DNA of 64,000 bases from Desulfovibrio piger. Its GTDB lineage: Bacteria; Desulfobacterota; Desulfovibrionia; Desulfovibrionales; Desulfovibrionaceae. Where the stretch lies: positions 1-64,000 of the forward strand of contig NZ_JABAFY010000003.1 of assembly GCF_012843875.1 (NCBI RefSeq), read 5' to 3'. Positions 1 to 64,000 of the stretch are shown piece by piece. Within the stretch, counting starts at the first letter, position 1. The number at the start of each line of letters is the position of its first letter. Both the position numbers and the translations under genes were made by a program. Under the pieces are notes generated by a model that saw only the letters and a program-made list of their open reading frames with translations, was not told the origin of the DNA and made no database searches.

Positions 1-1
1 C

Positions 2-331
2 AGCCTCCACCAGGACATCTGGACCTTCCCCATCGGCGTGACCTTCAGCAAGGACTTCGCCCTGGACAGCGGCTGGAACTTCAAGCCCAGCCTGGACTTC
101 ACCGTGATCCCGGCCGCCGGCGACATCAAGGCCAAGCACGATGTGGCCTTCACCGGCCTGCCCGGCACCTATGAAGTGGAGACCCAGATGATGGATTACC
201 TCACCTGGCAGGGCGGCGTCGGTCTGGAACTGGCCAACGACAACATGAGCATCGGCGTGAACTACACGCTGCAGGCCGGTCAGCACACCACCGGTCACGG
301 CGTGTTCGGCAGCTTCCGCTACGAGTTCTAG
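2..331 (+). CDS. C-terminal end of an outer-membrane beta-barrel (autotransporter-like) protein, partial
   Basis: The frame is open from the window edge, so only the last 109 residues are visible and the start lies upstream. The residues alternate polar and hydrophobic in short strands separated by turns (for example WQGGVGLELAN and SIGVNYTLQAG), and the protein ends in RYEF with a terminal phenylalanine, the usual signature of a barrel recognised by the Bam machinery. The spacing of strands resembles the end of autotransporter beta-domains, which is where I would place it, but the passenger domain is not in view. Two hairpins follow the stop at 361-390 and 401-433. The barrel assignment is an inference from strand pattern and last residue; the exact family is not certain. 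Confidence 0.6.
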   Translation, partial: SLHQDIWTFPIGVTFSKDFALDSGWNFKPSLDFTVIPAAGDIKAKHDVAFTGLPGTYEVETQMMDYLTWQGGVGLELANDNMSIGVNYTLQAGQHTTGHGVFGSFRYEF

Positions 332-360
332 GCCCTGATGCTTTAACCCATCAAACCGGG

Positions 361-397
361 CGGTGGCCGGAAAGAGAGTCCCGGCCACCGCACCTTT
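361..397 (+). terminator. Hairpin after the barrel gene
   Basis: A perfect 10-bp stem (361-370 with 381-390, 10-nt loop) starts 29 bases after the stop codon. It is followed by only a short CCTTTT run, so it may work as a weak terminator or a 3' stabiliser in tandem with the stronger one at 401-440. Confidence 0.55.
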
Positions 398-400
398 TGA

Positions 401-440
401 CGCCGCCCTGTATCCAGCCTTCCCGGGGCGGCGTTTTTTA
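401..440 (+). terminator. Intrinsic terminator
   Basis: The stem CGCCGCCC (401-408) pairs with GGGCGGCG (426-433) and is followed directly by seven T residues. It separates the barrel gene from the lipoprotein gene at 598. Confidence 0.85.
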
Positions 441-597
441 TTGGCCGCGCCGGGCCCCGAAACGGGAAGGAGCATTTTGCAAAAAACGGCTATCCCGTAA
501 AAATTTCGCCGCACCATCCAACGCTCATGCCGGCCGCCCATACGCGGCGCGCCACGTCCGGCCCCGGCCGGATCGCATACCATCACAAGGAGACATC

Positions 598-1170
598 ATG
601 TCCCGTTTTCCCCGTTTTCTGTCCGGTCTCGCCCTCATGCTGACCCTGCCCCTGTCCGGTTGCCTGGATACCGGCCCGGACGTGGTCTGCGTGGATGTGG
701 ACCGTGTCCTCAGCCAGTCCAGGGCCGCGCAGCAGGCCAACGAACACCTGGCCAAAGTCCAGGCCATCCTGCAGAACGGCCTGGCCGCCTATCAGGAAGA
801 ACTGAAGAAAAGCCCTGAAGAAAAACGCGAGCAGGAACTGCGTCAGGGCCTGGCCGTGCTGCAGCGCCAGCTGGTGATGGAACAGGCCGCAGCCCGTGAC
901 GTGGTCAGCAAGCACATGCTGGCCCAGATCGAAGCATGGCGCGCCGACAAGGGCGACGTGGCCGTCATGGCCCGCCAGAACGTCCTTTCCGTTCCTGCGT
1001 CCATGGACATCACCGCCGAGATCATCAGCCGTATGGACGCCGGCAGTGTGCAGTTCGCCGAGCTGCCAAAGGTCAGCATCCGTACCCATGCCGACGGCCC
1101 CGACGAAAAGGCCGGCAAGGAAGAAAAGGCCGGCAAGAACGACAAGGGCGCCAAAAACGAAAAGAAGTAG
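598..1170 (+). CDS. OmpH/Skp-like periplasmic lipoprotein
   Basis: A 190-residue protein with a lipoprotein signal: a short basic start, a hydrophobic run and the lipobox LSGC with Cys22 as lipidation site. Residues about 30-50 (VVCVDVDRVLSQSRAAQQA) match the start of the OmpH/Skp chaperone family, and residues 50-115 are charged and alanine/glutamine-rich as in the Skp coiled-coil tentacles. The C-terminus is a Lys/Glu/Gly-rich low-complexity tail with repeated AGK units. The start at 598 is set by AAGGAG eight bases upstream; an upstream in-frame extension has no signal peptide. A role in guiding outer-membrane proteins across the periplasm is inferred from the family. Unlike classic Skp it is lipidated, so it would be membrane-tethered. 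Confidence 0.75.
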   Translation: MSRFPRFLSGLALMLTLPLSGCLDTGPDVVCVDVDRVLSQSRAAQQANEHLAKVQAILQNGLAAYQEELKKSPEEKREQELRQGLAVLQRQLVMEQAAARDVVSKHMLAQIEAWRADKGDVAVMARQNVLSVPASMDITAEIISRMDAGSVQFAELPKVSIRTHADGPDEKAGKEEKAGKNDKGAKNEKK

Positions 1171-1248
1171 AAAAGACGAAGTAGAAGAGAAGCAACAAAG
1201 AAACAGAAGAATTTCTTGCCCGTCACAACCAGACAGGAGGATATCCCC

Positions 1249-1590
1249 ATGCCCGCTCTGAAAAAGACCCCCGCCAACAGCCATGCCCCTGAACAGCGTA
1301 CCGAACAGCAGCCCGAACAGCGTACCGAACAGCAGTTGCGCGTGACCATGCTGCCGGCCCCCGCTCTGGAAACCATTTACGCCAATGCCTTCCAGACAAA
1401 CTACTCCCACGGCGAGATCCTGCTCACGGCCTGCGTGAGCCGCAACGAACAGGACCAGCAGGGCCCGGTGCTGGCCGTGCAGCCGCAAAAGGCCATCGGC
1501 ATGAGCCCCGAAAGCGCCAAACGCCTGGCCGCCGCGCTGGTGCAGACCATCCAGCAGTATGAGGCCCAGTACGGCGAGATCATCCTGTAG
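1249..1590 (+). CDS. DUF3467-like small protein
   Basis: A 113-residue soluble protein with no signal peptide. The start at 1249 is chosen because AGGAGG (1235-1240) sits eight bases upstream; a longer reading from 1216 has no such site. Residues 14-29 hold a near-exact duplication (EQRTEQQP then EQRTEQQL) encoded by a 24-base direct repeat. The rest (YANAFQTNYSHGEILLTAC... and MSPESAKRLAAALVQTIQQYE) has the layout of DUF3467 proteins: a beta-rich half followed by a helix that begins with a Ser-Pro-x-x-Ala-Lys-Arg motif. The family has no established function. It lies 78 bases after the OmpH-like gene and ends at a strong terminator, so the two may share a transcript. Confidence 0.65.
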   Translation: MPALKKTPANSHAPEQRTEQQPEQRTEQQLRVTMLPAPALETIYANAFQTNYSHGEILLTACVSRNEQDQQGPVLAVQPQKAIGMSPESAKRLAAALVQTIQQYEAQYGEIIL

Positions 1591-1627
1591 CCCGCGCCTT
1601 CCGCATCTTTTCTGATACGCCGGATAA

Positions 1628-1660
1628 CAACGCCTGTGGACAGTCCACAGGCGTTGTTTC
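1628..1660 (+). terminator. Intrinsic terminator
   Basis: A perfect 13-bp stem (1628-1640 with 1644-1656, loop CAG) followed by TTTC, 37 bases after the DUF3467-like stop codon. Confidence 0.8.
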
Positions 1661-1865
1661 GTGACGGGCTCCGCGACGGCCCGCCCCGAGGCCCATCCGT
1701 TCCGTTTTTTCCGGCCGTTTTGTATTGCCGCTCCAAAGCGCGCATGATATGCTTCCACGAACGCAGTCCAGCGCGACCGGGAAGATCACGCGCCGGCGGG
1801 GGATGCATGCCGGTAAGCCGTATGCGGCGCTGCGCCTTCCAGACCTTCAAGACAGGAGCATGTTC

Positions 1866-3404
1866 ATGGATCCGTTTGACGCGGGTTGGCTCTCTCTGCT
1901 GCCGCCCATCATCGCCATCACCCTGGCCCTGATCACCAAGGAAGTCATTTCCTCCCTCTTCCTCGGTATTCTCAGCGGCACCGTCATCTATTGCCTGGGC
2001 ATGGGCACGGGCGACCTGATCATCAAGCCCGTGGAGATCGCCTTCACCACCATGGTGAACAAGGTCGATTTCAACATCATCATCTTCTGTACCCTGCTGG
2101 GCGCGCTGGTGTTCACCATCTCGCGTGCCGGCGGTACCCGTGCCTACGGCAACTGGGCCACCAGGCGCATCAAGAGCAAGCGCGTGGCCATGCTCTCCAC
2201 CGGCGGCCTGGGCGCCTTCATCTTCATCGACGATTATTTCAACTGCCTCACCGTGGGCACGGTCATGCGCCCGGTGACGGACCGCTACAAGATCTCCCGC
2301 GCCAAGCTGGCCTACATCATCGACGCCACCGCCGCCCCCATCTGCATCATCGCGCCCATCTCCAGCTGGGCCGCCGCCGTGGGCAGCAACCTGAAAGCCA
2401 CCGGCGCCTTTGAAAGCGATTTTGCCGCCTTCGTGGCCACCATCCCCTACAACTTCTACGCCCTGTTCTCCATCATCATGGTGGTCATGGTCTGCCTGGG
2501 CAACTTCGACTTCGGCCCCATGCGCAAGGCCGAACTGCGCGCCCAGCAGGGCGAACTGGGCAACGTGGACGCCGAACAGGCCGAACTGGGCACCAGCGCC
2601 AAGGGCAGCCTCATCGACATGCTCCTGCCCATCGGCAGCCTGATCTTCTTCGCCGTGGCGGCCCTGCTCTACAGCGGCGGCTACTGGGGCAGCGATCCCG
2701 CCTACCACACTCTGGCGGCCGCCTTCGGTAACAGCAGCGCCTCCAAGGCCCTGGTCTGGGCCTCCTTCGGCGCCATCACCGTGGCCTTCTTCCTCTTCGT
2801 GCCGCGCGGCCTCATGAGCCTCAAGTCCTTCATGGACTGCGCCGGCGAAGGCATGAAGGCCATGATGCCCGCCAACACCATCCTGGTGCTGGCCTGGACC
2901 ATCAGCGGCGTGTGCCGTGACCTGCTGCAGACCCCGCTCTTCGTCAAGACCATGGTGGCCGACGGCGGCATCTCCGGCGGCCTGCTGCCCGCCATCATCT
3001 TCGTGGTGGCCGGTTTCCTGAGCTTCTCCACCGGTACCGCCTGGGGCACCTTCGGCATCCTGATCCCCATCGTGGTGCCCGTTGCCCAGGCCGTCGATCC
3101 CAACCTGGTGCTGGTCTGCCTGTCCGCCACCCTGGCCGGCAGCGTGTTCGGCGACCACTGCTCGCCCATCTCCGACACCACCATCCTGTCCAGTGCCGGC
3201 GCCGGTTGCGCCCATCTGGAACACGTCTCCACACAAATGCTCTATGCCTGTGTGGTGGCGGCCAGCAGCACGATGGGCTATGTGGTCTCCGGCCTCACCC
3301 ACGGCAGCCTGCTGCCCGGCTTCGCTTCCGGCCTGATCTTCATGGTGGTGACCATGCTGGTGCTGCGCCAGCGCAACAAGCAAAAGGACGCTGCCCAGGC
3401 CTAG
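1866..3404 (+). CDS. nhaC: Na+/H+ antiporter, NhaC family
   Basis: A 512-residue integral membrane protein with about a dozen hydrophobic segments. Family features visible include the N-terminal PPIIAITLALITKEV segment, the FIFIDDYFNCLTVGTVMRPV stretch with paired aspartates in a membrane helix, and the late FSTGTAWGTFGILIPIVVPV and FGDHCSPISDTTILSSAGA stretches, all typical of NhaC antiporters. It should exchange cytoplasmic Na+ for external protons in the inner membrane; some relatives exchange malate/lactate or amino acids, so the substrate is not proven. The start at 1866 has AGGAG (1854-1858) seven bases upstream; ATG 1860 is only one base from that site. It stands alone between two terminators. 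Confidence 0.85.
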   Translation: MDPFDAGWLSLLPPIIAITLALITKEVISSLFLGILSGTVIYCLGMGTGDLIIKPVEIAFTTMVNKVDFNIIIFCTLLGALVFTISRAGGTRAYGNWATRRIKSKRVAMLSTGGLGAFIFIDDYFNCLTVGTVMRPVTDRYKISRAKLAYIIDATAAPICIIAPISSWAAAVGSNLKATGAFESDFAAFVATIPYNFYALFSIIMVVMVCLGNFDFGPMRKAELRAQQGELGNVDAEQAELGTSAKGSLIDMLLPIGSLIFFAVAALLYSGGYWGSDPAYHTLAAAFGNSSASKALVWASFGAITVAFFLFVPRGLMSLKSFMDCAGEGMKAMMPANTILVLAWTISGVCRDLLQTPLFVKTMVADGGISGGLLPAIIFVVAGFLSFSTGTAWGTFGILIPIVVPVAQAVDPNLVLVCLSATLAGSVFGDHCSPISDTTILSSAGAGCAHLEHVSTQMLYACVVAASSTMGYVVSGLTHGSLLPGFASGLIFMVVTMLVLRQRNKQKDAAQA

Positions 3405-3427
3405 CCGGGCTTTCCGCGATACCGACG

Positions 3428-3462
3428 AAAAAGGCGCTTCCCCGACGGGAAGCGCCTTTTTT
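3428..3462 (+). terminator. Intrinsic terminator after nhaC
   Basis: The stem AAGGCGCTTCCC (3431-3442) pairs with GGGAAGCGCCTT (3447-3458), loop CGAC, with a T6 run and a matching A-run on the 5' side. It may work in both directions. Confidence 0.9.
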
Positions 3463-3661
3463 GCGTCATGAGGACGGCCAGACACGAGAAACACAGATCA
3501 GGCCCAGACCTCGTCGTACCCTTTGCTGGCCTGCCATTGCGGGATGATGCTGCTGTGATCCGGGACGGCTCCGAGAGCCAGCGGGCAGAAGCGTGGTACA
3601 CAAAAGAATGCCGATACGGTCCTTACACGGACTGCGGGCCTCTCCCGCTCTGCGCCTCCTG

Positions 3662-4285
3662 TCAAAAGTCAAGACTGAACTGCATACCGAGCCCCACGGA
3701 AGGGTCATTCTCCTCGGGCCGGGACTTCTTGCCCCATTCGTTGTGCTCGTCCTTGAGCATCAGCTCCGGACCGATGGTCAGCGAGGCATCATCGCTGTCC
3801 ATGAAGTCGGCATAGGCCCGGACCACATGCCGCCGCTCCAGAGGCCGCAGCTCGTCAGGGCGGGCCTCGCTCGACGGCAGCTCGGCACGCCAGACGGAGT
3901 CATCGCGCCGGATGTTCATGCCGAGACGGCTTTTTTCCTCCGCCTCCCGTTCCGCCTCCTTGGCTTTGCGGGACTCGGCCTTGGCCTGGCGGTCGGCCTC
4001 GCGCAGAGCATGTTCGATGCTGGAGGAATTGCCCCTGTCCCGGCCCAGGGCCCGCTTGCGCAGGGAGTCCGTCTCCACGCCGTCATGCCACAGGGCATTG
4101 CTCCTGTCGCGGGAGGTGCCGAAACTCCAGGCCTGCCCGCCCTTGCTGTTGCCCGCAGCGGCCTTGCCCGCCGGGGCCTGCACCGCCTTGCCCTTCTCCA
4201 CCGCCAACACCGACAGAGGAGCAAGGGAGACCGTCAGGGCAGACAGGGCCAGACCAGCCAAAAACAAATGTGCTCTATGCAGCAT
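3662..4285 (-). CDS. Exported protein of unknown function
   Basis: I do not recognise this 207-residue protein. The start at 4285 is chosen because it gives a clean signal peptide (MLHRAHLFLAGLALSAL... with a likely cut near VLA-VE), although its ribosome site is poor; in-frame ATGs at 4342 and 4357 have better upstream purines but would bury the signal. After the signal there is a Lys/Ala/Gly-rich linker, then a charged helical stretch (about residues 90-130, READRQAKAESRKAKEAEREAEEK), then a C-terminal part ending GLGMQFSLDF with terminal phenylalanine. The terminal phenylalanine hints at an outer-membrane or envelope-associated protein, but nothing fixes the function. It lies downstream of the efflux operon behind a terminator, so it is probably a separate unit. 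Confidence 0.55.
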   Translation of the reverse strand: MLHRAHLFLAGLALSALTVSLAPLSVLAVEKGKAVQAPAGKAAAGNSKGGQAWSFGTSRDRSNALWHDGVETDSLRKRALGRDRGNSSSIEHALREADRQAKAESRKAKEAEREAEEKSRLGMNIRRDDSVWRAELPSSEARPDELRPLERRHVVRAYADFMDSDDASLTIGPELMLKDEHNEWGKKSRPEENDPSVGLGMQFSLDF

Positions 4286-4413
4286 GGCCGCAGGATAGCC
4301 GTCATCCCGCCGGATTGTAAAGACATCCCCGTCGCAGGACATCCTCTGTGCCCGCATGCTTCCCCGTAATGCGGCCTCTCGGCCTTTTTGGGGATGGCCT
4401 GCATACATGTACA

Positions 4414-4449
4414 CAAAAAAAGGAAGGACGCCCAAAAGCGTCCTTCCTG
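4414..4449 (-). terminator. Intrinsic terminator of the RND efflux operon
   Basis: Read on the minus strand, AGGAAGGACGC pairs with GCGTCCTTCCT (4438-4448 and 4421-4431) and is followed by a T7 run (A-run at 4414-4420 on the plus strand). It lies 26 bases past the outer-membrane factor stop. Confidence 0.9.
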
Positions 4450-4474
4450 TGTCTTTTCAGGGGGGGGATCGTGC

Positions 4475-6010
4475 CTACTGCTTGGCGGCAGGCTGTGCCT
4501 TCGCAGGAGCGGCCGCAGGCTGGGAGGCCTTCTGGCCGGCAGCGTCATGGGCCTTGACCAGCTCTTCCGCGTCAGCCACCGGGAAGGAAGGCTTGACGTT
4601 GGGATCCTGCCAGCCGCCACCCAGGGCCATGCACACGCTGACCACGGCATTGAGGCGGTCACGCAGGGCGTTGGCCAGGCTCAGCTCGGCGCTGAACAGC
4701 TGGCGTTCGGCATCCAGCACGGTCAGGTAGTCGGTGTAACCGTTGTCGTACTGCAGGCGGGCGATCTCCGCGGCGCGGCGCAGGCTGTCCACCTGGGCCT
4801 GGCTGGCCGCCACGATGGCGTCGGCCTCGCGCTGGGAGGTCAGGGAGGTGCGCACGTCCTTGAAGGCGTTCTGCACCGTCTTGCGGTACACGGCGATGGC
4901 CGCTTCCTTCTGGGCCTCGGCGTCCTTGACGTTATACCAGGTGCGGCCGAAGTCCAGCAGCGGCATGGAGCCGGTCACGCCGTAGCTCCAGGCGCCCGCA
5001 GGACCGCTGAACAGGTTCACCACGCTGGCGCTGAGGGTGCCCAGCATGCCCGTCAGGGAGATGGACGGGAAGAACTCGGCACGGGCCACGCCGATATTGG
5101 CGTTGTAAGCCATGATCATGTACTCGGCGGCGCGCACGTCGGGGCGGCGCTCCAGCAGTTCGGACGGCAGGCCGGCAGGCAGCACGGGCGGGGCCGGCAG
5201 CTTGCTGATGTCGCCGCCGCGCGGCATGACGGCGCTCATGATGTCGCGGGGCGAACGGCCCAGCAGCACGGCCAGGCTGGCTTCGGCGCTGTCCACGGCC
5301 ACCGTGGAGCTGTGCACCTGGGCACGGGCCGTTTCCACTTCGGCGCGGGCACGCTGCCAGTCCAGCTCCGTGATGTCGCCCTGACGGTAGCGGCTGGTGT
5401 AGATGCCGAAGGCGTCCTCACGCGTGCGCAGGGTACGCTTGGCCGTGGCCAGCTGCATGTCCAGGGCCAGCAGGGCAACGTAGCTCTGGGCCGTCTGGCT
5501 GGCCACCGAAAGGCGCAGGGCCTCATGGCTGACCACGGTGTTCAGCAGCACGTCCGACAGCATGGTGTAGTTGTTGCGGTACTTGCCCCAGAAGTCCAGT
5601 TCCCAGCTGGCCGAGAGCTGGCCCTGGTAGTTCACGTAGGAACGGTCCGCGATGCTGTTGTAGTTGGCGATCTTGGTGGAGTTGCTCTGCGAGGTGGCCG
5701 CACCGGCGCCGCTCACCGAGGGGGCGAGCTGGCTGGTGCCCACGCCCAGCTTGGCCGCGGCGGAATCGATCTTGGCCAGGCTTTCCGCCAGATCCTGGTT
5801 GTTCTTCAGGGCTTCTTCCACCAGGGCATTGAGCACGGGATCATTGAAGCGGGTCCACCAGTCGGTGTTCAGCGGACTGGGTCCCAGATCCACGGAACGC
5901 CACTCCTTGGGGATGTCCTGCTCGGGACGCTTATAGTCGGGAGCCAGGGAGCAGCCCGTGACGGCCAGGCAGAGCACCAGCGTCAGGCCCACTTTCAGCA
6001 GGGGGGTCAT
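4475..6010 (-). CDS. RND efflux outer-membrane lipoprotein (NodT/OprM family)
   Basis: This 511-residue TolC-type channel is the outer-membrane part of the tripartite pump encoded by the two genes upstream. It has a lipoprotein signal ending VTGC (Cys20) and the family start SLAPDYKRPEQDIPKEWR. Two copies of the OEP domain follow (about residues 60-245 and 275-455); the second contains ERRPDVRAAEYMIMAYNANIGVARAEFFPSISLTG, a hallmark of the NodT branch. The C-terminus is Ala/Lys-rich and presumably disordered. The ATG overlaps the stop region of the pump gene by four bases and has a strong GGAGGAGG site inside that gene, so translation is coupled. Export substrates cannot be told from sequence. 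Confidence 0.93.
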   Translation of the reverse strand: MTPLLKVGLTLVLCLAVTGCSLAPDYKRPEQDIPKEWRSVDLGPSPLNTDWWTRFNDPVLNALVEEALKNNQDLAESLAKIDSAAAKLGVGTSQLAPSVSGAGAATSQSNSTKIANYNSIADRSYVNYQGQLSASWELDFWGKYRNNYTMLSDVLLNTVVSHEALRLSVASQTAQSYVALLALDMQLATAKRTLRTREDAFGIYTSRYRQGDITELDWQRARAEVETARAQVHSSTVAVDSAEASLAVLLGRSPRDIMSAVMPRGGDISKLPAPPVLPAGLPSELLERRPDVRAAEYMIMAYNANIGVARAEFFPSISLTGMLGTLSASVVNLFSGPAGAWSYGVTGSMPLLDFGRTWYNVKDAEAQKEAAIAVYRKTVQNAFKDVRTSLTSQREADAIVAASQAQVDSLRRAAEIARLQYDNGYTDYLTVLDAERQLFSAELSLANALRDRLNAVVSVCMALGGGWQDPNVKPSFPVADAEELVKAHDAAGQKASQPAAAPAKAQPAAKQ

Positions 6011-9000
6011 ATATCCTCCTCCTCATCGAAGCTTTTCTTGCCTTCGTTGGGGTCCTTCTTGCCCTGCAGCTTCAGGGAGATCCGCATGATGGTGCGGAAG
6101 AAGTAGGGAACGAAGAGCGTGGCGATGCAGGTTGCGGCCAGCATGCCGCCCACCACGGCGGTGCCGATGGCGTGACGGCTGTTGGCACCGGCGCCGGAGC
6201 TGATGGCCAGCGGCACGCAGCCCAGGATGAAGGCCAGCGAGGTCATGACGATGGGACGGAAGCGCAGGCGCGCCGCATGCATGGCGGCCACGTCCAGACT
6301 GCGCCCGCCGCGCCAGGCCTCGACGGCGAATTCCACGATCAGGATGGCGTTTTTGGCGGCCAGGCCCACCAGGGTGACCAGAGCCACCTGGAAGTACACG
6401 TCATTGGACAGGTCGCGCAGCCAGGTGGCCACCAGGGCGCCGAACACGCCGAAGGGCACGGCCGTGAGCACGGCCAGCGGCAGCGACCAGCTTTCGTACT
6501 GGGCGGCCAGGATCAGGAAGACCATGACGAGCGCCAGCACGAAGATGACGGTGGTGTCGGCGCTGGCCAGCTTTTCCTGCAGGGCCGAACCGACCCAGCC
6601 CAGGCCGTAATCGCTGGACAGCATCTTTTCCGCCACCTTTTCCATGGCTTCCAGGGCCTGACCGGAAGAATAGCCGGGGGCCGGTTCACCCATGAGGTGG
6701 GCGGCGGGGAACACGTTGTAACGTTCCATGGTCTGGGGCGCCGTGCGGCGTTCCAGGGTCATGATGGCATCCAGGGGCACCATGCCGCCCTTGTTGGTCC
6801 GCACGAAGATGTCGTGCAGGGACTCGGGCAGCAGGCGGTAATCGGCCTCGGCCTGCATGCGCACCTGGAAGGTACGGCCCAGGTAGTTGAAGTCGTTGAC
6901 GTAGAGCGCACCGAAGGTGGCGTTCATGGCCGTGAAGACATCGCTGATGCTGATGCCCATGTCCTTGCAGCGCTCACGGTCCAGGTTGGCGTAGAGCTGC
7001 GGGGCACCGGTGGAGAACAGGCTGCGCAGGGTACCGATGGCCGGATACTTGGGCTGGCCGTTCTCGTCACGGGACGTGGCTTCCGCCACGAAGGCATTGG
7101 CCGTGGCTTCCAGATCCTGGCTGGTGCCGGCACCGCGCATCTGGATGAAGCCTTCAAAACCGCCCGTGGTGGACATGCCGCTGATGGGCGGCGGCGTGAA
7201 GCCGATGGTCACGGCTTCGGGCTGCATCATGGTCACGCCCAGCACCTTGGTACTGATGGCCGAGGCGCTGCTCTCCGGCGTGGTACGTTCGCTCCAGGGC
7301 TTGAGCACGGCAAAGAAGGTGCCGTAGTTGCTCTTGGTCGACATGGAGGTGATGTCCAGGCCGTTCAGGGTCATGACCGTATCCACCACCGGATCCTTGC
7401 GCAGCAGCTCGGAAGCGATGCGGGTCACGTCACGGGTGCGGTTCTGCACGGCACCGTCGTCCAGGATGGTCATGCCCAGGATATAGCCCTGGTCTTCGTT
7501 GGGCACCAGGCCGCCGGGGACCACCCGGAACAGGAAGACCAGGCTGACGATCATGCAGCCGAAGAGGGCCATGGAGATCAGGCCGTGGTCCTTGATGAAA
7601 CGCACCGTACGCACATAGCGGTGCGTGGTCTTGCCGAAGAAGTAGTTGAAGACGACGAAGGGCTTGGCCGGCTGATGGTCATGCGCATGCGGCTTGAGCA
7701 GCAGGGAGCACAGGGCCGGGGTCAGCGTCAGGGCCACGATACCCGAAAGCACCACGGACACCGAGATGGTGATGGCGAACTGCTTGTACATCTGGCCCGC
7801 CAGGCCGCCCATGAAGGACACGGGGATGAACACGGCGCAGAGCACCAGCACGATGGCGATAACGGGGGCCGTCACTTCGCTCATGGCCTTGGCCGTGGCT
7901 TCCTTGGGCGGCAGGTGCTCGGTACTCATGATGCGTTCCACGTTCTCCAGCACCACGATGGCGTCGTCCACCACGATACCGATGGCCAGCACCATACCGA
8001 ACAGGGTCAGGGTGTTGATGGTGTAGCCCAGGGCGAACATGCCCGCGAAGGTGCCGATGATGGACACGGGCACGGCGATGCAGGGGATGAGGGTGGCGCG
8101 CCAGTTCTGCAGGAAGATGAACACCACCAGGAACACCAGGATCATGGCTTCCACCAGGGTGTGCACCACTTCGTTGATGGACTCCATGACGAAGTCGTTG
8201 GTGTCCACGATGATCTTGTAGTCGATGCCCTCGGGGAAGTTTTTGGCTAGCTCCTGCATGCGGGCGGTGACGGCCTCGCCGGTGGCGATGGCGTTGGCGC
8301 CGGGCAGCAGGTAGATACCCATGGCACGGGCCACCATGCCGTTGTATTCGCTTTCGACGCTGTAGTCCTTGCCGCCCATCTCGATGCGGGCCACGTCCTT
8401 GAGGCGCAGCATGGCGCTGTCCTCACCGGTGCGGATGATGATCTCGCCGAACTCCTGCGGCGTGGCCAGACGGCCCTTGGTATCGATCTGCCAGGAAAGC
8501 TGGGCGGTATCGGGTATGGGCGCGTCGCCCAGACGGCCGGGCGAGAACTGCGAGTTCTGCTCCTGGATGGCCGCGGCGATCTCGCTCACGGTGACGCCGT
8601 ACTTGGCCAGCTTGTCCGGGACGAGCCAGATGCGCATGGCGTAGTCCATGTAGCCGAACACGGTCACGTCGCCCACGCCGGGCACACGCTTGAGTTCGTC
8701 GGCCACGTTCACCTGCATGTAGTTGTGCAGGTACACGGCGTCATAACGCCCGTCAGGCGAGAACAGGGCGATGATCTGCAGCATGGCCGGTGAACGTTTG
8801 GTCACCTGCACGCCCTGCAGGCGCACGGTCTCGGGCAGTGTGGTCTGGGCCAGGTTGACCTTGTTGTTGACGTTGACCAGGGCCATGTCCGGGTCGGTGC
8901 CCAGACTGAAATAGACGTTGATGGAGCCCGAACCGGAACCCGAGGAGGCCGTGGACGTCATGTAGAGCATGTTTTCCACGCCGTTGATGTTCACTTCCAG

Positions 9001-9207
9001 GGGGGCCAGCACGGTACCGGCGATGGTCTCGGCCGAGGCGCCGGGATAGAAGACCGTCACGTTGACCGTGGGCGGCACCAGTTCAGGATACTGGGCGATG
9101 GGCAGGGCCTTCATGGCCAGCGCGCCCACCAGCGTGATCACGATAGAGATGACCGACGAAAGGATCGGTCTGCGCAAAAAGATATTTGGTTTTGCCGAAG
9201 CTGCCAT
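6007..9207 (-). CDS. RND multidrug efflux pump, inner-membrane subunit (AcrB/MexB type)
   Basis: At 1066 residues this has the normal length for a hydrophobe/amphiphile RND pump. It starts with the family sequence FLRRPILSSVISIVITLVGALAMKALPIAQYPEL and has two sets of six membrane helices with large periplasmic loops. The proton-relay aspartate pair is present in the fourth helix (GIVVDDAIVVLENVERIM), and the porter-loop signature GFTPPPISGMSTTGGFEGF resembles AcrB. It would use the proton gradient to move drugs, bile-salt-like or other amphiphiles from periplasm or inner leaflet into the outer-membrane channel. It begins 10 bases after the fusion-protein gene and overlaps the next gene by four bases, so the three form one operon. 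Confidence 0.96.
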   Translation of the reverse strand: MAASAKPNIFLRRPILSSVISIVITLVGALAMKALPIAQYPELVPPTVNVTVFYPGASAETIAGTVLAPLEVNINGVENMLYMTSTASSGSGSGSINVYFSLGTDPDMALVNVNNKVNLAQTTLPETVRLQGVQVTKRSPAMLQIIALFSPDGRYDAVYLHNYMQVNVADELKRVPGVGDVTVFGYMDYAMRIWLVPDKLAKYGVTVSEIAAAIQEQNSQFSPGRLGDAPIPDTAQLSWQIDTKGRLATPQEFGEIIIRTGEDSAMLRLKDVARIEMGGKDYSVESEYNGMVARAMGIYLLPGANAIATGEAVTARMQELAKNFPEGIDYKIIVDTNDFVMESINEVVHTLVEAMILVFLVVFIFLQNWRATLIPCIAVPVSIIGTFAGMFALGYTINTLTLFGMVLAIGIVVDDAIVVLENVERIMSTEHLPPKEATAKAMSEVTAPVIAIVLVLCAVFIPVSFMGGLAGQMYKQFAITISVSVVLSGIVALTLTPALCSLLLKPHAHDHQPAKPFVVFNYFFGKTTHRYVRTVRFIKDHGLISMALFGCMIVSLVFLFRVVPGGLVPNEDQGYILGMTILDDGAVQNRTRDVTRIASELLRKDPVVDTVMTLNGLDITSMSTKSNYGTFFAVLKPWSERTTPESSASAISTKVLGVTMMQPEAVTIGFTPPPISGMSTTGGFEGFIQMRGAGTSQDLEATANAFVAEATSRDENGQPKYPAIGTLRSLFSTGAPQLYANLDRERCKDMGISISDVFTAMNATFGALYVNDFNYLGRTFQVRMQAEADYRLLPESLHDIFVRTNKGGMVPLDAIMTLERRTAPQTMERYNVFPAAHLMGEPAPGYSSGQALEAMEKVAEKMLSSDYGLGWVGSALQEKLASADTTVIFVLALVMVFLILAAQYESWSLPLAVLTAVPFGVFGALVATWLRDLSNDVYFQVALVTLVGLAAKNAILIVEFAVEAWRGGRSLDVAAMHAARLRFRPIVMTSLAFILGCVPLAISSGAGANSRHAIGTAVVGGMLAATCIATLFVPYFFRTIMRISLKLQGKKDPNEGKKSFDEEEDI

Positions 9208-9217
9208 AGACCATCAC

Positions 9218-10342
9218 CTACTTCTGAGCGGTCTTCTGGGCGGCCTGTCCCTTCTGGGCCTGTCCGTCACCCATGACGCTGACCTTGGCACCGGGGCGGG
9301 CCTTGACCATGCCTTCACAGATGATGCGTTCCCCGCCCTTGAGGCCGGAGTCCACAAGGTACATGTCGCCGATGGTCTCGCTGACCTCCACCTTCCGGGT
9401 GCCGACCACGTTGTCCTTATCCAGGGTCATGACGAAGGAACCCTTCTGGGTGATGAGCACGGCCTTCTGGGGGATGAGCACGGCGTTGACCAGCACGTCG
9501 CCGTCCATGAAGATGCGCACATACTGGCCGGGCATGATCCGGCCGTCGCTGTTGGCGAAGGAGGCACGGGCCTGCACCACGCCGGTCTCGGGCTGCACGC
9601 GGCTGTCGATGAAGTCCACCTGGCCTTCGCCCTGGTACATGCTGCCGTCCAGCAGACGCAGACGGGCCTTGTAGACGTTGCCTTCGGGGAAGCGCAGGCG
9701 GCCTTCGGCGGCCAGCTGCTGACGGCGCATGTGCTGCGGCGCGGCGATGGAGAAATCGATGTACATGGGATCGGTCTGGTCCACGTAGGTCAGCAGGGAG
9801 TTGTTGCTGACAAGGTTGCCGGGCGTGAAGCTTTCCTTGGAGCTGTAACCGGACACGGGGGCCACCACCTGGCAGTAGTCCAGATTGATCTTGGCGGCAC
9901 GCAGGGCGGCCTTGGCGTTGTCATAGGCGGCCTTGGCGTTGTCGCGATCCTTCTGGGAGACGGCGTTCTTGGCGAACAGGGGGCGCACGCGGTTCCACTC
10001 GCGCTTGGCGCTGTCGTACTGGGCCTCGGCCTGCTGGACGGCGGCCTCGTACTGGTCGCGCTCGATCTGGAACATGAGCTGACCGGCCTTGACGAACTCG
10101 CCTTCACGGTACAGACGCTTCTCGATGATGCCCTGCACACGGGCACGCACTTCGACGGACCGGGAGCCGGAGGCCTGGGCCTGGAATTCGGAAGGCCAGG
10201 GCACGTCCTTGGCTTCCACCTGGAAGACGCCCACCGGCGGGGCGGGCATCTGACCTTTTTGAGCACCTTCATCCTTGCATGCCGCAAGGCTGAAACAGAG
10301 AAGCAACAGCAGCGTTGCCAGAATGGTCTGTTTTCCGGTCAT
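9218..10342 (-). CDS. RND efflux periplasmic adaptor lipoprotein (AcrA/MexA type)
   Basis: A 374-residue membrane-fusion protein with a lipobox LAAC (Cys22). The order of domains is visible: barrel-sandwich half near EVRARVQGIIEKRLYREGEFVKAGQLMFQIE (about residues 66-96), a helical hairpin (about 100-165, AAVQQAEAQYDSAKREWNRV...AKAALRAAKINLDYC), the second lipoyl half (VVAPVSGYSSKESFTPGNLVS) and the beta-barrel region with the family phrase GRIMPGQYVRIFMDG. It links the inner-membrane pump to the outer-membrane channel. It is the first gene of the operon; AGGAG lies about 11 bases before the ATG. No regulator gene of the TetR or MarR type is adjacent, which is unusual for such operons. Confidence 0.94.
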   Translation of the reverse strand: MTGKQTILATLLLLLCFSLAACKDEGAQKGQMPAPPVGVFQVEAKDVPWPSEFQAQASGSRSVEVRARVQGIIEKRLYREGEFVKAGQLMFQIERDQYEAAVQQAEAQYDSAKREWNRVRPLFAKNAVSQKDRDNAKAAYDNAKAALRAAKINLDYCQVVAPVSGYSSKESFTPGNLVSNNSLLTYVDQTDPMYIDFSIAAPQHMRRQQLAAEGRLRFPEGNVYKARLRLLDGSMYQGEGQVDFIDSRVQPETGVVQARASFANSDGRIMPGQYVRIFMDGDVLVNAVLIPQKAVLITQKGSFVMTLDKDNVVGTRKVEVSETIGDMYLVDSGLKGGERIICEGMVKARPGAKVSVMGDGQAQKGQAAQKTAQK

Positions 10343-10593
10343 GATATCTTACTCCTGGGACAGCAGCGAACTGCCGATACGTGGAAAGCCCGCCCGCAAA
10401 GCGAGCGGGCTTTGAATCCCCTGCTAAACATTTTTTGCAAAATGCGTCAAGAAATGCAGGCTTATCTTGCTCTTAAAGTTCAATAAAGAAAAATCCTTTT
10501 ATTCCAATGGGTTAGCGAACCGTACTTTTTTCATGTAACTACTTGGAATAATTGACTATTTTTTACGCCACTTTTTTAGGGGCTTTCCGGACC
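10343..10593. promoter_or_regulatory. Leader and control region of the efflux operon
   Basis: This AT-rich interval holds three inverted repeats. The arms TTATTCCAA (10499-10507) and TTGGAATAA (10543-10551) are perfect 9-bp inverted copies 35 bases apart. A stem AAAGCCCGC/GCGGGCTTT (10385-10393 with 10405-10413) would form in the operon mRNA leader. On the minus strand TTGACG (plus 10445-10450) is a plausible -35 with TTAGCA 17 bases on as a poor -10. The wide inverted arms could be paired operator half-sites. All assignments are by eye. Confidence 0.4.
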
Positions 10594-11712
10594 TCAGCGG
10601 GCCGCCCGAAGAGCGCTCAGCGTCCCTGCCCTGGCGGCCATGAGCTCGGCCACCACGGAGACGGCGATCTGCTGCGGCGTGTCCGCGCCGATGCCCAGAC
10701 CGATGGGGCAGCAGACCTTGTCCAGGGCCGCATCGCTGACGCCCTGCGCACGCAGCGCCTGGTAGACCGAGGCTTTTTTGCTGCTGCTGCCGATCATACC
10801 AATATAGAAGGCGTCCGTTTTCAGGGCCTGGGCCAGGACCTCACGGTCGAAGCTGTGGCCGCGGGTCATGATGGCCACATAATGGTGCCGGCCAATGCCG
10901 CAGCGGGCCGCCAGATCCTCGAAGGCAGGCAGGGTCAGGCAACGCCGGGCCATGGGGAAACGCCGGGGATCGGCGAACTCCGCGCGGTCGTCCACCACGT
11001 CCACCACGAAACCGGCGGCATGGGCCAGACGGGCCGTCTCCAGCGACACATGGCCGCCGCCGCAGAGCAGCAGCACCGGCGGCGCGTCCAGGGCCTCCAC
11101 ATAACGTTCCGCCAGACCGTCCCGCACCAGGCCGGGACGGCCCTTGCGCCCGGCCAGCAGGGGCCGCACGGCTTCCGCGCCCTCGTGCAGGCCCGCCACC
11201 AGGGGCTGGCCTTCGGGCAGGGCATCCAGATACAGGTCGCGCACGGGCGCGTCGGCCCGGCTCACGTCCAGCAGCCAGATGCCGGTCAGCCCGGCTTTCA
11301 GGGCCGCGTCCGCCGCACGGAACAGGGGCGCCTGCGCAGGCGTCAGATATTCACAGAGCAGATCCATGCTGCCGCCGCAGATCATGTCGCTGTCGGGGCC
11401 AAGACCGGTGAGGTCGCAGCGCACGCGGGCGGAGCGTCCTTCCTCCAGGCAGACATTGGCCGCCTCCACGGCACGGGCTTCCAGCAGACCGCCGCCCACG
11501 GTGCCTTCCAGACCGGCAGCGGTCAGCAGGGCACGGGTACCGGCGGCACGCGGGGCCGAGCCTTCGCGCTCCACCACGGTCAGCAGGACCACGGCCTGCC
11601 CTTCGTCCAGCAGCCGGGCCGCACGGGCCTCCAGGTTCAGCGGTACGCCCAGGCCATCCACCGGGGCGCTCACCAGCACCGGCGAGGCCGGCGCTTTAGG
11701 CATCCTGTCCAT
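10594..11712 (-). CDS. XdhC/CoxI family molybdenum-enzyme maturation protein
   Basis: A 372-residue protein with both halves of the XdhC family. The N-terminal domain shows REGSAPRAAGTRALL and GTVGGGLLEARAVEAA (about residues 48-85), and a cysteine-bearing stretch MICGGSMDL follows. The C-terminal half is a Rossmann-type domain starting LLLCGGGHVSLETARLAHAAGF and ending with YIGMIGSSSKK and CCPIGLGIGADTPQQIAVSVVAEL, the usual XdhC_C signature. Relatives bind molybdenum cofactor, help sulfurate it and insert it into xanthine dehydrogenase or aldehyde oxidoreductase. No such enzyme is encoded in this window. The start at 11712 has AAAGGAGG five bases upstream, and the gene overlaps the end of topA by 17 bases, implying co-transcription with topA. 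Confidence 0.88.
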   Translation of the reverse strand: MDRMPKAPASPVLVSAPVDGLGVPLNLEARAARLLDEGQAVVLLTVVEREGSAPRAAGTRALLTAAGLEGTVGGGLLEARAVEAANVCLEEGRSARVRCDLTGLGPDSDMICGGSMDLLCEYLTPAQAPLFRAADAALKAGLTGIWLLDVSRADAPVRDLYLDALPEGQPLVAGLHEGAEAVRPLLAGRKGRPGLVRDGLAERYVEALDAPPVLLLCGGGHVSLETARLAHAAGFVVDVVDDRAEFADPRRFPMARRCLTLPAFEDLAARCGIGRHHYVAIMTRGHSFDREVLAQALKTDAFYIGMIGSSSKKASVYQALRAQGVSDAALDKVCCPIGLGIGADTPQQIAVSVVAELMAARAGTLSALRAAR

Positions 11713-13948
11713 CGTCGCCTCCTTTCACATAGCCGCAGCCCTTGGTGGGGCACATGATCTTGACGCTGCCGTCGCGGCCGCGCTTCTCCACCAGATAGGA
11801 GGAATTACAGCGCGGGCAAGGTCCGGGCACGGGCTTGTCCCACAGGGCGAAATCACATTGCGGGTAGCGGTCGCAGGAATAGAAAAGCTTGCCGCGCTTG
11901 GTGCTTTTTTCCACCATGCGGCCTTCGCCGCAGCGCGGGCACATGACGCCCGTGGCCATGGGCGCGGTATAGTTGCAGTCCGGGTAGCCCGTGCAGGCGA
12001 TGAAGCGGCTGCCCGTACGGGCGTGCTTGATGACCAGATCTTTGCCGCAGCGCGGGCACTCGCCCACCTTTTCCAGTTCGGGCTTCTGCGGGGCCACGAT
12101 CTCCAGACGGCCGTCCTCGGTGCGCTGGAAATTGCTGGTGAAACGGCAGTCGGGATAGCCGCTGCAGGCCAGGAAGGGCCCGGCCTTGCCGAACTTGATC
12201 ATCAGGGGCTTGCCGCAGTCGGGGCAGGCCAGATCAGTGGGCAGGCCGCCCTTGACGCTCTGCATGTTCTTGGCGGCAGCCGCCAGCGTGGGGTTGAAAT
12301 CCGCGGCAAAGGCATGCATCAGGTCCACCCACTGCTGGTCGCCGTCGGCCACCTTGTCCAGCAGGCTCTCCATCTCGGCCGTGAAGCCCACGTCCATGAG
12401 ATGCGGGAAGTGCTGCACCAGCTGCTCACAGACCACGCGCCCCAGATCGGTGGGGATGAAGTGGCGGTCCTGCAGGCGCACGTATTCGCGGTCCTGCAGG
12501 GTGGAGATGATGCTGGCGTAGGTGGAGGGGCGGCCGATGCCCTGCTCTTCCAGTTCGCGCACCAGGCTGGCTTCGCTGTAACGGGCCGGGGGCTGGGTGA
12601 ACTTCTGTTCCTTGTCCAGCTTCTCCAGCTTCAGGGTCTGGCCGGCCTCCAGGGGCGGCAGCTCGGCATCGCCTTCGTCCTTGCCGCGGGGCAGCACGGC
12701 CAAAAAGCCGGGAAAGAGCAGGCGCTCGCCCTTGGCCTTCCACTGGGTACGGCCGCAGGCCACGGTCACCGTGGTGTCGTGGAAGCGGGCCCCGGCCATC
12801 TGCGAGGCCACGAAGCGCGACCAGATCAGGCGGTACAGGTTGTACTGGTCCGGGGGCAGGGCCGCCTTGACCATCTCGGGCGTGATGTTCACATCCACGG
12901 GCCGGATGGCTTCGTGGGCGTCCTGCGCGCCGCTCTTGGTCTTGTAGACGCGCTTCTTGGCCGGCAGGTAATCGTTGCCGAACTCGCGCTGGATGAAGTC
13001 GTGCGCCGCCTGCCGGGCCTCGTCGGCAATGCGGGTGGAGTCGGTACGCATGTAGGTGATGAGGGCCGTGATGCTGCCGTCTTCCATCTCCACGCCTTCG
13101 TAGAGGCGCTGGGCGATGTTCATGGTGCGCTTGGCCGTGTAGGAAAGACGCTGGTTGGCGGCCTGCTGCAGGGTGGAGGTGATGAAGGGCGGCTGCGGCG
13201 CGCGCTCGCGCTTCTTCTGTTCCACGCTCTCCACCACGAAGGGCTGGCCCTTGAGCTCGGCCTCCAGGGCGTTGGCCTCCTCGGCATTGCGGATCACGGC
13301 CTTCTTGCCGCCGATGCGCGCCAGTTCCGCACGCACGGAGGGCGGCACCTCGGCGCCCAGCAGTGCCTTGAACAGCCAGTATTCTTCCGGCTTGAAGGCG
13401 GCGCGCTCGGCCTCGCGCTCCACGATGAGGCGCAGGGCCACGGACTGCACGCGTCCGGCGGAGATGCCGCGCTTGATGGTCTTCCAGAGCAGGGGCGAGA
13501 TCTTGTAGCCCACCAGGCGGTCCAGCACGCGCCGGGCCTGCTGGGCATCGAAAAGGTGCTGGTTGAGCTCGCGCGGATGGGCCAGGGCCTCCTTGACGGC
13601 GCGGGCGGTGATCTCGTTGAACTGGATGCGTTTGATGTCCTTGGCCTTGTCGCGGATCAGCTCCGCCACATGCCAGGCGATGGCCTCCCCTTCGCGGTCC
13701 GGGTCGGGGGCCAGATAGACGGTGTCGGCCTTGGCTGCGGCGCTGCGCAGCTCGCTGACCACGTTCTTCTTATTGTCGATGATCTCGTACTGGGGGGCAA
13801 AATCGTTGGCTTCGTCCACGCCCAGACTGCTGGACGGCAGGTCGCGCACATGGCCCACGCTGGCCTGCACCATGTACTGCGGTCCCAGAAATTTCTTGAT
13901 GGTCTTCACCTTGGCCGGCGATTCCACGATGATCAGCTGCTTGCCCAT
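11696..13948 (-). CDS. topA: DNA topoisomerase I
   Basis: A type IA topoisomerase of 750 residues that relaxes negative supercoils. The Toprim start MGKQLIIVESPAKVKTIKKFLG and the DPDREGEAIAWHV motif are intact. The active-site region reads SITALITYMRTDSTRIADEA, with the catalytic Tyr in YMRTDS, and KRGISAGRVQSVALRLIVERE is the conserved central block. The C-terminus carries four Cys4 zinc ribbons (CPDCGKPL...CSGYPDC, CPRCGKDL...CTGYPDC, CPRCGEGR...CDRYPQC, CPRCNSSY...CPTKGC), one more than is commonly listed for this enzyme. The start is at 13948, where the family N-terminus begins; the open frame extends upstream but is not homologous. A terminator-like hairpin lies in its leader at 14006-14022. 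Confidence 0.97.
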   Translation of the reverse strand: MGKQLIIVESPAKVKTIKKFLGPQYMVQASVGHVRDLPSSSLGVDEANDFAPQYEIIDNKKNVVSELRSAAAKADTVYLAPDPDREGEAIAWHVAELIRDKAKDIKRIQFNEITARAVKEALAHPRELNQHLFDAQQARRVLDRLVGYKISPLLWKTIKRGISAGRVQSVALRLIVEREAERAAFKPEEYWLFKALLGAEVPPSVRAELARIGGKKAVIRNAEEANALEAELKGQPFVVESVEQKKRERAPQPPFITSTLQQAANQRLSYTAKRTMNIAQRLYEGVEMEDGSITALITYMRTDSTRIADEARQAAHDFIQREFGNDYLPAKKRVYKTKSGAQDAHEAIRPVDVNITPEMVKAALPPDQYNLYRLIWSRFVASQMAGARFHDTTVTVACGRTQWKAKGERLLFPGFLAVLPRGKDEGDAELPPLEAGQTLKLEKLDKEQKFTQPPARYSEASLVRELEEQGIGRPSTYASIISTLQDREYVRLQDRHFIPTDLGRVVCEQLVQHFPHLMDVGFTAEMESLLDKVADGDQQWVDLMHAFAADFNPTLAAAAKNMQSVKGGLPTDLACPDCGKPLMIKFGKAGPFLACSGYPDCRFTSNFQRTEDGRLEIVAPQKPELEKVGECPRCGKDLVIKHARTGSRFIACTGYPDCNYTAPMATGVMCPRCGEGRMVEKSTKRGKLFYSCDRYPQCDFALWDKPVPGPCPRCNSSYLVEKRGRDGSVKIMCPTKGCGYVKGGDDGQDA

Positions 13949-14266
13949 GATGTCCCTTGTCCATCCGACTGCCGGACGGCAGTGGCAGGAGGTGAATGAA
14001 AAAAGACGGTCCCGTGGACCGTTCATGCTGCCTTGAGGCTGCCCGGAAGGAAAAAGAAGCAGGAAAAAAGCCGGGCCCGCCAGGTCCGCGGCAAGGGCCC
14101 TCAGGCCTGCCGTGTGCGCGGAGGATACGGCAAAATGCAGCCACGTCAAGCCCGCGTCGCCGCCACAGGGGCTCCGGGCGCGCCCTTTCCGCCGTCTGGA
14201 CAGGCCTACCGGCCTGGGATACAACATATAAATGACCGGGATCATTTTCCCCCTCAAGGAGCCGTC
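13949..14266. other. Divergent control region between topA and the TraT-like lipoprotein
   Basis: No gene is visible in this 318-base interval. Towards topA it holds the hairpin ACTGCC/GGCAGT near 13970-13985 and the terminator-like stem at 14006-14022. Towards the lipoprotein a TATAAA box lies at 14227-14232 and TGGACA at 14197-14202, but their spacing is not canonical, so the promoter is unresolved. Confidence 0.4.
13999..14022 (-). promoter_or_regulatory. Terminator-like hairpin in the topA leader (possible attenuator)
   Basis: On the minus strand ACGGTCC pairs with GGACCGT (14016-14022 and 14006-14012, three-base loop), then one C and a T6 run (plus-strand A-run 13999-14004). It lies about 50 bases before the topA start on the topA strand. 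The next gene upstream is divergent, so there is no other transcript for it to end. Attenuation or constitutive damping of topA is an inference. Confidence 0.5.
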
Positions 14267-14911
14267 ATGCATCCGCACCGCATCCTGAGCCTGTTGTTCC
14301 TCCTGCTTCTGTCCCTGACCCTGGGGGCCTGTGCCTCGCACGATGCCAGCCCGGCGCCGGAGCCCGGCGCGCCCCTGCCTGCCGTCACCCTGGAACGGGG
14401 CGACAGGGTCTTCATCAAGATCGAGAACGGCAAGAGCATGACGGAGGATCTGCACTCCATGCTCACGGCCTATCTGCAGAGCGAACGCGGCCTGAACCCG
14501 GCCTCGGACGTCAAGGAAGCCGACCTGGTGATCCTGGTGGAGATCCGCGACGTCTGGGCCACCAGCGACGGCAGCCGGGTGAGCGCCGGACGCACGCTGG
14601 GCGACGTGGGCACGGGCACCATGCTGGGCGTGCTGCTGGGCAGCCTGGTGGACGGGCGCGGCGGCGCCATCGTAGGCGCGGGCATCGGCGCCACGGTGGG
14701 CGTGGGCGCCACCCTGCACGACGCGGGCGACAGCTACACCAGCTGGGCCATGGAAGCCGCCGTGGGCACGGCCGCCCGCCGCATCCCCGACAAGGACAGC
14801 CTGCACACCGTTGCCGTGACCAGCCGCGGCAATCCCCGCAGCAAGGAAGAGGCCTTCGCCGGGCTGGAAGACGCCCTGTGCCGGGCCATCCTGGAGTCCA
14901 TCAGGAGCTGA
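14267..14911 (+). CDS. TraT-like outer-membrane lipoprotein
   Basis: A 214-residue lipoprotein with signal MHPHRILSLL... and lipobox LGAC (Cys22). After a Pro/Ala linker, residues about 45-95 (RVFIKIENGKSM...ADLVILVEIRDV) have the length and alternation of the first half of TraT, the plasmid surface-exclusion/complement-resistance lipoprotein. The middle is a long Gly-zipper (about 122-150, LGVLLGSLVDGRGGAIVGAGIG), also in the right place for TraT, which may form oligomers in the outer membrane. The start at 14267 has AAGGAG upstream. A second TraT-like gene lies at 15630. Homology to TraT is by pattern only and the chromosomal copy need not act in exclusion. Confidence 0.6.
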   Translation: MHPHRILSLLFLLLLSLTLGACASHDASPAPEPGAPLPAVTLERGDRVFIKIENGKSMTEDLHSMLTAYLQSERGLNPASDVKEADLVILVEIRDVWATSDGSRVSAGRTLGDVGTGTMLGVLLGSLVDGRGGAIVGAGIGATVGVGATLHDAGDSYTSWAMEAAVGTAARRIPDKDSLHTVAVTSRGNPRSKEEAFAGLEDALCRAILESIRS

Positions 14912-14960
14912 CCGGCATACGAAAGCGCAGCACGCCGGGATCATTCATTTATTCCATATG

Positions 14961-15000
14961 GAAGGGGCCGCAGCTGGATGCTGCGGCCCCTTTCTTTTTC
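14961..15000 (+). terminator. Intrinsic terminator
   Basis: A perfect 12-bp stem (14962-14973 with 14981-14992) followed by TCTTTTTC, 50 bases after the TraT-like stop codon. Confidence 0.88.
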
Positions 15001-15088
15001 CTGCCTTTGACCCGTGAAAAACCGGCGCTGCACTTGACAAAAAAAGCGCTCTTCTGAGTAGTCATATATATATTTGGCTCTGGATGAA

Positions 15089-15367
15089 ATGGCGGGAAAG
15101 GGCTGGTGCAATGATTTCGAGCCCCATCTCGAACGCTCCAACGGGGTGCCCCGGGGCAGCCTGACCCGGCTGCCTGTTGCGGAAAGGAGCCTGACCGCCG
15201 TGACGGAACAGGTCCTCACGCCTGAAGAGGCCCAAAAGGAAGCCGCCCGCTGCATGGCCTGCGGCCGGGCCTTCGAGGCCAACCGCACCTGCTGGTTCTG
15301 CCTGCCGTGCGAGATCGACTGCCCTGAAGAGGCGCTGACGGTACGCATGCCCTACCTGGTGCGTTAA
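15089..15367 (+). CDS. Small cysteine-rich (4Fe-4S type) protein
   Basis: A 92-residue protein with six cysteines in its last 40 residues: RCMACGRAFEANRTC then WFCLPCEIDCPEEALTV. The run C-x2-C-x2-C-x3-C-P is a complete cluster-binding motif of the bacterial ferredoxin type, preceded by an extra C-x2-C pair. The pattern resembles the small ferredoxin-like ends of glutamate-synthase-type and Dsr-linked oxidoreductases. No membrane segment is seen. The start is uncertain: ATG 15089 is used, a TTG at 15074 is also open, and neither has a clear ribosome site. A TTGACA hexamer lies at 15034-15039 but without a well-spaced -10. It is flanked by terminators on both sides, so it is transcribed alone. 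An electron-carrier role is inferred. Confidence 0.65.
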   Translation: MAGKGWCNDFEPHLERSNGVPRGSLTRLPVAERSLTAVTEQVLTPEEAQKEAARCMACGRAFEANRTCWFCLPCEIDCPEEALTVRMPYLVR

Positions 15368-15380
15368 GACCCGCTTTCCC

Positions 15381-15413
15381 GGGGCCCCGTCCGGCAAAGG
15401 ACGGGGCCCCTTT
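15381..15413 (+). terminator. Intrinsic terminator
   Basis: A perfect 12-bp GC-rich stem (15381-15392 with 15399-15410, six-base loop) followed by TTTG. Confidence 0.82.
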
Positions 15414-15629
15414 GCGTACCGGCCTGTGCCCGGATGCCGGCAACCACCTTTTTACCGCGGCAGGCCGCCTGCTGGACATGCCTGTGATTTCTGCGGTATA
15501 GGGCTGACCTCGGAGACAGTACCGCGTCCGTAGCGGACGCGCCGGTCCTCCTGCCATCGTGCCCGCTGCCGCGTGGCGTGGGCAGCTCCCCCGCAGGGGC
15601 CGCAAGCCCTGTCGCCGTCCCGGAGACGC

Positions 15630-16265
15630 ATGAAAAAAACGCTCTTTCTCCTCCTCGCGCTGCTGTTGCTGCTGCTTCCGGGCTGCAAGCACCGGCAGCC
15701 CGCCCCCACCGACATCCAGGTCCTGCGCCAGGGGTCTCTGGCCCCGGCCGACGATGACACCACGCCTGTGGTCTACGTCAGCGTCCGCGACCAGAGCCGC
15801 CATGTCTTCGGCCTGCGCGCCGAAGTGGAGCGCCTGCTGCGCGCCGAAAAGTACGACATCACCGACAACCCCAGCCAGGCCGGGTTCATCATCCAAGCCA
15901 GCGTGCTGGAAGCCGGCATCACCGACGCCGCCTCGGCCCATCGCATGGTCGAGGGCGGCTACGGGGCACCGTCGGAACTTTCCGGCAAGGGCGCGACCCT
16001 CGTCCTTTCGGACATCCTGCTGGTCCAGCGCCGTGTCCCCAGCGACAAGCGCCCCAAGCGCTTCATGCTCCAGAACGTGGGCAGCCGTAATGCCCGCGGC
16101 AGCAGCCAGATGCGCACAGGCCTGCTGGCCCACCGCGAGTTCAGCGTGGATTCCGGGATCCCGGCCCTCTTCGTGACCCTGCTGGCCAGGGAGATCACCT
16201 CGCCCTTCAGCACGGCCCCCCAGGAACAGGCCCCGGCACAGCCGCAGGACGAACGGCGTCCCTGA
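15630..16265 (+). CDS. Second TraT-like lipoprotein
   Basis: A 211-residue lipoprotein: MKKTLFLLLA... with lipobox LPGC (Cys19). Residues about 45-95 (VVYVSVRDQSRHVFGLRAEVERLLRAEKY...AGFIIQASVLEAG) match the TraT pattern of a beta strand, a paired amphipathic helix and a second strand better than the neighbour at 14267 does. The Gly-zipper is replaced by a Ser/Gly/Ala stretch around 100-125, and the C-terminus is Pro/Gln-rich. The start at 15630 is fixed by the signal peptide; CGGAGA just upstream is a modest ribosome site. It and the lipoprotein at 14267 look like diverged members of one family, separated by the small Fe-S protein gene. Function is not known beyond outer-membrane attachment. 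Confidence 0.6.
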   Translation: MKKTLFLLLALLLLLLPGCKHRQPAPTDIQVLRQGSLAPADDDTTPVVYVSVRDQSRHVFGLRAEVERLLRAEKYDITDNPSQAGFIIQASVLEAGITDAASAHRMVEGGYGAPSELSGKGATLVLSDILLVQRRVPSDKRPKRFMLQNVGSRNARGSSQMRTGLLAHREFSVDSGIPALFVTLLAREITSPFSTAPQEQAPAQPQDERRP

Positions 16266-16310
16266 CAGGCACCTGCATCCGGCGCCGGCGCTGGCCCGCA
16301 GCGCTGACCT

Positions 16311-16352
16311 TGGTCCGCCCCGGTACCTTCCGGAGAGGCGGGGCCATTTTTT
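16311..16352 (+). terminator. Intrinsic terminator
   Basis: TGGTCCGCC (16311-16319) pairs with GGCGGGGCCA (16337-16346) with one bulge and a G-U pair, followed by T6. The rest of the 316-base gap 16266-16581 shows nothing I can name. Confidence 0.7.
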
Positions 16353-16581
16353 GCGTCCGTCCGGCAACGGACAATCCGTGCGTGCCTGACGGCCGCCGGG
16401 TATGGACGGCGTGTCGTGATACGGCGGCCTCCCCGGTCCCCTGCCGCGCTGCCGCTTTTCCCGCCGAGCCCTTTCCGATCCCCGCCCCCGTCTGGACGTC
16501 CGCGCCCAGTTCTGCTAGAAAGCTCCCCCCGTCAGCGTGCCCAGCACCACGGGAATCTTCACCCTCCGCAAGGAAACTGTC

Positions 16582-18192
16582 ATGCGTCTGGATGCTCTTG
16601 TCATCAATCTGAACCGCTTCGGGGATCTGCTGCTCAGCCAGCCCCTGCTGCACGACCTGCACAAGGCCGGGCGCAGCACCACGCTGCTTTGTCTGGAAAA
16701 ATACGCGGACACCGAGGGCCTGCTGCAATTCGCCAGCCCTCTGCTCACCGTGCCCGATCACCTGGTCAGTCCCGAACAGGCCGACGCCACCCGCCACGAA
16801 CTGCAGGCGTGGGCCGAAAACCTGCGCGCCACCATGCAGGCCGACCACATCATCAACCTGACGCCCAGCATGCCCGCCCGTCTGCTGGCCACCGCCCTGG
16901 CCCCCGCGCCCGAGGCCGTGCTGGGCTTCGGACTGGACCACAAGGGGCGTCCGCGCGTGGACGGCCTCTGGCCCGCCTTCCTCCATGCCGCCGAGCTGCG
17001 CCAGAGCAACGCGCCCTTCAACCTGGCCGACATGTTCCGCATGACCGGCGCTCCCCTGCTGGGCGGCCTTTCCGGCCGGCTGCTCTCCCAGCCCGGCTCC
17101 GGCCTGCTCAGCGAACTGGGCACCGAGGCCCGCGAGACGGCCCGCCGCCTGCTGGCCCACGCACCGGTGATCCGGCACGGCTTCATCGGCATGCAGCTGG
17201 GCGCCAGCGAAAAACGCCGCCAGTGGCCGGTGAGCCACTTTGTGGAGCTGGGCAAGCGCATCTGGCAGGAAGAGGGCATCTGCCCCGTCCTGCTGGGCGA
17301 GGCCTCGGAACGCCCCCTGGCCGACGAATACGCCCGCCTGACCAGCACCCCCTTCGTGGACGTGGTGGGGCAGACCAATATCTTCGAGCTGGGCGCCGTC
17401 CTGCGCGAGATGGCCATGCTGGTCACCAACAATACCGGCACCATGCATCTGGCGGCCGGTCTGGGCCTGCCCCTGCTCTCCATCTTCCTGGCCACGGCCC
17501 AGCCCTGCGATACCGGCCCCTACCTGCCCGGCAGCTGCTGTCTGGAGCCCACCCTGCCCTGCCATCCCTGCCCGCATGACCACGACTGCGTCCTGGGCGA
17601 GAAGTGCCGCCACCACATCAGCGCCTCCATCGTGGCCGACCTGGTGCTGGCCAAGCTCACCAGCGGCCAGTGGAGCGAAGGCATCACCACCTCGGCCTGC
17701 CGTGAGGCCCGCATCTGGCAGACGGCCACCGACTCGCGCGGTTTCATCACCACCACCTGCCTGTCCGACCACAAGGCCGATGACCGCACCCTCTGGCTCT
17801 GCCAGCAGCGCGTTTACTGGCGGCGCATCCTGGATGACCTGACCTCCGGGGCCACGGAGCCCACGCCCCTGACCAATGTGCCCCTGAGCATGGCCTGCCC
17901 CAACTATTCCAGCCAGTTCGCGGCCCGCGTGGGCAAAGCCCTGAGCCATTGCGCCCGCCTGCTCCAGACCCTGCTGCAGGAATGCGCCCCCCTGCCGGAG
18001 AGCTTCGATCCCACGGGCCACCCCCTGTGCATGACCATCCTCCAGCACATGCAGTCCTGCCCGGAACTGGCCAGCATGGCCTTTTTCTGGCACCAGCTCT
18101 GCCAGCACTACCAGGGCCGCGGCCCCCGCTTCCTCCAGGCCGTGCGCCTGCTGCACGCCCATATCCTGCGCTGGGCCAAGAGCTTCGATTAA
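16582..18192 (+). CDS. Glycosyltransferase family 9 (heptosyltransferase-like) with C-terminal extension
   Basis: A 536-residue protein. The first 350 residues follow the ADP-heptose:LPS heptosyltransferase fold: MRLDALVINLNRFGDLLLSQPLLHDLH at the start, an acceptor-domain middle, and a donor-domain block with GMQLGASEKRRQWPVSHFVELG and MLVTNNTGTMHLAAGLGLPLLSIF. A cysteine-rich insert (LPCHPCPHDHDCVLGEKCRHHIS) follows, as seen in some family members. Residues about 355-536 are extra: they are helical with a fragment LLEECAPLPE-type pattern and have no family I recognise. Typical enzymes are 320-360 residues. It should add a sugar to lipopolysaccharide core at the inner membrane's inner face. 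AAGGAA precedes the start; the gene ends at a strong terminator. Confidence 0.82.
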   Translation: MRLDALVINLNRFGDLLLSQPLLHDLHKAGRSTTLLCLEKYADTEGLLQFASPLLTVPDHLVSPEQADATRHELQAWAENLRATMQADHIINLTPSMPARLLATALAPAPEAVLGFGLDHKGRPRVDGLWPAFLHAAELRQSNAPFNLADMFRMTGAPLLGGLSGRLLSQPGSGLLSELGTEARETARRLLAHAPVIRHGFIGMQLGASEKRRQWPVSHFVELGKRIWQEEGICPVLLGEASERPLADEYARLTSTPFVDVVGQTNIFELGAVLREMAMLVTNNTGTMHLAAGLGLPLLSIFLATAQPCDTGPYLPGSCCLEPTLPCHPCPHDHDCVLGEKCRHHISASIVADLVLAKLTSGQWSEGITTSACREARIWQTATDSRGFITTTCLSDHKADDRTLWLCQQRVYWRRILDDLTSGATEPTPLTNVPLSMACPNYSSQFAARVGKALSHCARLLQTLLQECAPLPESFDPTGHPLCMTILQHMQSCPELASMAFFWHQLCQHYQGRGPRFLQAVRLLHAHILRWAKSFD

Positions 18193-18263
18193 GGCCTGTC
18201 ATCGGACTTTGCCGGGGAAGGGGCCCCTTCCCAAAACGCGCTTTATTCCATTATATAGCTGAG

Positions 18264-18306
18264 AAGAAAGAGGCGACCGTCATTGACAGTCGCCTCTTTC
18301 TTTTTT
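18264..18306 (+). terminator. Intrinsic terminator
   Basis: The stem AAGAAAGAGGCGAC (18264-18277) pairs with GTCGCCTCTTTCTT (18289-18302), followed by further T residues. It ends the glycosyltransferase transcript and separates it from the convergent gene at 18315. Confidence 0.9.
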
Positions 18307-18314
18307 CTTTTCGA

Positions 18315-18989
18315 TCATCCTGCATCAAGGGCAGAGAGCAGAATCCGCCAGCCTTCACTGCCCAGATTCCCGGGACTGAGCGTTGGACGCCTTGGATTAC
18401 GACACTCGATCCGCCGGGGATATGTCGCCAGCCCCGGAACAGCCTCTTCCCATATTTTTTTGCTCCGCAATTGAACGACTAACGCCCTTCTGTTCATTGC
18501 AGCGAGCAGGATGCGCTGCGTGAAGTCGAAAGAAGGTAAGAGTGGCATCTTCTTAAATTCTTTTGACTTATATGGATATGCCTGCAAGAGTAAAAAACTA
18601 TTGGCGCATTTTTTTAAATCAAAATCAATTTCAAAGAGTTTCCTAAATTTATCCACCCAATAATCATATCCCTTGTTCCCTTGTTTAAAACAAGGATTCA
18701 AGTGATAGAATGGATAGTCCTGTACGGAAAATCCACGCGTATTTTTCATGGCTTGCTGAAATTTTGCATTGCCAAGCATGATAGCCGCATCATCTTCGCT
18801 GTATCCCGGATTCAAGTTCAGTAGGACGACAGGTGCGTCCAGACGGCCTGAAAAGGGTTCCGGGGGCAATTCGGTATGCAGCTCATAAGGAGTCCCGGCA
18901 TATTTCTGGTTGAATGCAGAGACCACCGCCGCATCGGCCTGCAAGACGAAAGGCCGCGCTTCTGGAAGAAGACACCACGGATTATCCAT
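18315..18989 (-). CDS. Hypothetical protein with an LNPG motif (uracil-DNA-glycosylase-like)
   Basis: A 224-residue soluble protein not matched to a named family. Residues about 53-62 (VVLLNLNPGY) and the C-terminal SPGNLG region recall the fold-defining motifs of the uracil-DNA glycosylase superfamily, where a similar Asn-Pro-Gly turn sits at the end of the first strand; this is a weak match. The middle (residues about 75-165) is rich in Lys, Phe, Tyr and Asn and its DNA (about 18480-18800) is far more AT-rich than all neighbours, which suggests recent transfer. GAGGAGATGT precedes the start. It stands alone between a terminator and a 14-bp inverted repeat. DNA repair or defence is possible but not shown. 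Confidence 0.55.
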   Translation of the reverse strand: MDNPWCLLPEARPFVLQADAAVVSAFNQKYAGTPYELHTELPPEPFSGRLDAPVVLLNLNPGYSEDDAAIMLGNAKFQQAMKNTRGFSVQDYPFYHLNPCFKQGNKGYDYWVDKFRKLFEIDFDLKKCANSFLLLQAYPYKSKEFKKMPLLPSFDFTQRILLAAMNRRALVVQLRSKKIWEEAVPGLATYPRRIECRNPRRPTLSPGNLGSEGWRILLSALDAG

Positions 18990-19045
18990 ACATCTCCTCG
19001 CTCAGGAAAGACGGAATAAAGGGCGCTGGGGAGGGGGTGGGGAGT

Positions 19046-19100
19046 TTGAGGGGCGGGGGATCCCCTCGCCTGGCGCGAGAGGTGCTCCCCCGCCCCTCAA
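19046..19100. repeat. Long GC-rich inverted repeat
   Basis: The 14-base arms at 19046-19059 and 19087-19100 are perfect inverted copies with a 27-base loop. No T-run follows on either strand. It lies between thiE and the UDG-like gene on the minus strand, 12 bases after the thiE stop, and may protect or end the thiE transcript in a Rho-like manner. Confidence 0.5.
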
Positions 19101-19111
19101 GAAATCATATC

Positions 19112-19753
19112 CTACATCCCCCGCTGCATGGCGGCGCGTACGGCCTGCACCTTGGCGGCGATGTCGGGGGCGCCCACCAGTTCGGAGACCAGGGCGCAGC
19201 AGCGGGCCCCGTGACGGGCCACATCCGTGATATTGTGTTCCTTGATGCCGCCGATGGCCACGAAGGGGATGCTGATGTTGGCGGCCACCCAGTCCAGATA
19301 ATCGAAGCCCACCGGGGCCACCACGTCCTCCTTGGTCTTGGTGGCGAAGATGGGCCCCACGCCGATGTAGTCGGCGCCCACGGCCACGGCGGCCCTGGCC
19401 TGTTCCGGGCTGTGGGTGGACAGGCCGATGCACATCTTGGGGCCCACCAGCTGGCGCACCGCAGGCAGGGGGAAGTCCTCCTGTCCGATATGCACGCCGT
19501 CGGCTTCGGCCAGGATGGCAAGGTCCACATGGTCGTCCACGATGAAGCAGGCCCCGGCCTCGCGGGTCAGGCGGCGCATCAGACGGCATTCTTCCAGCAT
19601 CTCACCGGATTTCATGTGCTTTTCACGGTACTGGATGATCTTGACCCCGGCCCCCAGCAGGGCGGAGACCACGGTCTCCAGCGTGCGGCCGCAGGAAAGG
19701 CGGGCATCGGTCAGGGCATAGATGTCGGTCTGGCCCGGCAGGATCACAGGCAT
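19112..19753 (-). CDS. thiE: Thiamine-phosphate synthase
   Basis: A 213-residue TIM-barrel enzyme that joins HMP pyrophosphate and thiazole phosphate to thiamine phosphate in the cytoplasm. The family motifs are present in order: IYALTDARL, VKIIQYREKHM (Gln and Arg-Glu-Lys of the pyrophosphate site), FIVDDHVDLAILAEADGVHIGQEDFP, GLSTHSPEQA, DYIGVGPIFATKTKED and IPFVAIGGIKEHN. Length is normal. The start at 19753 has GAGGAG about six bases upstream; a longer open frame lacks homology. It begins 35 bases after the DUF362 gene on the same strand, so the two are probably one transcript. No other thi gene and no convincing TPP riboswitch is seen nearby. Confidence 0.95.
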   Translation of the reverse strand: MPVILPGQTDIYALTDARLSCGRTLETVVSALLGAGVKIIQYREKHMKSGEMLEECRLMRRLTREAGACFIVDDHVDLAILAEADGVHIGQEDFPLPAVRQLVGPKMCIGLSTHSPEQARAAVAVGADYIGVGPIFATKTKEDVVAPVGFDYLDWVAANISIPFVAIGGIKEHNITDVARHGARCCALVSELVGAPDIAAKVQAVRAAMQRGM

Positions 19754-19788
19754 GGTCAACTCCTCGCTCCCCGGGGGAGCAGCTTTCG

Positions 19789-20784
19789 TTATTTTCGGCG
19801 CGCCAGCCACAGGCGGCGCAGGCAACTCTTGAACAGGCGCCAGGGCCGGAACGAGGTGTGCATCAGCTCGTCCGGCAGGATGAAGCCCGTACAGTCGAAA
19901 TCTTCGGGCCGGGCCAGCACATAGTCGGGCTGCCAGCCCGCACGGCGGCATCCCGGCGCTTCCCGCCGTTCCAGGGCCGCGCCCAGGGGCGTGCCGGCCA
20001 GAGGCAGGCCCAGCACCGCGCACAGGGCCTCGTCCAGGGCCACGGCCGAAGGGCTGGCCCCCAGCAGGCCCAGAGGGAAGGGCTGTCCCTTGCTGGGGCC
20101 CGTCACATGCATGGCGGTCAGGCCGTCGGCCACGGCGGCCACCGGCGGCAGACCGGCCCAGAGGGCGGCGATGCAGTCGGCGAAAAAGTCGGGCTCCTGT
20201 CCCTGCCGCGTATGGATGAGGGCCTTGCGCAGGCCGCAGACGCAGCCGAACAGGTTCTTGACCGCCAGGGTCAGGCGCATCTGGGAATGGGCCTTGACCC
20301 GGGGCAGGGAAAAGATGACGTCGCTTTCCAGCGCCACCCGGGCCACCCCGAAGGAAACGGGCCCGCCCCGGCGCAGGGGCAGCTCCAGCGGACGGGGATC
20401 GGCCAGGGACTCCACCCGCAGGCCCAGCGGCCGCAGGGCCTCTTCCACGCCTGTCTGCCGGGCCACGGCCGTGGCCGTACCGAAACCGGGCGAATCCCCC
20501 ACCCGCACGCGGGCCCCCTGGTCCAGCAGCCAGCGGCAGACGGCGGCCACCACCACGGGGCTGGTGCAGGCCAGGGGCGTGGCCGTCAGCAGATTGGGTT
20601 TGACCAGCACATGGGCCGAACGCAGGGAAAAGGACGAGGCCAGACCCGCGCGGTCGAGAAGAAGGGGCAGGGCCTGTGCCACGGCCCCGCTGTCGGCGGG
20701 GGAAAAGCGTTGCAGGGCAACAGCGACCTTGAGAGCAGAGGCCGGGACATCCTGACGGAGGAAAGAAGAGAGGCTCTGGGACAT
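19789..20784 (-). CDS. DUF362 family protein
   Basis: A 331-residue protein of the DUF362 family. Recognisable pieces are HVLVKPNLLTATP (about residues 56-68), VRVGDSPGFG, and VIFSLPRVKAHSQMRLTLAVKNLFGCVCGLRKALIHTRQG, where the lysine-asparagine-leucine-phenylalanine-glycine stretch is the family hallmark. Many relatives carry two ferredoxin clusters at the C-terminus; this one does not, and has only scattered cysteines. Members are found in anaerobes and have no settled function, though an iron-sulfur or redox role is often suggested. The ATG at 20784 is used; an in-frame ATG at 20829 has a better GGGAG site and would add 15 residues. It is upstream of thiE in a likely two-gene operon. Confidence 0.75.
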   Translation of the reverse strand: MSQSLSSFLRQDVPASALKVAVALQRFSPADSGAVAQALPLLLDRAGLASSFSLRSAHVLVKPNLLTATPLACTSPVVVAAVCRWLLDQGARVRVGDSPGFGTATAVARQTGVEEALRPLGLRVESLADPRPLELPLRRGGPVSFGVARVALESDVIFSLPRVKAHSQMRLTLAVKNLFGCVCGLRKALIHTRQGQEPDFFADCIAALWAGLPPVAAVADGLTAMHVTGPSKGQPFPLGLLGASPSAVALDEALCAVLGLPLAGTPLGAALERREAPGCRRAGWQPDYVLARPEDFDCTGFILPDELMHTSFRPWRLFKSCLRRLWLARRK

Positions 20785-20964
20785 GAGCTCACTATGCCGG
20801 GCACGGAAGGGCTTGTAAAGCCGGGCCATCCGTCTGCTCCCGGGGGGAGCCGCATGTTTACAGGAAGACCTCTTTTCAATCAGCACATCTTGCGCTATTG
20901 CTGGCTTTTCAATGTCATGATGCCCCTGTCCCTTTCCGGCAGGGGCCTTTCCCTGAGGTGGACC

Positions 20965-23634
20965 ATGTATCGCTGCCTGTTCCGTTCCCTGCCCGTTCTC
21001 ATGCTGCTGACCGTCCTCAGCCTCGTGCCGGCCCTTTCCGGAGACGCCTGCCGGGAGATGACCTCCCTCGTCGGCCCGACTTGTGCCCTGGCCGACGAAG
21101 CGCCCCAGAAAAACGACGACAAGGCCGACGCCAAAAAGGACGACAAGGCCCAGGACAAAAAAGCCGCTTCCAGCGCCCCTGCCGAAGCCGATGCGGCTCC
21201 CACGGTGGACCCGCTGGAGAACATCTGGGCCGGCCAGAAGGACATGCTGGACGACATCAACAGCAGTACGCGCGGCCTGGTGCGTGACATCAACAAGCAG
21301 GCGGAGACCATGTCCAAGCAGGCGCGGCCCATCGTCGAGGAAGCCCGCCGCCTGCTCCTGCTCATCAACACGTTCAAGAACTGGCCCAACCCGCTGGAGG
21401 CCCTGGACCGCCGCATCTCCTTCACCGTGCAGCAGATGCAGCAGGTCATCGACCCCGTGCTGCTGGCCCGCAACAGCGTCAACTCCCTGCTGGAGCGCGT
21501 CAACCATCTGGCCGAGAGCCTGCCCGAGACCAAGGATCTGCCGTCCAACGCCGAGATCCGCGACTACTCGCGCCAGGTCACCAAGGCCCAGAAAAGCCTG
21601 ACCGACGTCATCAAGCGCTATGATTCCGTGCTGTCGCCCACCCAGGACATGATGGCCGATCTGAAGAAGGCACAGAAAGACATCGCCACCATGCTGCCCC
21701 AGCTGTGGCGGGACTACTATCTGCAAGGCCCGGTGCCCTATCTCAGCCTCGAGACCTGGGAGACCGTGCCCAAACGCCTGCAATATGTCTGGCAGGGCAT
21801 CCAGCTGCGCCTGCCCGTGGAGATCCCCGTCAGCGCCGACGGCTGGCATACGGCCGGCCTGCGCTTCGCCCTTTGCCTTTTGCTGGTGCTGTTCACCGGC
21901 ATGGTGCTCTACCGTCGCTGGCGCCATTCCGGGACCCACGGCGAGGTGGGCCGCCACATGTTCCATGTGAGCCTGCCCTGGATCGGCCTGGGCCTGTCCC
22001 TGCTGGCTTCGTCGCTGTCCGCCCACGGGGATGTGTTCCGCTGCTTCCTGGCCCTGGGCAACCTGAGCATCATCATCGGCGAAGTTTTCCTGGCCTGGGA
22101 CCTGCGCCGCTTGCAGCACCCGGACAAGGCCGCCGTCAGCAACCCCCTGTGGCAGCTCATCCCGCTGACGCTCTTTTCCTACATCCTGATCTACCTGCCC
22201 CTGCCGCCGGTGGTGACCCTCATCGCCTGGGTGGTGCTCATGCTCCTGCACCGTCTGTGGCGCGCCAAGAGCCACAGCCTGGAGGCCAGCACCCAGCTCG
22301 AGTCCACCCTCCTGTCAGGCAGCGCCATCATCTTCTGGGTGACCCTGGTGCTGGCCGTCATGGGCCTGCACATCTTCAGCATGGGCCTGTACCTGTTCTA
22401 CGTCTCCTGCTCGCTGGCCCTGCAGATCAGCGTGGCCAGCATGTCGGCCATCAACCGCTACAATGACCAGCTGCCCGACGAGGGCGGCTCGGCTGCCGTC
22501 TCCAGCCTCATGCTGGCCCTGGCCGCGCCTGTCATCCTGCTGCTGGTCATCGGCGGCATGTCCCTGTGGGTCTGCACCCTGCCCGGCGGCCTTTCCCTGT
22601 TGCAGGACTTCGTGCTCCAGGGCGTCAACGTGGGCGAGACGCGCTTCAACATGGTGCAGGTGCTGCTCATCATCAGCGTCTTCTTCCTGACCCGCACCGC
22701 CGTGCGCATGGGCACGCTCTTCCTTTCGCGCATGCCCAGCCGCGGTCTGCGTATCGACCCCACGCTCATCCAGCCCCTGCAGACGGCCTTCACCTACGCC
22801 CTGTGGGCGTTCTTCGGCCTGTTCACCCTGCGCTCGCTGGGCATGGAACTGAGCAACCTGGCCATGGTCGCCGGTGGTCTGTCCGTCGGTATCGGTTTCG
22901 GCATGCAGACCATCATCAACAACTTCCTCTCCGGCCTGATCCTCATCTTCAGCCGCACCATGCAGGTAGGCGACGTGGTCGAAGTGGGCACCACCACGGG
23001 CCGCGTGCGCAAGATCAGCGTGCGCGCCACCATCGTGGAGACCTACGACAACGCCGTCATCTACGTGCCCAACTCCGAATTCGTGTCCACGCGCCTCATC
23101 AACTGGACGCGCAACAGCCGTACGGTGCGCCGTGACGTGGTGGTGGGCGTGGCCTACGGCAGCGACACCACCCTGGTCATGAAGCTGCTGGCCTCCGTGG
23201 CCAACGGCCACAGCGACATCCTCAAGTACCCCGCGCCGGTGGTGCTGTTCTCCAACTTCGGCGCCAGCACTCTGGACTTCACCCTGCGCTTCTGGGTGCG
23301 GGACTACGATGTCAGCGTCAAGACGGCCTCGGAGCTGCTGTTCGAGATCGACCAGCTGTTCCGCAAGAACAATATCGAGATCGCTTTCCCGCAGATGGAC
23401 GTGCACATCAAGGACATGCCGCCCCGTGCCCGGAGCCCGCGTGACATGGCCACGCGCCCCACGGCGGCCCTGCCCGACTCTCCCGCCGACCGTCGCGCCC
23501 CGCACGGCAGCGCCCGGCCCCAGCATCCCCTGCGCAACCGCAAGCCCCGTCCCGGCGGCAAGCTGGCCCCGCGCCCCCGGCCTGCGGTCGATGACGACAC
23601 GCCCACCGACGAGGACCGTCAGCTGACGGCCTGA
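20965..23634 (+). CDS. Large mechanosensitive channel of the MscS family
   Basis: An 889-residue protein with a signal peptide (MYRCLFRSLPVLMLLTVLSL..., cut near ALA), an Asp/Lys-rich linker, a periplasmic helical domain (about 70-280, including NEISS-like coiled segments such as INKQAETMSKQARPIVEEARRL), then about eleven membrane segments. The MscS core lies at about residues 615-830: the pore-lining helix SNLAMVAGGLSVGIGFGMQTIINNFLSGL, the beta domain QVGDVVEVGTTTGRVRKISVRATIVETYDNAVIYVPNS and the alpha/beta vestibule. The tail is Arg/Pro-rich. Such long forms (MscK or YbiO type) open on membrane tension and release solutes under hypo-osmotic shock. GAGGTGG precedes the start. The cupin gene follows after 51 bases, so they may be cotranscribed. 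Confidence 0.92.
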   Translation: MYRCLFRSLPVLMLLTVLSLVPALSGDACREMTSLVGPTCALADEAPQKNDDKADAKKDDKAQDKKAASSAPAEADAAPTVDPLENIWAGQKDMLDDINSSTRGLVRDINKQAETMSKQARPIVEEARRLLLLINTFKNWPNPLEALDRRISFTVQQMQQVIDPVLLARNSVNSLLERVNHLAESLPETKDLPSNAEIRDYSRQVTKAQKSLTDVIKRYDSVLSPTQDMMADLKKAQKDIATMLPQLWRDYYLQGPVPYLSLETWETVPKRLQYVWQGIQLRLPVEIPVSADGWHTAGLRFALCLLLVLFTGMVLYRRWRHSGTHGEVGRHMFHVSLPWIGLGLSLLASSLSAHGDVFRCFLALGNLSIIIGEVFLAWDLRRLQHPDKAAVSNPLWQLIPLTLFSYILIYLPLPPVVTLIAWVVLMLLHRLWRAKSHSLEASTQLESTLLSGSAIIFWVTLVLAVMGLHIFSMGLYLFYVSCSLALQISVASMSAINRYNDQLPDEGGSAAVSSLMLALAAPVILLLVIGGMSLWVCTLPGGLSLLQDFVLQGVNVGETRFNMVQVLLIISVFFLTRTAVRMGTLFLSRMPSRGLRIDPTLIQPLQTAFTYALWAFFGLFTLRSLGMELSNLAMVAGGLSVGIGFGMQTIINNFLSGLILIFSRTMQVGDVVEVGTTTGRVRKISVRATIVETYDNAVIYVPNSEFVSTRLINWTRNSRTVRRDVVVGVAYGSDTTLVMKLLASVANGHSDILKYPAPVVLFSNFGASTLDFTLRFWVRDYDVSVKTASELLFEIDQLFRKNNIEIAFPQMDVHIKDMPPRARSPRDMATRPTAALPDSPADRRAPHGSARPQHPLRNRKPRPGGKLAPRPRPAVDDDTPTDEDRQLTA

Positions 23635-23685
23635 CCCGTGCGCCCATGACGGGCCCGAACCCCGTCCAACCCCCAGGAGGGAACC

Positions 23686-24030
23686 ATGATCCGCCGCAAG
23701 GAAGACCACATCCGCTTCGACAAACAGATCGCCGGAGGCCCGGGCCTGGCCCACGCCACCCAGCTCCTCAACGAAGGCGAGTTCTACGACAAGGGGCGCC
23801 TGTTCAACATCGTGCGCCTGGGGCCCGGCGACGCCGTGGGCCGTCACCAGCATGTGGGCGACATGGAGGTCTACCACATCCTCAAGGGCCAGTGCCGCTA
23901 TGACGACAACGGCACCGAGGTCATGCTCCATGCCGGGGACACGGCCGTCTGTCCCGACGGCGAATGGCATGCCGTCTACAACGACGGCCCCGACGACATG
24001 GAGATGGTCTGCCTGATCCTGTTCAAGTAG
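23686..24030 (+). CDS. Small cupin-domain protein
   Basis: A 114-residue single-domain cupin. The two family motifs are clear: GPGDAVGRHQHVGDMEVYHILKG (about residues 46-68), which supplies His, His and Glu metal ligands, and GDTAVCPDGEWHAVYN (about 84-99), which supplies the last His. It therefore probably binds a divalent metal and could be a small isomerase, dioxygenase or sugar/ligand-binding protein; nothing here narrows it. AGGAGG lies a few bases before the ATG. It follows the MscS-like gene closely and ends at an intrinsic terminator. Confidence 0.85.
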   Translation: MIRRKEDHIRFDKQIAGGPGLAHATQLLNEGEFYDKGRLFNIVRLGPGDAVGRHQHVGDMEVYHILKGQCRYDDNGTEVMLHAGDTAVCPDGEWHAVYNDGPDDMEMVCLILFK

Positions 24031-24064
24031 GACAGCGGGAAAGCCCCTGTCCGCTCCCAGACAA

Positions 24065-24092
24065 AAAAAGCCACCCGCAAGGGTGGCTTTTC
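24065..24092 (+). terminator. Intrinsic terminator
   Basis: AAAGCCACCC (24067-24076) pairs with GGGTGGCTTT (24081-24090) around a GCAA tetraloop; T and A runs on both sides make it potentially bidirectional. Confidence 0.92.
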
Positions 24093-24414
24093 CATACCGT
24101 TTACCTGAAAAATGCCGTCGCTGTCTGCCCGGTGGCCATCCCGGGCGCACGCTGTCCCATCGTCATGATGGCGGGGCCGGAGCCCGGGACCATCCCCGTC
24201 TGTCAGTGCTCACCGGTACATATCAAGGAGCCCCATGTTTCAATCCACAGTCGCCCCGTCCGCCGACTGACTCCGCAGCCGACGGATAGGGGTCGTGCGG
24301 ATTGCCCCTCCCTAAAGGGAGAGGTTACGGAAAAGGATTTCATCGGCTCCGCCGTCTTGTCAACCACTCTTTTCCCCCTGAAGGGGGAGGTTTCAAACCA
24401 CAAAGGAATTTTTG
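24093..24414. other. Intergenic stretch with small hairpins and a CRISPR-repeat-like half
   Basis: I see no gene here. Two short G/C hairpins (TCCCTAAAGGGA near 24310 and CCCCCTGAAGGGGG near 24375-24388) precede the WG-repeat lipoprotein gene. On the minus strand at 24237-24267 a 31-base stretch begins GTCG and ends GTGGATTGAAAC, like the ends of type I-C CRISPR repeats, but there is no array and the middle differs. Confidence 0.4.
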
Positions 24415-24786
24415 ATGAAAAATACAGGCTGTTCCCTGCTGCTGGCCCTGCTCCTGTGCGGCTGCGCCGCGTCACCAGCTGTCGTCCCCTTCCATTATGA
24501 CAACGGCCCCGACTATGTCCGCGAAGGCCTGTACCGCATCGTGGATGACCGGGGCCGCATGGGTTATGCGGACGAGAGCGGCCGGGTGGTGATAGCGCCC
24601 CGTTTCGCCTTTGCCCTCCCCTTCGAAGGCGGCAAGGCGAAAGTCACGGACACGGGACAACGCAAGGAGGTCCCGGGCTCCGGCGGCGAGCACTGGTACT
24701 GGGAAAGCGATGCCTGGTACTTCATCGACACAACGGGCCGAAAGACGGACGATCCCCAGGCGCGCGACGCCACCCCACGGCCGTAA
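24415..24786 (+). CDS. Short WG-repeat lipoprotein
   Basis: A 123-residue lipoprotein with signal MKNTGCSLLLALLLCGC (Cys17 as the likely lipidated residue). The mature part carries one and a half WG-type beta repeats: LYRIVDDRGRMGYADESGRVVIAPRFAFALPFEGGKAKV (about residues 39-78), in which the Gly-x-x-Asp-x-x-Gly spacing and the following Pro-x-Phe match the WG_beta_rep pattern. A second partial unit (WYFIDTTGRK) ends the domain. The start at 24415 follows AAAGGA by seven bases. WG proteins are usually surface or periplasmic and bind partners through the repeats; no specific role can be given. Confidence 0.75.
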   Translation: MKNTGCSLLLALLLCGCAASPAVVPFHYDNGPDYVREGLYRIVDDRGRMGYADESGRVVIAPRFAFALPFEGGKAKVTDTGQRKEVPGSGGEHWYWESDAWYFIDTTGRKTDDPQARDATPRP

Positions 24787-25031
24787 AGGCAGGCACTAGC
24801 CCTTTGCCGCCAGCGGGCCCTTTTACCGGCAGGCCCCGTCCCTGCGCGCATCACCGGACCTGCCTGTGCCCGTCGCTCTGTCGGGACAGTGCCCCTGTTC
24901 CTGCCGGCAGACGCGGGCCAGATCATGCCGCGCCCGTTCACGACAGCACGGCAACGGCCGCACGCACGGGCCCGTCAGCCGAAAAAGGACAAAGAGCACG
25001 CCCGTGAGGCCCAAAAGCCGTACGGCGGAGC

Positions 25032-26846
25032 TCAGTCCCTGCCCGTCCCGTCCGTCTTCCCCGCAGGGCTTTCCGGCAGCAGACGGGTCTCCAGACTGGC
25101 ATCCACCGGCACCTCGCGGCTGTAGAGGATCTTGTCCATGCGCACGGTGCCTGTGCCCGCGCCGCGCATGCTGCGGATGTGGCGCACCTCGGCGTAGAGG
25201 ATGCGCGCCCGGGCCGCGTCCTTCTGCCAGCTCTTGCAGGCCGCCAGCGCCCCGGCCTGGTCCAGGGTGCGCTCCGGAACTTCCTGTCCGGCATGGGCCC
25301 GGCGGATGATGACGTGCGAGCCGGGGCCGCCGTCGGTATGCAGCCAGATGTCGTGGGCCGCGGCCAGCTTGCGGGCCGCGATGTTGCCCTTGGCGTCACG
25401 GCCGCGCAGCAGGGCAAAGCCGTCATCACTGACGAAGAGCTGCACGTTGCGCGGCAGGGCCGCACCGCGCAGGGCCCCCAGCGCCACCGTGTTCCTGTCG
25501 GGCTTCCCGGCCTCTCCCGCGGCGTGCCCGATACCGCCCAGCAGGGCTTCCTGCCGGGCCGCCTGCACGGTGGCCAGTTCGGCCCGCAGCACCGCACGCC
25601 GTTCCGCCAGATGTTCAAGGCCACGCTGCCCGCGCCGGGCCGTATGGAACAGGCGTTCCATATTGTCCCGCACGCTGCGCCGCATATCCAGCTTCACGGT
25701 CTTGCGCGGCGTGTCTTCGTCGCCTTCCTCCGGCGGCGGCAGCACCAGCTCCGGTGCGCGGAAATCCGCAGGCCAGCGCCACAGCCAGGCCTGTAACAGC
25801 AGGCCGTCCTCACGAGCGGCGCACATGCCCAGCAGGCGCTGCTCTTCTTCGTCCAGTTTGGCCAGCAGCTGTTCCAGCTTGCGCAGACGGCGCGACAGGG
25901 GCAGGGCAGCGGCACCGGCGGCGTCGCGTGCGGCCTTTTCCAGCACCAGCTTCTGCCCGGCCTTCTCCACCAGGCCGAGGATGTCTTCCCCCTGTTCCTC
26001 ATGCCAGCCCTGGGCCAGGGCATCCGGCAGGGGCCAGGCCGCGATGCGGCAGGAGGGCCGCTCGCTCCCGGCCTTCTCCTCCGCCTCTCCATCCGGCGGC
26101 GTATAGTAGAACACGTCCCCGCCGCCCAGGCGCAGGTCTTCCAGCAGGGCCTGCCGGTCCAGCTCGTCATACAGGGGCAGGGCACGGCGCAGGGCCGGGG
26201 TCAGTACCGGCCAGTCCCGCCAGTGCGCCAGGGCCTCTTCCAGCTCTCCGGGCTCCGGCCAGCGCAGGGACTCTTCCTGCGGGCTGCGGCTCACGGGCAA
26301 GAAGCGCACCGAGGCCCCTTCGCGCAAGTCCAGCAGCAGCCAGGTGGCCAGGGGCTCCCGCTCCGCGGCCTCGCCGCTCTCCGGCGTCATGTCCGCCATG
26401 TCCGGCTGCGCCCCGCTCTCAGGGGAAAGGCCGTCCTCCTCGCCTTCCGCCGGGCTCCAGAGCACCATCTGGCGGCGCAGGGCCTCTTCGGCCGCGGCCT
26501 CCCCGCCCACCAGCAGCCAGAGCCGGCGGCGGCTGAAGCAGCAGACCGTGGCCAGGATACGGTGCCCGGCCAGATATTTGCGCAGGCGCATGACCGGGGC
26601 CGAGGGGGCCCGTCCGGCGGCCAGACGGCTGCGGGAAAGGAAGAGGAAGGGTTCCTTGCGTGCGGCGCGCAGGCACAGCTGGCACTTGCGGCTGCCACCT
26701 GTCTGGCCGTAGCTCTGGCCGCGCGCGGCCAGGTTGATGTTGAAAGCCAGCAGGCCGGGGGCCGGTTCCTGCACCTTTTCCAGCCAGCCGCCGATGATGC
26801 GCGGGGCGAGCTCCTCGCAAAAACGGGAAAAAAGATGGGCGTCCAT
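25032..26846 (-). CDS. NFACT-family (RqcH/FbpA-like) protein
   Basis: A 604-residue protein of the NEMF/FbpA/Caliban/Tae2 group. The NFACT-N domain occupies residues 1-180, a central helical coiled-coil region about 300-430 (LPLSRRLRKLEQLLAKLDEEEQRLLG... and ERLFHTARRGQRGLEHLAERRAVLRAEL), and the C-terminal NFACT-R (DUF814) domain about 465-595 with LFVSDDGFALLRGRDAKGNIAARKL and DIWLHTDGGPGSHVIIRR. In Bacillus the relative binds split 50S subunits and adds alanine tails to stalled chains. Here the Asp-Arg pair needed for tailing seems replaced by Arg-Arg in CFSRRRLWL (about residue 115). The start at 26846 begins the domain exactly. It follows the dksA-like gene on the same strand but behind a terminator. 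Confidence 0.85.
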   Translation of the reverse strand: MDAHLFSRFCEELAPRIIGGWLEKVQEPAPGLLAFNINLAARGQSYGQTGGSRKCQLCLRAARKEPFLFLSRSRLAAGRAPSAPVMRLRKYLAGHRILATVCCFSRRRLWLLVGGEAAAEEALRRQMVLWSPAEGEEDGLSPESGAQPDMADMTPESGEAAEREPLATWLLLDLREGASVRFLPVSRSPQEESLRWPEPGELEEALAHWRDWPVLTPALRRALPLYDELDRQALLEDLRLGGGDVFYYTPPDGEAEEKAGSERPSCRIAAWPLPDALAQGWHEEQGEDILGLVEKAGQKLVLEKAARDAAGAAALPLSRRLRKLEQLLAKLDEEEQRLLGMCAAREDGLLLQAWLWRWPADFRAPELVLPPPEEGDEDTPRKTVKLDMRRSVRDNMERLFHTARRGQRGLEHLAERRAVLRAELATVQAARQEALLGGIGHAAGEAGKPDRNTVALGALRGAALPRNVQLFVSDDGFALLRGRDAKGNIAARKLAAAHDIWLHTDGGPGSHVIIRRAHAGQEVPERTLDQAGALAACKSWQKDAARARILYAEVRHIRSMRGAGTGTVRMDKILYSREVPVDASLETRLLPESPAGKTDGTGRD

Positions 26847-26896
26847 AGATATTGCCGGGGATGTCCTTACCGGCGCGAAGCCGGAGCAAAAAACAG

Positions 26897-26922
26897 AAAA
26901 ACGGGCCGGAGCCCGTTTTTTT
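26897..26922 (-). terminator. Bidirectional-looking intrinsic terminator
   Basis: AAAAACGGGC (26897-26906) pairs with GCCCGTTTTT (26911-26920) around CGGA. It ends the dksA-like transcript on the minus strand, 53 bases after its stop, upstream of the NFACT gene. Confidence 0.88.
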
Positions 26923-26974
26923 GTGAAAAGGTCAAAGGATGCCGCGCTCCGGCGGCACAGGTCAAGGATGCGCG

Positions 26975-27337
26975 CTAGTCGCCGCGCAGATGTTCGTCCT
27001 CTTCCTGCTTGGCCTTGCAGTTGATGCACAGACGGGTGACAGGACGGGCCTTGAGACGGGGGATGGCGATCTCTTCGCCGCATTCGTCGCAAATACCGTA
27101 GGTGCCGTCGTCGATGCGCTGCAACGCGGACTGGATCTTACGGATCAGGCGGCGTTCGCGGTCACGGATGCGCAGGGTGAAGGCGCGGTCGGATTCAGCG
27201 GTAGCCCGGTCAGCAGGGTCGGCAAAGACTTCGTTGCTGTCCGTGAGCTCTTCGATGGTGGAGTCGCCCTTCTGCTTGGCTTCCTCCAGCATGCTGGTGA
27301 GGAGCTTGCGGAAATACTCTATATCCTTCTGGTCCAT
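26975..27337 (-). CDS. dksA: DksA-type transcription regulator
   Basis: A 120-residue DksA/TraR protein. The N-terminal part forms the helical hairpin that enters the RNA polymerase secondary channel, with Asp-rich residues near the tip (ELTDSNEVFADPADRATAESD, about residues 31-51; the Asp-x-x-Asp tip DPADRA is present). The C4 zinc finger is complete: C-x2-C in CDECGEEIAI and C-x2-C in RLCINCKA with 17 residues between. It acts with ppGpp in relatives to reset rRNA and amino-acid promoters. The start at 27337 has GGGAGG upstream. A promoter-like pair TTTACA and TAATGA with 17-bp spacing lies at 27407-27435, overlapped by a 9-bp inverted repeat, so the gene may be repressed or self-controlled there. 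Confidence 0.92.
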   Translation of the reverse strand: MDQKDIEYFRKLLTSMLEEAKQKGDSTIEELTDSNEVFADPADRATAESDRAFTLRIRDRERRLIRKIQSALQRIDDGTYGICDECGEEIAIPRLKARPVTRLCINCKAKQEEDEHLRGD

Positions 27338-27389
27338 ATAAGCCTCCCAAAACTGGCCCTGTAGGCACGATTTTGGCATTGTTGCCCCA

Positions 27390-27435
27390 TAATGAGGAAT
27401 CGCTCCTCATTACCCGGAAAAAGTTATCTTGTAAA
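27390..27435 (-). promoter_or_regulatory. Putative dksA promoter with overlapping inverted repeat
   Basis: On the minus strand TTTACA (plus 27430-27435) and TAATGA (plus 27407-27412) are 17 bases apart. A perfect inverted repeat TAATGAGGA-5 bases-TCCTCATTA spans 27390-27412 and covers the -10, about 55 bases before the dksA start. The -10 is poor, so an activator or repressor site, or an RNA hairpin, are all possible. Confidence 0.45.
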
Positions 27436-27446
27436 GCGGTACGCGC

Positions 27447-28592
27447 CTATTCCCCCGCCTCCTCCTGCGGCGGGATGCCGTGCAGGCGTGCTTTCTGCTC
27501 GGCACGCAGTTCTTCGCGGGCCGGCACCCAGGCCGGTTCCTGCCAGATGCCCTCACGCGAGGGCAGCACCTCGCCCTGCCAGCCGCCGCCCAGCCAGCTG
27601 GCCCGCACGCCCACGGGGGCCCCCAGGCGCACGGCCTTGCCGGAGTAGGAGGCCATCAGGGCCGCCGCCGCACGCAGCACCTCTTCCGGCCATGTACGGC
27701 CCCCGCAGGCCACGGCCAGCGGACCGGGGATGTCGGCCAGATGGATCTTGGCATCGTCCTTGCCCAGTACCGTGTGCAGGGCCTGGTTGTCGGCACTGGT
27801 GCGGCCGATGGCCAGCCAGTAGTCCCGGCCGTCCTGCTGCGCCCAGAACTGCCGCCCCAGATTGGAGAGTTTGAAGGCCCGCGTATCAGGCTCGGGCCAG
27901 CGGGAGAGCACGGGCCAGTAGCGGCGGGCGTTCTCCTTGTCCGCCAGACGGCAACCGCCGCCGGGCGTGGGGATCTCGGGCAGCTGGTACTTTTTGGCCA
28001 GTTCCAGCTGGTCCTTGCGGCCGCGCCCGCTGATGCCCAGCAGACGGGAACGGTCCACGAAGCCCTCCTCCTCGGCGGGTGTGGGCGCCAGATGCAGGGC
28101 GCTCAGAGGACGCAGCAGGATGTCCTGCACCCCGGCATCGCGGCGGATGGCGTTGAGCACGTCCCGGCGCTGCGACATGGGACGCTGCCCCATGACCTCG
28201 CCCGTGGCCAGCAGGCGCGCGCCGATGCTCTCCATGTAAAGGCGGGCATGGCGCAGGAGCAGGATCTTGCAGTCCACGCAGGGGTTCATGACCTTGCCGA
28301 AGCCGTGGGCCGGACGGGCACGCAGCATGGCGCAAAAATCGTCGCTCACGTCCAGGGTGCGGATGTCCAGCCCGTAGAGGTTGCTCCAGCGCTCCACGGC
28401 GCCGGGATCACCGAAGAAGGGGGAATGGCAGTGCAGGCAGCAGACCCGCAGGCCCTGTTCCTCCAGGACCTTGGCCGCCAGGATGCTGTCCAGGCCGCCG
28501 GAAAAAAGCACGACCACATCCACCGGCCGCTGGTCAGCATTGACCATGCCGGGCGCGGCGGGGGTCTGGAAATCGGAGGGAGTGTTCATCAT
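27447..28592 (-). CDS. PP-loop tRNA 2-thiouridylase-like protein
   Basis: A 381-residue ATP-pyrophosphatase. The PP-loop FSGGLDS lies at residues 30-36 and is followed by VCCLHCHSPFFGD; a second conserved block reads KVMNPCVDCKILLLRHARLYMESIGARLLATGEVMGQRPMSQ, with a Cys-x2-Cys pair, and IPTPGGGCRLADKE supplies another cysteine. This is the layout of the MnmA/ThiI-related group often annotated as tRNA thiolation enzymes in sulfate reducers and archaea; sulfur carriers and the modified tRNA position are not determined. The C-terminal third (about residues 255-381) is a family-specific domain. Two ATGs (28592, 28589) are open with AAGG upstream. No other gene follows in the same direction without a gap. 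Confidence 0.8.
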   Translation of the reverse strand: MMNTPSDFQTPAAPGMVNADQRPVDVVVLFSGGLDSILAAKVLEEQGLRVCCLHCHSPFFGDPGAVERWSNLYGLDIRTLDVSDDFCAMLRARPAHGFGKVMNPCVDCKILLLRHARLYMESIGARLLATGEVMGQRPMSQRRDVLNAIRRDAGVQDILLRPLSALHLAPTPAEEEGFVDRSRLLGISGRGRKDQLELAKKYQLPEIPTPGGGCRLADKENARRYWPVLSRWPEPDTRAFKLSNLGRQFWAQQDGRDYWLAIGRTSADNQALHTVLGKDDAKIHLADIPGPLAVACGGRTWPEEVLRAAAALMASYSGKAVRLGAPVGVRASWLGGGWQGEVLPSREGIWQEPAWVPAREELRAEQKARLHGIPPQEEAGE

Positions 28593-29083
28593 GGCCCGCC
28601 TTCTACGCGAAAGCGGGGGCAGGAGGCAAGAGCCCGGCCCGGATTTTCACAGCTTTTGGATAGGTTTTTTTCGTCCTGCCGCCTCTGCGGGCCCCGTGCA
28701 GGGATGGGGAAGCTCTTGAGGAGCCGCATCCCCTGCCGCGGCACCCCTTTCCCGGCGAATGGGCCTGCCGTTTGACGGCGCAGACCGAAGGCGCCGTCCG
28801 TCCGCTCCGGCGCGCCTGCACGGCATCGGGGACCTGGAGCGGGATACGGTGCAGGGAGCCGGAGCAGCGCGCCCCTGTCCTGCCGCCGCACAGCCGGCCC
28901 TTCTCCCCTTGACAATTATTGAGATTTATTCCTGAATAACGCAGTTTTTGTGCGCGCCCGCACAGCCGTCCCCCTGCCCGGGGCGTATCCTGTGATGCCC
29001 GGCATGCGCAGGGGCCCGTGCCGTGACGAAGACGGCATCCCCGCAGCCCGCAAGGGCCCGTCCCGGGAGGCCTGCCGCCTTCC
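28593..29083. other. Long intergenic region upstream of recA
   Basis: No gene is convincing in this 491-base stretch. It holds a bulged hairpin at 28698-28736 (GCAGGGATG with CATCCCCTGC, and an inner GCTC/GAGC helix) and a TTGACA hexamer at 28909-28914 with TGAATA 18 bases downstream, pointing towards recA. Either a second recA promoter or a short untranslated RNA could start there. Confidence 0.35.
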
Positions 29084-29112
29084 TTGCCTTGCCGTGCGCG
29101 CTTTGCTATACT
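29084..29112 (+). promoter_or_regulatory. recA promoter
   Basis: TTGCCT (29084-29089) and TATACT (29107-29112) are separated by 17 bases, and the -10 is extended by TGC. It lies 34 bases before the recA start. I could not identify an SOS box by eye. Confidence 0.7.
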
Positions 29113-29145
29113 GCGTTGCTTAAATTTCCTACAGGGAGCGTCTCT

Positions 29146-30228
29146 ATGGCCAAAAAACCGGCCCTTTCTCCTGAAGAAGCCCGCGCCGAAGCCCTGGGCA
29201 CCGCACTTGCCACCATCGAACGCAAGTACGGCAAAGGCGCGGTCATGAAGCTTTCCGACGAAGCCCATGTCAATATCCCCGTCATCCCCACGGGTTCCAT
29301 CGGTCTCGACCTAGCCCTGGGCGTGGGCGGTATCCCGCGCGGCCGTATCACGGAGATCTTCGGCCCCGAATCTTCGGGCAAGACCACCCTTACCCTGCAC
29401 ATCATCGCCGAATGCCAGAAAATGGGCGGCACCTGTGCCTTCGTGGACGCCGAACACGCCCTGGACGTGAACTACGCCCGGCGCCTGGGCGTCAACACCG
29501 ACGAGCTGCTCATCTCCCAGCCCGACTACGGTGAGCAGGCCCTGGACATCGCCGACATGCTGGTGCGTTCCGGCGCCGTGGACCTGGTGGTGGTGGACTC
29601 CGTGGCCGCCCTCATCCCGCAGGCCGAACTGGAAGGCGACATGGGCGAGAGCCAGGTGGGCGGTCATGCTCGCCTCATGTCCCACGCCATGCGCCGCCTT
29701 ACCGGCACCATCCACAAGTCGCGCACGTCCGTGATCTTCATCAACCAGATCCGCATGAAGATCGGCGTCACCGGCTACGGCAGCCCCGAGACCACCACCG
29801 GCGGTAACGCCCTCAAGTTCTACTCCTCGGTGCGCATGGACATCCGCCGCATCCAGACCCTCAAGGACAAGGAAGAGTCCTTCGGTTCCCGCACCCGCGT
29901 GAAGGTGGTCAAGAACAAGGTGGCCCCGCCGTTCCGCAGCGCTACCTTCGACATCCTCTACGGTCAGGGCATCTCCCGCTCGGGCGAGCTCATCGACCTG
30001 GGCCTGGAAGCCAAGATCATCGAGCAGAGCGGCTCGTGGTTCGCTTTCGGCTCCGAAAAGCTGGGCCAGGGCCGCGAAAAGGTCCGTGCCCTGCTGGACG
30101 AGGACCCGGAACTGCGCCGCCAGATCGAAGCCAAGGTCACGGAATTCCTGGGCATGCATCCGCAGGAGTTCATCCCCAGCGAAGAGGATCTGGACGACGG
30201 CAGCGCCGCCATGTCCGATCTGGACTAG
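29146..30228 (+). CDS. recA: Recombinase RecA
   Basis: The 360-residue protein promotes strand exchange in homologous recombination and triggers LexA cleavage. Conserved parts: Walker A GPESSGKT at residues 73-80, Walker [11 protein letters not shown] around 148, loop L1 [18 protein letters not shown], the [37 protein letters not shown] block with loop L2, and [12 protein letters not shown]. The C-terminus is acidic ([16 protein letters not shown]), as in other RecA proteins. AGGGAG stands just before the start. A GC-rich hairpin with a T7 run lies between recA and alaS, so alaS is either separately started or reached by read-through. Confidence 0.99.
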
Positions 30229-30243
30229 TTTTTTGTGTGCAAC

Positions 30244-30271
30244 GCGGCCCTGCGGGGCCGCCCGTTTTTTT
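30244..30271 (+). terminator. Terminator between recA and alaS
   Basis: GCGGCCC (30244-30250) pairs with GGGCCGC (30255-30261), then CCG and T7. Only 33 bases remain before the alaS start, which leaves little room for a separate promoter, so partial read-through is likely. Confidence 0.8.
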
Positions 30272-30303
30272 ATCGCCCTTCCGGGCAGCAACATGGAGCC
30301 CCT

Positions 30304-32973
<2,670 letters not shown>

Positions 32974-32986
32974 CTTCGTGACTGCC

Positions 32987-33018
32987 GGGGAGGGGCCGCC
33001 GCATCGGCGCCCCTCCCC
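32987..33018 (+). terminator. Hairpin after alaS
   Basis: GGGGAGGGGC (32987-32996) pairs perfectly with GCCCCTCCCC (33009-33018). It is 14 bases past the alaS stop but lacks a T-run, so a terminator role is uncertain. Confidence 0.5.
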
Positions 33019-33228
33019 GTTCCGGCCCCGCAGCCACCGTTTTTCCCTCTGCTTCCGGTAGGCCCCGCGGCCTTCCGGGCAGACAGGCACCATGACGGCG
33101 GGATGATCCTGTCCCGTCCCAGACACTCAGGCCGGGCGTTCCTCCGGGCTTCCCCGCGCCATACCCCCCGCCCCGTGTCCGCTATCCCGGCGGGGCACAA
33201 ACGGCGACTCGCTGTAAAGGATCGTACG

Positions 33229-34410
33229 ATGATCGGTATTTCCAAACTGTATTGCGGTCAGGTGGAGCCCTCCGACGCCCTGCGTTACGGCCGTGAATCC
33301 GGCAACCTGCCCTCGCACCTGCTCCAGTTCTCCAAGGACAAGAAGCCCGTGGTGGTCTGGAACATGACCAAGCGCTGCAACCTGAAATGCGTGCACTGCT
33401 ACGCCCAGGCCGTGCCCGTGGACGGCGCCGACGACATCAGCACCGAACAGGCCAAGACCATGATCGACGACCTGGCCGCCTACGGCGCGCCGGTCATGCT
33501 CTTCTCGGGCGGCGAGCCCCTGGTGCGCAAGGACCTGGTGGAACTGGCCAGCCATGCCACCTCCAAGGGCATGCGCGCCGTCATCTCCACCAACGGCACT
33601 CTCATCACCAAGGAAAAGGCCCGTGAACTCAAGGGGGTGGGCCTCTCCTACGTGGGCATCTCCCTGGACGGCATGGAAGAAGTGCACGACCGTTTCCGCG
33701 GCGTGCCCGGTGCCTTCCGCAAGGCTCTGGAAGGCGTGGCCAACTGCCAGGCCGAAGGCCTGAAGGTGGGCCTGCGCTTCACCATCAACAAGCGTAACGT
33801 GGGCGAGATCCCCGGCATCTTCCGCCTGCTGGCCGACCTGGAAGTGCCCCGCGCCTGTTTCTACCACCTGGTGTACTCGGGCCGCGGTTCCGAGCTCATC
33901 AAGGAAGACCTGGATCACGCCGAGACCCGTCAGGTGCTGGACCTCATCATGGACGAGACCCGCGCCCTGTTCGACGCCGGTAAGCCCAAAGAGATCCTCA
34001 CCGTGGACAACCACGCCGACGGCCCCTATGTGTGGATGCGCATGAAGCGTGAAGATCCCAAGCGCGCCGAAGAGATCTTCGAGCTCCTGCAGTACAACGA
34101 AGGCAACAACTCCGGCCGCGGCATCGGCTGCATCTCCTGGGACGGCAAGGTGCATGCCGACCAGTTCTGGCGCAACCACACCTTCGGCAACGTGCTGGAG
34201 CGCCCCTTCTCCGAGATCTGGGACGACCCCAACATCGAGCTGCTGCACAAGCTCAAGGACAAGAAGGCCCATGTGGGCGGCCGCTGTGCCAAGTGCCGCT
34301 TCCTGAACATCTGCGGCGGCAACTTCCGCGCCCGCGCCGAAGCCTACTACGGCGACGAATGGGCCCAGGACCCCGCCTGCTACCTCACTGACGAAGAGAT
34401 CGGCCTGTAG
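33229..34410 (+). CDS. ahbC: Radical-SAM 12,18-didecarboxysiroheme deacetylase (AhbC)
   Basis: A 393-residue radical-SAM protein of the NirJ/AhbC branch. The cluster motif CNLKCVHC uses Cys50, Cys54 and Cys57; SAM-binding parts FSGGEPLVRKDL and STNGTLIT and the GISLDGMEEVHDRFRG block follow. The C-terminal region carries further cysteines (GCISWDGKVHADQ, RCAKCRFLNICGGNFRARAEAYYGDEWAQDPAC) expected to hold an auxiliary cluster. AhbC removes the two acetate side chains of didecarboxysiroheme to give iron-coproporphyrin III in the siroheme-dependent haem route of sulfate reducers and methanogens. hemB and ahbD lie 740 bases downstream, which supports the call over denitrifier NirJ. AAAGGA precedes the start. 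A strong terminator follows. Confidence 0.92.
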   Translation: MIGISKLYCGQVEPSDALRYGRESGNLPSHLLQFSKDKKPVVVWNMTKRCNLKCVHCYAQAVPVDGADDISTEQAKTMIDDLAAYGAPVMLFSGGEPLVRKDLVELASHATSKGMRAVISTNGTLITKEKARELKGVGLSYVGISLDGMEEVHDRFRGVPGAFRKALEGVANCQAEGLKVGLRFTINKRNVGEIPGIFRLLADLEVPRACFYHLVYSGRGSELIKEDLDHAETRQVLDLIMDETRALFDAGKPKEILTVDNHADGPYVWMRMKREDPKRAEEIFELLQYNEGNNSGRGIGCISWDGKVHADQFWRNHTFGNVLERPFSEIWDDPNIELLHKLKDKKAHVGGRCAKCRFLNICGGNFRARAEAYYGDEWAQDPACYLTDEEIGL

Positions 34411-34428
34411 GCCGTCTGGCAACAAAAT

Positions 34429-34470
34429 AAAAGATCCCGGGATATTGCAATCCCGGGATCTTTTATTTTC
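34429..34470 (+). terminator. Bidirectional terminator between ahbC and dgkA
   Basis: The 15-bp stem AAAAGATCCCGGGAT (34429-34443) with its inverse (34450-34464) has A- and T-rich flanks, suiting the convergent genes on both sides. Confidence 0.92.
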
Positions 34471-34518
34471 AGTACATGGATGCCTCGTCAGCTGTCCTGC
34501 ATCTGGAGTTCATCAAGC

Positions 34519-34899
34519 CTACAGACGACCTAACAAATAGCCGCCCCAGACGGCAGCCAGGAAAAGCTGGGCCGTGAATTGGGCGGCGCTCCCCATATCC
34601 TTGGCCTTCTTGGCCAGCGGATGCCATTCCAGCGAAATACGGTCCACCACGTTCTCGATGGCGCTGTTGAGCAGTTCCACCAGCAGGCAAAGCACCAGCG
34701 GCACGGCCAGCAGGACGGATTCCGTCCAGTCCCGCCCCAGCCAGCAGGCCAGCGGCAGGCCGATCACGGCCAGCAGGCATATCTGCCGGAAAGCCTCCTC
34801 GTCCTGCCAGGCGGCTTTGTAGCCGGCCAGGGAATACCGCGTGGCATTCAGCAGGCGGACCAGTCCCCTCTTTCCCTTCAATTCATTGCGAGCATCCAT
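34519..34899 (-). CDS. dgkA: Diacylglycerol kinase (prokaryotic type)
   Basis: A 126-residue membrane protein with three hydrophobic helices. It keeps the family block AWQDEEAFRQICLLAVI and the signature VELLNSAIENVVDRIS followed by HPLAKKAKDMGSAAQFTA, where the glutamates and asparagine form the active site. It phosphorylates diacylglycerol to phosphatidate at the inner membrane, recycling lipid left from envelope synthesis. ATG 34899 is used; an ATG four codons upstream is also open and neither has a strong ribosome site. It lies head-on to ahbC and back-to-back with hemB, interrupting the haem cluster, and is probably unrelated to it. Confidence 0.93.
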   Translation of the reverse strand: MDARNELKGKRGLVRLLNATRYSLAGYKAAWQDEEAFRQICLLAVIGLPLACWLGRDWTESVLLAVPLVLCLLVELLNSAIENVVDRISLEWHPLAKKAKDMGSAAQFTAQLFLAAVWGGYLLGRL

Positions 34900-35153
34900 A
34901 CACACCCCCATTCACAGCTTTGCCGACCCGCCTTGCATGCCTGCAATCACAGTGGTGCCCGGTGGCTTTTCCCTTGTGGCGTTTTGCGCTATGGTGGCCT
35001 TCTCATCGGAAGGCCCCGTGCCCTGCCGCCCGACGGCATCAGGGCGCAGGCTTTTCCGGGCGCCGGTCTTTCCCGCGATCCCGCCGGGCCGGGGACGAAC
35101 CGTCGCTGTCCTCCCCAAACACAACCGCGGCATTGCCGCATCGAGGTAGAACC

Positions 35154-36143
35154 ATGTCCCAATCCTTCCATCGCGGCAGACGTTTGCGCTGGACCCCCGA
35201 AATCCGCAGCATGGTGCGCGAGACCCCGCCCCTGCTGGCCGAAGATCTCATCATGCCCTACTTTGTGGTGGAGACCGAAGACCAGTCCTTCCGCAAGGAG
35301 ATCGGCGCCATGCCCGGCCAGTACCAGCTGTCGCTGACCGAGCTGGAAAAGCAGGTGGAAAAGGCCGTGGATGACGGCCTGAAGTCCGTGATCCTCTTCG
35401 GCATCCCGGCCGTGAAGGACGAAAAGGCCAGCGGCGCCTATGCCGAAGACGGCATCGTACAGGAAGCCGTGCGTCGCCTCAAGCATCGCTGGCCCTCGCT
35501 CTACGTCATCACCGACGTGTGCCTGTGCGAATACATGAGCCACGGCCACTGCGGCATCCTGACCCCCGGCGGTGCGGTGCTCAATGACCCCACCCTGGAG
35601 CTGCTGGCCAAGACCGCCGTGAGCCATGCCGCCGCCGGTGCCGACATGGTGGCGCCCTCCGACATGATGGACGGCCGCGTGGCCGCCATCCGTCACGCCC
35701 TGGACGAATCCGGCCTGGTCATGGTGCCCATCATGTCCTATGCCGTGAAATACGCCTCGGCCTTCTACGGCCCCTTCCGCGAGGCCGCCGAATCCGCCCC
35801 GGCCTGCGGCGACCGCAAGAGCTACCAGATGGATCCCTGCAACGCCCGTGAAGCCATCATCGAAGCCCTGGCCGACCTGGAAGAAGGCGCCGACTGCCTC
35901 ATCGTCAAGCCCGCCGGTCCCTACATGGACATCATCCGCCAGGTGCGCGACGCCGTGGACGTGCCCCTGTGCGCCTATCAGGTGAGCGGTGAATACAGCA
36001 TGATCCGCGCCGCCGGCCTCAACGGCTGGATCAACGAAGAAGCCGTGATGATGGAAAGCCTGCTGGGCATGAAGCGCGCCGGCGCCAAGATGCTCATCAC
36101 CTACTTCACCGAGACCCTGCTCAAGCAAAGGCTGGTGCGCTGA
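35154..36143 (+). CDS. hemB: Delta-aminolevulinic acid dehydratase (porphobilinogen synthase)
   Basis: A 329-residue TIM-barrel enzyme that condenses two aminolevulinates to porphobilinogen, the first ring of all tetrapyrroles. The zinc-binding stretch is DVCLCEYMSHGHCG (three cysteines, so a Zn-type enzyme), the Schiff-base lysines are in SYAVKYASAFYGPF and IVKPAGPYMD, and GDRKSYQMDPCNAREA and YQVSGEYSM are conserved. GAGGTAGAACC precedes the ATG. Its stop codon shares a base with the ATG of ahbD (TGATG), so the two are translationally coupled. The pairing of an early step with the late Ahb enzymes is typical for Desulfovibrio-like haem clusters. Confidence 0.98.
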   Translation: MSQSFHRGRRLRWTPEIRSMVRETPPLLAEDLIMPYFVVETEDQSFRKEIGAMPGQYQLSLTELEKQVEKAVDDGLKSVILFGIPAVKDEKASGAYAEDGIVQEAVRRLKHRWPSLYVITDVCLCEYMSHGHCGILTPGGAVLNDPTLELLAKTAVSHAAAGADMVAPSDMMDGRVAAIRHALDESGLVMVPIMSYAVKYASAFYGPFREAAESAPACGDRKSYQMDPCNAREAIIEALADLEEGADCLIVKPAGPYMDIIRQVRDAVDVPLCAYQVSGEYSMIRAAGLNGWINEEAVMMESLLGMKRAGAKMLITYFTETLLKQRLVR

Positions 36144-37342
36144 TGCATGACGAGAAGCACATGCCGGGCCATCCCGGCGGCATGGGGGGACACCCCGGCG
36201 GCCATCCCGGTACCGCGGGTGCCCATCCCGGCGGTCATCCCGGGGGCGCGCCCGGCCACAAGATGGTGCGCACCCTTGAGGACGGCACGCCCGCCTGCAA
36301 GCTCATCGCCTGGGAAGTGACCCGCTCCTGTAACCTGGCCTGCAAGCACTGCCGCGCCGAGGCCCACCCGGAACCCTATCCGGGCGAGTTCTCCACCGAA
36401 GAGGCCAAGGCCCTCATCGACACCTTCCCCCAGGTGGGCAACCCCATCATCATCTTCACCGGCGGCGATCCCATGATGCGCCCCGATGTCTATGAACTGG
36501 TGGCCTATGCCCACAACAAGGGGCTGACCTGCGCCTTCTCGCCCAACGGCACCCTGATCACGCCCGAACTGGCCCGCAAGATCAAGGAAGCCGGCGTCAA
36601 CCGCTGCTCCATCTCCATCGATGGCGCCGACGCCGCCAGCCACGACGAGTTCCGCGGCGTGCCCGGGGCCTTCGAAGCCTCCATGCGCGGCATCGAATAC
36701 CTTAAACAGGCCGGGGTGCCCTTCCAGATCAACACCACGGTCACGCGCAACAACCTGCACAGCTTCAAGGACATCTTCAATCTGTGCGAGCGCATCGGCG
36801 CGGCCGCCTGGCACATCTTCCTGCTGGTGCCCATGGGCCGGGCCTCCGGCCTGGCCGACCAGGTCATCAGCGCCGAGGAATACGAGGACGTGCTGCACTG
36901 GCTCTACGACTTCCGCAAGACCACCAGCATGCACCTCAAGGCCACCTGCGCGCCGCACTACTACCGCATCATGCGCCAGCGCGCCCATGAGGAAGGCGTG
37001 GCCGTCACGCCCGAGACCTTCGGCATGGACGCCATGACCCGCGGCTGTCTGGGCGGCACGGGCTTCTGCTTCATCAGCCATACCGGCCAGGTGCAGCCCT
37101 GCGGCTATCTGGAACTGAACTGCGGCAACGTGCGCGAGACGCCCTTCCCCGAGATCTGGCGCAACAGCAAGTACTTCCGCCAGTTCCGCGACCAGAAGTG
37201 CTACGAAGGCAAGTGCGGCGTGTGCGAGTTCCACAAGGTCTGTGGCGGCTGTCGCGCCCGCGCCTGGAGCATGAACGGCAACCATATGGCCGAAGAGCCC
37301 CTGTGCACCTATCAGCCCAAGCGCGCCACGGGCGCAAAGTGA
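36143..37342 (+). CDS. ahbD: Radical-SAM haem synthase (AhbD)
   Basis: A 399-residue radical-SAM protein. The cluster motif CNLACKHC uses Cys63, Cys67 and Cys70; FTGGDPMMRPD and FSPNGTLITPEL bind SAM. The C-terminal half has a second cysteine set (RGCLGGTGFCFISHTGQVQPCGYL and KCGVCEFHKVCGGCRARAW...EPLC) for auxiliary clusters. AhbD converts the two propionates of iron-coproporphyrin III to vinyls, giving haem b, the last step of the Ahb route. The first 40 residues are an unusual His/Gly/Pro-rich tail (eight His; units of the form GGHPG), absent from AhbC. The start overlaps the hemB stop by one base. The siroheme decarboxylase gene follows after six bases, so hemB-ahbD-ahbA/B form one operon. 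Confidence 0.92.
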   Translation: MHDEKHMPGHPGGMGGHPGGHPGTAGAHPGGHPGGAPGHKMVRTLEDGTPACKLIAWEVTRSCNLACKHCRAEAHPEPYPGEFSTEEAKALIDTFPQVGNPIIIFTGGDPMMRPDVYELVAYAHNKGLTCAFSPNGTLITPELARKIKEAGVNRCSISIDGADAASHDEFRGVPGAFEASMRGIEYLKQAGVPFQINTTVTRNNLHSFKDIFNLCERIGAAAWHIFLLVPMGRASGLADQVISAEEYEDVLHWLYDFRKTTSMHLKATCAPHYYRIMRQRAHEEGVAVTPETFGMDAMTRGCLGGTGFCFISHTGQVQPCGYLELNCGNVRETPFPEIWRNSKYFRQFRDQKCYEGKCGVCEFHKVCGGCRARAWSMNGNHMAEEPLCTYQPKRATGAK

Positions 37343-37348
37343 GCGAGC

Positions 37349-37846
37349 ATGACGGACGCCCCTGAATACTGCGGTCCCCACACCACGCAGGAAGCCCTGG
37401 ACGAGACCGACCGCCGCCTGCTGGACATCATCCAGACGGCCTTTCCCCTGACGCCCCGCCCCTATGCCGACCTGGGCACGCTGCTGGGCATCCCGGAGGA
37501 GGAGGCCCTGGAGCGCGTGCGCAGCCTGCGCGAGCGGCGCGTCATCCGCCGCCTGGGTGCCAACTTCCAGTCCAACAAGCTGGGATTCGTCTCCACCCTC
37601 TGCGCGGCCAAGGTGCCCGATGACAAGATGGACGACTTCGTACACGAAGTGAACGCCCGTCCCGGCATCACGCACAACTACCTGCGCGAGCACAACTACA
37701 ACATCTGGTTCACGCTCATCAGTCCCTCGCGGGAAGACGAGCGCGCCACGCTGGATGACATCACGGCCCGTACGGGCATCCCCATCCTCAACCTGCCCGC
37801 CACGCGTTTGTTCAAGATCCGCGTGGACTTCCGCATGCAGGACTGA
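37349..37846 (+). CDS. Siroheme decarboxylase subunit, AhbA/AhbB type (Lrp/AsnC-like)
   Basis: A 165-residue protein with an N-terminal winged-helix-like part (LDETDRRLLDIIQTAFPLTPRPYADLGTLLGIPEEEALERVRSLRERRVIRRLGANF) and a C-terminal ferredoxin-like domain, the layout of Lrp/AsnC regulators and of NirD/G/H/L and Ahb decarboxylases. The stretch RPGITHNYLREHNYNIWFTL, with paired His and Tyr/Asn, is typical of the decarboxylases and places it there rather than with DNA-binding Lrp proteins. The enzyme removes two carboxyl groups from siroheme and normally needs both AhbA and AhbB; only one subunit gene is here, so the partner must lie elsewhere. It is last in the hemB operon and ends at a strong terminator. 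Confidence 0.88.
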   Translation: MTDAPEYCGPHTTQEALDETDRRLLDIIQTAFPLTPRPYADLGTLLGIPEEEALERVRSLRERRVIRRLGANFQSNKLGFVSTLCAAKVPDDKMDDFVHEVNARPGITHNYLREHNYNIWFTLISPSREDERATLDDITARTGIPILNLPATRLFKIRVDFRMQD

Positions 37847-37865
37847 GACCCGTTCCCGATACTGA

Positions 37866-37893
37866 GGGGAGGCCGCAAGGCCTCCCCTTTTTT
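37866..37893 (+). terminator. Intrinsic terminator of the hemB-ahbD operon
   Basis: GGGGAGGCC (37866-37874) and GGCCTCCCC (37879-37887) around GCAA, followed by T6. The following 288 bases up to ppk contain no gene; a TAAAAT box at 38111-38116 may be part of the ppk promoter but has no good -35. Confidence 0.93.
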
Positions 37894-38181
37894 GTCTGAT
37901 CCTGCCGCCGCTGCCTGCGGCCCTCCGCCGCCCCTCCCCAGGGGCCCCTTGCCCCCTCTTGAGCTCCGCCAAGGCCTGTGCTAACACCTCAGACAAGTTG
38001 TTGAAAATTCGTTTCACCTTACGGGCATGCGGATTTCCTGCCGTGCACCTCCCCGGCGCTACCTGAAGGTCCGCCTGCTTTTCTTCTCTTTTTCTTTCGC
38101 GATCCTGTCCTAAAATGTCACAGGATCATCACAACCATGCGGCAGTATCCCGGGAACAGCCACGCGCACAAGGAGAGCGGC

Positions 38182-40335
38182 ATGACCTCCCAGATAGTCC
38201 TCAAGTATCCTGAGCAACCCTGCTCGCCCGAAGACATGCAGGATCTTTCCTGCCCCAACCTTTTCCTCAACCGGGAAATCAACTGGCTGGACTTCAACGC
38301 CAAGGTTCTGGACGAGGCCCTCTCGCCCCGGCAGCCCCTGCTGGAACAGCTCAAATTCCTTGCCATCTTCTATAACAACCTCGACGAATTTTTCATGGTC
38401 CGCGTGGCCAACATCCTGCGCCAGTACCGCAACGGCGCCCCCAACGGCTCGGCCGACCGCATCACGCCGGCCAAGCAGCTGGCCGAGATACGCCGCCGCA
38501 CCCTGCTGCTGACCTCACGCGCACAGAGCCACTGGCTCAAGAACCTGGCTCCGCAATTGCTGGAAAGGGGCGTGCGCATCGTGCGCTACACCGATCTTTC
38601 GGAAAAGCAGCGCCGCTTCCTGGACGGCTATTTCCGCAACGAGATCTATCCCGTGCTCACGCCCCAGGCCATCGACCCGGGGCACCCCTTCCCCACCATC
38701 TCCACCACCTGCCTCAATTTCATCATCCAGCTGCGCAACCGCGACAACGAATCGCGCTTCGTGCGCCTGAAGTGCCCCAACAACCTCTCGCGCTTCATCT
38801 TCATCCCGCGCAACAAGGAGGCCAAGACCTACGCCTCCCTGGGCTTCGACCCCAACGTGCGCGGTGACGACATTGTGCTGCTGGAAGACCTCATGGCCCA
38901 GTATCTGGGCCTGCTCTTCCCCGGCCATACGGTGGTCAGCTCCGCCCTGTTCCGCATCACCCGCAACACCGACCTGGAGATCGAAGAGGACGAGGCCGAC
39001 GACCTGCTGGAAGCCGTGCGCGACCTGGTGGAACAGCGCCGCTTCGGCGACGTGGTGCGGCTGGAGATCGCCCACAAGGCCTCGCGCGAGCTGGTGGACT
39101 TTCTGGCCCGGCGCCTGCGCCTGCAGCCCTTCCAGATCTACCGCATCAAGGGGCCCATGGGCTTTTCCGAATTCATGACCCTCTATAATGTGGACCGGCC
39201 CCAGCTCAAGACGCCCGGCATCCAGGGGCACATCTCGCGCCTGTTCCAGGAAGGCGACATGTTCGGCCACCTGCGCAAGCGGGACGTGGTGCTCTTCCAT
39301 CCCTACGACAGCTTCAAGGCCGTGCTGGACTTCATCCGCCGCGCCTGCGAGGACCCCAACGTCCTGGCCATCAAGCAGACCCTGTACCGTGCGGGCAACG
39401 ATTCGCCCATCGTGCGCGCCCTCATCGAGGCCCGGCGCCGCGGCAAACAGGTAGTAGCTGTGGTGGAGCTCAAGGCCCGTTTCGACGAGGAGCGCAACAT
39501 CACCTGGGCCGAAGAGCTGGAGAAGGAAGGCGTCAACGTGGTCTACGGCTTCATCGGCCTGAAGGTTCACGCCAAGCTCTGCCTGGTGGTGCGCCGCGAA
39601 GCCGGGCACATCACGCGCTATGTCCACATCGGCACGGGCAACTACAATGCCTCCACGGCCAAGATCTACACGGACGTGGGCCTCATCACCTCCAATGAGG
39701 ACATCTGCGCCGACGTCACCGACCTGTTCAACGTCATGACCGGCTATGCGGACCGCGACCTGTACCGCAAGCTGCTGGTCTCGCCCCAGGCCATGCGCGG
39801 CCCGCTCATGGAGATGATCCGCCGCGAGATCGAGCTGCACAAGCGCTACGGCAACGGCGAGATCATCTTCAAGTGCAACCAGCTGGTGGATGCGGGCATC
39901 ATCCGCGCCCTGTACCGGGCCTCCATGGCCGGTGTGCGCGTGCGTTTGCAGGTGCGCGGCATCTGCTGCCTGCGCCCCGGCCTGCCGGGCATCAGCGAGA
40001 ACATCACGGTCACCAGCATCGTGGGCCGCTTCCTGGAGCACTCGCGCATCTACTGGTTCCATGCCAACGGCGAAGACATCATGTACATCGGCAGCGCGGA
40101 CCTCATGCCGCGCAACCTCGACCACCGCATCGAGGTCCTGACCCCCATCCTCGATCCCGAACTGCGCCGCAAGATCCGCGAGGACATCCTCGAAGTCCAC
40201 CTGGCGGACAACGTCCAGACCTGGCAGCTGCAGGCCGATGCCACCTATACGCGGCTCAAGCCCTCCAGCAAGGAGGCTGCCGTCAACGCGCAGGAACGCA
40301 TGATCGCCCAACATATCAGCAGGGACGATATCTGA
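38182..40335 (+). CDS. ppk1: Polyphosphate kinase 1
   Basis: A 717-residue PPK1 that makes inorganic polyphosphate from ATP. The N-terminal domain begins NLFLNREINWLDFNAKVLDEAL and FYNNLDEFFMVRVA; the head domain follows. The two phospholipase-D-like catalytic halves are present: FHPYDSFKAVLDFIRRAC...IKQTLYRAGNDSPIV, GLKVHAKLCLVVRRE with the phosphorylated-His candidate, and YVHIGTGNYNASTAKIYTD; the second half has YWFHANGEDIMYIGSADLMPRNLDHRIEV. ATG 38182 is chosen for the AAGGAGAG just upstream; an in-frame ATG at 38137 has no such site. It is followed 18 bases on by an HD-domain gene and then the exopolyphosphatase, forming a polyphosphate operon. Confidence 0.97.
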   Translation: MTSQIVLKYPEQPCSPEDMQDLSCPNLFLNREINWLDFNAKVLDEALSPRQPLLEQLKFLAIFYNNLDEFFMVRVANILRQYRNGAPNGSADRITPAKQLAEIRRRTLLLTSRAQSHWLKNLAPQLLERGVRIVRYTDLSEKQRRFLDGYFRNEIYPVLTPQAIDPGHPFPTISTTCLNFIIQLRNRDNESRFVRLKCPNNLSRFIFIPRNKEAKTYASLGFDPNVRGDDIVLLEDLMAQYLGLLFPGHTVVSSALFRITRNTDLEIEEDEADDLLEAVRDLVEQRRFGDVVRLEIAHKASRELVDFLARRLRLQPFQIYRIKGPMGFSEFMTLYNVDRPQLKTPGIQGHISRLFQEGDMFGHLRKRDVVLFHPYDSFKAVLDFIRRACEDPNVLAIKQTLYRAGNDSPIVRALIEARRRGKQVVAVVELKARFDEERNITWAEELEKEGVNVVYGFIGLKVHAKLCLVVRREAGHITRYVHIGTGNYNASTAKIYTDVGLITSNEDICADVTDLFNVMTGYADRDLYRKLLVSPQAMRGPLMEMIRREIELHKRYGNGEIIFKCNQLVDAGIIRALYRASMAGVRVRLQVRGICCLRPGLPGISENITVTSIVGRFLEHSRIYWFHANGEDIMYIGSADLMPRNLDHRIEVLTPILDPELRRKIREDILEVHLADNVQTWQLQADATYTRLKPSSKEAAVNAQERMIAQHISRDDI

Positions 40336-40353
40336 TCCCAAGGAGCTTTCATC

Positions 40354-41457
40354 ATGGCTACCAAAAAACGCCCCGCCGGCAAGACCGGCAGCAGCACCAG
40401 CCGCAGCCGGCAGCAACGCCAGGGACAGAGCTCTACCACCACCGCCGCCGCTCCCCGCAACGACAGCGCCGAACTTCTCCAGGCTTCCCTGCCCGGCACG
40501 GACACGCCGCAGCCCGCTCCCGAAGCCGCCGAAGCGCCTGCCGTGACGCCGGTCGTCGCGGAAGAGGCTGCCCCGGAGCAGCCGAAGGAGTGCGCGGCCG
40601 CTGCCCCCGAAGTGCAGGCAGGCTGCCCTGAAGAAACGATGAAGGAGGAAGCGGTCCCCGCCGAAGAGCCCGAACAGGCTCCGGCCGAAGCGCCCGTGAC
40701 GGCGCAGGAAGCTCCGGCGCCGGACGCCGGAGCGGAGCAGGAAGCCGCAACTCCCCAAAAGAAAGCCAGGAAAAAGGACAAGGAAGAAAAGAAGGCCAAG
40801 GCGGGCAAGAAGCGCGTCAAGGTCGCCGGTCCCGAAACGGCCGATGCCGCCCACGACTGGACGCCCCTGCCCTGCGAGGCCCTGCTGGAGCACCTGCTGC
40901 CGGGCAGCCCCGAGCTGGAGGCCACCCGCCGTCACGGCCAGCATGTGGCCCATCTGGCGGAACAGCTCTTCGACCAGCTCCAGCCCCTGCACGGTCTGGA
41001 CGGCCGCTGGCTCTACCGCCTGCGCATCGCCTGCTGCCTGCATGACATCGGCTTCGCTTCCGGGCGCAAGGGCCACCACAAAAAGGGCATGCGCATCGTG
41101 GAGCAGGACACCAGCCTGGCCCTGCTGCCCGAAGACCGCTCCCTGGTGGCCCAGCTGGTCCGTTATCACCGCAAGGCCTGGCCCGCCATGCGCCACCGCC
41201 GTTTCGCCGCCCTGGGCAAGAAGGACCGTGAGGCCCTGAACAAGGCCGCGGCCCTCATCCGCATGGCCGATGCCCTGGATTACCGCCACATGGAAGCCGT
41301 GCGCGACGTGGCCATCGACCTGCAGCCCGGCAAGGTGGTGCTGACCCTGAGCGGCGCCCAAGACTGCGCCCCCGAGCAGGACCGCCTGCTGGTCAAGGGC
41401 GATCTGTTCATGCACATCTTTGGCGTGGAGCTGGAGTGCGTATGTCCCATCCTGTAG
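40354..41457 (+). CDS. HD-domain protein with long low-complexity N-terminus (ppk-ppx operon)
   Basis: A 367-residue protein. Residues 1-165 are disordered: a Lys/Arg/Ser/Gln-rich start, then an Ala/Pro/Glu-rich acidic section and a Lys-rich stretch (KKARKKDKEEKKAKAGKKRVK). Residues about 170-367 form an HD domain: RHGQHVAHLAEQLFDQLQ, CCLHDIGFASGRKGHHKKGMRIVEQ (His-Asp at about 230-231) and LIRMADALDYRHMEAVRDVAIDL. The same order of motifs appears in the C-terminal HD domain of the exopolyphosphatase encoded next, so this looks like a stand-alone paralogue of that domain. It overlaps the ppx gene by 16 bases. A role in polyphosphate or nucleotide (ppGpp-like) turnover is inferred; the acidic/basic tail might bind polyphosphate or RNA. 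Confidence 0.75.
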   Translation: MATKKRPAGKTGSSTSRSRQQRQGQSSTTTAAAPRNDSAELLQASLPGTDTPQPAPEAAEAPAVTPVVAEEAAPEQPKECAAAAPEVQAGCPEETMKEEAVPAEEPEQAPAEAPVTAQEAPAPDAGAEQEAATPQKKARKKDKEEKKAKAGKKRVKVAGPETADAAHDWTPLPCEALLEHLLPGSPELEATRRHGQHVAHLAEQLFDQLQPLHGLDGRWLYRLRIACCLHDIGFASGRKGHHKKGMRIVEQDTSLALLPEDRSLVAQLVRYHRKAWPAMRHRRFAALGKKDREALNKAAALIRMADALDYRHMEAVRDVAIDLQPGKVVLTLSGAQDCAPEQDRLLVKGDLFMHIFGVELECVCPIL

Positions 41458-43055
41458 TCCCGGATCAGGCGGGGCCTGACGGGGAACGCGTCATCGGCAT
41501 CATCGACCTGGGCAGCAACTCGCTGCGCCTGATGCTGGTGCGCATCCTGCCCGACGGCTCGCACACGGTCCTCAACCAGGTCAAGAACATGGTGCGCCTG
41601 GGCGAAGGCGCCTTCGAGACGGGCCACCTGCGTGAAGAGAGCATGGCCCGGACCATCAACGTCCTGCGCGGCATGGCCGAGATGTGCGGCGTCTACGGCG
41701 CTTCGGAGGTCATCGCCATCGCCACGGCCGCCGTGCGCGACGCGGCCAACGGCCCGGACTTCATGCGCCGGGTCAAGGAAAAGACCGGCATCGACTTCCG
41801 CGTGGTCTCCGGCCGCGAAGAGGCCCGCCTCATCTATCTGGGCGTCTCCAGCGGTCTGGCCCATACCGAGAGCCTGCGCCTGTTCATCGACATCGGCGGC
41901 GGCAGTACCGAGCTGGTGGTGGGCAATTCCGAGGAATACCGCAACCTCGATTCCCTCAAGATGGGCTGCGTGCGCCTGTCCAACCTCTTCTTCGACAAGG
42001 ACTCCGGCACCATCTCCGCCAAGCGCTACGCCGCGCTGCAGAACTACATCCGCAACAATGCCCTGCGCTCGTTCCAGCGCATCGCGGACTTCGTCATCGA
42101 AGAGGCCGTGGCCAGCTCCGGTACGGCCCAGAACCTGGCCGAGATCGCCGCCGCCCTGGATGCCGAGGATGCCGCGCGCACGGGCCGGGCCCCGCAGGAG
42201 TCCCGCGACGTGCTCAGCTACGGCGGCCTGCGCCGGGCCGTCAAGGAGCTCTGCGGCCGCACCCTCAAGGAACGCCGCAGCGTGCCCGGCATCAATCCCA
42301 ACCGTGCCGACGTCATCGTGGCCGGTGCGGCCATCCTCCAGACCATCATGGAGGACCAGGGCTTCGACAGCGTGCGCATCAGCAACCGCAACCTGCAGAA
42401 CGGCATCCTGGTGGATTACCTGTCCACCCGCATGCCCCATGCCGACGGCAGCTTCCATCCCGTACGCAAGGAGAGCGTGCTGCATCTGGCGCGGCGCTGC
42501 CGCTTCGAGGAACGCCACTCCCGCCATGTGTCGCGCCTGGCCCTGGACCTGTTCGACAGCGCCAAGGCCATGGGCCTGCACGACTCCGGCGACCTGGCCC
42601 GCGAGCTGCTGCACTATGCGGCCCTGCTGCACGACATCGGCATCTTCATCTCCTTCTCGCGCCACAACGCCCACAGCCACTACCTGATCCGCAACACCGA
42701 GCTGCTGGGCTTCACCCGCCGTGAAGTGGACATCATGGCCGCCCTGACCTACTTCCACCGCAAGCGTCCCTCCAAGAAAGTGCCGCTGTTCATGGAATTC
42801 GACCAGGAGACCCGCGAGGAGATCCGCCTGCTCTCCCTCTTCCTGCTGCTGGCCGAGCGCATGGACAAGAGCCATCGCCAGATCGTGCGCACCGTCCGCT
42901 TCGAGGCCCGCAAGGAAGGCGGCCTGCAGCTCTCGCTGCGCGCCCCCGAGGAATGCCCCATCGAGCTGGATCTGGTGCGCGGCAGCGCCAAGCTGGTGCG
43001 CAAGGTCTTCCGGCAGGAGATCCCCGTGGAGGTGGTCAGCAGCTTCCGCCGCTGA
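41442..43055 (+). CDS. ppx: Exopolyphosphatase (Ppx/GppA family) with C-terminal HD domain
   Basis: A 537-residue enzyme. Residues 1-300 are the actin-like ASKHA part with VIGIIDLGSNSLRLMLVRI, IAIATAAVRDAANG, VVSGREEARLIYLGV and FIDIGGGSTELVVGN. Residues about 345-537 are the HD domain with RHSRHVSRLALDLFD, ALLHDIGIFISFSRHNAHSHYLIRN and LFLLLAERMDKSHRQIV. It removes phosphate from polyphosphate ends and may hydrolyse pppGpp to ppGpp. The ATG at 41442, inside the end of the HD-protein gene, has GGAG five bases upstream. Its place after ppk1 gives paired synthesis and breakdown. A terminator follows. Confidence 0.93.
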   Translation: MSHPVVPDQAGPDGERVIGIIDLGSNSLRLMLVRILPDGSHTVLNQVKNMVRLGEGAFETGHLREESMARTINVLRGMAEMCGVYGASEVIAIATAAVRDAANGPDFMRRVKEKTGIDFRVVSGREEARLIYLGVSSGLAHTESLRLFIDIGGGSTELVVGNSEEYRNLDSLKMGCVRLSNLFFDKDSGTISAKRYAALQNYIRNNALRSFQRIADFVIEEAVASSGTAQNLAEIAAALDAEDAARTGRAPQESRDVLSYGGLRRAVKELCGRTLKERRSVPGINPNRADVIVAGAAILQTIMEDQGFDSVRISNRNLQNGILVDYLSTRMPHADGSFHPVRKESVLHLARRCRFEERHSRHVSRLALDLFDSAKAMGLHDSGDLARELLHYAALLHDIGIFISFSRHNAHSHYLIRNTELLGFTRREVDIMAALTYFHRKRPSKKVPLFMEFDQETREEIRLLSLFLLLAERMDKSHRQIVRTVRFEARKEGGLQLSLRAPEECPIELDLVRGSAKLVRKVFRQEIPVEVVSSFRR

Positions 43056-43086
43056 TCCCGCGCATCCCGTCACACGCTATGCCAGG

Positions 43087-43113
43087 GGCCCCGCACGACG
43101 CGGGGCCTTTTTT
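43087..43113 (+). terminator. Intrinsic terminator of the polyphosphate operon
   Basis: GGCCCCGC (43087-43094) pairs with GCGGGGCC (43100-43107), then T6, 31 bases after the ppx stop. Confidence 0.92.
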
Positions 43114-43207
43114 CACAGGAGCGAACGCCAACCGTCATGGCTTTGCCATGCCCCGGGGCGCGGGCCGGTGTATCCTGCCGGGAAATCATCCCCCGGAGGT
43201 CTTGCCC

Positions 43208-43603
43208 ATGGACGACGCCCAGCATTCCCTGCAACGCAAACTGGAACAGGAACGGCGGCACCTGGCCTGCCTGTGCGCCGGATTCGCCCTGCCCCACGGC
43301 TACGGTGACGAGGCGGACAATGCCCGCGACGAGATGGCGGAGCTGCTGGCCTGGAGCCATGCCAACCTGTGCGCGGCGCGCATCCGCGCCCTGGAGGGCC
43401 TGCTGGGCGACCTGCGGTGCAGCGGCCGCCGCCTGTGCATGGACTGCGGCGAAGAGATCCCTCTGTCCCGGCTGCTGGCCGTGCCCGGGGCCTGCCGCTG
43501 CCGCGACTGCCAGCAGCTGGCGGAAGAGGAAGGCCCGGTTTGCGACCAGCGCCCGCCCTTGCTGCCGGAAGGACTGTTGCCGCTGGCCGCTCCGCTGCGC
43601 TGA
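43208..43603 (+). CDS. DksA/TraR-type C4 zinc-finger protein
   Basis: A 131-residue protein with an N-terminal helical part (HSLQRKLEQERRHLACLCAGF..., ARDEMAELLAWSHANLCAARIRALEGLLGDL) and a DksA-like zinc finger, C-x2-C in LCMDCGEEIPLSRLL and C-x2-C in CRCRDCQQL with 17 residues between. The acidic coiled-coil tip of true DksA (Asp-x-x-Asp-Ala) is not evident, so it is closer to short TraR/DksA-like proteins and may not act with ppGpp. The start has GGAGG eight bases upstream. It is separated from ppx by a terminator and followed by a 10-bp hairpin at 43640-43661. The window thus holds two members of this family. Confidence 0.78.
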   Translation: MDDAQHSLQRKLEQERRHLACLCAGFALPHGYGDEADNARDEMAELLAWSHANLCAARIRALEGLLGDLRCSGRRLCMDCGEEIPLSRLLAVPGACRCRDCQQLAEEEGPVCDQRPPLLPEGLLPLAAPLR

Positions 43604-44166
43604 GGATTGTGCCTCACGGGACAGCACCCATCCCGCCCACGGCAGGCCCCTGGGCCTGCCGCTCCTGCAACAGAACACCAACCACCGTGAATAACTCGAT
43701 TTATTGTTTGCATTTTCGTTGACGCCCCGCCAGACATTTGGGCGCGGGCGTATCGTCGCCCGAAAAATCTCAAAAAATATTTTTTACCATATCGACAGGC
43801 TCTGCCATTGTGGCGAGCCCCCCCGCCCCATTGCAGCAACGGCCTGCCATGTCGTTCCTGCGACCCTTTTCTTCGTGTTCCCCCGATCGCTCACCTTTCA
43901 TGACTGCCATGGATACCGCATATGCGTCCATTCTTATTTTATTATGAAAAAAAGAGTTCTCATAATACGTTACTTATGAAAAAATGCACATACTTTTGAA
44001 TATATTCCTTCAAAATAAGACGTGAATAAAATCATATCATATTATGTTGTGAATTATAGTTTTTTATTTTTTCTGCATACAAAACACAAATACCATGGTA
44101 TCTTGAGAAGAACAGGAGTGTATTACGTTTTGTAAAAGTATGTAACGACACAATGAGGGGAGAACG
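43604..44166. promoter_or_regulatory. Long AT-rich leader upstream of the yeiH operon
   Basis: The first 60 bases carry a strong hairpin (CGGCAGGCCC, 43640-43649, with its inverse at 43652-43661), perhaps ending the TraR-like gene. From about 43930 to 44120 the DNA is strikingly AT-rich. It contains a perfect 12-bp palindrome ATACCATGGTAT (44090-44101) 65 bases before the yeiH start and a TTGTGA half-site of the CRP/Rex/HcpR kind at 44047-44052. No pair of promoter boxes stands out. A 91-codon TTG-started frame at 43704 is not convincing as a gene. Confidence 0.4.
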
Positions 44167-45231
44167 ATGGCCAGCTGTGAACGACACGAACCGTCCTTTG
44201 TCCGGAAAAGCCTTTCCGCCCTGCCCGGTATCCTTCTGCTGACAGGCGTCGCCGTTTTTTCGTGGTTCATAACGCCGCGCCTCATCGCCCTGCATCCCTT
44301 CATGAAGTCCCTCAACCTGAGCGATTTCATCGTGGCCATCATCCTGGGCATGGTCATCTGCAATACCGTCGGTGTGCACGCCGTCTTCCGGGACGGCCTG
44401 CGCTTCTCCACTACCCTGACCAAGACCGGCATCGTGGTCATGGGCTGCAAATATTCTTTCGCCGGGCTCATCAAGACCGGATCGGAAGCCATCATCATTT
44501 CCGTCTTTCTGTTCACCTCCGCCATCATCCTGATGTGGCTCTCCCGCCGCCTCAGCATGTCGCCTTCCCTGGGGGCCTGTCTGGCCGCCGGCCTGTCCAT
44601 CTGCGGGGTCTCGGCCTGTGTGGCCATCGCCCCGGCCGTCAGGGCCAAGAATGAAGACATCGCCTACACCATCGCCGTGGTGCTCATGTTCGGCCTGCTG
44701 GCGCTCTTCATCTTCCCCTTCATCGGCCACTGGCTCGACCTCAGCCCCAACCAGTTCGGGGCCTTCGCCGGTGTGGGCATCGTCAATTCGGCCCAGGTGC
44801 TGGCCGCGGGCTTCGCCTTCAGCAATGACGCGGGCATCGTAGCCGGTGTGTACAACATCGGCCGCGTCATCTGTCTGCCCCTGGTGGTGCTGATGCTGGC
44901 CATCATGGTGGCCGCCGAGGACGCCAAGGTGCATTCCCAGCTGGCCAATACCAGCAAGATGCGCATCATCCTCGACAAGTTCCCGGTCTTCGTGCTGGGC
45001 TTCCTGGCCGTGGTCCTGCTGAACACCTTCGGCTTCATGAGCAAGGAAGAAGCCAAAATGGCCGGCAACTTCATGAACTGGTGCTTCCTGCTGGGCTTCT
45101 CCAGCATCGGCCTCACCACCCACCTCAGCGACATCAAGGCCGCGGGCCTTTCCGGTGCGCTCATCGGCTTCTGCGTGGCCTCGGTCAAGGCAGGCCTGGC
45201 CCTGCTGGTGGTCCTTTGCTTCCTGCAATGA
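44167..45231 (+). CDS. YeiH-type (UPF0324) putative sulfate/anion exporter
   Basis: A 354-residue inner-membrane protein with about ten hydrophobic segments. Family traits: PGILLLTGVAVFSWF near the start, VAIILGMVICNTVG, the LTKTGIVVMGCKYSF helix, LSICGVSACVAIAPAVRAKNEDIAYTIAVVLMFGLLALFIFPFIG, and NSAQVLAAGFAFSNDAGIVA; these match the YeiH/YadS-like UPF0324 family. Relatives are called putative sulfate exporters, and some respond to cysteine or sulfite-related LysR regulators, but the substrate is not proven. In a sulfate reducer an anion or sulfonate link would be plausible. GGGGAG precedes the ATG. Two short coupled genes follow, ending at a terminator. Confidence 0.85.
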   Translation: MASCERHEPSFVRKSLSALPGILLLTGVAVFSWFITPRLIALHPFMKSLNLSDFIVAIILGMVICNTVGVHAVFRDGLRFSTTLTKTGIVVMGCKYSFAGLIKTGSEAIIISVFLFTSAIILMWLSRRLSMSPSLGACLAAGLSICGVSACVAIAPAVRAKNEDIAYTIAVVLMFGLLALFIFPFIGHWLDLSPNQFGAFAGVGIVNSAQVLAAGFAFSNDAGIVAGVYNIGRVICLPLVVLMLAIMVAAEDAKVHSQLANTSKMRIILDKFPVFVLGFLAVVLLNTFGFMSKEEAKMAGNFMNWCFLLGFSSIGLTTHLSDIKAAGLSGALIGFCVASVKAGLALLVVLCFLQ

Positions 45232-45403
45232 CGGACAGGCGTTGCAAGGGCCTGACGGGATGCACGCAAGGCCCCTGCGGCCCTTCCCGGCGCGTTCGAT
45301 GACCGGACGGCATCATCCCCGGACGGAAGGCAACTTCCGATGCCGCCTGACGGAAAACCACAAAAACAGAAGGGACGGCTACGACATGCCCCCGGAGGAC
45401 ATC

Positions 45404-45496
45404 ATGTGGAACAAGATCTCCAAAAGCAGACAACAGGACATCATCGTCATCACCTGCGGCCTCCTGCTGATCCTGCTGGCCAAGGTGCTGGCATGA
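45404..45496 (+). CDS. 30-residue single-span membrane peptide
   Basis: This short frame reads MWNKISKSRQQDI then VITCGLLLILLAKVLA. A GGAGG lies five bases before ATG 45404, the N-terminus is basic and hydrophilic, and the second half is one membrane helix with a Lys near the outer end, so a real small membrane protein is likely. Its stop overlaps the ATG of the next gene (ATGA at 45493-45496), a strong sign of translational coupling. It lies 172 bases after the yeiH-like gene with no terminator between. It could be an accessory subunit of the transporter. An ATG at 45386 would add six residues but lacks a good site. Confidence 0.65.
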   Translation: MWNKISKSRQQDIIVITCGLLLILLAKVLA

Positions 45497-45858
45497 TCTG
45501 CTGTCTGGCTTCCGCCGCCTGCCCCCTGCGCGACACGGCCGCCCCGCTGGCCGCCTGTGGCGGACGGGAAGGCATCCGTGCCGTCTATGATGCCGGTATC
45601 GACCTCGGCCATTACGGCGAGGTGGATCAGCTGGCGCCCGCCGGAGCCATGGCGGAGTTCACGGCCTATGTGCGCCGCCAGAGCGAGGAGGAAGCGGAAG
45701 CGGCCTTCGCGCCGCTGCGGCAGGCCGCCCGCAGCCGGGGCGTAGAAATGCGCCTGCATGTGGTCTACGGCCCCAGTGCCGTACGCGATCTGCTGCGCCG
45801 CTGGGGGGAAGAAGAGACCGTGCGGGTCTTTGGCGGGGAAGGCATGTCCCTTGCCTGA
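45493..45858 (+). CDS. Small protein with partial universal-stress-protein pattern
   Basis: A 121-residue protein. I do not recognise a family with certainty. Residues 1-25 are Cys/Ala-rich (MICCLASAACPL). Residues about 70-115 (AAFAPLRQAARSRGVEMRLHVVYGPSAVRDLLRRWGEEETVRVFGG) have the helix-strand-Gly-x-Ala/Ser-helix-strand order of the middle of UspA-type proteins, where a helix, an edge strand ending in Val-x-x-Gly, a second helix and a Val-x-Gly strand follow each other. The ATP-binding ends of Usp are missing. The start is fixed by the ATGA overlap with the upstream peptide gene. Its job is probably tied to the YeiH-like transporter, as partner or regulator, but that rests on position only. 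Confidence 0.6.
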   Translation: MICCLASAACPLRDTAAPLAACGGREGIRAVYDAGIDLGHYGEVDQLAPAGAMAEFTAYVRRQSEEEAEAAFAPLRQAARSRGVEMRLHVVYGPSAVRDLLRRWGEEETVRVFGGEGMSLA

Positions 45859-45904
45859 CTCCCGGCTGCGAGCCGGGCCATGCCCCAAAGACCTGCCACA
45901 GGGA

Positions 45905-45938
45905 GCGGGAAGGAGCGGAGGTTTCCTTCCCGCTTTTT
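45905..45938 (+). terminator. Intrinsic terminator of the yeiH operon
   Basis: GCGGGAAGGA (45905-45914) pairs with TCCTTCCCGC (45924-45933), then T5. The following bases 45939-46231 contain nothing I can name. Confidence 0.88.
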
Positions 45939-46231
45939 CCCTTGCGAGAAGGCCGTGACAGAGGACACGCGGCAACGGTGCAAGGGAGCGGGGCATGATT
46001 ATCCGTATATGCGGCACGCGGCGTGCTGCTCCGGGGCGCAGCCCGTACGGATGAAGGCCCGTATGGGTATCAGGAAGCCACCGGTAACGCCGGGGACAAT
46101 CCCGCGAACCGGGACAAAGACAGGACGAAGGAAAAAGCGGGGAAAGAAGGAGGAAGAGCGGGAAGGCCCGCCCGATGGAAGCGCCCCCGGGCGGCTGCCC
46201 GCAAACGCGCGTCCGGCAAAAGCCCATAACG

Positions 46232-46263
46232 AAAAAAAGGCTTGCAACTTTCGCTGCAAGCCT
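46232..46263 (-). terminator. Terminator of tRNA-Phe
   Basis: On the minus strand AGGCTTGCA pairs with TGCAAGCCT (46255-46263 and 46238-46246) and is followed by a T7 run, 11 bases after the tRNA 3' end. Confidence 0.9.
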
Positions 46264-46273
46264 TTGTATTCCC

Positions 46274-46349
46274 TGGTGCCGAGGGACAGAATTGAACTGC
46301 CGACACGGGGATTTTCAGTCCCCTGCTCTACCAACTGAGCTACCTCGGC
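46274..46349 (-). tRNA. tRNA-Phe (anticodon GAA)
   Basis: The 76-base minus-strand sequence folds as a complete cloverleaf. The acceptor arm GCCGAGG pairs with CCTCGGC, the D-loop is AGCTCAGTTGGTAGAGC, the anticodon arm is GGGGA-CTGAAAA-TCCCC with anticodon GAA, and the T-arm contains GTTCAATTC. The CCA end is encoded (46274-46276). The discriminator base is A. A Rho-independent terminator follows. Confidence 0.97.
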
Positions 46350-46567
46350 GTGAGGTGGTGTTGTTCGTCACAACAAAAATGCTTGTACAGATTTCCCTCC
46401 GACTTGGCAAGCATTTTTTTTCGTTTTTTGCCAAAAACTTGAATTTTTTTTGTCCAGCCCCCATACTGTTCCTGTCAGGACAGGCATTCTCCCTATATTT
46501 TCAGGCTGTTGCAGGCACATCTTTTTTTGTGCGCCCTGTCCGCGCCCCTCATCCCCACAGGATCCCC

Positions 46568-47935
46568 ATGGCCTTCCGCCCTTCTCTGCCTCCCTTCATC
46601 CTGGAATCCGCGGCCCTGCGCAGTCAGAGCGCCTGGACGCTCATGGCCCAGGCCCTGCTCACGGGCCTTGTCTCCGGCGGGGTCATCGGCCTGTTCCGCT
46701 GGCTCTATACCATCATCAATGGCGCCGTCCGCGCCCATATGGCCGGGCAGGATCCCTTCGCACCGGCCACGCTGGCCCTGATGGCCGCCGGGCTGCTGCT
46801 CATGGCCCTGACGGCCGGGCTGCTCCTGCGCTACGAGCCCCTCATCGGCGGCAGCGGCATCCCGCAGGTGGAACTCATCGCGGCCGGAAAGCTGCCGCCC
46901 ATGCGCTGGGCGCGGGTGCTCTGGTGCAAGTTCGTGGCCACCCTGGCCGCGCTCAGCGCCGGTCTTTCCGTGGGGCGCGAGGGCCCCTGCATCATGATGG
47001 GCGCCACCGTGGGCGCGGGCGTGGGCTATATGTGGCACGACCGCTGCCGCGCCAACCGGCCCCGCTATCTGGTGGGCGGCGGCGTTGCGGGCATGACCGC
47101 CGCCTTCGGCGCGCCTGTGGCCGGCATGTTCTTCGCCTTCGAAGAGATGAAGACCCCGCTCACCCTGCCCATGCTGCTCTTCACCAGCCTTTCGGCCCTG
47201 TCGGCCTGGTTCATGGTGGACGTGGTGCTGGACTTCGGCCTGGTCTTCCCCTTCGCCCGGCTGCCCGGCCTGCACTGGAGCCAGTACTGGCTGCCCCTGC
47301 TGGCCGGTATGTCCTGCGGCCTGCTGGGGGCCGTGTACAATGCGGGCATGATCCGCCTGTTGCTCTGGCAGGACAGGGCCCGCTGGCTGCCCGGGCCCGT
47401 GCGCATCGTCTTCCCCTTTGCCTGCTGCGGCGTGCTGCTGCTCGTCTGGCCGGAGATCACGGGCAACATGGGCCTGACCACCCTGCAGCTGGAGCACCTG
47501 CGCCTGCCCGCCCTCGCCCTGGCACTGCTGCTGGCGGGCAAGATCGCCTTTTCCTGCGTGAGCTTCGCCTCGGGGGTTTCCGGTGGCATCCTCATGCCCA
47601 TCCTGCTGGCGGGCAGCATGGCCGGCGCCCTGCTGGCCGCGCCCCTGCGCGACGCCGGGCTGGTGGCCCCGGAACAGACGGCCACCCTGCTGGTGCTGGG
47701 CATGGCGGGCCTATTCTCCGCCTCGGTACGCACCCCCCTCACCGGGGCCGCCCTGGTCATGGAGATGTGCGGCGGGTTCCATCTGGCCCCGGCCGTGCTG
47801 CTGGCCGCCTTCGCCGCGGCCTTCACGGCCAACGCCTTGCATTCGACGCCTGTTTACGACAGTCTCAAGGAACGTATCCTGGACCAGCGTCGCCGGCGCC
47901 GGGCCGCCGCTTCCCCCACCGAGGAGAGATCATGA
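46568..47935 (+). CDS. clcA: ClC-family chloride/proton exchanger
   Basis: A 455-residue membrane protein with the ClC motifs: GGSGIPQVE (Cl- site), GREGPCIMMG with the external gating glutamate, the AFEEMK pair that corresponds to the internal proton glutamate of E. coli ClcA, and SGVSGGILMPILLAGS. The late STPVYDSLKER carries the tyrosine expected at the central chloride site. Having both glutamates points to a proton-coupled exchanger rather than a channel, useful in acid stress. No CBS domains are attached. ATG 46568 starts the homologous part; upstream frame is open but unrelated. Its stop overlaps the ATG of the lipoprotein gene (ATGA). Confidence 0.92.
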   Translation: MAFRPSLPPFILESAALRSQSAWTLMAQALLTGLVSGGVIGLFRWLYTIINGAVRAHMAGQDPFAPATLALMAAGLLLMALTAGLLLRYEPLIGGSGIPQVELIAAGKLPPMRWARVLWCKFVATLAALSAGLSVGREGPCIMMGATVGAGVGYMWHDRCRANRPRYLVGGGVAGMTAAFGAPVAGMFFAFEEMKTPLTLPMLLFTSLSALSAWFMVDVVLDFGLVFPFARLPGLHWSQYWLPLLAGMSCGLLGAVYNAGMIRLLLWQDRARWLPGPVRIVFPFACCGVLLLVWPEITGNMGLTTLQLEHLRLPALALALLLAGKIAFSCVSFASGVSGGILMPILLAGSMAGALLAAPLRDAGLVAPEQTATLLVLGMAGLFSASVRTPLTGAALVMEMCGGFHLAPAVLLAAFAAAFTANALHSTPVYDSLKERILDQRRRRRAAASPTEERS

Positions 47936-48573
47936 CCCGCCTGTTCCCCTGCCTCGTCCTGCTGCTGTGCTGCCTTGCGGCCTGCACGTCCCGCAACGTC
48001 CCCGACAAAGCCGGATATACGCCCGTGGCCGCGCCCTGGACATGCGCCACCTATCTGGACAGCGGCGAGAACGCCCTCACGCCCGTGCTGATACTGGACG
48101 GCTGGGCCGCCGCCCGCACACAGCAGGTGCGCCTCGGCACGGCGGGGACCGACGCCCTGCTGGATCACCTGGAAGCCTGGTGCCCCACCCATCGCGAGGA
48201 GAAGCTGGCCGACGTCATCCTGGCCTGGCGCCGCCGGCACACCGACAGGGGCAGGATGCTGCCCGCCGTGAGCTGTGCGGGCTGGTACGCCCCGGCCACG
48301 CGGCCCATCACGGGCAACGAGCAGCAGCTGGCCCTTTCCCTCTGGCTGGCGGGCCATGCCCTGGGGCGGGCCGGTCTGAAGGTCCCTTTGCAGGACCAGC
48401 AGCGCCTCGACCGCATCTTCGCCCTGTTCGACAGCGGCGAGAGCCCCCTGCACCAGTACTGCCGCCGCGATCCCGATGCCCTCGTGCTCCACGGGCTCAC
48501 GGCCGTGGGCCTGGAAGAGGCGGCGCGCCCCGCTGGTGCGGCAAAGGCGGACGCGCCTAAAAACTATAAGTAA
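47932..48573 (+). CDS. Lipoprotein of unknown function coupled to clcA
   Basis: A 213-residue lipoprotein with signal MTRLFPCLVLLLCCLAAC (Cys18). The mature chain has scattered cysteines (WTCATYLDSGEN, EAWCPTHREEK, VSCAGWYAP, HQYCRRDP) that could form disulfides, and conserved-looking helical stretches (EEKLADVILAWRRRHTDRGRM, QQLALSLWLAGHALGRAGL). I know no family for it. The ATGA overlap with clcA and GAGGAGAG before the start show that it is cotranslated with the exchanger. A periplasmic partner role is possible. Its end is followed by AT-rich DNA with a possible promoter for the next gene. Confidence 0.7.
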   Translation: MTRLFPCLVLLLCCLAACTSRNVPDKAGYTPVAAPWTCATYLDSGENALTPVLILDGWAAARTQQVRLGTAGTDALLDHLEAWCPTHREEKLADVILAWRRRHTDRGRMLPAVSCAGWYAPATRPITGNEQQLALSLWLAGHALGRAGLKVPLQDQQRLDRIFALFDSGESPLHQYCRRDPDALVLHGLTAVGLEEAARPAGAAKADAPKNYK

Positions 48574-48606
48574 CATTTTGATATAATTGCAAAAATAAAA
48601 TAGTAC

Positions 48607-48635
48607 TTGCAAATATGGTTCAGGTTGCGTAAACA
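48607..48635 (+). promoter_or_regulatory. Possible promoter of the PaaK-like gene
   Basis: TTGCAA (48607-48612) and TAAACA (48630-48635) are 17 bases apart, 36 bases before the gene start, in AT-rich DNA. Both boxes are only partial matches. A TATAAT at 48582-48587 lacks a matching -35. Confidence 0.35.
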
Positions 48636-48670
48636 ACTGTCCCAAATAAAATTCTACAAGGCGAGGCCGT

Positions 48671-49936
48671 ATGACTCGTAAAGACCGTACCGAAGGCATC
48701 TACAGCCGCCGTGAAGTGCTCGACGAAAGCGAACGCCGTCAATATTGCCTGATCCAGCTCAAGGACCTGCTCTCCTACGCCTACCGCTACTCCGAAGACG
48801 TCAAAAAACGCTTCGACCGCGCGCAGTTCAACGTGGAGAAGTTCAAGACCCTGTCCGATATCAAGCACATCCCCATCCTCAAGAAAAAGGAACTCATCTT
48901 CCTGCAGTCCATGGGCCCGCGTCTGGGCGGTCTGCTGACCAAGGACATCGGGGATCTGAAGCGCATCTTCCTCTCCCCCGGACCCATCTTCGACCCCGAA
49001 GACCGTGGCGAAGACTACTGGGGCTACACCGAAGCCTTCTATTCCGTGGGCTTCCGTCCCGGTGATGCCGTGCAGAACACCTTCAACTATCAGCTGACCC
49101 CGGCCGGCCTGATGTTCGAAGAGCCCCTGCGCAACCTGGGCTGTGCGGTCATCCCCGCCGGTCCCACCGATGCCTCCACCCAGCTGGACATCATGCAGAA
49201 GCTGCGCGTCTCCGGCTATGTGGGCACGCCCAGCTTCCTCATGCACCTGGCCCAGAAGGCCGAGGAAAAGGGCCTGAACCTGCGCAAGGACCTCTTCCTC
49301 GAAGTGGCCTTCGTCACCGGTGAGCGCCTGTCCGAAAAGATGCGCTCCCAGATGGAAAAGAAGTACGACCTCATCATGCGCCAGGGCTACGGCACCGCCG
49401 ACGTGGGCTGCATCGGCTACGAATGCTTCCACAAGACCGGCCTGCACATCGCCAACCGCTGCTATGTGGAGATCTGCCATCCCGACACCGGCATCCCGCT
49501 GAAGGACGGCGAAGTGGGCGAGATCGTGGTCACGGCCTTCAACAAGACCTATCCGCTCATCCGTCTGGCCACGGGCGACCTGTCGTACATCGACCGCAGC
49601 CCCTGCGCCTGCGGCCGTACCAGCCCGCGCCTGGGCAACATCGTGGGCCGCGTGGACACCACCGCCCGCATCATGGGCATGTTCGTCTACCCGCATCAGG
49701 TGGAACAGGTCATGAGCCGCTTCGAAGAAGTGAAGCGTTGGCAGATCGAAGTCACCAACCCCGGCGGCATCGACGAGATGACCCTGTTCATCGAGACCAG
49801 CGGCTTCAAGCGCGAGGAAGAACTGCTCCACCAGTTCCGCGAAAAGATCAAGCTGCGTCCCGAACTCAAGATCCTGGCGCCGGGCAGCCTGCCCCCGCAG
49901 ATCCGTCCCATCGAGGACAAGCGTCACTGGGATTAA
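48671..49936 (+). CDS. Phenylacetate--CoA ligase family enzyme
   Basis: A 421-residue AMP-forming ligase of the PaaK type. Recognisable parts are the N-terminal LKDLLSYAYRYSEDVKKRF and KHIPILKKKELI, the middle AVIPAGPTDASTQLDIMQKLRVSGYVGTPSFLMHLAQKA, the adenylate-binding MRQGYGTADVGCIGYEC, and the core KTYPLIRLATGDLSYIDRSPCACGRTSPRLGNIVGRVDTTARIMGMFVYP with cysteines typical of the family. The enzyme joins an aryl or acyl acid to CoA with ATP. In sulfate reducers such genes are often of unknown substrate, for example aryl acids from amino acids. GGCGAGG precedes the ATG. It ends at a clear terminator. Confidence 0.88.
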   Translation: MTRKDRTEGIYSRREVLDESERRQYCLIQLKDLLSYAYRYSEDVKKRFDRAQFNVEKFKTLSDIKHIPILKKKELIFLQSMGPRLGGLLTKDIGDLKRIFLSPGPIFDPEDRGEDYWGYTEAFYSVGFRPGDAVQNTFNYQLTPAGLMFEEPLRNLGCAVIPAGPTDASTQLDIMQKLRVSGYVGTPSFLMHLAQKAEEKGLNLRKDLFLEVAFVTGERLSEKMRSQMEKKYDLIMRQGYGTADVGCIGYECFHKTGLHIANRCYVEICHPDTGIPLKDGEVGEIVVTAFNKTYPLIRLATGDLSYIDRSPCACGRTSPRLGNIVGRVDTTARIMGMFVYPHQVEQVMSRFEEVKRWQIEVTNPGGIDEMTLFIETSGFKREEELLHQFREKIKLRPELKILAPGSLPPQIRPIEDKRHWD

Positions 49937-49948
49937 CCCCGTCATGGA

Positions 49949-49975
49949 GGCCCGGCCCCTGCGCCGGGCCTTTTT
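49949..49975 (+). terminator. Intrinsic terminator
   Basis: GGCCCGGC (49949-49956) pairs with GCCGGGCC (49963-49970), then T5, 13 bases after the CoA-ligase stop. Confidence 0.88.
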
Positions 49976-50020
49976 GCCCTGTGCCGGTCGCTGCCCGGCT
50001 GTCCCGCAAGGAGGCTCGTC

Positions 50021-50416
50021 ATGGAAATGTCGCCGCAACTGGCCCGTCTTGTGGCCTGGCTGGAAGATATGCACGCCCGCGTCATGCAGGCCGAACAGGC
50101 GGCCCTGGCCGTCATGGGCGATATGCCCGCCTATACGGCCCGCATGCAGGAAAAAGCCCGCCTGCTGGCCTCGCTGGAAGAAGAAGGCGAGGCCTATCTC
50201 GAAGAGCTGCCCGAGCAGCTCCAGGACCAGGCCGGGCACCGTCTGCACCGTTTTTCGGCCAGCGCCCGCAACGCGCTGCGCATCGGCTCCATCTTCTATA
50301 TGTCCGCCCTGCTCTATCCCGAAGACCACAAGCCCGGCCAGCCCGACGACCTGCAGGTCTTCATCCGGCGCCTGCGCGACGAGGGCGAGCACTACACCCT
50401 GCACCCGCAGGACTAG
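50021..50416 (+). CDS. Small helical protein of unknown function
   Basis: A 131-residue protein that I do not recognise. It is almost all predicted helix: about residues 1-60 form two amphipathic helices (SPQLARLVAWLEDMHARVMQAEQAALAVM and ARMQEKARLLASLEEEGEAYLEEL), and residues 70-100 form another (HRLHRFSASARNALRIGSIFYMSALL). There is no signal peptide or membrane span. The C-terminus DDLQVFIRRLRDEGEHYTLHP is acidic-basic. GGAGG lies before the start. It sits alone between the PaaK-like terminator and a 274-base non-coding gap (50417-50690) in which I see nothing. Confidence 0.65.
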   Translation: MEMSPQLARLVAWLEDMHARVMQAEQAALAVMGDMPAYTARMQEKARLLASLEEEGEAYLEELPEQLQDQAGHRLHRFSASARNALRIGSIFYMSALLYPEDHKPGQPDDLQVFIRRLRDEGEHYTLHPQD

Positions 50417-50690
50417 CGGACGATTTTTTTCCGGGGGCAGGAGGGCTTTGGGGCTCGCGCACAAGGCCCTTTCCCCGTCCCATCCTTCCCCCACGCGTTT
50501 GGCCCGGAAGGACATGACCCCGGCGGCGCTCCGGCCTTTCCCTGATGCCGGTCTCCCGGTGCTGCCCCGGAGGTCTCCCCACGGAAGATTTCGGGAGGGG
50601 CGCGGCAAGGCCGCCTCCTTCCCTCTGGTGAAGGCCTCCCGGCCCAGACGGCCGGAATAGCCACACCCTGAACCGACGTAAGGAGTTACC

Positions 50691-51047
50691 ATGAACAAAC
50701 GTATCCTGGGCGGCCTGCTCTGCGCCGCCATGCTCTGCGCCGCTCCCGCCCTGGCCATGCCCGGCATGGGCGAAGGCAAGGCCCCTGTGGACAAGTTCCC
50801 CATGATGGACGCCAACAAGGACGGCAGCGTCAGCAAGGAAGAATTCAAGAAGTTCTTCCCCCAGATGCAGGACGGCGCCTTTGCCGCCATCGACAAGAAC
50901 AAGGACGGCGCCATCAGCCATGAGGAATGGCAGGGCTTCAGCAAGAGCCACGCCATGGGCCGCGCCGGTCATCCCGACACCCAGATGCCTCCCGCCGGCG
51001 AGGCCGCGCCCAAGACCATGCCGCTGGTCACGCCGCCTTCCAAGTAA
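50691..51047 (+). CDS. Exported EF-hand calcium-binding protein
   Basis: A 118-residue secreted protein. The signal peptide ends near PALA (residue 22). Two canonical EF-hand loops follow: DANKDGSVSKEE at residues 40-51 and DKNKDGAISHEE at 68-79, each with Asp/Asn at positions 1, 3, 5 and Glu at 12, so both should bind calcium. The C-terminus is Pro/Met/Ala-rich and disordered. Bacterial proteins of this type sit in the periplasm and act as calcium sensors or buffers. AAGGAG lies six bases before the ATG. A hairpin follows at 51053-51089. Confidence 0.88.
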   Translation: MNKRILGGLLCAAMLCAAPALAMPGMGEGKAPVDKFPMMDANKDGSVSKEEFKKFFPQMQDGAFAAIDKNKDGAISHEEWQGFSKSHAMGRAGHPDTQMPPAGEAAPKTMPLVTPPSK

Positions 51048-51052
51048 CCGTC

Positions 51053-51089
51053 GGGGGAGCGTCCCCGCGTCCCTGCCGGGCGCTCCCCC
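51053..51089 (+). terminator. Hairpin after the EF-hand gene
   Basis: GGGGGAGCG (51053-51061) pairs perfectly with CGCTCCCCC (51081-51089), followed by TTCC only; a weak terminator. Confidence 0.55.
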
Positions 51090-51166
51090 TTCCACGGCAC
51101 TGCGGTGCCGCCCTTTCGACCTTTCACCCCATCCGTGTGGCGCCCCAAGGCCGCCAAAGGAAAACC

Positions 51167-54100
51167 ATGCCCTTCTTCCCCAAGCCCCGGCGCCGACCCG
51201 CGCCCGCCGATACCGACATCAGCACCACCGACGCCGCGCCCCGTCCTTTCCGCCCGCGTCCGGCCACCGGCACGCAGCCTGCCGACCGTCCCCGCTTCCA
51301 GCGCGAGGAACGTAACGAATTTTCTTCCCGGGACGACCGTCCCCGCCGTGAAGACCGTCCCCGTGACGGGCGCCGCCCTGCCGGGGCCTTCCCGCGCGCC
51401 GGACGCCCCGCAGACCGCCGCGATGCCCGCCCCGGCTCCCGGTCCCGCAACGAGGCGTTCCAGGACCCGTGGGTGGACGGACAGCCCCGCTTCCTGCCCA
51501 TGAGCCGCGCCGAGATGCAGGCCCTGGGCTGGAAGGAACTGGACGTGCTGCTGGTCAACGGCGACGCCTATGTGGACCACCCGGCCTTCGGGCCCGTGCT
51601 GCTGGGCCGCTGGCTGGTGGCCCACGGCTTCCGCGTGGGCATCGTGGCCCAGCCCCGCTGGCAGTCGCCCGACGACCTGCTGGTCATGGGCCGTCCCCGG
51701 CTTTTCGTGGGCGTCAGCGCGGGCGCGCTGGACTCCATGCTGGCCCACTACACGGCCTTCCGCAAAAAGCGCCACGATGATGCCTACACCCCCGGCGGCA
51801 AGGCCGGTGCGCGTCCCAACCGCGCCTGTCTGGTCTATGCCAACCTGGCCCGTCAGGCCTTCCCCGGCCTGCCGGTGATCCTGGGCGGCATCGAGGCCTC
51901 GCTGCGCCGTACCACACATTACGATTTCTGGACAGACAGCCTGCGCCGCTCCATCCTGCTGGATGCCAAGGCCGACCTGCTCATCTACGGCATGGGCGAA
52001 CTGGCCATGCTGGAATGCGCCCGCCGTCTGGCCGAAGGCAAGAGCCTGCACGGTATCGACGGCACGGCCTGGCTGGCCAAGGTGGACGAGAACAACGTCC
52101 CCGTGGATCTGCCCGAAGAATGGCTCGATTTGCCGCGCATGCAGCTGCCCTCCCACGAGGCCGTGCAGGCCGAGGCCACGGAACTGCTGCGCCTGACCCA
52201 GATGCTGGAACAGCAGGTGCACCGCCAGAACGCCTGGGCCCAGCAGATGGTGGGCGACCGCGCCCTGGTGCTGGCGCCCCCGGCCCGCCCCCTGACCACG
52301 GAAGAGATGGACAAAATCTACGCCCTGCCCTACGCCCGCGCGGCCCATCCCCGCTACCGCGAGCCCATCCCGGCCGACGGGATGCTGCGCACCAGCATCA
52401 CCAGCCATCGCGGCTGTGGCGGCGGCTGTTCCTTCTGCTCGCTGGCCCTGCATCAGGGACGCCGCATCAGCTCCCGCAGCCAGGAATCCATCCTGGCCGA
52501 GGCCCGCAAGCTGGTGGCCCAGTCCCGCCGCGGTCAGGTGGCCATCTCCGACGTGGGCGGCCCCACGGCCAACATGTGGCAGGCCCATTGCGCCCTGGAT
52601 GACGCCACGTCCGCCAAGGCGGAGCCCGGTGCGCGGCCTTCGTCCCGCTGCCGCCGCAGCAGCTGCTGTTACCCCATGGTCTGCAAGTCCTTCATCACCC
52701 CGCAGATGCAGCATGTGGGCCTGCTGCGCGAGGTGGCGGCCCTGCCCGGCGTGCGGCAGGTGCGCGTGGCCAGCGGCGTGCGTGCCGACCTGGCCCTCAA
52801 CGATCCCGAGGCCCTGGCGGCCTATACCGGCGAATTCACCGGCGGCCAGCTCAAGGTGGCCCCGGAACACTGTGCCGCCCGCGTGCTGGACCTGATGCGC
52901 AAGCCGGGCATGGAAGTCTTCGAGGCCTTCCTCCAGAGCTTCGTGGAGCAGAGCCGTCTGGCCGGGCGCGAGCAGTATGTGGTGCCCTACATGATGAGCG
53001 CCTTCCCCGGCTGTACGGACGAGGACATGCACGAGCTGGCCCGCTGGCTGCAGGAGCGTCACTGGAGCCCGCAGCAGACCCAGTGCTTCATCCCCACGCC
53101 GGGCAGCATCGCCACGGCCATGTATTACTGCGGCCGCAACGAGGACGGGGAAGAGATCTATGTGGCCCGCAGCGATGCCGACCGCCTGCGCCAGCACCGC
53201 ATCCTGATGCCCGATTTCGGCCGCATGCCCGAACGCGGCGGCCATGCCGATGCCGAGGATGCGGGCGAAGGCCACCACCGCGAGCCCCGCCGGGAAAACA
53301 CCACCGAGCGCTGGCGCGACGAACGCCGCAGCGCTGACGGCCTGGCCCCCCGGCACGAGGGCCGCCGCGACTTCCGGGAAGACCGCAAGCCGCCCTTCCC
53401 CCGCTTCGATGACGAGCGGGAGGGTGCGCCCCGCCGTGATTTCCGCCATCCCGACCGCGACGGTTTCCGCAAGCCCGGCTTCCGGCAGGATGTGGACAAG
53501 CCCTTCCGCCCGCGCCCCTTCCCCGATGCCGCCCGTGACGGCGACGAGGCCCCGCAGGCCCGCCCGTCCTTCCGCAGGGATGGGCAGGACGAACGTCCCT
53601 TCCGTCCCCGTGGCGACCGTTTCGTGGATCGCGAGGGAGAAGAAGCCCGGCGTCCCTTCCGGCCGCGTCGTGACGATGACGACGGCCGGCCTTTCCGCAA
53701 GGACGGCTTCCGGCCCCGGCGCTTCAACGACCGTGACGGCAACGAAGGGCAGGACGCCTGGAAGCGTCCCCGTCCCTTTGCCCGCTTCGATGACGAGCAG
53801 GACGAGGCGCCCCGCCGCGATTTCCGCCATCCCGACCGCGACGGTTTCCGCAAGCCCGGCTTCCGGCAGGACGCGGACAAGCCCTTCCGGCCGCGTCCCT
53901 TCCCCGATGCCGCCCGTGACGGGGACGAGGCCCCGCAGGCCCGCCCGTCCTTCCGCAGGGATGGTCAGGACGAACGTCCCTTCCGTCCCCGTGGCGACCG
54001 TTTCGTGGATCGCGATGGCGAAGAAGCCCGGCGTCCCTTCCGGCCGCGCCGTGACGATGACGGCCAGCCTTTCCGCAAGGACGGCTTCCGTCCCCGGCGC

Positions 54101-54742
54101 TTCAACGACCGCGACGGCAACGAAGGGCAGGACGGCCAAAAACGCCGTGCGCCCTTCCCCCGCTTCGATGACGAGCGGGAGGGTGCGCCCCGCCGTGATT
54201 TCCGCCGTCCCGACCGCGACGGTTTCCGCAAGCCCGGCTTCCGGCAGGACGCGGACAAGCCCTTCCGTCCGCGGCCCTTCCCCGATGCCGCCCGTGACGG
54301 GGACGAGGCCCCGCAGGCCCGCCCGTCCTTCCGCAGGGATGGTCAGGACGAACGTCCCTTCCGTCCCCGTGGCGACCGTTTCGTGAACCGCGATGGCGAA
54401 GAAGCCCGGCGTCCCTTCCGGCCGCGTCGTGACGACGAGGGCCGGCCTTTCCGCAAGGACGGCTTCCGTCCCCGGCGCTTCAACGACAGCGACGGCGACG
54501 AAGGGCAGGACGGCCAAAAACGCCGTGCGCCCTTCCCCCGCTTCGATGACGAGCGAGAGGGTGCGCCCCGCCGCGACTTCCGCCGTCCCGACCGCGACGG
54601 TTTCCGCAAGCCCGGCTTCCGGCAGGACGCGGACAAGCCCTTCCGCAAGAACTCGTTCCGCAGGGACGGCAAGCCCGCCTTCGGCTCCCGCCGCCGGGAC
54701 AGGAACTTTGACGGCCCGGCGCTGAACGACGACGAAGAATAA
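51167..54742 (+). CDS. YgiQ-family radical-SAM protein with tandem-repeat C-terminal tail
   Basis: A 1191-residue protein, far longer than the 600-750 usual for YgiQ. Residues 1-95 are Arg/Pro-rich and disordered. The core (about 105-700) has PWVDGQPRFLPMSRAEM, YDFWTDSLRRSILLDAKADLLIYGMGE, the cluster motif CGGGCSFC (Cys417, Cys421, Cys424), VAISDVGGPTANMW, SSCCYPMVCKSF and GGQLKVAPEHC, all YgiQ hallmarks. From about residue 745 a charged, Phe/Arg/Asp/Gly-rich tail consists of three full repeats of 126-127 residues and a fourth partial one. YgiQ has no known reaction. AAAGGA precedes the ATG. Base composition of the tail is like the rest, and the repeats are 90+% alike by eye, suggesting recent expansion or gene conversion. 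Confidence 0.85.
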   Translation: MPFFPKPRRRPAPADTDISTTDAAPRPFRPRPATGTQPADRPRFQREERNEFSSRDDRPRREDRPRDGRRPAGAFPRAGRPADRRDARPGSRSRNEAFQDPWVDGQPRFLPMSRAEMQALGWKELDVLLVNGDAYVDHPAFGPVLLGRWLVAHGFRVGIVAQPRWQSPDDLLVMGRPRLFVGVSAGALDSMLAHYTAFRKKRHDDAYTPGGKAGARPNRACLVYANLARQAFPGLPVILGGIEASLRRTTHYDFWTDSLRRSILLDAKADLLIYGMGELAMLECARRLAEGKSLHGIDGTAWLAKVDENNVPVDLPEEWLDLPRMQLPSHEAVQAEATELLRLTQMLEQQVHRQNAWAQQMVGDRALVLAPPARPLTTEEMDKIYALPYARAAHPRYREPIPADGMLRTSITSHRGCGGGCSFCSLALHQGRRISSRSQESILAEARKLVAQSRRGQVAISDVGGPTANMWQAHCALDDATSAKAEPGARPSSRCRRSSCCYPMVCKSFITPQMQHVGLLREVAALPGVRQVRVASGVRADLALNDPEALAAYTGEFTGGQLKVAPEHCAARVLDLMRKPGMEVFEAFLQSFVEQSRLAGREQYVVPYMMSAFPGCTDEDMHELARWLQERHWSPQQTQCFIPTPGSIATAMYYCGRNEDGEEIYVARSDADRLRQHRILMPDFGRMPERGGHADAEDAGEGHHREPRRENTTERWRDERRSADGLAPRHEGRRDFREDRKPPFPRFDDEREGAPRRDFRHPDRDGFRKPGFRQDVDKPFRPRPFPDAARDGDEAPQARPSFRRDGQDERPFRPRGDRFVDREGEEARRPFRPRRDDDDGRPFRKDGFRPRRFNDRDGNEGQDAWKRPRPFARFDDEQDEAPRRDFRHPDRDGFRKPGFRQDADKPFRPRPFPDAARDGDEAPQARPSFRRDGQDERPFRPRGDRFVDRDGEEARRPFRPRRDDDGQPFRKDGFRPRRFNDRDGNEGQDGQKRRAPFPRFDDEREGAPRRDFRRPDRDGFRKPGFRQDADKPFRPRPFPDAARDGDEAPQARPSFRRDGQDERPFRPRGDRFVNRDGEEARRPFRPRRDDEGRPFRKDGFRPRRFNDSDGDEGQDGQKRRAPFPRFDDEREGAPRRDFRRPDRDGFRKPGFRQDADKPFRKNSFRRDGKPAFGSRRRDRNFDGPALNDDEE
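53402..54650 (+). repeat. In-frame tandem repeats in the YgiQ tail
   Basis: Units start at 53402, 53783, 54161 and 54539 (spacings 381, 378 and 378 bases; the last is partial). Each begins with codons for RFDDE and includes GFRKPGFRQD, RPFPDAARDGDE, SFRRDGQDERPFRPRGDRF and RPFRKDGFRPRRFND. All indels are multiples of three, so the reading frame is under selection. Confidence 0.93.
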
Positions 54743-54777
54743 AAAAAACGGGCGGTACCCGCGAGGGTATCGCCCGA
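54741..54777 (-). terminator. Terminator-like hairpin, T-run on the minus strand
   Basis: CGGGCGGTACCC (54749-54760) pairs with GGGTATCGCCCG (54765-54776, one G-U). The long A-run (54741-54748) gives a T8 run on the minus strand, although no minus-strand gene lies immediately upstream. On the plus strand it still forms a stem after the YgiQ gene. Confidence 0.6.
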
Positions 54778-54886
54778 AAACGTAAGGATGGACGCACGCC
54801 GCGCCCACGGCCCCTGCCGCTGCAGGCACATATGCCGCAGGCAGGGGATTCGGCCCGGCGCAGGCGCAGGACGCCGAGGAGAGCTC

Positions 54887-55120
54887 ATGGATCAGGAAGA
54901 ACGCATCATCCGGCTGGAAGAGCTGGCCTATTTTCAGGAAGAACGTCTGCGCGAACTCAACGAGGCCCTGACGGCCCAGCAACAGCAGATCGACACGCTG
55001 GAGCACCGTCTGGCCGAGACCATGGAGCTGGCCCGCAACCTGCGCGATCAGCTGGGACAGACCGGTAACGGGGCCCCGGTCAACGATCTGCCGCCCCACT
55101 ACATGCCCGAGCGTTACTGA
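54887..55120 (+). CDS. slyX: SlyX family protein
   Basis: A 77-residue coiled-coil protein. The family start MDQEERIIRLEELAYFQEERLRELNEALTAQQQQIDTLEHRLAE is clear, and the C-terminus ends with the typical Pro-Pro-His-Tyr (LPPHYMPERY) found in SlyX proteins. SlyX is named for its place beside slyD in enterobacteria; its function is not known. GAGGAG lies five bases before the ATG; upstream frame is not homologous. No slyD is next to it here. A perfect 26-bp inverted repeat follows 34 bases after the stop. Confidence 0.92.
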   Translation: MDQEERIIRLEELAYFQEERLRELNEALTAQQQQIDTLEHRLAETMELARNLRDQLGQTGNGAPVNDLPPHYMPERY

Positions 55121-55154
55121 TCGGGCCGGGAGACAGGCAGGTAAGCAGATATAT

Positions 55155-55208
55155 GCGAGGGGGAGAGGGAAAACCGTTTTGTAAAACGGTTTTCCCTCTC
55201 CCCCTCGC
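55155..55208. repeat. Perfect 26-bp inverted repeat (long hairpin)
   Basis: Arms 55155-55180 and 55183-55208 are exact inverted copies with a two-base centre, so the transcript would form a stem of about 25 bp with a four-base loop. It is not followed by T's, so it is not a normal intrinsic terminator. It is between slyX and the convergent acyltransferase genes. Confidence 0.93.
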
Positions 55209-55384
55209 GCTCCCCCGCTCCCTTCCCAAAACCTTTATAAGGGTCCATGGCGGGGATAGTATCCCCCCGGCCTGCCCCCGGCTCCCCGTCCCCCGGCGGC
55301 ATGGAAAAAGGCCGGCACACGGGTGTGCGACATGACAATGCAGGAACGGATGAAGTTCCCGGCAGTATCCGGCTACGACCCAAC
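55209..55384. other. Non-coding stretch between the hairpins
   Basis: No gene is visible between the long hairpin and the bidirectional terminator. The DNA is C/G-rich with short runs of CCCC and GGGG. Confidence 0.4.
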
Positions 55385-55416
55385 AAAAAGCCGCGCCATG
55401 ACAGCGCGGCTTTTTC
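55385..55416. terminator. Bidirectional terminator
   Basis: AAAAAGCCGCGC (55385-55396) pairs with GCGCGGCTTTTT (55404-55415). A- and T-runs on both sides allow use from either strand; it is 150 bases past the acyltransferase-partner stop on the minus strand. Confidence 0.88.
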
Positions 55417-55566
55417 TGTTGCAAGAAAACTTCGGAAAAGAACAGCCAGACTACGCCAAACGGCTACTGCCAGCCTCTCTCAGGATCTGCGTCCAGTAAC
55501 GGGGCGGCAGTACGGCGCGGCCCTTGGTCCCTTCCCTATCGCTCTCCAGTCTGTGCGCCTTCGCGC

Positions 55567-56784
55567 CTAAAACCGGGGCGTGGCCTCGCCGCGACGCTTC
55601 TTGGCGCAATGCAGGCCCAGAAAATCCGCTTCGGGCAGGGCGGTCAGGCGCTCGTCAGGCACGGCCGCCAGACCGCGCCGCTCGCGCAGCACATGGCTCA
55701 GGTATTCCCGATGCAGCATGTCCCGCAGCCAGGGCTGCCGGTCACCCATGTCGCGCACCAGGCTGGCCCCGATGACGTCCCCGCCGTGCAGGCCGTCCAT
55801 CATCTCGCAATCGCCGGAGCCGTAGACGCGGGGATCCGAAAAATCCATGCTCTCCACGCCGCAGTCCAGCAGGCCCTGCCGCAGGGCCGACAGCCAGCCG
55901 GCATCACCGCCGTTCCTGTCGGCAAGGGCGCCCAGTACGGGCGTGGCCAGGGGCGGCAGGAAGACGATGGTGCGGATGCCGCGCGAACGCAGGCGGCAGC
56001 AGATCTCGGCAAAGGCTTCCAGACGTTCCCTGTCCGGCGCAAGGCTCCCGGCCCAGACGCCGCTGCCGCTTTCCAGCTCGCGCAGCGTGCGGGCAAAGGC
56101 ATGGTCCGGCGCAGGCCGGCGGCCATCCAGCACCGCGCCTTCATAGAGCGAGCCGTCCGGTCCGTAGCCCGTATCGCGGAGCTGGGCCTCCAGCCCGTAG
56201 CGGTCGGCACGCAGACGATGCTGCAGGGGAGCCAACATGTCCGCCGGGGCGATGCGTCCCTGTACCAGCCAGCGCCAGGGGGCCCGCAGGGTGGACGCAT
56301 CCAGCAAAGAAGGCTGCACGATCCGCTCAGGGCGCCCGGCCGGAGCGCCTGCCGTCAGCCACCAGAAGTCCAGGCCCAGCAGTACGACCTTGGGCCTGTG
56401 GACGGCCAGCATCCTGTCCACCAGAAGGCGCAGGCTCTCCAGATCCGCAGCGGCCCCGGCCATGTTCACGAAGGGGCGCTCGAAAAAGGCCGCACGCACG
56501 TTCCCCGCCCGCGACGAGCCCAGCACCACCACTTCCGGCTTCACGGCCGCATACAGGGCCAGCTTGTAGGCCATGATGTCCTGCGCCAGCCCCGGTCCGA
56601 ACAGGACGAATTCCCCCTGTGCCTGCCGTGCCACGACTTCTTCCTGATCCAGTTCGCCGCTGGCCGTCAGCCAGCAGACGGCCCAGGGGACCAGCAGCAG
56701 CCCCGCCAGCAGGGCCAGGATCACCAGAGAAAGGAAAAAACGTTTCAGCCAGCCGTCAGGGGCCGGATGCGCTATCTCGGACAT
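55567..56784 (-). CDS. SGNH-hydrolase-like partner of the MBOAT O-acyltransferase
   Basis: A 405-residue protein with one N-terminal membrane helix (WLKRFFLSLVILALLAGLLLVPWAV) and a large periplasmic domain. VVVLGSSRAGNVRAAFF (about residues 85-101) carries the Gly-x-Ser that starts SGNH-type sites, and MMDGLHGGDVIGASL (about 330) supplies the Asp-x-x-His pair near the end. RPKVVLLGLDFWWL is also typical of AlgX/AlgJ-like partners. With the MBOAT protein it should O-acylate an exported surface polymer, possibly polysaccharide or lipopolysaccharide, outside the cytoplasm. GGAGG precedes the ATG and only 11 bases separate it from the MBOAT gene, so the two form an operon. Confidence 0.82.
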   Translation of the reverse strand: MSEIAHPAPDGWLKRFFLSLVILALLAGLLLVPWAVCWLTASGELDQEEVVARQAQGEFVLFGPGLAQDIMAYKLALYAAVKPEVVVLGSSRAGNVRAAFFERPFVNMAGAAADLESLRLLVDRMLAVHRPKVVLLGLDFWWLTAGAPAGRPERIVQPSLLDASTLRAPWRWLVQGRIAPADMLAPLQHRLRADRYGLEAQLRDTGYGPDGSLYEGAVLDGRRPAPDHAFARTLRELESGSGVWAGSLAPDRERLEAFAEICCRLRSRGIRTIVFLPPLATPVLGALADRNGGDAGWLSALRQGLLDCGVESMDFSDPRVYGSGDCEMMDGLHGGDVIGASLVRDMGDRQPWLRDMLHREYLSHVLRERRGLAAVPDERLTALPEADFLGLHCAKKRRGEATPRF

Positions 56785-56795
56785 GAGGGCCTCCG

Positions 56796-58286
56796 TCAAA
56801 AGCGGAAAGAAAGGAAGGCATGGCCCTGCATCAGCAGCAGGGAGGCCAGCGCAGGCAGGGCCAGAGCCACGGCCCAGAGCAGGTTCGGCTGCCAGTGCAG
56901 CCAGGGACGGCTGCCGTCGGCGCGGCCCAGCATCACATGCTGGCTGCAGGGCAGGGCCCAGACGATGACGGCGCAGACGGCCAGCAGCGGCAGCAACAGC
57001 CGGGGCTCCAAGAGGCCGCCGGGCAGCAGGGCCTCCAGCCCCTGTTGCAGGGGCAGGGGATGGCCGTCGCTCCAGAGGAACATGCTCTGCCAGACATGCA
57101 GGGCCGTGCCCGTATCCCCGGCGCGGAACAGCACCCAGGCCACGGTCAGGCACAAAAAGGTCACCAGCACGCACAGGGCCCGCAGGGGCGGCAGGGCCAG
57201 CACGCGCTCGGCCAGGCTGCCGCGCAGCAGATGCCGGAAGGCGTGGTTGACCAGCAGGAGCAGGCCGTGCAGGGCCCCCCAGAGGAGGAAGGTCAGCCCG
57301 GCCCCGTGCCAGACACCGCAGACCAGCATGGTCAGCAGCAAATTGGCGTACTGCCGCGCCCGGCCGTGACGGCTGCCGCCCAGGGGCTGGTACAGGCAGT
57401 CATGCAGCCAGCGGCCCAGGGTCATGTGCCAGCGGCGCCAGAAGTCCACGATACCCGTGGCCTTGTAGGGCGCGGCAAAATTCTCCGGCAGGCGCAGGCC
57501 CAGCATGAGGGCGGCCCCCACGGCCATGTCCGTATAGCCGGAAAAATCGAAATAGATCTGGAAGGTGTAGCTCAGGGCCCCCAGCCAGGCCTCGGCCGTA
57601 CTCAGGGGCAGGCCCTGGGCGGCGGCGTGGAACACGGCATCCGCCGCCGGAGCCAGACTGTCGGCCAGCAGCATCTTCTTGGCCAGGCCCAGCACCATCA
57701 GCCCCAGGCCCCGCGCCAGATCTTCGGCCTGCGGCACCTCCAGGGCGTCCAGCTGCGGGCCCATCTCCTCATAACGGACCAGCGGGCCGGACAGGGCATA
57801 GGGGAAGCAGGTGGTGAACAGGGCCTGCCGCACGATACCTTCGGGCCGGATGCGGCGCTGGTAGACGCCCAGCAGCCAGGCCAGCTGGATGAGCACGGCA
57901 AAGGAGAAGCCCGCGGGCATGGCCGCGGGCGCCAAAACGGGCAGGATGTCCTGCCATTGCGCCAGCCAGGCCGACAGGGCCGGCAGATGGCGGAAACGGC
58001 ACCAGACCAGCACGTTGAGCAGCACGGCCAGAAGCAGCAGGCCCCGACGGCCCAGCCGACGGCGGCGGTGCCCCTCATCGGCCAGCAGCAGGCCGAACAG
58101 ATAGTTGACCACGGTCAGGCCCAGCAGGAGCAGCAGGGCCTCCAGCCCCTGGCAGGCCCCAAAGAGCAGCGAGGCCCCCAGCAGGAGCACGGACAGTCGG
58201 GCCTTGTCTTCTCCGGCAGTCAGTTTCCAGAGCCAGACGAGGATGGGAAGAAAAAGGAACAGGAAGGGGAAGGAAGCGAAAAGCAT
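56796..58286 (-). CDS. MBOAT family O-acyltransferase (AlgI/DltB-like)
   Basis: A 496-residue membrane protein with about ten to twelve helices. Family signatures are FPYALSGPLVRYEEMGPQL, SYTFQIYFDFSGYTDMAVGAALMLGLRLPENFAAPYKATGIVDFWRRWHMTLGRWLHDCLYQPLGG, and CGVWHGAGLTFLLWGALHGLLL with the catalytic histidine of MBOAT enzymes. It moves an acyl group (usually acetyl) across the inner membrane to a partner that modifies extracellular glycans. ATG 58286 is used because of the GGGAG nine bases upstream; a GTG at 58310 is also open. The downstream SGNH-like gene is its likely partner. The glycan target cannot be told, and no polysaccharide synthase is nearby. Confidence 0.92.
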   Translation of the reverse strand: MLFASFPFLFLFLPILVWLWKLTAGEDKARLSVLLLGASLLFGACQGLEALLLLLGLTVVNYLFGLLLADEGHRRRRLGRRGLLLLAVLLNVLVWCRFRHLPALSAWLAQWQDILPVLAPAAMPAGFSFAVLIQLAWLLGVYQRRIRPEGIVRQALFTTCFPYALSGPLVRYEEMGPQLDALEVPQAEDLARGLGLMVLGLAKKMLLADSLAPAADAVFHAAAQGLPLSTAEAWLGALSYTFQIYFDFSGYTDMAVGAALMLGLRLPENFAAPYKATGIVDFWRRWHMTLGRWLHDCLYQPLGGSRHGRARQYANLLLTMLVCGVWHGAGLTFLLWGALHGLLLLVNHAFRHLLRGSLAERVLALPPLRALCVLVTFLCLTVAWVLFRAGDTGTALHVWQSMFLWSDGHPLPLQQGLEALLPGGLLEPRLLLPLLAVCAVIVWALPCSQHVMLGRADGSRPWLHWQPNLLWAVALALPALASLLLMQGHAFLSFRF

Positions 58287-58381
58287 AAAAAGAATCTCCC
58301 GGCGCGGCACATCTCAAGACGGCCACCCCGGGAGAAAACGAGGAGACTGATACGTGGGATCGTCCCGAATGCCGCGCGATC

Positions 58382-58669
58382 TCAGGAATTGAGCTCGGCT
58401 CTGAACTTGCGGGACAGGCGGAAGACGACGACCTTGCGCGGAGGCAGCGTGATGGCCTCATCCGTTTGCGGATTGCGGCCTTTGCGCGACGCTTTGTCGT
58501 AAGCCTCAAACTTGCCGAACCCACTGATCAGAAGAGCATTGTCCTTTTTGATGGCATTCTTCATGATCTCCAGCAGTTTTTCGACCACATTCTTCACGTC
58601 AACCCGATTTTTGTCTGTACTCTCGTAGATCCGCTCGACGATGTCAGCTTTGGTCAATGTTTTCTTCAT
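58382..58669 (-). CDS. IHF alpha-type nucleoid protein
   Basis: A 95-residue HU/IHF-family protein. The start MKKTLTKADIVERIYES, the dimer helices, the LLISGFGKFEAYDKASRKGRNPQT stretch with the Gly-Arg-Asn-Pro DNA-intercalating tip, and the RKVVVFRLSRKFRAELN end are all present. The order and length fit IHF-alpha better than HU (GRNPQT, C-terminal extension), though HU-like use is possible. It bends DNA and could affect the whole window's operons. The ATG at 58669 follows AAGGATTGG; a TTG two codons upstream is unlikely. It is divergent from the radical-SAM gene at 58803. Confidence 0.88.
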   Translation of the reverse strand: MKKTLTKADIVERIYESTDKNRVDVKNVVEKLLEIMKNAIKKDNALLISGFGKFEAYDKASRKGRNPQTDEAITLPPRKVVVFRLSRKFRAELNS

Positions 58670-58802
58670 GTCCAATCCTTATGCCACAGGCACGCTTCAC
58701 ATATGCACAACTTTTTTGTAGGATATACTCAACTTGCATTTCCGGCAAGATTTTTGTCTCCGCGCGAAGCCTGCCAAGCCTTGCTACTCCTCGCTTTCTG
58801 CC

Positions 58803-59924
58803 ATGTCTCGTGTTTCGCTTACTTTTTTATGGGAGACTCCTGCAAGGGCAATCCCGGTCTTCAGCGTTTTCATCCCGTTTTTCGGCTGTCCCCGCCGCTG
58901 TGTTTTTTGTTCCCAGCATGACCAGACAGGCCAGCAGGCCAGTCCTCTGGACGAGATACTGGCCCGTGCGGCCGCCGATCTGCACGCCCGGCGGGCACAG
59001 GGCAGGCCGCCGGTAGAGCTGGCCTTTTACGGCGGCACCTTCACGGCCCTGGCGCCCCGCGACCTGGACGCCTGTCTGGACATGGCCGACAGCCTCCGGC
59101 GTGACGGCTGCATCACCCGCTTCCGCTGCTCCACCCGCCCCGACCGTCTGGATGCGGCCCTGCTGGCGCGCCTGCGCCGCCACGGCTGCCGCACGGTGGA
59201 GCTGGGCATCCAGAGCTTTTCCGATACGGCCCTGCAGGCCAGTGAACGCCATTACAGCGGCCGGCAGGCCACCGAAGCCTGCCGTCTGGTGCGGGACGCG
59301 GGCCTTGCCCTGGGCGTGCAGCTGCTGCCCGGCATGCCGGGCCACCAGCCGGAAGACTTTTTGGCCGATGTGCGCCGGGCCCTGGATCTGGGGGCCGACA
59401 TGCTGCGCTTTTATCCCTGCCTGGTGCTGGCGGGCACGGAACTGGCCCGCCGCTGGCAGCAGGGCCTCTACGCGCCCTGGCCCCTGCCGCGGACCCTGTC
59501 CCTGCTGGCGCGCGGCTGGCTGTACGCCCGTCGCGCCGGGGTGCCCGTCATCCGTATGGGCCTTGCCCCCGAACCCGGCATGGAAGCGGCCCTGCTGGCC
59601 GGTCCCGCCGACAGGAACCTGGGCGGGCGCGTGCTGGGACGGGCCCTGTGGCTGCATGTCTGCGCCTGCCTGCTGCGGGCGCGGGGGGATGATGCCGCCC
59701 GCAGCGAGGTACGGGCCGCGGCCCTGCTGGACGCCCTGCTGGCGGGCGGGAAAGCCCCCGCCGGACTGCCCCGGGCACAGGCGCTGTACCTGCCGCGCTC
59801 CTGCCAGGGCTTCTTCCGCGGGCCGGGCGACGAGCTGGGCACGGCCTGGGCGGCCCTGGGCATCACGCGCCGCAACCTTGTCTGGACAGCGGGACAGGCC
59901 GCCAGCCTGCATCTTGATGCCTGA
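58803..59924 (+). CDS. Elp3/HemN-like radical-SAM protein
   Basis: A 373-residue radical-SAM protein. The core begins IPVFSVFIPFFGCPRRCVFCSQ with the Cys-x3-Cys-x2-Cys motif, followed by ELAFYGGTFTAL, TRPDRLD, TVELGIQSFSDTAL and LGVQLLPGMPGHQPEDFLADVRRAL, which together are the Elp3/HemN-type layout (as in YhcC/YtqA-like proteins). The C-terminal third is Ala/Leu/Arg-rich without a known domain; no GNAT domain is present, so it is not full Elp3. The start is uncertain: ATG 58803 is used but has no good ribosome site. It is transcribed away from the IHF-like gene and runs up to the YheO-like gene. Substrate unknown. Confidence 0.78.
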   Translation: MSRVSLTFLWETPARAIPVFSVFIPFFGCPRRCVFCSQHDQTGQQASPLDEILARAAADLHARRAQGRPPVELAFYGGTFTALAPRDLDACLDMADSLRRDGCITRFRCSTRPDRLDAALLARLRRHGCRTVELGIQSFSDTALQASERHYSGRQATEACRLVRDAGLALGVQLLPGMPGHQPEDFLADVRRALDLGADMLRFYPCLVLAGTELARRWQQGLYAPWPLPRTLSLLARGWLYARRAGVPVIRMGLAPEPGMEAALLAGPADRNLGGRVLGRALWLHVCACLLRARGDDAARSEVRAAALLDALLAGGKAPAGLPRAQALYLPRSCQGFFRGPGDELGTAWAALGITRRNLVWTAGQAASLHLDA

Positions 59925-59977
59925 TCCGATCTTTCCTCCAACCTGCGGCACAGCCCGCATCCGACCATGAGGTGACC

Positions 59978-60658
59978 ATGTCCGCCGCCCCTTCCGGGTC
60001 CCTGCCGCCGCTCAATGAAGAAGAACGCGCCATCTTTGCCAATGCCATCCGGCAGGCCCGCATGCTGCAGCGGACCCTGGGGCCGCTGTGCGAGGTCGCC
60101 ATCCATGATTTCCGCGATCTCGAGCACTCCCTCATCCATCTGGAAGGCAGCCTTACCGGCCGCAAGCTGGGCGCGCCCATCACCAACATCGTGGTCAAGG
60201 CCTGGCGCCAGCAGGGCGACGATGTGGCGGACATCGTGGGCTATCCCTCGTCCACGCCGGGCGGCAAATCCCTCAAGTCCTCCACCTCGTTCCTGCGCAG
60301 GGCCGACGGCCGGGTCATCGGCGCCTTCTGCATGAACATCGACCTTTCCGACCTGCTGCACTTCCAGGCCGTGCTGCACCCCCTACTGCACGTGGATCCG
60401 CTGGAACGCGACGTGAGCGAGACCTTTGCCGCCTGCACCGGCGATACCAGCCTTGCCATCCTCGAGGCGGCCATCCGGCGCGCAGGCAAACACCCCTCCC
60501 TCATGAACCGCGAGGAAAAAAAAGACTTCATCCGCATCCTCGACGAGGAAGGCGCCTTCCTCATCAAGGGCGTGGTCCAGCATGTGGCCAAGGAGATGCA
60601 GGTCTCCATCTACACGGTGTACAATTATATGCGACAAATCAAGAAAAATAATGACTAG
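59978..60658 (+). CDS. YheO/DauR-type transcription regulator
   Basis: A 226-residue regulator with an N-terminal PAS-like YheO domain (about residues 28-135: LGPLCEVAIHDFRDLEHSLIHLEGSLTGRKLGAPITNIVV and KSLKSSTSFLRRADGRVIGAFCMNIDLSDL) and a C-terminal HTH (about 175-226, REEKKDFIRILDEEGAFLIKGVVQHVAKEMQVSIYTVYNYMRQIK). Relatives such as DauR control D-amino-acid or amino-acid catabolic genes. The next genes encode serine dehydratase and serine permease, so it probably senses serine or a related ligand. GAGGTG is just before the ATG. The gap to sdaA (188 bases) is AT-rich and holds a 9-bp inverted repeat that may be its operator. Confidence 0.87.
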   Translation: MSAAPSGSLPPLNEEERAIFANAIRQARMLQRTLGPLCEVAIHDFRDLEHSLIHLEGSLTGRKLGAPITNIVVKAWRQQGDDVADIVGYPSSTPGGKSLKSSTSFLRRADGRVIGAFCMNIDLSDLLHFQAVLHPLLHVDPLERDVSETFAACTGDTSLAILEAAIRRAGKHPSLMNREEKKDFIRILDEEGAFLIKGVVQHVAKEMQVSIYTVYNYMRQIKKNND

Positions 60659-60694
60659 TCTTACTATTTAAAATATTTTTTAAATTAAAAAATA

Positions 60695-60731
60695 TTGACA
60701 CATCCCCGTACTCAAGGCAAAAGGGGATGTG
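60695..60731 (+). promoter_or_regulatory. Candidate operator and promoter upstream of sdaA
   Basis: TTGACA (60695-60700) lies in AT-rich DNA. It overlaps a perfect inverted repeat CACATCCCC (60699-60707) and GGGGATGTG (60723-60731) with a 15-base spacer. No T-run follows, so this is more like an operator than a terminator. No good -10 is seen at the expected spacing, which suggests activator dependence or that the -35 match is accidental. Confidence 0.5.
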
Positions 60732-60846
60732 CTGCAATGGGGCGCAGCTCCTGTTTCCTTCCTCTCCCTCCCCGGCGCGCTCCGCGCCCGCCCCGCGTCA
60801 GGCCTGCGCCTGCGGCCAGCACAGTCATCCCACACAAGGAGACACC

Positions 60847-62253
60847 ATGACTCCCACGCACAAGCCCCTGACGGCCCTGCATGTCCGTCCGGCCATCGAG
60901 ACCTCGCTCTTCGACTTTTTCAAGATCGGCCCCGGCCCTTCCAGCTCCCATACCATCGGCCCCATGCGCGCCGGGCATGACTTCGTCCAGCGCTGCGATG
61001 CCCTCGACCCCGATCTGGTACGCCGCGCCGCCCGCATCCATGTGGTGCTGCTGGGCTCGCTGAGCGCCACGGGCATGGGCCACGGCACCAATACCGCCGT
61101 GCTGGCCGGTCTGCTGCGCACCAGCCCCGAGACCTGTCCCGCGGGCCTGCTGGACAGGCTGGGCCGCGAAGCCGACGCCCGGCACGAGCTGCGCATCCAC
61201 GACGTCCTTTTGCAGGTGGGCCTTGCCGACATCGAACACGGCCCCATCATCCACGACGCCCCCTACAGCAACACCCTGCTCGTCAGCCTTGAGGATGCCG
61301 ACGGCCAGGCCCTGTTCAGCATGGAATACTATTCCGTGGGCGGCGGATTCATCCAGTGGAAGGGCTGGACCCCGCCCGAACGCGGCAAGCCCGTGCACCC
61401 CTACGGCACCATGCGCCAGCTGCGCGAACAGCTGGCCAAGACCGGCCTGACCCTGCACGAGCTGATCCTGGACAACGAAAGCGCCATCACCGGCATGTCC
61501 CGCCCGGACATCTTCCAGAACCTGGAACAGATCATGGAATCCATGTACGCCAGCGTGCGCCGCGGCCTTGAGGCCGAAGGGCAGCTGCCCGGCACCCTGG
61601 GCGTGTGGCGCAAGGGCCATACCCTGCTGGAACGCGCCCGCGAGATGCCCCTGGCCGTGGACCGCTTCCTGGGCCATGTCAACGCCTATGCCTTTGCCGT
61701 GGCCGAAGAGAACGCCTCGGGCGGCGTCATCGTCACCGCGCCCACCTGCGGGGCCGCGGGCGTCATGCCCGCCCTGCTCTACGCCATGCGCTACAACATG
61801 AACATCGGTGACCGGGCCCTGCGCGAAGGCGTGCTGGCCTCGGCGGCCGTGGGCTTCCTGGCCAAGCACAACGCCGGTATCGCCGGTGCCGAAGTGGGCT
61901 GTCAGGGCGAAGTGGGCGTGGCCTCCAGCATGGCCGCCGCCATGCTGGCCCATGCGCGCGGCTATGCCGTGGATGTGGTGGAGAACGCCGCCGAAGTGGC
62001 CCTGGAACACCATCTGGGCCTGACCTGCGACCCCGTGGGCGGCTATGTGCAGATCCCCTGCATCGAGCGCAACGCCGTGGGTGCCATCAAGGCCTACAAT
62101 GCCTGCCTGCTGGCCACCTGCGAGAAGTCCTCGCAGCATATGGTCAGCCTGGACGCCGTCATCATGGCCATGAACGAGACCGGCCGCGAGATGAACGCCA
62201 AATTCAAGGAAACCAGCGAAGGCGGCCTGGCCGTCAGCCTGGTGGAATGCTGA
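60847..62253 (+). CDS. sdaA: L-serine dehydratase (iron-sulfur type)
   Basis: A 468-residue single-chain enzyme that turns L-serine into pyruvate and ammonia with a [4Fe-4S] cluster. The beta-type N-terminal part has [24 protein letters not shown] and [14 protein letters not shown]; the catalytic part has [44 protein letters not shown] and [23 protein letters not shown], which provide the cluster cysteines. AAGGAG precedes the ATG. The serine permease gene follows, so imported serine feeds pyruvate production. Control is probably by the YheO-like regulator just upstream. Confidence 0.97.
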
Positions 62254-62432
62254 TCGGGAGCCGTGCGCTCCCGCGGGGCCGTCTTCGTCCATCCGGCGAA
62301 GGCGGCCCCTTCCGTCCCCGGACAGGAACAGGAACGGCATCCGCCGCTGCCGGACGCCCCGCACAGGGCCCTGCCACGGGCCCGGGACCTGTTCCCCTGC
62401 CTTTCCAACCCTTTCACCTTCAAGGAACCTTC

Positions 62433-63692
62433 ATGGCACAGACCCCTGAAACCGGCCATGCCGCCTCCGGCCGCTGGACGAAATTCGACGTCGTCTGGAT
62501 GCTCAACCTCTTCGGCACCGCGGTGGGCGCGGGCATCCTCTTCCTGCCCATCAATGCGGGCATGTCCGGCATCTGGCCCCTGGTCGTCATCACCCTGCTG
62601 GTGGGCCCCATGACCTATTTCGCCCACCGGGGCCTGGCCCGCTTCGTGCTGTCCTCCTCCCGCGCCGACAGCGACATCACCGCCGTGGTGGAGGAACACT
62701 TCGGCCTTTCCGCAGGCAAGCTCATCACCCTGCTCTATTTCTTCGCCATCTATCCCATCCTGCTCATCTATGCCGTGGGCATCACCAACACGGTGGAATC
62801 CTTCATCGTCAACCAGCTGCAGATGGCCGCGCCGCCGCGCCTGCTGCTTTCCGGCGTGCTGGTGGCGGCCCTGATGGCCGTCATCCTGGTGGGCGAGAAC
62901 TTCATGCTCAAATTCAATGAGTGGCTGGTCTACCCCCTGTGCGGCATCCTCTTCTGCCTGTCGCTCTACCTCATCCCGCACTGGAACACCTCCTCGCTGG
63001 GCCAGATGCCTGATGCCGGCAGCTTCCTGGGCACCCTCTGGCTCACCCTGCCGGTGCTGGTCTTCGCCTTCAACCATTCGCCCGCCATCTCGTCCTTTGC
63101 CCTGGCCCAGCGCCGCCATTACGGCGATATGGCCGAACAGAAGGCCTCCCAGACCCTGCGCGGCACGGCCTGTATCCTGGTGCTCTTCGTCATGGCCTTC
63201 GTCTTCAGCTGCGTGCTCAGCCTCAGCCCCGCCCAGCTGGTGGAGGCCAAGGCCCAGAACATCCCCGTGCTCTCCTATCTGGCCAACCAGTTCGACAATC
63301 CCTTCATCTCCTGGTTCGGCCCGCTCATCGCCTTCCTGGCCATCGGCAGCTCCTTCTTCGGCCACTATCTGGGCGCCCGCGAAGGCCTGCACGGCATCCT
63401 GATCCAGATGTCCTCCAACCCCGAAGCCACGGCCACCTCGCGCAGCGTACGCACCGGCATCGCCCTGTTCTTCTTCGTGACCCTCTGGCTGGCCGGCTGG
63501 CTCAATCCCGGCATCCTGGACATCATCGAATCCCTCAGCGGCCCGGTCATCGCCATGATCCTGTTCATCATGCCCATGTACGCCGTGCACAAGATCCCGG
63601 CCATGAGCCGCTACCGTGGCCAGTGGAGCAATGCCTTCGTGCTGGCCGCCGGTTGCGTGGCCATCTCTTCCCTGCTCTACAAGCTGTTCTGA
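62433..63692 (+). CDS. sdaC: Serine/proton symporter (HAAAP family, SdaC-like)
   Basis: A 419-residue membrane protein with 11 hydrophobic segments. It begins [32 protein letters not shown], the family's first helix with its [12 protein letters not shown] motif, and has [21 protein letters not shown] and [29 protein letters not shown] typical of SdaC/TdcC transporters. Placement next to sdaA makes serine the likely substrate; threonine is the alternative. AAGGAA lies before the start. It begins 179 bases after sdaA with no terminator between them and ends at a hairpin with a T7 run. Confidence 0.93.
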
Positions 63693-63723
63693 TCCCGCGC
63701 GCCGCATCCGTAAAACGACTCCA

Positions 63724-63762
63724 GACGTCCGCCGGTCTCCATGCCGGTGGGCGTCTTTTTTT
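63724..63762 (+). terminator. Intrinsic terminator of the serine operon
   Basis: GACGTCCGCCGG (63724-63735) pairs with CCGGTGGGCGTC (63744-63755) with two G-U pairs, followed by T7. The remaining bases to the window end (63763-64000) show no gene I can support. Confidence 0.88.
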
Positions 63763-64000
63763 GTGCCGCCGGATTGCCGCGGGCGATGCGGCCCGTGTGA
63801 GCCTTGCCGCTCCCCTGCCGCACAGCAGGCGGACAGCGCACGGCGTCTCCATGATAAGAAAGGAGGATGAAGAAGAGAGGAACGGCGAATTTCCGCGAGC
63901 AGACGTGCGCCGTGCCATCTGTGATGGCCGGGCTGCACGAGCATCCTGGCCAAGAGCGGGGAGCGTACGGAGGAGCAAGGCGGCGACACCGGGCCTGCCA

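What the first reader, a model, noticed from the sequence alone, without database searches (positions are those of the whole stretch)
44167..45858. YeiH-type transporter operon with a 30-residue membrane peptide and a USP-like protein
The peptide gene has a strong ribosome site, a clear single membrane span and an ATGA overlap with the next gene, so it is very likely translated. The third protein looks like the middle of a universal stress protein without its nucleotide-binding ends. Together they could form a transporter, a small accessory subunit and a regulatory partner, a set I do not know from the literature.
Basis: partly seen in the sequence, partly recalled or inferred. Interest (0 to 1): 0.55.

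Follow-up and report, generated by a model that had tools for sequence, protein, structure and literature searches.

The report
Three-part transporter with tiny membrane subunit
A sulfate-reducing bacterium carries a transporter gene followed by genes for a 30-residue membrane peptide and a small regulator-like protein, and the same three-gene set recurs in distant sulfate reducers, which suggests that the three work as one machine.

Summary
A YeiH/PSE-type transporter (44167-45231), a 30-aa single-span peptide (45404-45496) and a USP-like protein (45493-45858) form a conserved set. It is found in 31 of 31 distinct loci, window included, where the close-relative transporter is present with its downstream sequence, in Desulfobacterota and in Desulforamulus. 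One further place (G244) is a transporter remnant with neither partner. The peptide is under purifying selection.

More distant transporters (33-40% identity) have a USP behind them in 46 of 46 loci. A small protein with a basic-acidic motif before its membrane span follows in 41 of 46. Still more distant PF03601 genes show 0 of 31 and 1 of 31. In one clade the small subunit and the USP loop motif are missing together.

The related operon DVU0542-0545 has mutant data: transporter, membrane protein and downstream USP share one molybdate phenotype (PMC10102598).

Best reading: one transport machine in which the peptide ties a USP-fold regulator to the transporter, probably for sulfite or a related oxyanion. 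Complex, direction and substrate are inferred. The peptide matches no Pfam or NCBIfam model.

The parts
44167..45231 (+). YeiH/PSE-family transporter gene (354 aa)
   Evidence: PF03601 E 4.6e-63, above cut-off; TIGR00698 151 bits, below its cut-off of 232.6; 15 other family places at 60-99% identity
45394..45398 (+). ribosome-binding sequence GGAGG of the peptide gene
   Evidence: read directly
45404..45496 (+). 30-aa single-span membrane peptide gene
   Evidence: translation; conserved in 31 of 31 distinct loci; pS > pN; no Pfam or NCBIfam match
45419..45439 (+). conserved juxtamembrane segment of the peptide, residues S6-D12 (SKSRQQD)
   Evidence: S6, R9, D12 invariant and Q11 at least 90% in 31 sequences
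45493..45496 (+). ATGA stop/start overlap of peptide and USP genes
   Evidence: read directly; also in L006, L007, L008
45493..45858 (+). USP-fold protein gene (121 aa), shortened at the C-terminal end and diverged at the N-terminal end
45604..45636 (+). loop motif of the USP-like protein, residues L38-A48 (LGHYGEVDQLA)
   Evidence: Y41, G42, D45, L47 invariant, L38 and H40 at least 90% in 31 sequences
45905..45938 (+). terminator-like hairpin and T run after the USP gene
   Evidence: fold -27 kcal/mol for 45895-45945, z -3.14, 3 of 200 shuffles as good; pattern hit at 45917-45930

Best explanation
The three genes encode one membrane machine. The YeiH/PSE protein is the transporter. The 30-aa peptide is a permanent single-span subunit, probably with its N-terminus in the cytoplasm. 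Its SKSRQQD segment at the membrane surface is the docking site for the USP-fold protein, which binds through its LxHYGxVDxL loop and sets transport activity. The load is most likely sulfite or a closely related oxyanion of sulfate respiration, most likely moved outwards as a relief valve. SHOWN: the three-gene set, its conservation, purifying selection on the peptide, the USP fold (as a prediction), the type-by-type pairing of small-subunit motif and USP loop, and (published, for the relative DVU0543-0545) a shared mutant phenotype of transporter, membrane protein and downstream USP. INFERRED: physical complex, docking surface, regulation, substrate and direction.
For: Order transporter-peptide-USP in 16 of 16 family loci at 60% identity or more, own included, in 3 of 3 further loci of the phylum sample and in 21 of 21 genome-contig loci with downstream sequence (22 found, L115 cut off); 31 distinct. 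The peptide profile in 288 family genomes finds exactly those 16 (E up to 2.4e-15), next 0.004. Cousin transporters: USP in 46 of 46, small motif subunit in 41 of 46; distant PF03601: 0 of 31 and 1 of 31. Small-subunit types I-V are each one side of a branch of the transporter tree. The USP loop differs by type: HYGxVDxL, xGxD(W/F)L, MTGDDWL or TCDDWL, LGDEWI, HYGHND; small subunit and loop are both present in 42 and both absent in 6 of 48 (L068 corrected). dsrA is present in 15 of 16 genomes of the phylum sample with a transporter match of 35% or more, against 188 of 395 over the cut-off in all, and in all 7 Desulforamulus-family genomes with the trio. Salmonella yeiH mutants are sulfite-sensitive (PMC12880088, abstract and sections 8-9 read). 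Disruption of DVU0543, 0544 or 0545 gives a gain in molybdate (PMC10102598, section 21 read); the same gene order, with a 133-aa membrane protein, is seen in L197.
Against: No interaction data exist. The joint loss of small subunit and loop is one clade, so one event, and the Fisher value is not independent evidence. dsrA enrichment is not corrected for kinship; G586 of the clade is below the cut-off, and dsrA also passes in 2 of the 3 Desulforamulus-family genomes without the trio. In type IV only 1 of 9 loci had a USP next door. The window's transporter falls below the TIGR00698 (YeiH) cut-off, so Salmonella function may not carry over. The DVU0542-0545 operon shares regulators with lactate genes (PMC3333781, PMC4641369, passages), which points to another load. 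N-in topology is weakly supported: the N-side is more positive in 25 of 31. The molybdate phenotype fits import as well as export. The opposite phenotype of the upstream USP DVU0542 is unexplained. The set is absent from a same-species genome, so it is not essential there.
Confidence: 0.5

Rival explanations
1. Same machine, other load: a carboxylate or another anion tied to lactate/pyruvate metabolism rather than sulfite or sulfate.
For: Regulators DVU0539 and DVU0946 both target DVU0542-0545, and DVU0539 also the lactate operon (PMC3333781, PMC4641369, passages). [quoted passage not shown] that 2HCT members carry citrate is recalled.
Against: Genomes with this transporter clade nearly all have dsrA; yeiH mutants are hit by sulfite, not sulfate; the molybdate phenotype fits an oxyanion.
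Confidence: 0.2
2. The set is an importer: it brings in sulfate or sulfite as electron acceptor and lets molybdate in by mistake; the USP throttles uptake.
For: Loss of DVU0543, DVU0544 or DVU0545 protects against molybdate.
Against: The homologue with the clearest phenotype protects against external sulfite, which argues for export. An exporter could give the same molybdate result by lowering internal sulfate.
Confidence: 0.2
3. The genes are only co-expressed: the peptide tunes or stabilises the transporter, while the USP is a separate cytosolic stress protein.
For: No interaction data; in 4 of 31 loci the USP lies more than 140 nt after the peptide (L066, L101, L109, L111); hairpins between the two genes in many loci suggest separate expression levels.
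Against: USP present in 46 of 46 cousins and 31 of 31 trios; the USP loop type follows the small-subunit type; shared phenotype of DVU0543-0545.
Confidence: 0.17
4. The peptide is not a subunit but a toxin, leader peptide or chance frame.
For: It is short and has no family model.
Against: Amino-acid conservation across two phyla, purifying selection, fixed place after one transporter clade, and fused relatives whose second part matches barrel-sandwich families.
Confidence: 0.03

Closest known systems
DVU0542-DVU0545 of Desulfovibrio vulgaris Hildenborough (USP, PSE transporter, 133-aa membrane protein, USP)
   Same: Same transporter family, a membrane protein with one helix and a USP next to it in one operon; transporter, membrane protein and downstream USP share a molybdate phenotype (PMC10102598, section 21 read)
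   Different: There the membrane protein is 133 aa; L197 has the same gene order and a 133-aa type II protein, and type II relatives L023 and L096 match barrel-sandwich families after the span. The window has 30 aa and one USP behind the transporter. I could not compare DVU sequences directly and did not look for a sensor kinase near the window's trio.
YeiH of Salmonella / E. coli (PF03601, TIGR00698; PSE family)
   Same: Same Pfam family; the sulfite phenotype suggests a role in sulfur stress (PMC12880088, abstract and sections 8-9 read)
   Different: Window protein is below the TIGR00698 cut-off; the sections I read name no small subunit or USP for YeiH
TeaD, USP of the TRAP transporter TeaABC (Halomonas elongata)
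   Same: A USP that regulates a transporter; its fold matches the window protein at Z 8.3. Deletion of TeaD potentiates transport (PMC8280820, passages)
   Different: TeaD binds ATP and serves an unrelated transporter; the window protein lacks the C-terminal end seen in its longer relatives
Oxaloacetate decarboxylase sodium pump (beta-gamma-alpha)
   Same: Works like: a CPA/AT-superfamily membrane subunit (OAD_beta, PMC8396727, passages) with a small one-span gamma subunit that ties on a cytosolic partner (gamma recalled, from no call)
   Different: No sequence relation tested or claimed; a USP instead of a carboxyltransferase

Membership tests
PSE / Cons_hypoth698 (PF03601) | score above Pfam's gathering cut-off over the whole domain | tested here: met
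   213.4 bits against 24.5, profile 1-298 of 304
YeiH subfamily (TIGR00698) | score above NCBI's cut-off | tested here: not met
   151 bits against 232.6
YeiH subfamily (TIGR00698) | protects against sulfite | not testable with these tools
   seen here for Salmonella (PMC12880088)
Universal stress protein (PF00582) | sequence match to PF00582 | tested here: not met
   window protein no match; 17 of 31 homologues in the same operon position match
Universal stress protein (PF00582) | USP fold | tested here: met
   AlphaFold2 pLDDT 86.9; rows 1-8 of VIA-align are all named USPs, best Z 9.8; profile link 98%. Foldseek alone was weak, best E 0.0096 and none at 0.001
Universal stress protein (PF00582) | nucleotide-binding glycine-rich C-terminal segment | tested here: not met
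   the protein ends before the segment that longer homologues have; the motif itself is recalled
TeaD-type regulatory USP of a transporter | encoded with the transporter and alters its activity | tested here: inconclusive
   operon position conserved; activity not testable
Small-subunit families in Pfam or NCBIfam | match of the peptide or its small relatives | tested here: not met
   no match for the window peptide at E up to 10; for 8 small relatives none in Pfam and in NCBIfam four hits on three of them, E 0.015-0.086, all far below cut-off, TorE among them; 2 fused forms match barrel-sandwich families outside the membrane segment

The most novel reading that the evidence does not exclude
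A whole clade of PSE transporters in sulfate reducers is built on one undescribed plan: a minimal membrane subunit (as short as 28 aa) whose motif at the membrane surface is read by a matching loop of a dedicated USP, so that USP and transporter are coupled through the peptide. In the window's lineage the USP has been whittled down to little more than this docking loop, so regulation there no longer uses nucleotide.
Probability: 0.4. Interest if true: 0.78.

Novelty: new variant of a known kind. Interest (0 to 1): 0.62.

Why it matters
Universal stress proteins are common, but what they bind is mostly unknown (recalled). Here a defined partner motif and a matching loop are proposed, in a system small enough to test residue by residue. 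It would also give sulfate reducers a recognisable multi-part transporter, perhaps for the toxic intermediates of their respiration. It offers a role for the 133-aa membrane gene with a molybdate phenotype in D. vulgaris. And it adds a family of very small membrane proteins that the two annotation libraries searched here do not name.

Tried and rejected
Chance frame: rejected by conservation, substitution pattern and controls. Unique gene order: rejected. Peptide with other transporters inside the family: no strong hit outside the 16 trio loci. Insertion of the trio as a mobile cassette: in same-species genome G096 the stretch from about 43485 to 45860 is missing and the gene upstream loses its end, which looks like a deletion. 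Structure of the transporter: model too poor to use (pLDDT 41.6), so no contact surface could be read. Gene neighbours as a clue to the load: ten neighbours in L101, L099 and L109 gave no common theme. A promoter scan found none on the + strand. The TorE hit of one small subunit (E 0.035) was taken as chance.

Corrections and rows left out. My loop pattern and my small-ORF finder both missed L068; reading it by eye moved it from 'neither' to 'both', so 41/7 became 42/6. 'Cousin' means 33-40% identity with a score of 120 bits or more. Of 58 places at 33-40% listed (a capped list), 37 were examined; the second YeiH of D. cuneatus, one of the other 21, was read apart. Of 14 rows at 34-40% and 120 bits or more, 9 were entered; L068, L075, L079, L080 and one place without a locus were not (L068 and L075 were entered). 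L093 (34%) and L089 (33%) were counted as distant because of low scores (about 90 bits). One of the 31 distant loci (L178) has only 125 nt of downstream sequence. L115 was dropped because its contig ends inside the transporter. A place in G244 (51%, residues 9-109) was read last: only the first third of a trio-type transporter is left, 76% identical to L019, and no peptide or USP was found in the 3.5 kb behind it; it is a remnant and not in the 31. For dsrA I took the 16 genomes with a match at 35% or more; G554 (34%) was left out although its dsrA match is strong; 13 of the 15 show as over the cut-off in the list, G320 and G566 by E-values of 1e-169 and 7e-168. The tree holds 30 of 31 type I transporters (L067 is partial) and 5 of the 6 without small subunit; one outgroup row (L084) sits with type V on a very long branch and is unsure.

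Full report
What is there. The transporter gene (44167-45231), the 30-aa peptide gene (45404-45496) and the USP-like gene (45493-45858) lie in one direction. GGAGG stands 5 nt before the peptide's ATG, and the peptide's stop overlaps the next start as ATGA. No terminator-like site was found on the + strand in the 172-nt gap between transporter and peptide. A strong hairpin with a T run follows the USP gene. The transporter is a PF03601 protein, below the NCBI cut-off for YeiH proper. The peptide has no match in Pfam or NCBIfam, and the third protein none above a cut-off. The genome is close to Desulfovibrio piger: the transporter is 98% identical to that of D. piger ATCC 29098.

Conservation of the trio. 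Among 288 genomes of the family, 16 places (own included) match the transporter at 60% or more. All 16 have the peptide and then a USP with an HYG-type loop, in this order. A profile of the peptides finds the same 16 in those genomes, with a gap from E 2.4e-15 to 0.004. A 17th place, in G244, is a remnant: the first third of the transporter, with no peptide or USP found behind it. A sample of 395 genomes of the phylum adds 3 places at 60-67%, all 3 with the set. A scan of named genomes gave 22 loci. Named holders include D. piger, D. cuneatus, Nitratidesulfovibrio oxamicus, Desulforamulus aeronauticus and D. putei, and MAGs labelled Desulfocapsa, Desulfococcaceae, Desulfobulbaceae and Thermodesulfobacteriales. 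In the family of D. aeronauticus, 7 of 10 genomes have this transporter at 79% or more, and all 7 have peptide and USP. In 31 peptides S6, R9, D12 and V15 are invariant; in 31 USPs Y41, G42, D45, L47 and F56 are. In the six peptide genes compared, silent changes per site exceed replacing ones in 15 of 15 pairs, for example 0.67 against 0.17 between window and L009.

The USP-like protein. The window form does not match PF00582, but 17 of 31 members of the family do. A profile of the four window-like forms aligns with longer forms at 98% probability. The predicted fold (mean pLDDT 86.9) matches solved USPs, best Z 9.8 over 110 residues at 3.3 A, TeaD at 8.3. Foldseek alone was weak, best E 0.0096. 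The window form ends before the C-terminal segment of its longer relatives. What is kept is the loop LxHYGxVDxL.

A wider family of machines. I looked behind 46 more distant YeiH proteins (33-40% identity). A finder for a ribosome site and start, a basic-acidic motif and a membrane span fired in 41 of 46, against 1 of 31 still more distant PF03601 genes and 1 of 229 control positions; in 40 of the 41 the start lies about 9-39 nt after the transporter's stop. A USP follows in 46 of 46, against 0 of 31. The small subunits fall into types: I, 28-41 aa, SKSRxQD or KVRKQD (window); II, about 131 aa, DRHED plus a part that matches barrel-sandwich families in the 2 tested; III, 54-68 aa, SE(R/K)NEDLTAL and similar; IV, 37-57 aa, TERMEDYAAL and similar, in the family of Desulforamulus; V, 55-57 aa, RARxNDY and similar. 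In an alignment of 21, D12 is invariant and R9 is kept in at least 90%. On a tree of 79 transporters, types I-V and the group without a small subunit are each one side of a branch. Eight small relatives scanned match no Pfam model, and NCBIfam only at chance level.

The loop and the motif go together. The USP loop differs by type: HYGxVDxL in I, xGxD(W/F)L in II, MTGDDWL or TCDDWL in III, LGDEWI in the one IV seen, HYGHND or HYGHHD in V. Where the small subunit is missing, the loop motif is missing too. The first count was 41 with both and 7 with neither. L068 turned out to have both, so 42 and 6. Five of the six were placed on the tree and form one clade, so this is probably one event, not six. 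I take it as a good lead that loop and motif touch, not as proof. Against a strict three-part rule, 8 of 9 type IV loci have no USP next door.

What it does. In Salmonella, yeiH is needed to grow in sulfite, while the mutant grows normally in sulfate (PMC12880088, abstract and sections 8-9 read). In D. vulgaris, DVU0542-0545 encode USP, PSE transporter, 133-aa membrane protein and USP; disruption of DVU0543, 0544 or 0545 helps in molybdate, that of DVU0542 harms, and the authors call the roles unclear (PMC10102598, section 21 read). The same gene order, with a 133-aa type II protein, is seen in L197. The shared phenotype is the best evidence that transporter, membrane protein and USP act as one. 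dsrA is present in 15 of 16 genomes of the phylum sample with a transporter match of 35% or more, against 188 of 395 over the cut-off in all (p 1.2e-4, not corrected for kinship). It passes in all 7 Desulforamulus-family genomes with the trio, but also in 2 of the 3 without. Together these favour sulfite or a related anion. The link of DVU0542-0545 to lactate regulators (PMC3333781 and PMC4641369, passages) keeps a carboxylate open.

How it may work. PSE proteins are predicted to have nine or eleven membrane helices, two re-entrant ones and the N-terminus inside (PMC8396727, passages). In 25 of 31 peptides the side before the span is more positive than the side after, which suggests, weakly, that the SKSRxQD segment lies in the cytoplasm, where the USP would be. 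I propose that peptide and transporter form a fixed pair and that the USP docks on the peptide. In longer relatives the USP may report on nucleotide; in the window's lineage that part is gone, so it would be a fixed or differently tuned partner. TeaD, whose deletion potentiates ectoine transport, is the precedent for USP control of a transporter (PMC8280820, passages).

Loss in a sister genome. G096, of the same species, lacks the whole trio at this site: the alignment jumps from window position 43485 to 45860, and the upstream gene is cut short. Its best match to the transporter elsewhere is only E 6.6e-21. The set is therefore not essential in every strain.

What is known. Searches for the trio or its relatives in print found the D. 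vulgaris operon and no description of the peptide in what I read. A survey of sulfate transporters of sulfate reducers does not contain the words YeiH, PF03601 or universal stress (PMC5840216, word search). The library holds open-licence papers only, so absence is not proven.

Noticed in passing
window 43485-45860 against L194 (G096): A same-species genome lacks this stretch, and the gene upstream (DksA/TraR-like by my own reading) loses its C-terminal end; short similar sequence at both ends suggests a deletion.
   Followed up: partly
gap between peptide and USP genes in L012-L020, L066, L102, L110-L112: A perfect-stem hairpin, mostly without a T run and of different sequence in each lineage, beats all 50 shuffles in 14 of 16 loci with a gap of 45 nt or more; L101 and L109 do not. 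It may set the ratio of the products; the window has an ATGA overlap instead.
   Followed up: partly
L023:2615-3019, L096:4494-4886 and other type II loci: The small subunit is fused to a part that matches Biotin_lipoyl_2 / barrel-sandwich families after the membrane span, probably outside the cytoplasm.
   Followed up: partly
L096 (D. cuneatus) 3114-7872: Two modules in a row: YeiH with a 131-aa type II partner and a USP, then the type I trio.
   Followed up: partly
L111 54-5096: In D. aeronauticus a second YeiH with a type IV small subunit lies about 5 kb before the trio, with a sensor kinase and a response regulator between them, reminiscent of DVU0540/DVU0539.
   Followed up: partly
L198 (G244) 987-1334: Remnant of a trio-type transporter: first third only, 76% identical to L019, no peptide or USP found behind it.
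   Followed up: yes
L020 and L011, transporter gene: The L020 match lacks the first 59 residues and the L011 protein diverges oddly around residues 200-235; perhaps frameshifts or assembly errors.
   Followed up: no
G000:C34:2526-3791 and 7969-9234: The window's genome has two full-length dsrA matches 5.4 kb apart.
   Followed up: no
G000:C63:3088-4041 and G000:C60:27311-28228 (L002, L003): Two further PF03601 proteins of the same genome have neither small subunit nor USP behind them.
   Followed up: yes
L174 downstream of a 28%-identity PF03601 gene: A 50-aa single-span ORF with an EEQDRD motif sits 13 nt behind the transporter; perhaps a more remote small subunit.
   Followed up: no
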